Positions 1-20,810 of a DNA stretch of 20,810 bases are shown piece by piece (the first letter of the stretch is position 1; the number at the start of each line of letters is the position of its first letter). The notes below the pieces were generated by a model, which made no database searches, had not been told where the DNA came from, and saw nothing but the letters and a program-made list of their open reading frames with translations. The stretch comes from a virus, in the IMG/VR virus record IMGVR_UViG_3300031566_000453, positions 1 through 20,810 of that record. One strand, written 5' to 3'. The translations under genes and the position numbers were made by a program.

Positions 1-1
1 G

Positions 2-319
2 CAGGAAATATACACAAATATATATGTAGGTGATGCGATTGACATCCTACCGAACTTAGATCATTATAACTTTATAATTGCTTCCGATATTTTGGAACAT
101 ATGAATGGTGAAACTGGTACAAAATTTCTTGACCTTATAGTAGATAAATGTGATCATGCTTTTATAGTACAGCCAATCAAAGTTCTCCCTCAAGGCTCTG
201 TTTATGGTAATGTTGCCGAGACACATGTTTATGGGTGGAATGCACAGGAGCTCGAGCTATACGGTACCGTGACCGTGGCAGGAGGAGCTTACATACTTGA
301 AATTAACAACATCCGTTGA
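2..319 (+). CDS. Class I SAM-dependent methyltransferase-like protein, C-terminal part (5' end outside window)
   Basis: The frame is open from the first bases of the window to a TGA at 317-319, so this is the end of a longer gene. The visible 105 or so residues carry a block like motifs II-III of Rossmann methyltransferases: a GDAIDILPNL stretch, then FIIASDILEHM, which resembles the D-x-L/I-E-H signature after the fourth strand of many class I enzymes acting on small molecules or sugars. The SAM-binding glycine loop would lie upstream of the window, so the substrate cannot be inferred. Two sugar-nucleotide genes lie about 2 kb downstream, which makes a sugar methyltransferase possible, but this is only inference. 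The 3' end is overlapped by the next gene, an HNH nuclease, by 23 nt. Confidence 0.65.
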   Translation, partial: QEIYTNIYVGDAIDILPNLDHYNFIIASDILEHMNGETGTKFLDLIVDKCDHAFIVQPIKVLPQGSVYGNVAETHVYGWNAQELELYGTVTVAGGAYILEINNIR

Positions 320-656
320 TAACCTGTGGAGAGATGTAGTAAAACTTCGTGCTGGTCATCAGTGCGAGCGCTGTGGAAGACGTGAAGAGCTTCATTCCCA
401 CCATATTATCAAACGAACCTATCATCCCACAAGACACCTTTTAGATAATGGTATATGTCTATGTGCAATTTGCCATGGAATAGCCCACGATCAGGAAGAG
501 ATATTTAAGTTGTGGGTCGCCAAGAGGCGCCCATTAAAAGAACTCGAAGAAAAGAAGCACTCCCAAGAAAAGATCGATCTATATTTAGAACAAGCCTACC
601 TACTGGGCGCCAAGTACGCCTACACCAATCAACCAAAATTATCTAACCTATTTTAG
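297..656 (+). CDS. HNH endonuclease (small, homing type)
   Basis: This 119-residue protein has a compact HNH zinc-binding nuclease fold: C23-x2-C26, then HSHHII at residues 33-38 holding the likely catalytic histidine, and C56-x2-C59-H60 with a further histidine at 64. A Lys/Glu-rich helical tail follows. Such proteins cut or nick double-stranded DNA using a single metal and are very common as free-standing homing nucleases in phages. The start is a TTG at 297, chosen because an AGGAGGAG Shine-Dalgarno at 280-287 lies nine bases upstream. The gene begins inside the end of the methyltransferase gene, and its stop is followed by more than 500 bases without a protein gene. Domain call is firm; the homing role is inferred from family habit. 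Confidence 0.85.
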   Translation: MKLTTSVDNLWRDVVKLRAGHQCERCGRREELHSHHIIKRTYHPTRHLLDNGICLCAICHGIAHDQEEIFKLWVAKRRPLKELEEKKHSQEKIDLYLEQAYLLGAKYAYTNQPKLSNLF

Positions 657-777
657 AACGGACTTCTTGCCAACTTTCTTTCTTATTTTTAAATTAAGCA
701 TTCATCTATCTGTAATCTAAAAATCTAAATCTATCTTCTTCTATCGCTTCTTTGCGGATGGGCAATGATAAGATCTT

Positions 778-783
778 TATAAT
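778..783 (+). promoter_or_regulatory. Candidate -10 box (TATAAT) for the structured RNA
   Basis: A perfect TATAAT lies at 778-783 and would place transcription start near 789-791, which is where the first stem of the predicted RNA begins (788). No good -35 box is found at 16-18 nt; a TTGCGG at 752-757 is 20 nt away. The match in position is suggestive, not proof. Confidence 0.35.
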
Positions 784-787
784 AAGA

Positions 788-1176
788 CAAGTAATCATAT
801 AAGTCACTTTCTCAAAACACTTCTTGAGATCGTGTTTAATGCTAGGTACCATATGATTACTTGCATGAAGTCGTATTTTATAGGAGTTGGTAGTACTCAG
901 TTCACTCGCTAGCTCGTGACCTAATCAACTTTTCTCATAAAAAACTTCCTTCATGTTTTAGTGCTCTGTGAATAATCAAACTGGATGCAGTTTACCATTT
1001 CTGTCCAGCAATTAGAAAAAAATATAGTAGGTTTTACCGCCAACCAATAAGGGTGGTGAAAGGGGTTGGTGAGACCAGGTTCGGTCAATCTTTCACTCTA
1101 CTCACGTCCTTTAAATATGTCAACGAAATAATCTTGCCAGACTATTAAGCCAGACCCTTTACTTGGGGCATTTTTT
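788..1176 (+). ncRNA. Probable structured non-coding RNA, unknown class
   Basis: The 518 bases between the HNH stop (656) and the convergent minus-strand gene (1175) hold no convincing protein gene but have strong pairing potential. A 13-bp perfect stem joins 788-800 to 851-863, with a 6-bp hairpin inside (815-820/832-837). Directly after it, 864-870 pairs with 949-955 and encloses a second stem 882-891/924-933 (seven pairs plus G-U extensions). Further on, 1039-1045 can pair with 1064-1070 while 1055-1063 pairs with 1089-1097, an interleaved order that makes an H-type pseudoknot; a 4-bp hairpin 1073-1076/1083-1086 sits inside. A TATAAT just upstream and a weak hairpin with six T's at the end favour plus-strand transcription. 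The class is not recognised; the boundaries are estimates. Confidence 0.45.
1149..1176 (+). terminator. Weak candidate rho-independent terminator
   Basis: A short CCC/GGG-cored hairpin (1155-1157 with 1165-1167, seven-base loop, optional outer GCC/GGC pairs) is followed by six T's at 1171-1176. The stem is weak, and the T tract overlaps the stop codon of the convergent minus-strand gene. Plausible end of the structured RNA. Confidence 0.35.
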
Positions 1177-1597
1177 AGTCAATATTAACGGGAGTATTTA
1201 TGTCTCTCCAACATTTACCACATAATAGCTTGAAATTTGGAGAACGAAACTCTTTAATATACTTTATGTTCGTACAGAACATATACAAGTATTTTGTTTT
1301 TTCACTGCATTTAGAACATTCGCAGCCTCTTGTTTTTTTTACCTCATTCCATAGATACTTCAGAAATCGAATTTTGTTTCCATCTTCTTCATATTTCCAC
1401 CTAAGTTCTTCTTGTCTCTTAGGATTTAATTTAAAAAACTTTTTCTTAGTAGTAAAGACTATTTCTAAATCTTTTTTATATTTGTTTAAGAACGTTCTGA
1501 ATATGGTAAACTCTCTTTCGTCCAAAATGATTTCAATAGAGGTTTCCTTGTGAATTTTTCTTATTTCCCAAGCTTCTTTAGATTTATTAATAATCAA
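1175..1597 (-). CDS. Small zinc-binding protein, degenerate HNH-like
   Basis: This is a 140-residue Lys/Glu-rich protein. Its C-terminal third reads CECSKC, then about 20 residues later YLYMFC, and finally LLCGKCW. The two C-x2-C pairs and their spacing resemble the zinc frame of HNH nucleases, but the middle segment has FC where the catalytic HH pair would be, so nuclease activity is doubtful. The start is a TTG at 1597-1595 that overlaps the TGA of the upstream gene (TTGA), suggesting translational coupling behind the tRNA/110-residue gene unit. The other strand is also open over part of this stretch but gives a Phe/Ser-rich, compositionally implausible product. Function unknown; degenerate homing nuclease or a structural zinc protein are the main options. 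Confidence 0.6.
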   Translation of the reverse strand: MIINKSKEAWEIRKIHKETSIEIILDEREFTIFRTFLNKYKKDLEIVFTTKKKFFKLNPKRQEELRWKYEEDGNKIRFLKYLWNEVKKTRGCECSKCSEKTKYLYMFCTNIKYIKEFRSPNFKLLCGKCWRDINTPVNID

Positions 1598-1926
1598 AAC
1601 GGAATCCCTTGGTCAGGTCTGTTGTAGGCATAATCTGTGGCAAGATCATCAAGGCTTAATTCCTTAACAGGTGGACTTTTACTCATCATTGTGCCTTTTA
1701 AGCGTTTTTGTGAGAACACTACTTTATCCACATATTTTGGTGGGTACCACGAATTGCTAACATGTACACCATCATCCATTATATCACTAATAATCTGTTC
1801 TTTTTCACCCACATATGGCATTGAGGCATGGAATGGCTCTTCATTATTTGGTGATAGATATACCTTAACATCCCACTCTGGTTGCTGATATAAATTAGCT
1901 CTTTGTGCTTTTTCATTTTCATACAT
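1594..1926 (-). CDS. Hypothetical protein following the tRNA
   Basis: This is a 110-residue protein with no recognised domain. It is hydrophilic, with a central DGVHVSNSWYPP segment and a C-terminus rich in Asp, Tyr and Pro. The frame stays open further upstream to 2085, but that stretch is the tRNA gene and its promoter, so the first credible start is the ATG at 1926-1924. That ATG lies only two bases after the last base of the tRNA (1929) and has no Shine-Dalgarno. The mRNA must therefore either include the tRNA or be released from it by 3' processing, leaving a two-base leader. It is coupled to the next gene by a TTGA overlap. Expression from the promoter at 2012-2040 is likely. Confidence 0.55.
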   Translation of the reverse strand: MYENEKAQRANLYQQPEWDVKVYLSPNNEEPFHASMPYVGEKEQIISDIMDDGVHVSNSWYPPKYVDKVVFSQKRLKGTMMSKSPPVKELSLDDLATDYAYNRPDQGIPF

Positions 1927-1928
1927 AG

Positions 1929-2002
1929 TAGCGGGGGCATGATTCGGACATGCGACCTCTGGGATATGAACCCAGCGAGACACCAGACTTCTCCACCCCG
2001 CC
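1929..2002 (-). tRNA. tRNA-Met(CAT), initiator type (fMet)
   Basis: On the minus strand a full 74-nt cloverleaf folds: acceptor GGCGGGG/CCCCGCT, D-stem GAGA/TCTC with GG in the loop, anticodon stem CTGGG/CCCAG with loop TTCATAT (anticodon CAT), five-base variable loop AGGTC, T-stem GCATG/CATGC with loop TCCGAAT, discriminator A. Initiator hallmarks are present: three consecutive G-C pairs at the base of the anticodon stem (29-31/39-41), A11-U24 in the D-stem, and a non-Watson-Crick 1-72 pair (G-U here, C-A in most bacteria). The overall sequence is close to Bacillota initiator tRNA as recalled. CCA is not encoded. C at position 55, where nearly all tRNAs have U, is odd. The adjacent promoter fits transcription start just before G1. 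Confidence 0.93.
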
Positions 2003-2011
2003 ATTTGAAAC

Positions 2012-2040
2012 AACATAACAAATAAATTAATAAAAGTCAA
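2012..2040 (-). promoter_or_regulatory. Sigma-70-type promoter for the tRNA operon
   Basis: Read on the minus strand: -35 TTGACT (2040-2035), 17-bp spacer, -10 TATGTT (2017-2012). Transcription would start about 2005, a few bases before tRNA position 1 at 2002. The -35 box is half of an inverted repeat shared with the divergent plus-strand promoter. Confidence 0.75.
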
Positions 2041-2056
2041 GAAAAAATTTGACTTT
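2033..2056. repeat. 8-bp inverted repeat spanning both divergent -35 boxes
   Basis: AAAGTCAA at 2033-2040 and TTGACTTT at 2049-2056 are perfect inverted copies separated by eight bases. Each arm contains the -35 hexamer of one of the two divergent promoters, so the palindrome may simply be two -35 elements, or an operator that controls both. Confidence 0.7.
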
Positions 2057-2077
2057 CTTAAATTATTGTCATATATT
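2049..2077 (+). promoter_or_regulatory. Sigma-70-type promoter for the 2084-4752 gene cluster
   Basis: -35 TTGACT (2049-2054), 17-bp spacer, -10 TATATT (2072-2077). The predicted start, around 2083-2085, coincides with the ATG at 2084, implying a leaderless or nearly leaderless message for the first gene. Confidence 0.7.
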
Positions 2078-2083
2078 GTCCAC

Positions 2084-2503
2084 ATGAAAAGAAAAAACGA
2101 ATCTATGATGGTACGCCAAGAAGATAAAAATGCCCATGGAGAACTATCTGTAAGTAATTATAGTATGGCATTTAACTTAATAAATGGTAAGGAAAAAATC
2201 AAGTTTAATGTTCCTATGGTTGATTTTAATATCTCTATGTCTTCTGACATGGGGCACACAAGTGCTTATCTGTGTGTTAAATTACCACTTAACGATGTGG
2301 AGAATAAACTCCCAAAGAATTTTGAAATTTCTAAGTTGCTTGATTACGACCTGCAGGCGAGAACAAATGTTTATAGTGGCAAATTTACAATATCACAATT
2401 AGATGTGTCGCAAGAAATGGATGGTGTGTCAAAAATAGGTTCCTTTACAATGCTTCAATATCCAAGTACAAGATATTTAGAAATAACAGGGAGTATACAA
2501 TGA
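2084..2503 (+). CDS. Hypothetical protein, first gene of the sugar-nucleotide cluster
   Basis: This 139-residue protein is not recognised. It starts with a basic MKRKNE segment, followed by alternating hydrophobic/polar stretches (for example FNLINGKEKIKFNVPMVDFNISM) that suggest a beta-rich fold. There are no cysteine motifs, signal peptide or membrane span. The ATG at 2084 is chosen because the promoter just upstream would begin transcription at about that base; a TTG at 2066 is in frame but lies upstream of the predicted transcript. No Shine-Dalgarno is present, so a leaderless start is implied; ATGs at 2105 and 2108 are alternatives. It overlaps the epimerase gene by ATGA, so its function may relate to sugar handling. 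Confidence 0.7.
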   Translation: MKRKNESMMVRQEDKNAHGELSVSNYSMAFNLINGKEKIKFNVPMVDFNISMSSDMGHTSAYLCVKLPLNDVENKLPKNFEISKLLDYDLQARTNVYSGKFTISQLDVSQEMDGVSKIGSFTMLQYPSTRYLEITGSIQ

Positions 2504-3462
2504 AAGTACTTTTATTGGGCGGTGGCGGATATTTAGGAACCCGTCTTACTGGTTTTCTACAAAACCTCAATATGGGCGTTACTGTTGTTGATTTATTTTG
2601 GTTTGGGAATTACCTGAAGAAGAATTCAAGTTATTATCCCCATGATGTTTCAAAAATTGATGACGATTTTTATGAAGACTTCGAGGTGGTTGTATATTTA
2701 GCGGGGTTGTCAAATGATCCTATGGCAGAATTTAGCCCTAAATTAAATTATATACACAATACAGCATATCCAATGATTTGTGCATCTCAGGCAAAGAAGG
2801 CTGGGGTGAAAAAGTTTATTTTCGCCAGCTCGTGTTCTATATATGGCGTGGGTAGAGGATGTGAGGAATGGAGCGAGCCTCACACAGACTATCCATACGG
2901 TATATCTAAATGGCAGGCGGAAAAGGGTCTTGAGCTTTTGAATGATGAAAATTTCCAAGTTATATCACTCCGCAAAGGAACATTGGGTGGTCATTCCGAT
3001 AGGATGAGATTTGACCTTGCCGTTAATAGAATGTTTAAAACTGCCATGGTTGATAAAATAATTACTGTATATGATCCATTGGCGTTTCGCCCATTACTTG
3101 ATATAACTGATGCTGTTCGAGCGTATTCACTGGCTATCTTTGCTCCCCCCGAGATTAGTGGACCCTTTAACATTGTTTCTGAGAATATGTCTGTGATGGA
3201 TCTTGCAATTAGAATGAAACAGTATATGGAAAAAGAGGGTATACAGAGTTCTATTGAGATAAAGAATTTGAAGAAGAAAGAAGTTAGGGATTATAGTGCT
3301 AATTGGGATAAGGCTATGGATCAGCTCGGGTTTACTGGAAACAATACTATCGAAGTAACGATAGATGAGTTGTACACCAACCATAAGCTTAATGCATACT
3401 ATTATGATGATCCAACCACAATAAATATAGAAGTATTTAAAAAGATAGAGGGTAGATTATGA
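2500..3462 (+). CDS. NAD-dependent sugar-nucleotide epimerase/dehydratase (extended SDR)
   Basis: This 320-residue protein is typical in length for extended short-chain dehydrogenases acting on nucleotide sugars. The N-terminal Rossmann loop GGGGYLG is at residues 7-13, an acidic residue that could hold the adenosine ribose follows VTVVD (31), VVYLAGLSNDP is at 64-74, the catalytic serine region SSCSIYG at 110-116, and the catalytic Y133-x3-K137 in YGISK. All key residues are intact. It would act in the cytoplasm on an NDP-sugar as a C4-epimerase, dehydratase or reductase; the exact substrate cannot be read. It overlaps the upstream and downstream genes by 4 nt each and sits before an RmlD-like gene, so the two likely make or modify one sugar precursor. 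Confidence 0.85.
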   Translation: MKVLLLGGGGYLGTRLTGFLQNLNMGVTVVDLFWFGNYLKKNSSYYPHDVSKIDDDFYEDFEVVVYLAGLSNDPMAEFSPKLNYIHNTAYPMICASQAKKAGVKKFIFASSCSIYGVGRGCEEWSEPHTDYPYGISKWQAEKGLELLNDENFQVISLRKGTLGGHSDRMRFDLAVNRMFKTAMVDKIITVYDPLAFRPLLDITDAVRAYSLAIFAPPEISGPFNIVSENMSVMDLAIRMKQYMEKEGIQSSIEIKNLKKKEVRDYSANWDKAMDQLGFTGNNTIEVTIDELYTNHKLNAYYYDDPTTINIEVFKKIEGRL

Positions 3463-4307
3463 AAATTGCCGTCATAGGCGCTAACGGTATGCTTGGTCAA
3501 GATATTGTTGAGTTCTTAACATTAAAACACCAAGAGGTTATGAGCCTTGATCACGGGCAGATTGAAATATCGGATCCAACAACATTTAGTAGTGCGTTTG
3601 GTGATTGGATACCAGAGATAATAATCAATACGGCGTCATGCCCATTTGATGTATGTGAGTCGTCGCCATACCAAGCTTTTATGGTTAACGCTGTTGGTGC
3701 TGGTAATGTTGCTGGATATGCGAAAAGTATAGGGGCGGAAATAATTCACTTTAGTACGGACTATGTATTTGATGGTGTAAAAAACAGTTATTCTAATGAA
3801 GAGGAAAAGCCAGAACCAAGAACTATATTTGGAATTTCTAAACTTGCTGGTGAGCACATGGTTAAGATACATTGTGATAAACATTTCATCATACGTATTG
3901 GTGGGGTTTATGGATTGAACCCTAGTAGGGGAGAGGGAACTAACTTTATTTTAGAGACTATTCGCTTAGCTGGTGAAAGTGATGTTATGGAAGTTCCTTC
4001 TAATTACAAACTTTCCCCAACTTGGACGATGCAAATAGCAAAGAATATGGTTTTTCTTGCTGATACTAAAGAATATGGATTATATCATATGGTGTCGATA
4101 GGTGATTGTACTTACGCTGATTTTGCTAAATTAATAGTAGAAGAGTTAAGATTAAATGTAACAGTTCTTCCAGTTGAATTAGATTTAGGGAACGTTCCTA
4201 AGAATCTTTTGTTAACTAATAAGAACCTTGATGTTATTCGAGTAAATAAAATGGATTTTTGGGATCGTGCGTTGAAACGTTTTCTTCTTAATTTTGAGGC
4301 GCATTGA
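3459..4307 (+). CDS. RmlD-like NDP-sugar reductase (dTDP-4-dehydrorhamnose reductase family)
   Basis: The 282 residues match the RmlD/RfbD family in length and order: Rossmann loop GANGMLG (7-13), IINTASCPFDVCE at about 55-67, FSTDYVFDG (98-106), the catalytic-lysine segment FGISKLAGE (124-132), and RIGGVYG further on. RmlD reduces the 4-keto group in the last step of dTDP-L-rhamnose synthesis. The usual catalytic tyrosine of Y-x3-K is phenylalanine here (F124; K128 retained), which would be expected to impair reduction. The protein may therefore be inactive, use another proton donor, or bind an NDP-sugar for another role. Translationally coupled with the epimerase (ATGA) and with the next gene (TTGA). 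Confidence 0.8.
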   Translation: MKIAVIGANGMLGQDIVEFLTLKHQEVMSLDHGQIEISDPTTFSSAFGDWIPEIIINTASCPFDVCESSPYQAFMVNAVGAGNVAGYAKSIGAEIIHFSTDYVFDGVKNSYSNEEEKPEPRTIFGISKLAGEHMVKIHCDKHFIIRIGGVYGLNPSRGEGTNFILETIRLAGESDVMEVPSNYKLSPTWTMQIAKNMVFLADTKEYGLYHMVSIGDCTYADFAKLIVEELRLNVTVLPVELDLGNVPKNLLLTNKNLDVIRVNKMDFWDRALKRFLLNFEAH

Positions 4308-4603
4308 TAGAACGTTTGTTTGGAAGTGCAATAACTTCTATTGCTGGTTTGGGCAAGGCATTTAGTAAAACATATACTACTACTAAGTCCATGAATCAAC
4401 ATATGAATTATATTGGCTCTACCACGGGGTATAGTAAAATAGGAAAGCCAAAGATGAAACAATCTTTGTTTAAAAGCTCGAATGATGATTATGCTGAGTT
4501 TATGAAAAATAGGGAGTTAAATATATTTGGATGGCCCCGTGACAGCATATTATATTCGACGCATAGTACAACGAGCATGACGTCAACAACGACCACACTA
4601 TGA
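4304..4603 (+). CDS. Hypothetical protein with Ser/Thr-rich C-terminal tail
   Basis: This 99-residue protein is not recognised. The N-terminus (FGSAITSIAGLGKAFSK) is small-residue rich and mildly hydrophobic; the C-terminus ends in a low-complexity tail (STHSTTSMTSTTTTL). The start is TTG at 4304, overlapping the TGA of the RmlD-like gene and preceded by a GAGG purine run. A similar but longer Ser/Thr tail ends the protein at 19578-19817 in the head module, so this could be a small virion component whose tail is displayed or glycosylated. That is inference; the link to glycosylation rests only on the neighbouring sugar genes. Confidence 0.6.
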   Translation: MIERLFGSAITSIAGLGKAFSKTYTTTKSMNQHMNYIGSTTGYSKIGKPKMKQSLFKSSNDDYAEFMKNRELNIFGWPRDSILYSTHSTTSMTSTTTTL

Positions 4604-4752
4604 TCATCATGATAGTAAGAAAACCAGAATCCATGTTCAAATCTAATGTTGTTCCTGCTCGGAGGAATGGAGAGTTAATGATTTCACCAAGACAGTATAA
4701 GACGGTTAAGGCATTCAGAGAATTACAAAAAAAATTGACAAAGATAATTTAA
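4600..4752 (+). CDS. Small basic hypothetical protein (50 aa)
   Basis: An ATG at 4600 overlaps the previous TGA (ATGA) and opens a 50-codon frame ending TAA at 4750-4752. The product is basic (RKPES, ARRNGE, SPRQYK, QKKLTK) with no domain recognised. Supported mainly by the coupling overlap, frame length and codon choice like the neighbours; no clear Shine-Dalgarno. Confidence 0.45.
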   Translation: MIIMIVRKPESMFKSNVVPARRNGELMISPRQYKTVKAFRELQKKLTKII

Positions 4753-4763
4753 GGTATTATATT

Positions 4764-4889
4764 ATGGTATTGTTAGATGAGAATCGTGGTAAAATGAAGT
4801 CAATATTTGTTAAGTGGTTGTTTACTGGATTTTTTACGAGCTTAACTTTGTTGGTAATGATTATAATTTATTTATGGGAGCTCATATGA
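4764..4889 (+). CDS. Small single-span membrane protein (41 aa)
   Basis: The start ATG at 4764 follows an AAGG at 4751-4754. The 41-residue product has a basic N-terminal part (NRGKMKSIFVKW) and one hydrophobic span of about 20 residues (18-38), consistent with a membrane anchor whose N-terminus stays inside. It overlaps the next gene by ATGA at 4886-4889. Function unknown; phage small membrane proteins may act in host take-over, superinfection exclusion or lysis, none of which can be chosen here. Confidence 0.5.
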   Translation: MVLLDENRGKMKSIFVKWLFTGFFTSLTLLVMIIIYLWELI

Positions 4890-5083
4890 GCGTTTGTGTG
4901 GCTAATAAGAATAAAAAACATAACTTCGAACCACGGTTTACTGAGAGACAAAAAAATCAAAATTTAAAAATTGATGACCATACATTCATGTCAGACGAAG
5001 GGGTTAGAAGAATAACTCTGTATGATGAATACATTTACGACATCTGTGTTTGGTGTGGTGAAAAAATAAGAAAGGAAACATGA
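4886..5083 (+). CDS. Small hypothetical protein with one C-x2-C motif (65 aa)
   Basis: The start at 4886 is chosen over an upstream in-frame GTG/TTG option because GGGAG lies 6-10 bases before it and it overlaps the stop of the membrane-protein gene by ATGA. The 65-residue product has a Lys/Asn-rich N-terminus and a C-terminal DICVWCGEKI, a single knuckle that could bind zinc as a dimer or with other ligands. No family recognised. Confidence 0.6.
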   Translation: MSVCVANKNKKHNFEPRFTERQKNQNLKIDDHTFMSDEGVRRITLYDEYIYDICVWCGEKIRKET

Positions 5084-5277
5084 TGAAGAAAGAAATTTTT
5101 GCTGGACAATTGTCGGAAGAGGAAGATAACGAAGTTATCATTTCTGTGAACGACGAAGACGTAAGTGATCACTTTGTTTTCGATTTGGCCTTACTATCTA
5201 AAAATAAGAATTTTAGTTTTGTTGCGTCGAAAGATGTTGTAAGGGATTTCTTGAAAGCTATTCTCGATGAATCCTAG
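5083..5277 (+). CDS. Small acidic hypothetical protein (64 aa)
   Basis: The second of two tandem ATGs (5080, 5083) is preferred because AAAGGA at 5071-5076 gives it a better spacing; the first adds only one Met. The product is strongly acidic (SEEEDNEVI, NDEDVSD) with a C-terminal helix (VVRDFLKAILDES). Small acidic phage proteins are often DNA mimics or inhibitors, but nothing here identifies a target. Confidence 0.6.
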   Translation: MKKEIFAGQLSEEEDNEVIISVNDEDVSDHFVFDLALLSKNKNFSFVASKDVVRDFLKAILDES

Positions 5278-5479
5278 TGATATATGTGAGTATTACAAAG
5301 AAGACAAGGTTTGGATGCGTGGTGAGCAACGTACTATATGCGCTTACTGGAATTTAGATGATCATGGTTTATGCCGTCATGAGAAACACAATACTTGCAT
5401 AGTCTACTTAGATAAGAAGGGAATAAGCGATCCTTGGATGGTTGAATTCATGGATGAAATGGGGTGTGTGTTATTGTAA
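5267..5479 (+). CDS. Small Cys-rich hypothetical protein (70 aa)
   Basis: This 70-residue protein starts at an ATG that overlaps the previous gene by 11 nt. Cysteines at 7, 25, 36, 44 and 67 plus His residues at 33, 38 and 41 (DDHGLCRHEKHNTC) could form a zinc site, though no standard knuckle is present. Aromatic residues are frequent (ICEYYK, CAYWNL, DPWMVEF). Not recognised; the Shine-Dalgarno is weak, so expression may rely on coupling. Confidence 0.6.
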   Translation: MNPSDICEYYKEDKVWMRGEQRTICAYWNLDDHGLCRHEKHNTCIVYLDKKGISDPWMVEFMDEMGCVLL

Positions 5480-5613
5480 AAATACTTGTCTCCGTAATTA
5501 CGTGTCCACATTGCAATAAAGATTTGCATATTATAAATTGGAATAAAAAGCCATTTAAATGTAATTTTTGTAAAGAAAAAATAAAGGCACTAAATGTTAA
5601 AAAAAATGTTTAA
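5464..5613 (+). CDS. Small zinc-ribbon protein (49 aa)
   Basis: A frame from a GTG at 5464 to a TAA at 5611-5613 encodes 49 residues with two knuckles, TCPHCNK and KCNFCKEK, separated by 15-16 residues: a classic minimal zinc ribbon. It overlaps the previous gene by 16 nt and the dUTPase gene by 20 nt. The start is uncertain, since no strong Shine-Dalgarno is visible. Zinc ribbons of this size often mediate contacts with nucleic acid or RNA polymerase; the role here is unknown. Confidence 0.55.
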   Translation: MCVIVKILVSVITCPHCNKDLHIINWNKKPFKCNFCKEKIKALNVKKNV

Positions 5614-6019
5614 TCTTCAAAAGAAACTTAACTCACTCGCAATCGATAAAGAGCGTCACGATGGATTCTTTGAAGATCTTTGTACAAATGATGCACCCGC
5701 TTGGGAGGATCTTCGTATTAAATGGCTGCTTGATTTCAATCGTGCTCAGATGCACGAGTCTATGGAGTTCGAAGACTGTCTTCCGTGGAAATGGTGGAAG
5801 CACGGTTTGGTTGATAGGCAGAATCTTAAGGTTGAACTTGTCGATGAATTACATTTCTTTATTTCCAAATGTCTTGTGGCTGGAATAGATGCAGAAGAGT
5901 TGTTCAGGGTCTATAAGCAGAAATTAGACCTTAATATTAAGCGCCAGAACGATGGTTATAGAACTGGCGAGTACCAAAAGATAATTGATGGTGAAGAAGA
6001 CAATAGGAGCATCAAATGA
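5594..6019 (+). CDS. Dimeric all-alpha dUTPase-like NTP pyrophosphatase
   Basis: The 141-residue protein matches the all-alpha (MazG-superfamily) dimeric dUTPase type. It has NSL near the N-terminus, an E55-x2-E58 metal motif in MHESMEFEDC, then LPWKWWK (63-69), and the second acidic motif E81-x2-D84 in ELVDELHFFIS. In this family these acidic residues hold magnesium for splitting dUTP into dUMP and pyrophosphate; the Trp/Lys segment helps bind the nucleotide. It would keep uracil out of phage DNA and supply dUMP, fitting the dNMP kinase further downstream. AAAGG seven bases before the ATG supports the start. The final codons overlap the next gene by ATGA. Confidence 0.8.
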   Translation: MLKKMFNLQKKLNSLAIDKERHDGFFEDLCTNDAPAWEDLRIKWLLDFNRAQMHESMEFEDCLPWKWWKHGLVDRQNLKVELVDELHFFISKCLVAGIDAEELFRVYKQKLDLNIKRQNDGYRTGEYQKIIDGEEDNRSIK

Positions 6020-6231
6020 GTAAAAGCGATAAGTGGACAGAGGATGCTGCACTAAACTTTATTTTCAAAAATTGCTCTGTATTAAAGTCAGAGAGCGGCG
6101 TTATGTTTGTCAAGAACGGGACGGCAGGGAATGGGTCATTGGGAGCAATTGATTTCCTGGTTAATTATAGAAAACATCATATTGGTATAATTTCGGAAGA
6201 AAGATTCGAGGATATGAGAAATGCTAAATAA
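6016..6231 (+). CDS. Small hypothetical protein (71 aa)
   Basis: Starts at an ATG overlapping the dUTPase stop and preceded by AGGAG at suitable distance. The 71-residue product has a WTEDAALNFIFKN helix, a Gly/Asn turn (NGTAGNGSLGAIDFL) and a basic-acidic C-terminus. No motif recognised. It overlaps the next gene by 11 nt. Confidence 0.65.
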   Translation: MSKSDKWTEDAALNFIFKNCSVLKSESGVMFVKNGTAGNGSLGAIDFLVNYRKHHIGIISEERFEDMRNAK

Positions 6232-6430
6232 TCAAGATATATTAAATGTTGTTTTAAATAACGGTGTTGAATTTATAATAGCCAATGTATCTATGGATAA
6301 AATAGAAGACGAAGGGTTAAAAGCAATGATCAATGAGTACCTTGATCTTAGAAAAAGAATGGTACAGTACATTATATCGGCTGTGGCGCCAAAACAAGAA
6401 ACCGAACAGATAGAATTGGATTTAAAATGA
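6221..6430 (+). CDS. Small helical hypothetical protein (69 aa)
   Basis: This 69-residue, mostly alpha-helical protein (NQDILNVVLNNGVEF, LKAMINEYLDLRKRMVQYII) ends in an acidic tail with Lys (ETEQIELDLK). GAGGAT precedes the ATG. No family recognised. It overlaps the following membrane-protein frame by ATGA. Confidence 0.6.
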   Translation: MLNNQDILNVVLNNGVEFIIANVSMDKIEDEGLKAMINEYLDLRKRMVQYIISAVAPKQETEQIELDLK

Positions 6431-6600
6431 TCTTTTCATTTAGGGCGTGGGCTGAGAATATTTGTAGTCCGCATAATAAAAATGTATTTACAAGGCGCCT
6501 GTCTAGATTTACTATATTTCTAATGTTACTATTTATACCAATATTTCTATTCATGACGTCTATATGTGCTACACTAATTATGAGGGGCTGCGGTGTTTAA
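6427..6600 (+). CDS. Small single-span membrane protein (57 aa)
   Basis: An ATG at 6427 overlaps the previous TGA and opens a 57-residue frame to TAA at 6598-6600. A basic segment (FTRRLSRF) is followed by a hydrophobic stretch of about 23 residues (29-51), so a membrane span is likely. It overlaps the SbcD-like gene by 8 nt, whose Shine-Dalgarno lies inside it. Function unknown. Confidence 0.5.
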   Translation: MIFSFRAWAENICSPHNKNVFTRRLSRFTIFLMLLFIPIFLFMTSICATLIMRGCGV

Positions 6601-7732
6601 AATACTCCATACTGCTGATAGCCATTTCCAGCAGAATAGATTGGACGAGTGCGTCTCAAATGCAGATTTTATAGTTGAGTACGCACTTGAACACAATCCA
6701 GATGTTATAGTCCACGCTGGCGATCTATTCCACAAAAATACTCAAATTAATTCAAAAGAATATTTAGCTGCTATTGACTTTATCAGTAATTTGTCATATA
6801 TTGCTCCAGTAATAATAATTAGAGGCAATCATGACCCAGAGGATTCTTTAAAAGTGTTTAATAAAATGCATGGTGTTTACTCATTTGGTGATTTAGACAC
6901 CGTTACCTACAATGAAATGCGTGATGTTGAATACCCCGCCGTAGTTGAGTTTGGGTTAATACCATATCAAAAAACAACTTCGATGGAAGGTGATACCGTC
7001 GGTGACGCCCACCTTAATTCCTCTAAAGATTTAAAAAAATTCATATCAAATTTTGCAAAAAAGAAAAGTGACTTAAAGATTATAGTGGCGCATATATCTG
7101 TTGCTGGCGCCGAGCTCGCTAATAGTGAAAGGATCTTGGGTAATGAGGTTATGTTATCTCCAGATGATTTTACTATAGAGGGAATAAACGCAGCTATGCT
7201 TGGTCACATACATAGAAATGATCAGGATATATTGAAGGGTAAGCCAGTGGCGTATAGTGGTGCTCATTATAGAACTAGATTTGACGAAGAGATGCAACCT
7301 GGGTTCTGTTTTTGGACGTTTGATGGTGAAAAATTTGAGACTGTCAATAGAGAGTTTATTAAAACCCCAGCTCGTGATATGGTTAAGTTTGAATTAAGTA
7401 TAGAGGAAACAAGGGAATACATGAGTAGTGGAAAGTTTCCTTTTGAACTCTTACCTAACGCCGATATGAAGGTGATCTTTTCGGTACCAGAGGGAATGGC
7501 TTCAAAGCTTGATAAAGAGAAATTTAAAAAGGATATGGATTTAAAGTTAAGCAATTCTACAATTAAAGTTTCTACTATCGTGGAACCAAAGTCGAGCGTA
7601 AGAAGTGAAAAGATAGCTAAGATGCAGACAAAGTCCGAAATATTTGAAGAGTGGGCTAACGTATCTAAGGTTAAGCTTACAAAAAGCATTAAGGAAAAAT
7701 TTAATGAGCTGGTAGAGAGTTTTGATGATTGA
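6593..7732 (+). CDS. SbcD/Mre11-like DNA repair exonuclease subunit (T4 gp47 type)
   Basis: This 379-residue calcineurin-like phosphoesterase carries all metal-binding motifs of the SbcD/Mre11/gp47 group in order: LHTADSHF (5-12), HAGDLF (about 41-46), RGNHD (about 79-83), IVAHIS (mid-protein) and LGHIH. The C-terminal third, rich in Lys/Glu and predicted helical, is where these proteins contact their SbcC/Rad50 partner. Together the pair process DNA ends for recombination-dependent replication. The GTG start at 6593 is set by GAGGGG at 6582-6587. No SbcC/gp46 gene follows immediately or is present in the window, which is unusual because the two are normally adjacent. Confidence 0.88.
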   Translation: MFKILHTADSHFQQNRLDECVSNADFIVEYALEHNPDVIVHAGDLFHKNTQINSKEYLAAIDFISNLSYIAPVIIIRGNHDPEDSLKVFNKMHGVYSFGDLDTVTYNEMRDVEYPAVVEFGLIPYQKTTSMEGDTVGDAHLNSSKDLKKFISNFAKKKSDLKIIVAHISVAGAELANSERILGNEVMLSPDDFTIEGINAAMLGHIHRNDQDILKGKPVAYSGAHYRTRFDEEMQPGFCFWTFDGEKFETVNREFIKTPARDMVKFELSIEETREYMSSGKFPFELLPNADMKVIFSVPEGMASKLDKEKFKKDMDLKLSNSTIKVSTIVEPKSSVRSEKIAKMQTKSEIFEEWANVSKVKLTKSIKEKFNELVESFDD

Positions 7733-7904
7733 TGCATATCAATATATTACTTCAAAAGCACTGGATGGATATAAATTTATGGCTGGAGCAAATATGATAT
7801 ACCATGGATTAAACTATGAAGAAATATCATTGACGCCACATAAAAAATCTAAACAAATAATTTACGGAGAAACATATGGCGATGATTCGTTTGAAGAAGG
7901 ATGA
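7725..7904 (+). CDS. Small hypothetical protein (59 aa)
   Basis: The ATG at 7725 (a TTG three bases earlier is also possible) overlaps the end of the SbcD-like gene and follows a GAGAG purine run. The product (DAYQYITSKALDG, ANMIYHGLNYEEI) is not recognised. It overlaps the next gene by 29 nt. Confidence 0.5.
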   Translation: MIDAYQYITSKALDGYKFMAGANMIYHGLNYEEISLTPHKKSKQIIYGETYGDDSFEEG

Positions 7905-8061
7905 AACATACTATGTTGCTAGTGAACATTATGGTTTAAACAAAAAAGAATCTTTGTTTGCTGTAAAGGTATGGCGAAACGACTATAATAAGTTCTTCGT
8001 ATTTTACGTTCCGTCATATCCATATGCGTCATATGATGAGATAAGACGTGATCTATACTAG
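7876..8061 (+). CDS. Small hypothetical protein (61 aa)
   Basis: This 61-residue protein is rich in Tyr and Phe (TYYVASEHYGL, KFFVFYVPSYPYASY), likely a small beta-rich fold. GGAGA lies five to nine bases before the ATG. It is not recognised. Confidence 0.6.
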   Translation: MAMIRLKKDETYYVASEHYGLNKKESLFAVKVWRNDYNKFFVFYVPSYPYASYDEIRRDLY

Positions 8062-8134
8062 AAACATATACCTGAGCAACAGTGGACATTCTGGCGTGTC
8101 TTGGGTTTCTCGCAGTGGTGGGTATGATAATTAA
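8048..8134 (+). CDS. Possible micro-ORF (28 aa)
   Basis: A GTG at 8048, overlapping the previous gene, opens 28 codons to TAA at 8132-8134, rich in Ser and Gly (SNSGHSGVSW). The next frame begins at the very next base. No ribosome site or family; retained only because it would tile the 8062-8330 gap with 8135-8218 and 8199-8330. Confidence 0.25.
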   Translation: MIYTRNIYLSNSGHSGVSWVSRSGGYDN

Positions 8135-8218
8135 ATGAAGAAAAGAAAACGCCATTCACCGTTTGCAATAAAACTAAATTGGATTGGATACTCGATATAT
8201 GGTTTCTTACACACTTAA
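8135..8218 (+). CDS. Possible micro-ORF (27 aa, basic)
   Basis: An ATG directly after the preceding TAA opens 27 codons beginning MKKRKRHSPF, a strongly basic start, and ending at TAA 8216-8218. It overlaps the next frame by 20 nt. Weak evidence. Confidence 0.25.
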   Translation: MKKRKRHSPFAIKLNWIGYSIYGFLHT

Positions 8219-8330
8219 GGAAGAATATTTTAACACACACTTTAATCCATTTTTGAAAAAGGGTGAATCCATGTTTGTGAGGAGAATAAGATCACGCTAT
8301 TGGATTTATCAATTTGTATATAGGAGATAA
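8199..8330 (+). CDS. Small basic protein (43 aa)
   Basis: A frame from ATG 8199 to TAA 8328-8330 encodes 43 residues with an Arg/Tyr/Trp-rich end (FVRRIRSRYWIYQF). It abuts the next gene's ATG at 8331 without a gap. A later internal ATG (8272) has an AAGGGTG before it and would give only 19 residues. No family recognised. Confidence 0.35.
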   Translation: MVSYTLKEEYFNTHFNPFLKKGESMFVRRIRSRYWIYQFVYRR

Positions 8331-8819
8331 ATGGAATACAACACTTCAGATATTAAGTACGCAAAGAATCAAATCAATGATATGCTCGTAGACATACTTG
8401 GTGTTCCTAAGAAGTATGTTGGCGGAAGATCGTTTGGTGGATACTGGTCACTGGTTAACAAGTGGCTGTTCAAGGATAAATATGATCTGCCATATATCTA
8501 TTTTGTAATCAATAGAATCCACTATAAAAACGTCTTCAATGGAAAGACAAATGCTGGCTTTATAGAGGGGGCGCTAAGAAGTAAAAACTGGATAGAATCA
8601 TACAATGCAGAGGAGCATGTTCTTCCAGCTGGCGGAGAGCGAGACAAGCTATTGGGGGCTGGTCATACAATAGAAACACTACCATCACACCTACTCACAA
8701 GGGAAGAGCGCAAGAATCGTCGTGAGGAAGAAGTAGTTCCAATCGGTGGCGTTACCGACTCGGATAGGGAGGCATTGACAAGTCTTTTAAGGAAAACTGG
8801 GGGTGCATTTGGAAAGTGA
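8331..8819 (+). CDS. Hypothetical protein upstream of helicase; possible replication accessory
   Basis: The 162 residues include a folded-looking N-terminal region (IKYAKNQINDMLVDILGVPKKYVGGRSFGGYWSLVNKWLF) and a charged C-terminal region (LLTREERKNRREEEVV) followed by a Ser/Asp helix. It is not recognised. AGGAG six bases before the ATG gives a clear start, and its end overlaps the helicase gene by 17 nt. A gene in this position in other phages is often a helicase loader or initiator, so a primosome role is possible, but no loader motif (no Walker A) is visible. Confidence 0.65.
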   Translation: MEYNTSDIKYAKNQINDMLVDILGVPKKYVGGRSFGGYWSLVNKWLFKDKYDLPYIYFVINRIHYKNVFNGKTNAGFIEGALRSKNWIESYNAEEHVLPAGGERDKLLGAGHTIETLPSHLLTREERKNRREEEVVPIGGVTDSDREALTSLLRKTGGAFGK

Positions 8820-10143
8820 GGTAATGGTTGTTGAGGACGGATTTTTGGGGGCTATATTGATGGATCCAAAAAACATTGACTTTATGGGTAATGTAAATGA
8901 AGACTGGTTTACCTCTAGTTCAAGAGCTTTAATATTTAATAGTATAAAAGACCTCTATGTTTCTGGTAAAACAATAGATACGATAACGGTTAGGTCTAAA
9001 ATATCAGATTCAAAGTTTGTATATAAAGATGACACAATAAAAGAATTATATGAAATACTTAAAAATGAAGATATAAATCCAGGAAACTTTAAATCATATC
9101 AAGAAGAATTAGAAGAGAAATTCTTACAAAGATCTATGTCTCTTTCCTTAAAAATTTCTATATCCAAGATTCAAGAAGCGAGAACGGGACATATCAGAGA
9201 AACTATAGATGAGGTTGAATCGGATTTATTTAAAGTGTCACAGAGTGGAGAATCAACCAACAGTACAATTAGGCTTGGCAATATTGGCGTTGAATACATG
9301 AAGAAACTTCGTAATATACGTGAGAATGGCGTCGCTCCATTTGTGGCTGAAACGGGACTAAGAGATATTGATAGATTGATTGGTGGCTTTGTTAAAGGTG
9401 ATTACGTTATATTAGCCGCCCGCCCCAGTATGGGAAAGACAGCACTTGCTCTGCAAATCGCACGTAACAACATCGGCAAGGGTCGTTCGGTTGGTTTTAT
9501 ATCTCTTGAAATGTCTTCTGAGGGCATATTTCTTAGACAACTCAGTTCTGTTTCGAAGATAAATAGTATGAGGATACAATCTGGGCAGATAACGGAAATT
9601 GAGTTTGACAACTTATCTAGTGTTTGGAAACAAATTAATGCAGACCCATTCTATATAGATGACAAAACACCAATTAATGAAACAACATTACGTGGCGTGG
9701 CGAGAAGAATGGTTTCAATGCATGACGTAGAATTTATTATTGTTGACTACTTACAGTTAATGGACTCCAGTAGTGGTAAGGAAAACAGACAGCAGGAAAT
9801 ATCCACCATATCGAGAGCATTTAAGAATCTTGCAAAGGAATTGAAGATACCGATTATGGCGCTGTCACAACTATCAAGGGCTGTAGAAGCCAGAAACCCA
9901 CCGAGACCAATGATGTCTGATTTAAGGGAATCTGGTTCTTTAGAACAAGACGCAGACATAATACTTTTTATATACAGACCAGAGTACTATAACATAGACG
10001 CTTTTCCAGATGGATCCCCCACAACTGGGATAGCGGAAATAATTGTGGGGAAGGCAAGAAATGCCGAAACAGGTTCTACTAAGACGATCTTCATGAAAGA
10101 TATTGGAAGATTCGCAAACTTAGCTAGAGAAGACATTAACTGA
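8803..10143 (+). CDS. dnaB: Replicative DNA helicase, DnaB family
   Basis: The 446-residue protein has the DnaB layout: an N-terminal helical domain beginning LESEVMVVEDGFLGAILMDP, a linker helix, and a RecA-like C-terminal domain. Walker A is AARPSMGKTALAL near residue 205, followed by SLEMSSEG; Walker B is FIIVDYLQLM near 310-318; the DnaB-specific SQLSRAVEARNPPRPMMSDLRESG stretch (shown in part: SQLSRAVE, SDLRESG, LEQDADIILF) follows. It unwinds DNA ahead of the phage polymerase as a hexamer. The GTG at 8803 preceded by AAGGA is preferred; an ATG at 8824 would cut into the conserved N-terminus. The SSB gene begins 12 nt after its stop. Confidence 0.93.
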   Translation: MHLESEVMVVEDGFLGAILMDPKNIDFMGNVNEDWFTSSSRALIFNSIKDLYVSGKTIDTITVRSKISDSKFVYKDDTIKELYEILKNEDINPGNFKSYQEELEEKFLQRSMSLSLKISISKIQEARTGHIRETIDEVESDLFKVSQSGESTNSTIRLGNIGVEYMKKLRNIRENGVAPFVAETGLRDIDRLIGGFVKGDYVILAARPSMGKTALALQIARNNIGKGRSVGFISLEMSSEGIFLRQLSSVSKINSMRIQSGQITEIEFDNLSSVWKQINADPFYIDDKTPINETTLRGVARRMVSMHDVEFIIVDYLQLMDSSSGKENRQQEISTISRAFKNLAKELKIPIMALSQLSRAVEARNPPRPMMSDLRESGSLEQDADIILFIYRPEYYNIDAFPDGSPTTGIAEIIVGKARNAETGSTKTIFMKDIGRFANLAREDIN

Positions 10144-10155
10144 GAGGAGTTCATT

Positions 10156-10584
10156 ATGAATTTGAATGAAGTAACATTGTGTGGCCGTATGGGACAAGAC
10201 CCAGAGGTTTCTTTTACTGCTAATGGTGATGCTGTGTGTAATATATCGATCGCTGTCTCTGAGTACTATAAGAAAGACGGTGACACGGAATTTACACAAG
10301 ACACAACGTGGGTTCGTGTAACTGCATGGCGTAGACTCGCTGAGCGTATTGCAGCCGTAGCCAAGAAAGGTACGGAGGTAATGGTTCAGGGTAAACTGCG
10401 TGAAAAACAGTGGGAAGATAAAGAAGGGAACAAGCGTTCTCAAACTTTTGTTCTCGCAAATCGTTTGGACTTTGGTGATGGTCGTATCATCCAGGATAAG
10501 GATGAATCACTTCCGAAAACGCAAGCGCCAAAGAAAGAGGCACCCGCTAAAGATGGTGAAGAGGAGTCGGATTTACCCTTTTAA
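10156..10584 (+). CDS. ssb: Single-stranded DNA-binding protein (SSB)
   Basis: This 142-residue protein is a bacterial-type SSB: the OB-fold begins NEVTLCGRMGQDPEV and includes TTWVRVTAWRRLAE, GTEVMVQGKL and the K/R-rich QWEDKEGNKR loop, ending near residue 108. A flexible Lys/Pro/Glu linker follows, then the acidic tip ESDLPF, the conserved docking peptide that recruits replication and repair partners. A GAGGAG sits eight bases before the ATG. It directly follows the helicase gene. A hairpin-controlled HNH gene follows it. Confidence 0.95.
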   Translation: MNLNEVTLCGRMGQDPEVSFTANGDAVCNISIAVSEYYKKDGDTEFTQDTTWVRVTAWRRLAERIAAVAKKGTEVMVQGKLREKQWEDKEGNKRSQTFVLANRLDFGDGRIIQDKDESLPKTQAPKKEAPAKDGEEESDLPF

Positions 10585-10614
10585 CAAAAAGGGAACTTTA
10601 CTATCTTAGATTCG

Positions 10615-10646
10615 TATACCCCTTTGAACACTAAAAAAGGGGTATA
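10615..10646 (+). promoter_or_regulatory. Perfect 11-bp hairpin sequestering the Shine-Dalgarno of the HNH gene
   Basis: TATACCCCTTT at 10615-10625 pairs perfectly with AAAGGGGTATA at 10636-10646 around a 10-base loop. The AAGGGG ribosome site (10637-10642) of the gene starting at 10651 lies within the 3' arm, so translation from read-through mRNA should be blocked. No T tract follows, so it is not a terminator. Confidence 0.75.
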
Positions 10647-10650
10647 TGCT

Positions 10651-11130
10651 ATGGAAAAAACATGTAGAAAATGTGGGAAGATTAAACTGGCAGAAGAATT
10701 TTATATCCATCTTCAAATGTCTGACGGTAGATTAAATATTTGTAAGGATTGTGTAAAGCAACGTGTAAAAGAAAGGGAGCGCAGACTTAGTAAGGATCCA
10801 GATTGGCTTATTAAAGAACGTACCAGGGGGCGGGATAAATATCATCGCCTATATAAGGGGTTCGGTGCCAATGGAACAACAGAAGCTAAAAAAGCGTGGG
10901 CAAAAAGAAATAGATTAAAAATTGCAGCAGGAAGAATGGCTATAAGGGCTTTAGGTGTTGGAAGATTGATAAAAAAACCATGCGAGGTTTGTGGGGATGA
11001 AAAAGTGGAAATGCATCATGATGACTATTATAAACCAATAGATGTTAGGTGGCTTTGTATTAAACATCATAATGAACATCATGTAATCTTAAGAGAGAAG
11101 GAACTACGTGAAAGAAAAGAAGTGGTCTGA
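10651..11130 (+). CDS. HNH endonuclease with N-terminal zinc finger
   Basis: The 159-residue protein has two zinc units. The N-terminal one is C5-x2-C8...C31-x2-C34 (TCRKCGK, CKDC), followed by a basic helical stretch (VKERERRLSKDP, KERTRGRDKYHR). The C-terminal HNH unit is C111-x2-C114, MHHDDYY (121-127) and C136...H139-H140...H143-H144. This order resembles free-standing phage homing nucleases. The start is ATG 10651 rather than an in-frame TTG at 10624, because the AAGGGG at 10637-10642 is eight bases upstream. That site is trapped in a hairpin. The gene sits between SSB and a coiled-coil gene, overlapping the latter by 23 nt. Confidence 0.85.
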   Translation: MEKTCRKCGKIKLAEEFYIHLQMSDGRLNICKDCVKQRVKERERRLSKDPDWLIKERTRGRDKYHRLYKGFGANGTTEAKKAWAKRNRLKIAAGRMAIRALGVGRLIKKPCEVCGDEKVEMHHDDYYKPIDVRWLCIKHHNEHHVILREKELRERKEVV

Positions 11131-11584
11131 TTTAGCTCAATATGAATATCCAGAGGCGGCTGGTTTAGTCGCCTCCAAGGATATAATAAGGATGCTACAG
11201 GACAGGTTAATTACAAAAGTTAACTTACTGGCGTGGAACGCACAGTTTATAGCTGACCTCGATATTGAAGTTAGTGCAATTGAGTCTTCCATAAGCCTGC
11301 TTAACACAAAGAAAAAATATCTTATCAACTACCATTTAACAAAGTCGTTCGACAAGATACCTAATTATTACAAAAGAAGTAAGGATCTTATGGCGTCTTG
11401 GATTGAAGAGAACTTGGTTAAAAATGATATAATGACCTTTAATGATAAGATAGAAAAAAGTGAAGCAAATCTTTTGGACGTTAAAAAAGAGTTACTTACA
11501 TATAAATATAAATATGAGGTTTTACAGAAATCAATAGACGTCGGTATCTGTCTAGTAAATTCAATGAGAGATAATGAAGGATGA
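11108..11584 (+). CDS. Coiled-coil hypothetical protein
   Basis: This 158-residue protein is almost wholly helical and charged, with heptad-like stretches (MLQDRLITKVNLLAWNAQF, IEKSEANLLDVKKELL) that suggest coiled coils. It starts at GTG 11108, with AAGGA about eight bases upstream, and overlaps both neighbours (23 nt with the HNH gene, 11 nt with the HD-GYP gene). No family is recognised. Its coupling to the phosphodiesterase gene may point to a shared role. Confidence 0.65.
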   Translation: MKEKKWSDLAQYEYPEAAGLVASKDIIRMLQDRLITKVNLLAWNAQFIADLDIEVSAIESSISLLNTKKKYLINYHLTKSFDKIPNYYKRSKDLMASWIEENLVKNDIMTFNDKIEKSEANLLDVKKELLTYKYKYEVLQKSIDVGICLVNSMRDNEG

Positions 11585-12275
11585 CCTTTACAATATAATG
11601 CGTGAACAGGACAGAATTGCAAGGCAGGCCGAGTTTGACACCAGAAGAACGATTTTTCTAATCGCTTTTCTTCGGGTTATAGAAGTACATGAACATTCTA
11701 TCCACACGTCTAGACACTCAGACAGGGTGGCTACAATATCTCATCTTGTGGGAAAGAGGATTGGGTTGCCCGAGAGAGAACTGGGACAGCTGTGGAGATG
11801 TGCTTTACTTCATGATCTAGGAAAGGTTGGTATCTCCTCTGAGGTTATCTTGTCGGATAAAAAGCTGTCAAAGATTGAGCGTGGCTTGGTGAGGAAACAT
11901 CCAGAATACGGGGAAATGATACTTAAGGTTGCACCATTCTTTAAAATAGAATCAATGGTGGTAAGACAACATCATGAGCGCTTTGATGGCATGGGTTATC
12001 CAGATGGTTTATCGGGTAAGAACATACATTTATTTGCAAGAATAATCCATGTTGCAGATGTTTATGACGCACTCGTGGCATTTAGGGGATACAAAGAACT
12101 TTGGGATGAAGGAAGGGCAGCAAACCTCATCGCAACACAAAGTGGTAAAATGTTCGACCCAACCGTGGTTAAGGTGTTTTTAGAAACAATGGAGACCGAA
12201 CGATTCAAGGGTCTCTATAACGACCCAGAAGTTTACTCTGTATATAAAGAAATGGTAAATGAGGATTGGAGATAA
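11574..12275 (+). CDS. HD-GYP domain cyclic-dinucleotide phosphodiesterase-like protein
   Basis: The 233-residue protein is an almost complete HD-GYP domain. Visible motifs are H44/H48 in SIHTSRHSDRV, LLHDLGKVGI (78-87) with the HD pair at 80-81, RKHPEYGEMIL (107-117), HHERFDGMGYPDGL (133-146), IIHVADVYDAL (157-167) and FDPTVV near 195. Known HD-GYP proteins hydrolyse c-di-GMP or 3'3'-cGAMP using two or three metals. The stretch after DAL differs from the usual TSxRPYR (here VAFRGYKEL). There is no receiver or membrane domain, only a short N-terminal helix, so it is a stand-alone soluble enzyme. The likely target is host signalling or a cyclic-nucleotide defence system; substrate not determined. 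Confidence 0.88.
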   Translation: MKDDLYNIMREQDRIARQAEFDTRRTIFLIAFLRVIEVHEHSIHTSRHSDRVATISHLVGKRIGLPERELGQLWRCALLHDLGKVGISSEVILSDKKLSKIERGLVRKHPEYGEMILKVAPFFKIESMVVRQHHERFDGMGYPDGLSGKNIHLFARIIHVADVYDALVAFRGYKELWDEGRAANLIATQSGKMFDPTVVKVFLETMETERFKGLYNDPEVYSVYKEMVNEDWR

Positions 12276-12278
12276 CGT

Positions 12279-12875
12279 ATGAATGTTATGGTGGTAGGTA
12301 TTTCGGGCAAGGCGGGCCATGGAAAAGATACTTTGGCCGATCTAATTATAGAGGAACTATCTAATCATGTGACGGTTGGTTCTAAGATGTATTTTGCCAA
12401 TGAGTTAAAGGAGGTTGTTAGACAGGTGTTTTTACTTAGAACTTACAATCTTTGGAATGAAAAGGGCAAGGACGAGCCCATCGAACATTTAGGTGGGATT
12501 ACTGGTAGATTTATTTTGCAGAAATTTGGTGAAGCTGGCAGAAAAATCTTTCCAGATATATGGGTTCTTCATTTCAAAAAAAGTTTAGAAAAATTGATTG
12601 AGGATTTTAATTACGCCAAAAGGATCATTGTGCTTGTCCCAGACGTTAGATATCCAAATGAGTTTGATGTAATTAGAAACATGGATTGTAAAACATTGCT
12701 TGTAAGAATTGTCAGACCCGATCATCAGGCGAATGGGGATAGTAAACATGAATCAGAGACAGCTCTGGATAATCAAGAGGGATGGGATCATATGGTTGTT
12801 GCTAAAAACATTGGACAGATTACGTATGCCGTTAACCCTATAATTACTGATATTAAAGAATATTTTAACATATAG
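12279..12875 (+). CDS. Deoxynucleoside monophosphate kinase (T4 gp1-like)
   Basis: This 198-residue P-loop kinase has the nucleotide-binding loop GKAGHGKDT (10-18), followed by a LID/NMP-binding region (ITGRFILQKFGEAGRK) and the phage dNMP-kinase signature PDVRYPNEFDVIR, LVRIVRP and SKHESETALD, matching the T4 gp1-type family. It phosphorylates dNMPs to dNDPs, complementing the dUTPase that yields dUMP. GGAGA six bases before the ATG supports the start. It is followed by an AT-rich gap of 40 bases with a possible promoter and palindrome. Confidence 0.85.
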   Translation: MNVMVVGISGKAGHGKDTLADLIIEELSNHVTVGSKMYFANELKEVVRQVFLLRTYNLWNEKGKDEPIEHLGGITGRFILQKFGEAGRKIFPDIWVLHFKKSLEKLIEDFNYAKRIIVLVPDVRYPNEFDVIRNMDCKTLLVRIVRPDHQANGDSKHESETALDNQEGWDHMVVAKNIGQITYAVNPIITDIKEYFNI

Positions 12876-12893
12876 TTTTTTTTATAGTATTAA
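12865..12893 (+). promoter_or_regulatory. Possible sigma-70-type promoter before the regulator gene
   Basis: TTAACA (12865-12870), a 17-bp spacer containing eight T's, and TATTAA (12888-12893). Transcription would start near 12900, inside the following palindrome. Each box deviates from consensus. Confidence 0.4.
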
Positions 12894-12907
12894 GTGAAAT
12901 ATTTCAC
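12894..12907. promoter_or_regulatory. Perfect 14-bp palindrome, possible operator
   Basis: GTGAAATATTTCAC is a perfect palindrome over the predicted start of transcription of the regulator gene at 12916. Position and symmetry fit an operator for a dimeric repressor or autoregulator. Confidence 0.4.
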
Positions 12908-12915
12908 GAGGTTTT

Positions 12916-13323
12916 ATGCCAAGTCACAAATATGCAGAAATATCAATTGGGGATCAGATTGAATATTATTCAGAAGAAGATGGTCTCTGGGGTGATTATA
13001 TGAGGATGCACGATTTCATTCAATGGAAGTCAATAAAGACGGTTGCCAGAAGATTCCTTTCACCAAAATACTACCAGCTCTTTGTCCTGCAGGGCGAAAG
13101 AGGATTCAGACAAGAAGATTTAGGTGTTGCTATGGGGTGTTCAAGGCAACTTGCCTCATACCATTTAACCATTGCTGTTGGCATACTGAGAGAAAAGTTT
13201 GCATTTTTTTTGCAAAACAGGGTATATATGAGGGGTGGATTTTCTGCTCACTGTTCGTATGAGCGATTATTGAAGGAGAATTTGTATAATGACAGGTTCA
13301 AAAAAGAAAAAATCTACATTTAA
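12916..13323 (+). CDS. Sigma-region-4-like transcription regulator (possible late-gene activator)
   Basis: The 135-residue protein has a central helix-turn-helix block at about 47-95 (LSPKYYQLFVLQ, then FRQEDLGVAMGCSRQLAS, then HLTIAVGILREKF) that resembles region 4 of sigma factors and ArpU-like late regulators. The N-terminus is acidic and the C-terminus basic (RFKKEKIYI). The position directly before the packaging genes suits a late activator. The DNA at 13205-13237, inside this gene, carries one copy of the repeated promoter-like element. An alternative role as the small terminase is less likely, since another gene fits that. It overlaps the zinc-ribbon gene by 35 nt. Confidence 0.65.
   Translation: MPSHKYAEISIGDQIEYYSEEDGLWGDYMRMHDFIQWKSIKTVARRFLSPKYYQLFVLQGERGFRQEDLGVAMGCSRQLASYHLTIAVGILREKFAFFLQNRVYMRGGFSAHCSYERLLKENLYNDRFKKEKIYI
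13205..13237 (+). promoter_or_regulatory. Candidate late promoter, copy 1
   Basis: A T tract, then TGCA (13211-13214), AAACAGGG, and TATATATGAGGGGTG (13223-13237). It matches the 19878-19910 element at 29 of 33 positions without gaps. It lies inside the regulator's coding region, 50-80 bp before the zinc-ribbon gene and the terminase cluster. Confidence 0.45.
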
Positions 13324-13459
13324 ATGTGATGGTTGTAAAGATAAATTTGTTGGTAAGGTTATACTCTACAATGGTAAGAAATATTGTGATGAGTGTATCA
13401 ACGAAAAATTTTTAACAAGGTCGTCCGCCAAAAGGTGTAAAGATATTTATATAGCGTAG
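13289..13459 (+). CDS. Small zinc-ribbon protein (56 aa)
   Basis: An ATG at 13289, with AAGGAG about ten bases upstream, opens 56 codons to TAG 13457-13459. Knuckles FKCDGCKDKF and KYCDECINEKF are spaced 20 residues apart, forming a treble-clef or LIM-like zinc unit with a basic N-terminus (TGSKKKKS). It begins inside the regulator gene and ends six bases before the putative small terminase. Role unknown; a transcription or packaging accessory is possible. Confidence 0.65.
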   Translation: MTGSKKKKSTFKCDGCKDKFVGKVILYNGKKYCDECINEKFLTRSSAKRCKDIYIA

Positions 13460-13465
13460 GAAAAT

Positions 13466-14335
13466 ATGATAGATGACACTAAAAGTGGTCTCAATCTTAA
13501 TAGTAATATAGATAGCTTTGAAATACCGCAAGATCAGTATTTAAAAATACTGAACGGTATGTTTATGGCCTTCTGGGGTAAGGTTAAAGGTTGTGACACA
13601 GAAGCCAATACAGAGGCTTATTGCAGGGGAATATTAAAACAATGTTCTACATGCTTTAAGCCAGATGGTGGTCTTTGGAAGAAACCACCAGGAATTAATG
13701 CTGCGGATTGGTATGAAAAACTATCTTTAAGGCTTAAAGTTTTTGGGTATGATATCAGTACCAATTCCTTGATAGGAAGAAGAGAGCCTAAAATATCCGC
13801 AAAGATTAAAGAACGTGGTAAAAAAGAAGAAAAAGAAGACCCGAACGAGAGAACGTTTTCCCTAAGAGAAAAAGCGATGTTTGAGGAGTTTAAGGAAAAG
13901 TTCGCCAATGACTTCCCAAGCTCGACAACAACCGCAGATGAACTTATGATTGAGAGACTGGCCTTCCTGTCAGTTCTTAATGCGAGGGACATAGACAACG
14001 TTTCACTTAGTCGTGACCTTACTAAAGAAATAAAAGATCTTACGGAGAGCCTCGGTGTCTCTGGTAAACAAAGGCAAGCCGCTATCAGTAATGATAAGAG
14101 TGGTACCCTTGAACAACTTAGCACGAAGTTTAGAAAAACTCTTGCGGAGCACATTGAGATTGAGTCTTTTTGGAAGCTCGAAGAAGCTAAGTGTGTTATA
14201 AATGCTGTAGAGCGTGGAACCACAGAAGAATTTTTAGCAATGTCATGGTTCAAAACTCTTTATGGAAACGATGTTGATGGAAAGCCTTTAACATATAAGA
14301 ATGTGAAAGCTTTTGTGGATAAGAAGCATGAGTGA
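13466..14335 (+). CDS. Putative small terminase subunit
   Basis: The 289-residue protein sits immediately before the large terminase and overlaps it by 8 nt, the standard place for the small subunit, which recognises phage DNA and regulates the packaging motor. The N-terminal region includes CSTCFKPDGGLWKKPPG, then a highly charged segment (KERGKKEEKEDPNE) leads into a helical C-terminal half (LREKAMFEEFKEKF, LTKEIKDLTESLG). No helix-turn-helix is obvious and the protein is longer than many small subunits, so the assignment rests on position. TAGGA six bases before the ATG supports the start. Confidence 0.5.
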   Translation: MIDDTKSGLNLNSNIDSFEIPQDQYLKILNGMFMAFWGKVKGCDTEANTEAYCRGILKQCSTCFKPDGGLWKKPPGINAADWYEKLSLRLKVFGYDISTNSLIGRREPKISAKIKERGKKEEKEDPNERTFSLREKAMFEEFKEKFANDFPSSTTTADELMIERLAFLSVLNARDIDNVSLSRDLTKEIKDLTESLGVSGKQRQAAISNDKSGTLEQLSTKFRKTLAEHIEIESFWKLEEAKCVINAVERGTTEEFLAMSWFKTLYGNDVDGKPLTYKNVKAFVDKKHE

Positions 14336-16172
14336 TGTAAAACTATCTAGAGAAGAATTGTTTTTATTCCCTCAAATGTATCTATTCTATAGAGCTTATC
14401 CAGTTCTTGCTGTTAGGGATTTGATAGGAATAACCCTATCCACACACCAGAGACTTGATCTAAGATTAAACTGGCAAACTGAGGCTAGAGATATTATAAG
14501 GATCTTTTCCCGTGGTATGTCAAAAACTTTCGGTGAGGCATTGTTTGGGATTCTGTCTTGCGTTTTATATCCTAGATTAAAAGTACTCTCGCTTGGAGCG
14601 GAGGGTTTTCGTCAGGGTAAAATGATACTTGAGGAAGCAGAGAGTATCATAAAGGGTGAGAAGGATGGACAGGAAGATAATGGCTTTGTTAGGGCTATGA
14701 TTAATACTGGTGGTAAGAGACTTTCTGGAAGTTTAGTGCGTAAGGATCCAGACCTTTGGAAGTTAGAATTTCTTAATGGTAGTGTTATTGGCACTGCCCC
14801 CATCGGGGTGAAGGGCGACGCCATTCGTGGTTTTCGTGCCCACATTGTACAAGTAGATGAGAGACGTGGATTAAAGAAAGAAATTAAAGATCGTGTTATA
14901 CGCCCTTTCTCTATTATAGATTACAATGTCATAACACAAAAAGCTGAATACGAAAATAAGAATATTGACTCTGGCACACTTCAATATGAAGAAGATGATT
15001 ATACTAAAGAACTTGAAGAGTACATGAGATTGATAAAAGAGGGTAGTGAGCACCATCTTGTTGTTAAGTTTATTTATCCAGATGCATTCGACGAAGCAAA
15101 AGATGGGGAAGAATATAAATATGAAACGAAGTATTTCAATAAGAAGTTAAAATTTTGGAGTGTTCCTTATGGCATCAAAGTCGATGACCTTGAGGGAGAA
15201 CTTGACAAGATAACTACAGATATTGAATCTTGGCGTAGTGAGCATTTATGTGTACCAATGAGGGCAACTGGAGATTATTATCCATTTGGTTTAATTAATG
15301 CCGTAGCCGAGAAAAGAGTATTTACAGACGAAGAGTATATGGAACTCACTGGACCCGATATGGAAGTGGCTACAATGTATCTACGCCCAAAGTTAAAGTG
15401 TGCGGATCCATGTGTTCTTAGTGTTGATGTTGCCCGTGAACATGATATGACATCTTTCACCGTAACTAGAATGGGTCCATTATCTACGGGGGTTTGGAAT
15501 CCAGTTACACAGGAAGGTAAAACAAAGTTCTGTAATACGATTTGGGCTTACGAAGAGAAGCATATGCAGGATACGGACGCAGCACTAAAGATCTATGAGA
15601 TAATGTCAATGTTTGAAAACATAGTCGTTGTTGCCCTAGATAAAAGAGGTGGTGGTTCGAGTGTTCGTGATCAGCTCTACAGAGTAGTAAAGGAGGGCAT
15701 AGCCCCTGATTTTGAGATTCTGTACGACCCAAATGATGATGATGAGGGGGGCATTGCAACACTTCTTAAGGATAGAAAAGGTCAATTGCTAAGTTTTAAT
15801 AATAGACTCCGCCTTGTTTCATATTCAGATGAGGAAAATACTAAGGTGAACCGTAGTCTTAAAACCGCAATGGGGGAAGAAAGATTTTATTTTTGTGGTG
15901 GTGACGAAAAGGTAGACGAGGAAATACAGATGGTTAGAAATTATGTAAATGTTATACCTCGTCAGTTTAGAATGATTAAGATTAAGCCTACTAAGAATTG
16001 GCTTAACTTTACAACTCCTAATCCAGAGCAAGATTTGAAGGATTTATATTCTTCTACAATCTACGGATGGGGGGAAATAATGCAACTTATTCACGATGAG
16101 GATATCAGTAGGTCATCTGTAGCATCGACTATTGCACCTACTTTTACGCTAAAAATGAGAAGAGAGATATAA
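14328..16172 (+). CDS. terL: Terminase large subunit (packaging ATPase/nuclease)
   Basis: This 614-residue protein has the two-domain terminase layout. The ATPase part has a phage-type Walker A, FSRGMSKTF near residues 60-68, and a Walker B ending QVDERR with D177-E178. The RNase H-like nuclease part begins LSVDVAREHD with the metal-binding D367, followed by VVVALDKRGGGSSVRDQL, typical of the second acidic motif. It pumps DNA into the prohead and cuts concatemers. The ATG at 14328 is chosen over a TTG at 14313 because it gives a natural start (MSDVKLSREEL) and is the nearest to a purine run. The portal gene overlaps its stop by one base. Confidence 0.9.
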   Translation: MSDVKLSREELFLFPQMYLFYRAYPVLAVRDLIGITLSTHQRLDLRLNWQTEARDIIRIFSRGMSKTFGEALFGILSCVLYPRLKVLSLGAEGFRQGKMILEEAESIIKGEKDGQEDNGFVRAMINTGGKRLSGSLVRKDPDLWKLEFLNGSVIGTAPIGVKGDAIRGFRAHIVQVDERRGLKKEIKDRVIRPFSIIDYNVITQKAEYENKNIDSGTLQYEEDDYTKELEEYMRLIKEGSEHHLVVKFIYPDAFDEAKDGEEYKYETKYFNKKLKFWSVPYGIKVDDLEGELDKITTDIESWRSEHLCVPMRATGDYYPFGLINAVAEKRVFTDEEYMELTGPDMEVATMYLRPKLKCADPCVLSVDVAREHDMTSFTVTRMGPLSTGVWNPVTQEGKTKFCNTIWAYEEKHMQDTDAALKIYEIMSMFENIVVVALDKRGGGSSVRDQLYRVVKEGIAPDFEILYDPNDDDEGGIATLLKDRKGQLLSFNNRLRLVSYSDEENTKVNRSLKTAMGEERFYFCGGDEKVDEEIQMVRNYVNVIPRQFRMIKIKPTKNWLNFTTPNPEQDLKDLYSSTIYGWGEIMQLIHDEDISRSSVASTIAPTFTLKMRREI

Positions 16173-17851
16173 TGGCTAAGACTGAGTTGACTAAAGACGA
16201 GCGACTTGATTTATCAAAAAGTATTTACGACAAAGCTAAATCAATGGGTCTTTCGGTTGAGCATAACCCATCTAATTTGGGCGGGCTTTTAACCATTGGA
16301 TCCGATATAAAAAATAAAGCAGCTTCACATATTGAGTGGCAAGTTAATAAAGATGGCAATGTCCACATGGCTGGTACACTTCCTAGCAATACTAGTTCTG
16401 GATATAATCTTCTTGTTGACGCAAAAGACTATGAATCCGATACTATTGAGCGTAAGGATAAAATTCTATTAAGTAGAAAAGCGGTTAGATACGAAGGGAT
16501 TGTAGCAAGTGCAATAGAGGCTTTAGTGGAAGTGCCTACTCTTGGTGGTTGGTATATAAATTGTAAAGATGAAGACCTTAGAAAACTGTGTTACTATTGG
16601 GCTAAATGGTTTAATAGTATGGGCGATAACGGAGCGATCAATTCGGATGAGACAAGAGTACAGACCGTAGGCGGGATTGAATTGTTTTCAATGCACTGTC
16701 TTTGGCAATTATACCAAGATGGCGATTCTGTCGTAACGGAATCGTGGGAACATGCTGTTGTCCCAGAGTTAGGTGGAAAGCGTTTTAATCTTCCAGTACG
16801 TTATATTGATCATGATGTCGCTGAATGTGAAATACCAGAAGCGTTGGCTGCTATGGGTATTGAGGTTATCACTGTGGAAATGGACAGTGATCTTCAGGCT
16901 GTTGTCCAGGGTAGCGGTGATCTTGATGATAATCAGAAGCTTTTACTCAAGACCATTCCGCCAGAGATGTTAAAAAAAATGAAAGAAAGTGGCGAAACAA
17001 AATTTATTCTTCCATCTGAGTTTACAACTCATTTTAGCCGTAAAAACAACGAAAGAGATGCTTGGGGAAATCCATTTACAATTAAAGCTTTTCCGTCATT
17101 AGCCTTTAAGCATAGGCTTCGTGCCCTAGATAATGCAACGATCGACGGATTAATTCAGCGGGTGTGGATTGTCAAGCTGGGAATGGAAAATGAACAGCAT
17201 CCATTAGCTGTTCCAGATGATAGCAGGGTTCTTTTGGCCGTTAGCGCTTTCAGACAATTACAGACACAGAATTTTTTGATTTGGGGCGGGCAAGACCTAA
17301 CTACCGAAGAATTTGGCAGTTCCCAAAACAATATTTTAAGTCTTAATGACAGATACCAACAAGCCGATAGAGACATCCTTGCCTCGTTAGCTGTACCAAG
17401 AGTGCTTATAGATGGTGAGGGTGTTGGTAAGGGAATTGAATCATACGCCAAAACAATTGCTCAAATGGAGCGGTATCAGATTATGATTGGGCGTTGGATT
17501 GAACATAAACTTCGTCAGATAGCCGAGGAAAATAATTTCAAAGATGAGTTTCCAACATTTCATTGGAATTTTCTTAAAATGTCTGATCAACAGAAAGCTA
17601 AGAATATTGTTAATAAGATGTATGAGAATGGTGGACTTGGTATTAGAGCTTATCTGAATATGTCAGGTGTTGCCGCCGATGAAGTTATTAAAGAGGCCCA
17701 AGAGGAAAAGGAAAGCGGATTAAAGGATACTTTGCCATTGCCAAATATTCCATTTACAAAACAGGATGACCGTGAAGGTGTTCCTGACGGGGATGGGGAT
17801 AATCCTGATTCTAAAAAGCCAGATCCAGATTCTAATAGGGATACAGAATGA
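16172..17851 (+). CDS. Portal protein
   Basis: The 559-residue protein follows the terminase by a one-base overlap and has the size and features of phage portals. There is an N-terminal acidic/basic segment, a central region with DSVVTESWEHAVV and PVRYIDHD, a long helix region (FKHRLRALDNATIDGLIQRVWIVK in the crown/stem area), the DRYQQADRDILASLAVPRVLI segment (parts: DRYQQADRDIL, VPRVLIDGEG) that resembles the conserved portal stretch before the C-terminus, and a hydrophilic Asp/Pro/Lys-rich tail. It forms the dodecameric ring through which DNA passes. The ATGA junction at 17848-17851 joins it to the zinc-finger HNH gene. Specific family not assigned. Confidence 0.8.
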   Translation: MAKTELTKDERLDLSKSIYDKAKSMGLSVEHNPSNLGGLLTIGSDIKNKAASHIEWQVNKDGNVHMAGTLPSNTSSGYNLLVDAKDYESDTIERKDKILLSRKAVRYEGIVASAIEALVEVPTLGGWYINCKDEDLRKLCYYWAKWFNSMGDNGAINSDETRVQTVGGIELFSMHCLWQLYQDGDSVVTESWEHAVVPELGGKRFNLPVRYIDHDVAECEIPEALAAMGIEVITVEMDSDLQAVVQGSGDLDDNQKLLLKTIPPEMLKKMKESGETKFILPSEFTTHFSRKNNERDAWGNPFTIKAFPSLAFKHRLRALDNATIDGLIQRVWIVKLGMENEQHPLAVPDDSRVLLAVSAFRQLQTQNFLIWGGQDLTTEEFGSSQNNILSLNDRYQQADRDILASLAVPRVLIDGEGVGKGIESYAKTIAQMERYQIMIGRWIEHKLRQIAEENNFKDEFPTFHWNFLKMSDQQKAKNIVNKMYENGGLGIRAYLNMSGVAADEVIKEAQEEKESGLKDTLPLPNIPFTKQDDREGVPDGDGDNPDSKKPDPDSNRDTE

Positions 17852-18987
17852 TAGAAGCAACCTGTCAACAATGTAATAAAAAATTTGGAACTTATTCATC
17901 TTTGATAGCAAGGGGTAAGGGTAAATATTGTTCTAGAAAATGTTTTGATATTGGAAGAATAAATTCTATAGAAAGAATTTGTAAAGCTTGTAACAAAAAA
18001 TTTATGATTTGGCCTAGCCGATTAAATGTTGATGGTGGTCATTATTGTTCTATAGAATGTTATCATCCTAATAAAAGTTTTATGAAAAAATGTAAAACTT
18101 GTGGTAAAAAATTTACAGCTTGGGCATCTGTTATAAAAAAGGGCGGTGGTAAATACTGTTCTAAAAAATGTATGGGCTTGGGTTATGATAAAAAAATTTC
18201 AATAATGTGTGAACATTGTGGTAAAAAATTTAAAGCATCTCAATCTCGTATAAATAGGGGTGGGGTTAAATATTGTTCTGTTAAATGCAGAAGTGAAAAT
18301 AATATAGTGAATATTGAATGTTTGGTTTGTAAGAAAATTTTTAATATTCCTTTAAGTGTGAAAAAAAGGGGATCGGGCATTTACTGTTCAATGAAATGCA
18401 TGTCTATTGGTTATGTAAAAAAAGTAAAAGTAAAATGTAAAGTTTGTGATGATATATTTGAAACAATACCAAGTAAGTTATTACTTGGATATGGAAAATA
18501 TTGTTCTCAAGATTGTATGGGTATTGGAAGAAGAACTTCTGTAGAAAAAGAATGTCTGCATTGTGGTAAAAAGTTTATGGTTACCCCATATAAAATAAAA
18601 AGAGGTTGTGGAAAATATTGTTCACAAAAATGCTATTTTGACAGTGGTTATCTTGTTGAAAAGGAATGTAAAACTTGTGGTAAAAAATTTAAAGCATCTC
18701 AATCTCAGATTAAAAGAGGTTGGGGTTTATATTGTTCCCGAGAGTGTAGTGGTAAAGGCAGAACTATTCATACAAGTGGACAAAGATTCCTTGATACCCA
18801 AAGAAAAAAAGCTAGAAAATTAGCCTTAAAAACATTTAAACCAATATGTGTTGTTTGTGGATTACCAGAAGATCATGTTCATCATAAAAATTGCAATCCA
18901 GCGGACAATAATTTAAGCAACTTGGAATTTAGGTGTATACCGTGCCATATAGACATTCACAGAGAAATCAGAGAGAGGGCTGGGTGA
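17848..18987 (+). CDS. HNH endonuclease with eight tandem C4 zinc fingers
   Basis: The 379-residue protein carries eight consecutive zinc units, each exactly C-x2-C-x18-C-x3-C, with first cysteines at residues 6, 45, 82, 121, 158, 197, 236 and 274. The common pattern is CxxCGKKF, a basic/Ser segment, a Gly-rich turn, and YCSxxC, joined by 10-12-residue linkers often containing GxG. A basic linker (QRKKARKLALK) leads to an HNH domain: C334-x2-C337, HVHHKN (343-348), NNLSNLEFRC and C363-x2-C366-H367. Read from family habit, the fingers bind DNA and HNH cuts or nicks. The gene overlaps the portal by ATGA, is markedly richer in A/T than its neighbours, and separates portal from amidase, which suggests a mobile insertion. 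Confidence 0.9.
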   Translation: MIEATCQQCNKKFGTYSSLIARGKGKYCSRKCFDIGRINSIERICKACNKKFMIWPSRLNVDGGHYCSIECYHPNKSFMKKCKTCGKKFTAWASVIKKGGGKYCSKKCMGLGYDKKISIMCEHCGKKFKASQSRINRGGVKYCSVKCRSENNIVNIECLVCKKIFNIPLSVKKRGSGIYCSMKCMSIGYVKKVKVKCKVCDDIFETIPSKLLLGYGKYCSQDCMGIGRRTSVEKECLHCGKKFMVTPYKIKRGCGKYCSQKCYFDSGYLVEKECKTCGKKFKASQSQIKRGWGLYCSRECSGKGRTIHTSGQRFLDTQRKKARKLALKTFKPICVVCGLPEDHVHHKNCNPADNNLSNLEFRCIPCHIDIHREIRERAG

Positions 18988-18991
18988 TCGT

Positions 18992-19549
18992 ATGAAGCTA
19001 CGCATTCTAATTGACCCTGGCCACGGCGGAAAAGATAGTGGGGCCGTAGGTCCAGCAGGCACTTTAGAAAAAGATCTTAATCTCATATATTCTAAAAAAA
19101 TATATAGCATTCTCGATGCAAATCCCACATTCGACCCATCTCTTACCAGAGATGACGACATCTACATAAGGTTGTGCGACAGGGCGACCAAGGCAATTAC
19201 TGAAAAAGCGCATATATTCGTTAGCATTCATTGTAATGCCAGCGTATCACAGAAACCAAAAGATATGCAGACATATTATTACAATGCAAAGAAAGACAAG
19301 CCTTTAGCACAGGCAATATTTAGTACGACAGATAAGGTTGATAATGTTACTTCCAAGTTTAGCCGTGTGATATTCGGCAATTTCTACGTTCTCAGGAGAT
19401 TGAAGGATAGCAACATACCAGCGTGTCTTGTTGAAGTAGCATTTTTATCAAACCCAAACGACGAAATTTTATTAAACAATCAGGAATTCCAGAAAGAATT
19501 TTGCCAAGAAGTGGTAAAAGGCATACGGGCTTTTATTTTATTGAGTTAA
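18992..19549 (+). CDS. N-acetylmuramoyl-L-alanine amidase (Amidase_3)
   Basis: This 185-residue protein is a bare zinc amidase of the Amidase_3 family: IDPGHGG with H11, LEKDLNL with E26, FVSIHCNA with H80, and the catalytic glutamate in CLVEVAFLSN (E148). It cleaves the bond between N-acetylmuramic acid and L-alanine in peptidoglycan. There is no signal peptide, transmembrane span or cell-wall-binding domain, so release would need a holin, or the protein acts from the virion. It sits among head genes rather than in a lysis cassette. GGGTGAT, complementary to the 16S rRNA 3' end, lies three bases before the ATG. Confidence 0.9.
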   Translation: MKLRILIDPGHGGKDSGAVGPAGTLEKDLNLIYSKKIYSILDANPTFDPSLTRDDDIYIRLCDRATKAITEKAHIFVSIHCNASVSQKPKDMQTYYYNAKKDKPLAQAIFSTTDKVDNVTSKFSRVIFGNFYVLRRLKDSNIPACLVEVAFLSNPNDEILLNNQEFQKEFCQEVVKGIRAFILLS

Positions 19550-19550
19550 A

Positions 19551-19564
19551 TCTTAACGTTAAGA
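19551..19564. promoter_or_regulatory. Perfect 14-bp palindrome before the Ser/Thr-tail gene
   Basis: TCTTAACGTTAAGA is a perfect palindrome immediately after the amidase stop. Its right arm overlaps the AAGAGGAG ribosome site (19561-19568) of the next gene. It may be an operator or a small translational control; with no loop it is a poor hairpin. Confidence 0.35.
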
Positions 19565-19577
19565 GGAGAAATCCAAC

Positions 19578-19817
19578 ATGAGTAACAAACTATATCCAAC
19601 TGGTAAAACGGTGACGCTTGACTACGCCGACAAGTTGAATGTCGCTGATGCGAATGATAAAGACCAGATTAAAACGATCACTATTTTAGATCTAATAACT
19701 AAACTTGGTCTGACCACTAGCACATCGACAAGCTCTAGTACTTCAACAACGAGCTCTAGTACTACAAGTACTAGTTCTAGTACAACAAGTTCTAGTACTA
19801 CAAGTACAACGTCGTAA
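19578..19817 (+). CDS. Small protein with long Ser/Thr-repeat tail
   Basis: The 79-residue protein has a short folded part (LYPTGKTVTLDYADKLN, KTITILDLITKLGL) and then about 34 residues made only of Ser and Thr. The tail is encoded by imperfect 15-24-bp DNA repeats. AAGAGGAG ten bases before the ATG gives a strong start. It is the last gene before a terminator, in the head module, so a small virion or decoration protein is likely. A shorter tail of the same composition ends the protein at 4304-4603. No enzyme motif is seen; the function is unknown. Confidence 0.75.
   Translation: MSNKLYPTGKTVTLDYADKLNVADANDKDQIKTITILDLITKLGLTTSTSTSSSTSTTSSSTTSTSSSTTSSSTTSTTS
19731..19811 (+). repeat. Imperfect tandem repeats encoding a Ser/Thr tail
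   Basis: Four degenerate units each beginning AGCTCTAGTAC or AGTTCTAGTAC, at 19731, 19752, 19773 and 19788, of 21, 21, 15 and 24 bp. They keep the reading frame and give only Ser/Thr codons. The unit lengths (multiples of three) suggest slippage-driven length variation. Confidence 0.75.
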
Positions 19818-19829
19818 TTTACATTAATG

Positions 19830-19852
19830 AGCCCTCTTTTTGAGGGCTTTTT
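19830..19852 (+). terminator. Strong rho-independent terminator
   Basis: A perfect 7-bp stem AGCCCTC (19830-19836) / GAGGGCT (19842-19848) with a five-T loop is followed by a T run. It ends the terminase-to-Ser/Thr-tail transcription unit. Confidence 0.92.
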
Positions 19853-19877
19853 ATCTTTTTTTTATTTTTTTGCAATA

Positions 19878-19910
19878 TTTTTTTGCATTACGGGGTATAT
19901 ATGAGAGGTG
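19878..19910 (+). promoter_or_regulatory. Candidate late promoter, copy 2
   Basis: Seven T's, TGCA (19884-19887), TTACGGGG and TATATATGAGAGGTG (19896-19910). It lies between the terminator and the protease gene in non-coding DNA, and matches copy 1 (13205-13237) at 29 of 33 positions with identical spacing. The GAGAGGTG at its end doubles as the Shine-Dalgarno of the next gene. Confidence 0.6.
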
Positions 19911-19914
19911 TTTT

Positions 19915-20810
19915 ATGGAAAATGAGTTAATTTTTTTTAAGAGTGAGCTGGGGAGGATTTTCCCCGACATGCCAAGTGAGGAAATTCACAAGTCTGCCAT
20001 GGTTATGATTAACCGTAGATGGAAAAAAGACGCTGGTGAATGGAAACTTCGTCCTGGGGTAGTCGCCAGTATTTCTCAAGAGGAATATTTTAAATTGGAA
20101 GTAAAGCGTTTTAGTATGCCTAATAAACCTGATTTTTCAAAACAACAGGCGAAAGCATGTGCCGACTTTGGTGGTTATCCTTATAGTTTTAGGTTGAATG
20201 GTTCTATAGAGATGATCGATGAGGCCGAGGCGCCATCCCAGTTAGAGTATGTTAGAAGCGGGAAAACTGATTTTAAGAACGCAAGACCCAATGATTACAT
20301 ATTACTAAAGAGCGTTTTATGCACAAGCCTTCCGTTCGTTAACGCAAATGGAGATGCTTTTGATCCTGAAGATTTAAAGGAAGCCATTGACTCTGGCCAG
20401 CTGGATAGATATCAGCCCGCTATTCTAGATTGGCGTCATGACTTTCAAGTTTATGGTACGACTATAGGTGCCGAACTAGTAGACCAAAACGTCGAAGTTG
20501 ATGGCTTTGGAAAGCAAAGTGTGAAACAGATTGTTGTATACAGTATTTTTCATTCGTGGCTTTTCCCTGATAAAGCGAGTAAACTTCGCAAATGGTCAAA
20601 GAAAGGGATTCTTACTTTCTCTATGGCTTGTGGTGCTGAGGAAATTGATTGGGTGAATAATGGATCTGTGCGTGTCTTGAAAAAGCCACATTTTGTAGCA
20701 AATTCAATAATTCCACCTGATTCAGATCCAGCAGATGAGAACGCAACTCTCATTAAACTAGCCAAAAAGGAAGAGAAAGATATTCCTATTATGTATTCAA
20801 GTCACACACA
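19915..20810 (+). CDS. Prohead protease-like protein (3' end outside window)
   Basis: An ATG at 19915 with GAGAGGTG five bases upstream opens a frame that runs off the window after 298 codons. The middle part resembles phage capsid maturation proteases: LPFVNANGDAFDPEDL at 139-154, DWRHDFQVYGTTIGAELVD around H175, and GILTFSMACGAEE with S236, matching the His/Ser positions of the herpesvirus-like serine protease fold. Such enzymes trim scaffold and capsid proteins. Its position after portal and before the expected major capsid gene fits. The 120-residue N-terminal part has no recognised domain. Assigned by motif and order; the protein may be a protease-scaffold fusion. Confidence 0.65.
   Translation, partial: MENELIFFKSELGRIFPDMPSEEIHKSAMVMINRRWKKDAGEWKLRPGVVASISQEEYFKLEVKRFSMPNKPDFSKQQAKACADFGGYPYSFRLNGSIEMIDEAEAPSQLEYVRSGKTDFKNARPNDYILLKSVLCTSLPFVNANGDAFDPEDLKEAIDSGQLDRYQPAILDWRHDFQVYGTTIGAELVDQNVEVDGFGKQSVKQIVVYSIFHSWLFPDKASKLRKWSKKGILTFSMACGAEEIDWVNNGSVRVLKKPHFVANSIIPPDSDPADENATLIKLAKKEEKDIPIMYSSHT

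Follow-up and report, generated by a model that had tools for sequence, protein, structure and literature searches.

A putative free-standing HNH homing endonuclease gene with eight zinc fingers at the portal-amidase boundary of a tailed phage

The window (the whole stretch of DNA analysed, 20,810 nucleotides from virus record IMGVR_UViG_3300031566_000453) carries an HNH nuclease gene with eight N-terminal C4 fingers which, judging from sequence comparison, is very probably a free-standing homing endonuclease gene lying where portal and amidase adjoin in a tailed phage. Hallmarks of homing found here are the HNH residues, an empty orthologous site in one relative and a tract of divergence flanking the gene in two others. 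The element is of a known kind; its array is unusually long. The features concerned are as follows.

16172..17851, + strand: portal protein gene; the endonuclease ATG lies across its TGA stop (ATGA)
17848..18987, + strand: gene for a 379-aa HNH endonuclease with eight C4 fingers in its N-terminal part (ORF call, PHROG_1271 match, motif count)
17863..17943, + strand: finger 1, aa 6-32 (motif match)
17980..18060, + strand: finger 2, aa 45-71 (motif match)
18091..18171, + strand: finger 3, aa 82-108 (motif match)
18208..18288, + strand: finger 4, aa 121-147 (motif match)
18319..18399, + strand: finger 5, aa 158-184 (motif match)
18436..18516, + strand: finger 6, aa 197-223 (motif match)
18553..18633, + strand: finger 7, aa 236-262, penultimate (motif match)
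18667..18747, + strand: finger 8, aa 274-300 (motif match)
18799..18984, + strand: HNH nuclease domain, aa 318-379, in which C334, C337, C363 and C366 make up a separate C4 zinc site (profile match, conserved residues)
18992..19549, + strand: N-acetylmuramoyl-L-alanine amidase gene (Amidase_3); start 4 bp past the endonuclease stop

The finger array and the nuclease domain

The open frame at 17848-18987 begins with ATG and runs for 379 codons without a stop. The motif count confirmed the eight exact C-x2-C-x18-C-x3-C units, repeated every 37-39 residues, that the initial annotation had described: units start at residues 6, 45, 82, 121, 158, 197, 236 and 274 (start-to-start distances 39, 37, 39, 37, 39, 39, 38) and are joined by linkers of 10-12 residues. 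Against these eight units, one of 10,000 residue shuffles of the protein reached two. The variation between cysteines noted at the same time falls mainly at positions 3, 9-12, 14, 19, 25 and 28-30 (numbered from the first Cys); close to constant are [G]-K-K-F behind the second Cys, S13, G18, G20 and the K-Y-C-S ahead of the third. In composition the array is strongly basic (66 K+R vs 19 D+E, pI 9.6). Finger-to-finger DNA identity is 42-62/81, from which it follows that most of the duplications are old, and since all 32 finger cysteines are nonetheless intact, these appear to be held by selection. Fingers 4 and 8 have an exact 22-nt stretch in common.

Within the HNH domain, C334/C337, H345-H346, N358, C363/C366-H367 and H371 are all intact; H345/H346 and N358 are invariant, and H367 nearly so, in the 10 relatives compared, and the catalytic H...N...H is present. 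The protein matches PHROG_1271 (HNH endonuclease) at E=1.5e-46, with aa 230-377 aligned to positions 174-322 of the 361-position profile and five stretches matching. Together with the HNH residues and the motif count, this match bears out the original description, a modular array of fingers joined to an HNH nuclease. Members of the PHROG_1271 family likewise have a finger array followed by HNH; our search found no functional study of this catalogued family. The Pfam match to HNH_3 (E=0.003) falls below the cut-off, and the zinc-finger models of Pfam all stay below theirs in the protein. The full-length sequence had no match in a search of the PDB, and a strict tblastn search (E<=1e-5) of annotated phages found nothing, the informative matches there having weak E-values only.

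An AF2 model of the full-length protein (mean pLDDT 74, pTM 0.26) consists of eight beads in no fixed relative arrangement, each unit being formed of two strands and then a C-terminal helix; finger 2 is the least well formed. The predicted modules are credible, their overall arrangement is not. With a model of two fingers plus HNH (pLDDT 79.8, pTM 0.37), Foldseek gave 36 viral matches in BFVD at E<=1e-3, those with names being mostly HNH proteins of phages, besides a small number of WhiB and zinc-finger entries; the PDB yielded nothing at E<=1e-3.

The portal-amidase junction in relatives

A portal-protein search located four relatives (L015, L016, L017 and L018). The L018 record stops within portal. 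Only four junctions, occupied or empty, were located in total. In L016, whose portal is 78% identical to that of the window, the junction holds a 3-finger HNH protein; in L015 (portal 79% identical) it holds a 2-finger HNH protein. In L017 (67%) the junction is empty, with the portal stop and the amidase start overlapping as TAATG, and the whole 38-kb L017 record has no match to the window protein. The empty site bears out the proposal that the gene was inserted between portal and amidase. Because the HNH parts of the window, L015 and L016 proteins are 52-66% identical in amino acid sequence, the most natural reading of the 8-, 3- and 2-finger genes is that they are alleles of a single gene. 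The search for homologues with different finger numbers that had been put forward as a check found 3 or 2 fingers, or no gene, at the junction where the window has 8. Loss of cysteines in homologues, the outcome that was to count against the initial reading, was not seen: the relatives' fingers retain all four and differ in number, as scored by a detection that demanded all four cysteines and that degenerate fingers would escape.

The 2-finger allele consists of just the two HNH-adjacent fingers and the HNH domain, which suggests that two fingers suffice at the portal-amidase site. In the 3-finger allele, the penultimate finger is the one that finger 7 of the window protein most resembles (19/33); beyond this penultimate finger, no orthology of single fingers could be established across alleles. 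Corresponding fingers of different alleles have 0-3/10 variable positions in common. Both the number and the sequence of the fingers change much more quickly across alleles than portal does.

L015 and L016 are 92% identical over 4.2 kb upstream, but in the final 190 bp of portal identity is 63% (353/4198 mismatches vs 68/185; Fisher p=7e-25). The divergence persists through the endonuclease gene and the first ~40 bp of amidase; from there identity is ~80-85%, reaching ~90% and above by ~180 bp. The portal tail diverges faster than the remainder in every pair, the ratio of JC distances (190-bp tail vs rest) being 5.7 for L015-L016 and 1.2-1.9 for the other pairs. Ordinary tail divergence would account for part of the L015-L016 patch, but not for the fivefold excess. 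Over the last 80 bp of portal, L015 is 85% and L016 60% identical to the window; a shared source for the portal ends of window and L015 is suggested, the window-L015 rise alone giving p=0.056. Replacement of a gene together with its flanks is the trace expected of homing, and the patch would fit gene conversion centred on the nuclease gene.

The initial annotation took the strong A/T bias and the insertion as signs of recent transfer. The bias is real (GC 30.4% and GC3 16.8%, vs 39.9% and 31.6% in the portal gene) and transfer is backed by the conversion-like patch. The shorter alleles in the relatives are likewise A/T-rich (GC3 21.5-26.5%), so the bias is a trait of the gene lineage and gives no date for the insertion in the window; composition as sole proof of recent import was rejected for this reason. 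An intron-borne homing gene was also considered and rejected: no Rfam family, group I introns included, reaches its gathering score in the window, and the portal and amidase frames are complete on each side.

Some minor observations concern the genes downstream. The amidase gene after the 2-finger gene (L015:7141-7704) has an in-frame stop near its start, arising through a short insertion (GH*LGG), which could reflect either decay or an assembly error. The one after the 3-finger gene (L016:7251) has ATT where ATG is usual and begins before the endonuclease gene has ended. Amidase is followed, in L015, L016 and L017 as in the window (19578-19817, +), by a gene for a short protein with a Thr/Ser-rich low-complexity tail.

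A finger family shared by phage nucleases

The finger was surveyed with a degenerate DNA pattern over viral contigs, with the addition of loci from earlier searches. In this sample, which is biased to 27-residue fingers and includes some frames cut by contig ends, at least 134 viral ORFs bear the finger in 1-8 copies each. Among the matches listed, 46 ORFs have one copy, 39 two, 22 three, 19 four, four five and three seven, the window array being the longest with eight; the commonest linker among them is 12 residues. A stricter DNA pattern found 4 loci, and a genome-contig scan for finger arrays three distant arrays only. Arrays are joined to HNH (PF01844, L195), to HNH_3-like domains (L140, L015; below cut-off), to DUF559/Vsr-like nucleases in L184, L170 and L118 (DUF559 above cut-off) and to a DUF1064-like nuclease (L125, just below cut-off). 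This distribution over several types of nuclease is what would be expected of an interchangeable DNA-binding module.

Other arrangements were encountered in the survey. One viral contig (L108) has a 4-finger open frame (2-577, to the locus end) near a 7-finger HNH-like protein (1730-3004). In L174:2831 the order is reversed, HNH preceding three fingers, so that the array may sit on either side of the nuclease. The five-finger arrays of L214 and L138 are acidic (pI 5.7 and 6.6, other long arrays having 9.2-10.0) and not obviously suited to DNA binding.

The finger motif, C-x2-C-G ... [YF]-C-S-x2-C, with its second half at the start of a helix and a hairpin between, has the look of a treble clef. 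The TRASH group of treble clefs includes YacG, FCS, MYND and L24 (PMC4999995). One relative alone, L184, scores above the zf-FCS cut-off (22.6 vs 22.4), with YacG below cut-off, and a PDB search with the finger profile gave weak FCS and L24e matches. On account of the motif, the predicted hairpin-helix units, the L184 score and these weak matches, the finger, that of the window protein included, is likely to belong near the TRASH/FCS/YacG treble clefs. It shares motif and hairpin-then-helix order with the TRASH fingers (FCS/MYM, YacG, MYND, L24e), but the window protein lies below every Pfam zinc-finger cut-off. No description of tandem TRASH-type arrays this long was found in the open-licence literature. 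The C2H2 proteins that dominate the PDB matches of the finger profile were rejected as homologues, the likeness covering the first knuckle, KCxxCGKxF, alone. In the first 19 positions of finger profile A4 this knuckle and its counterpart in C2H2 fingers (ZFP568, Aart) are almost the same, a likeness that is probably convergent.

Possible roles of the array and of the gene

The initial annotation had suggested that each finger might read a few bases, so that the eight together could specify a long target as in a natural zinc-finger nuclease. The regularity of the units, constant at the core and variable at certain positions, fits such a reading, as do linkers close in length to the commonest of the family and an array length that shifts by whole units; a structure search also loosely pairs the model with DNA-bound C2H2 arrays (CTCF). 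However, the CTCF and TFIIIA Foldseek matches of the 8-finger model were rejected as reflecting repetition only (TM 0.13-0.15 by query length), and likeness to C2H2 in sequence stops at the first knuckle. As the window finger resembles TRASH/FCS/YacG treble clefs, not C2H2 fingers, the C2H2 recognition code is not transferable to it. Moreover, one junction hosts alleles spanning a fourfold range of finger number. A code would predict shared contact residues at one site, and the few variable positions in common run against it; the junction flanks having themselves diverged, this weakens the idea rather than excluding it. The zinc finger of T4 I-TevI is a distance determinant (PMC2988022), so a finger of a homing enzyme need not read bases. 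The evidence currently leans against a natural zinc-finger nuclease, which we consider decidedly unlikely. A modular DNA-binding array is reasonable and a per-finger code speculative; from its sequence, the eight-finger array looks like a fast-changing grip on DNA, not a proven base-by-base reader. It is unlikely, too, that phages own a general plug-in targeting module, a tandem TRASH-like array placed on several unrelated nucleases, whose fast change in unit number would retarget homing by length or composition. If so, the 8-, 3- and 2-finger alleles would be a natural zinc-finger-nuclease-like series evolved apart from C2H2.

Other readings concern the gene as a whole. That it decays as an inactive homing gene, its array grown by neutral repeat slippage, is very improbable: the DNA is A/T-rich and internally repetitive, and damage lies beside the gene in a relative (the L015 amidase stop codon), but the 379 codons contain no stop and preserve 32/32 finger cysteines as well as every HNH residue, and the age of the duplications implies that selection has kept the cysteines. 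Some TRASH-type treble clefs bind no DNA, examples being the gyrase-binding YacG and the ribosomal protein L24 (PMC4999995), and a YacG-gyrase structure (4tma) is among the Foldseek matches; yet the empty site, the allelic series and the conversion-like patch are traits of homing genes and the finger is repeatedly joined to DNA nucleases of unrelated fold, making it highly improbable that the array binds RNA, protein or structured DNA and that the gene is not a homing element. A packaging-associated HNH protein serving the terminase/portal module, as HK97 gp74, would suit a gene within two genes of a probable terminase large subunit, and terminase-adjacent HNH proteins can act in packaging (PMC10448857). 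This we regard as extremely improbable for a gene missing from L017, which retains portal, amidase and neighbours, and evolving so much faster than portal in finger number and sequence. A core function is better fitted by a separate small HNH gene (window 297-653, +; PF01844 above cut-off), which each of the four relatives keeps (65-80% identity) and which looks like a core gene, not a mobile one. The G004 copy of this small gene has one internal stop.

Homing endonucleases use small DNA-binding beads. The homing endonuclease reading of the window gene finds parallels in T4 mobA-E, free-standing HNH homing endonucleases at gene boundaries near essential genes (PMC2988022), and in ICP1 gp28, gp80 and gp179, HNH_3 and zinc-finger genes that also lie near essential genes (PMC10448857). 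These share with the window protein an HNH domain plus a separate DNA-binding region (in ICP1 a zinc finger), but their nuclease is N-terminal and ICP1 has one zinc-finger domain, whereas the window array is N-terminal and long. Several T4 mob/seg cassettes are without a promoter of their own (PMC2988022), like the window gene, which has no intergenic DNA of its own upstream, its start lying on the portal stop. The ShiLan-domain HNH of mycobacteriophage methylases, finger-flanked and reported as homing from its patchy distribution (PMC11855218), has the same finger motif plus HNH; it differs in having one finger on each side of HNH and in lying out of frame inside the methylase gene. I-TevI likewise contains a zinc module, but this is a single linker finger that serves a GIY-YIG enzyme as a distance ruler (PMC2988022). 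In open-licence papers we found no description of finger arrays in phage homing enzymes.

We infer DNA binding, cleavage, active homing and a role for the extra fingers, in the following course of events. In a co-infected cell the protein would meet a phage whose junction is empty or different; the string of treble-clef modules would grip DNA near the portal 3′ end, the HNH domain would nick or cut nearby, and repair from the carrier phage would copy the gene into the recipient along with flanking DNA of a few hundred bp. That the array may hold the enzyme near the portal 3′ end while HNH nicks is drawn from the mycobacteriophage HNH case and the anatomy of the protein. The minimal unit would apparently be the two HNH-adjacent fingers with the HNH domain; extra fingers may come and go by repeat duplication, and probably give non-specific or weakly specific affinity. 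The interest of the locus lies in a long array of a finger that no Pfam model recognises in the window protein and on whose long arrays no paper was found. Its 0/2/3/8-finger series, at one locus with known neighbours, makes the role of the fingers testable and lets one ask what added fingers bring: a longer target, tighter binding or no effect. In the first case this would be a natural modular nuclease on a non-C2H2 fold.

Elsewhere in the window, an endonuclease/Endo VII-like gene (10624-11127, +; PHROG_2340) has a 60% match in the L015 phage, no match in the L016 and L018 records and only a weak partial match in that of L017; it is possibly a second mobile nuclease. Two sugar-nucleotide epimerase/RmlD-like genes lie at 2500-4307 (+) of this phage contig.
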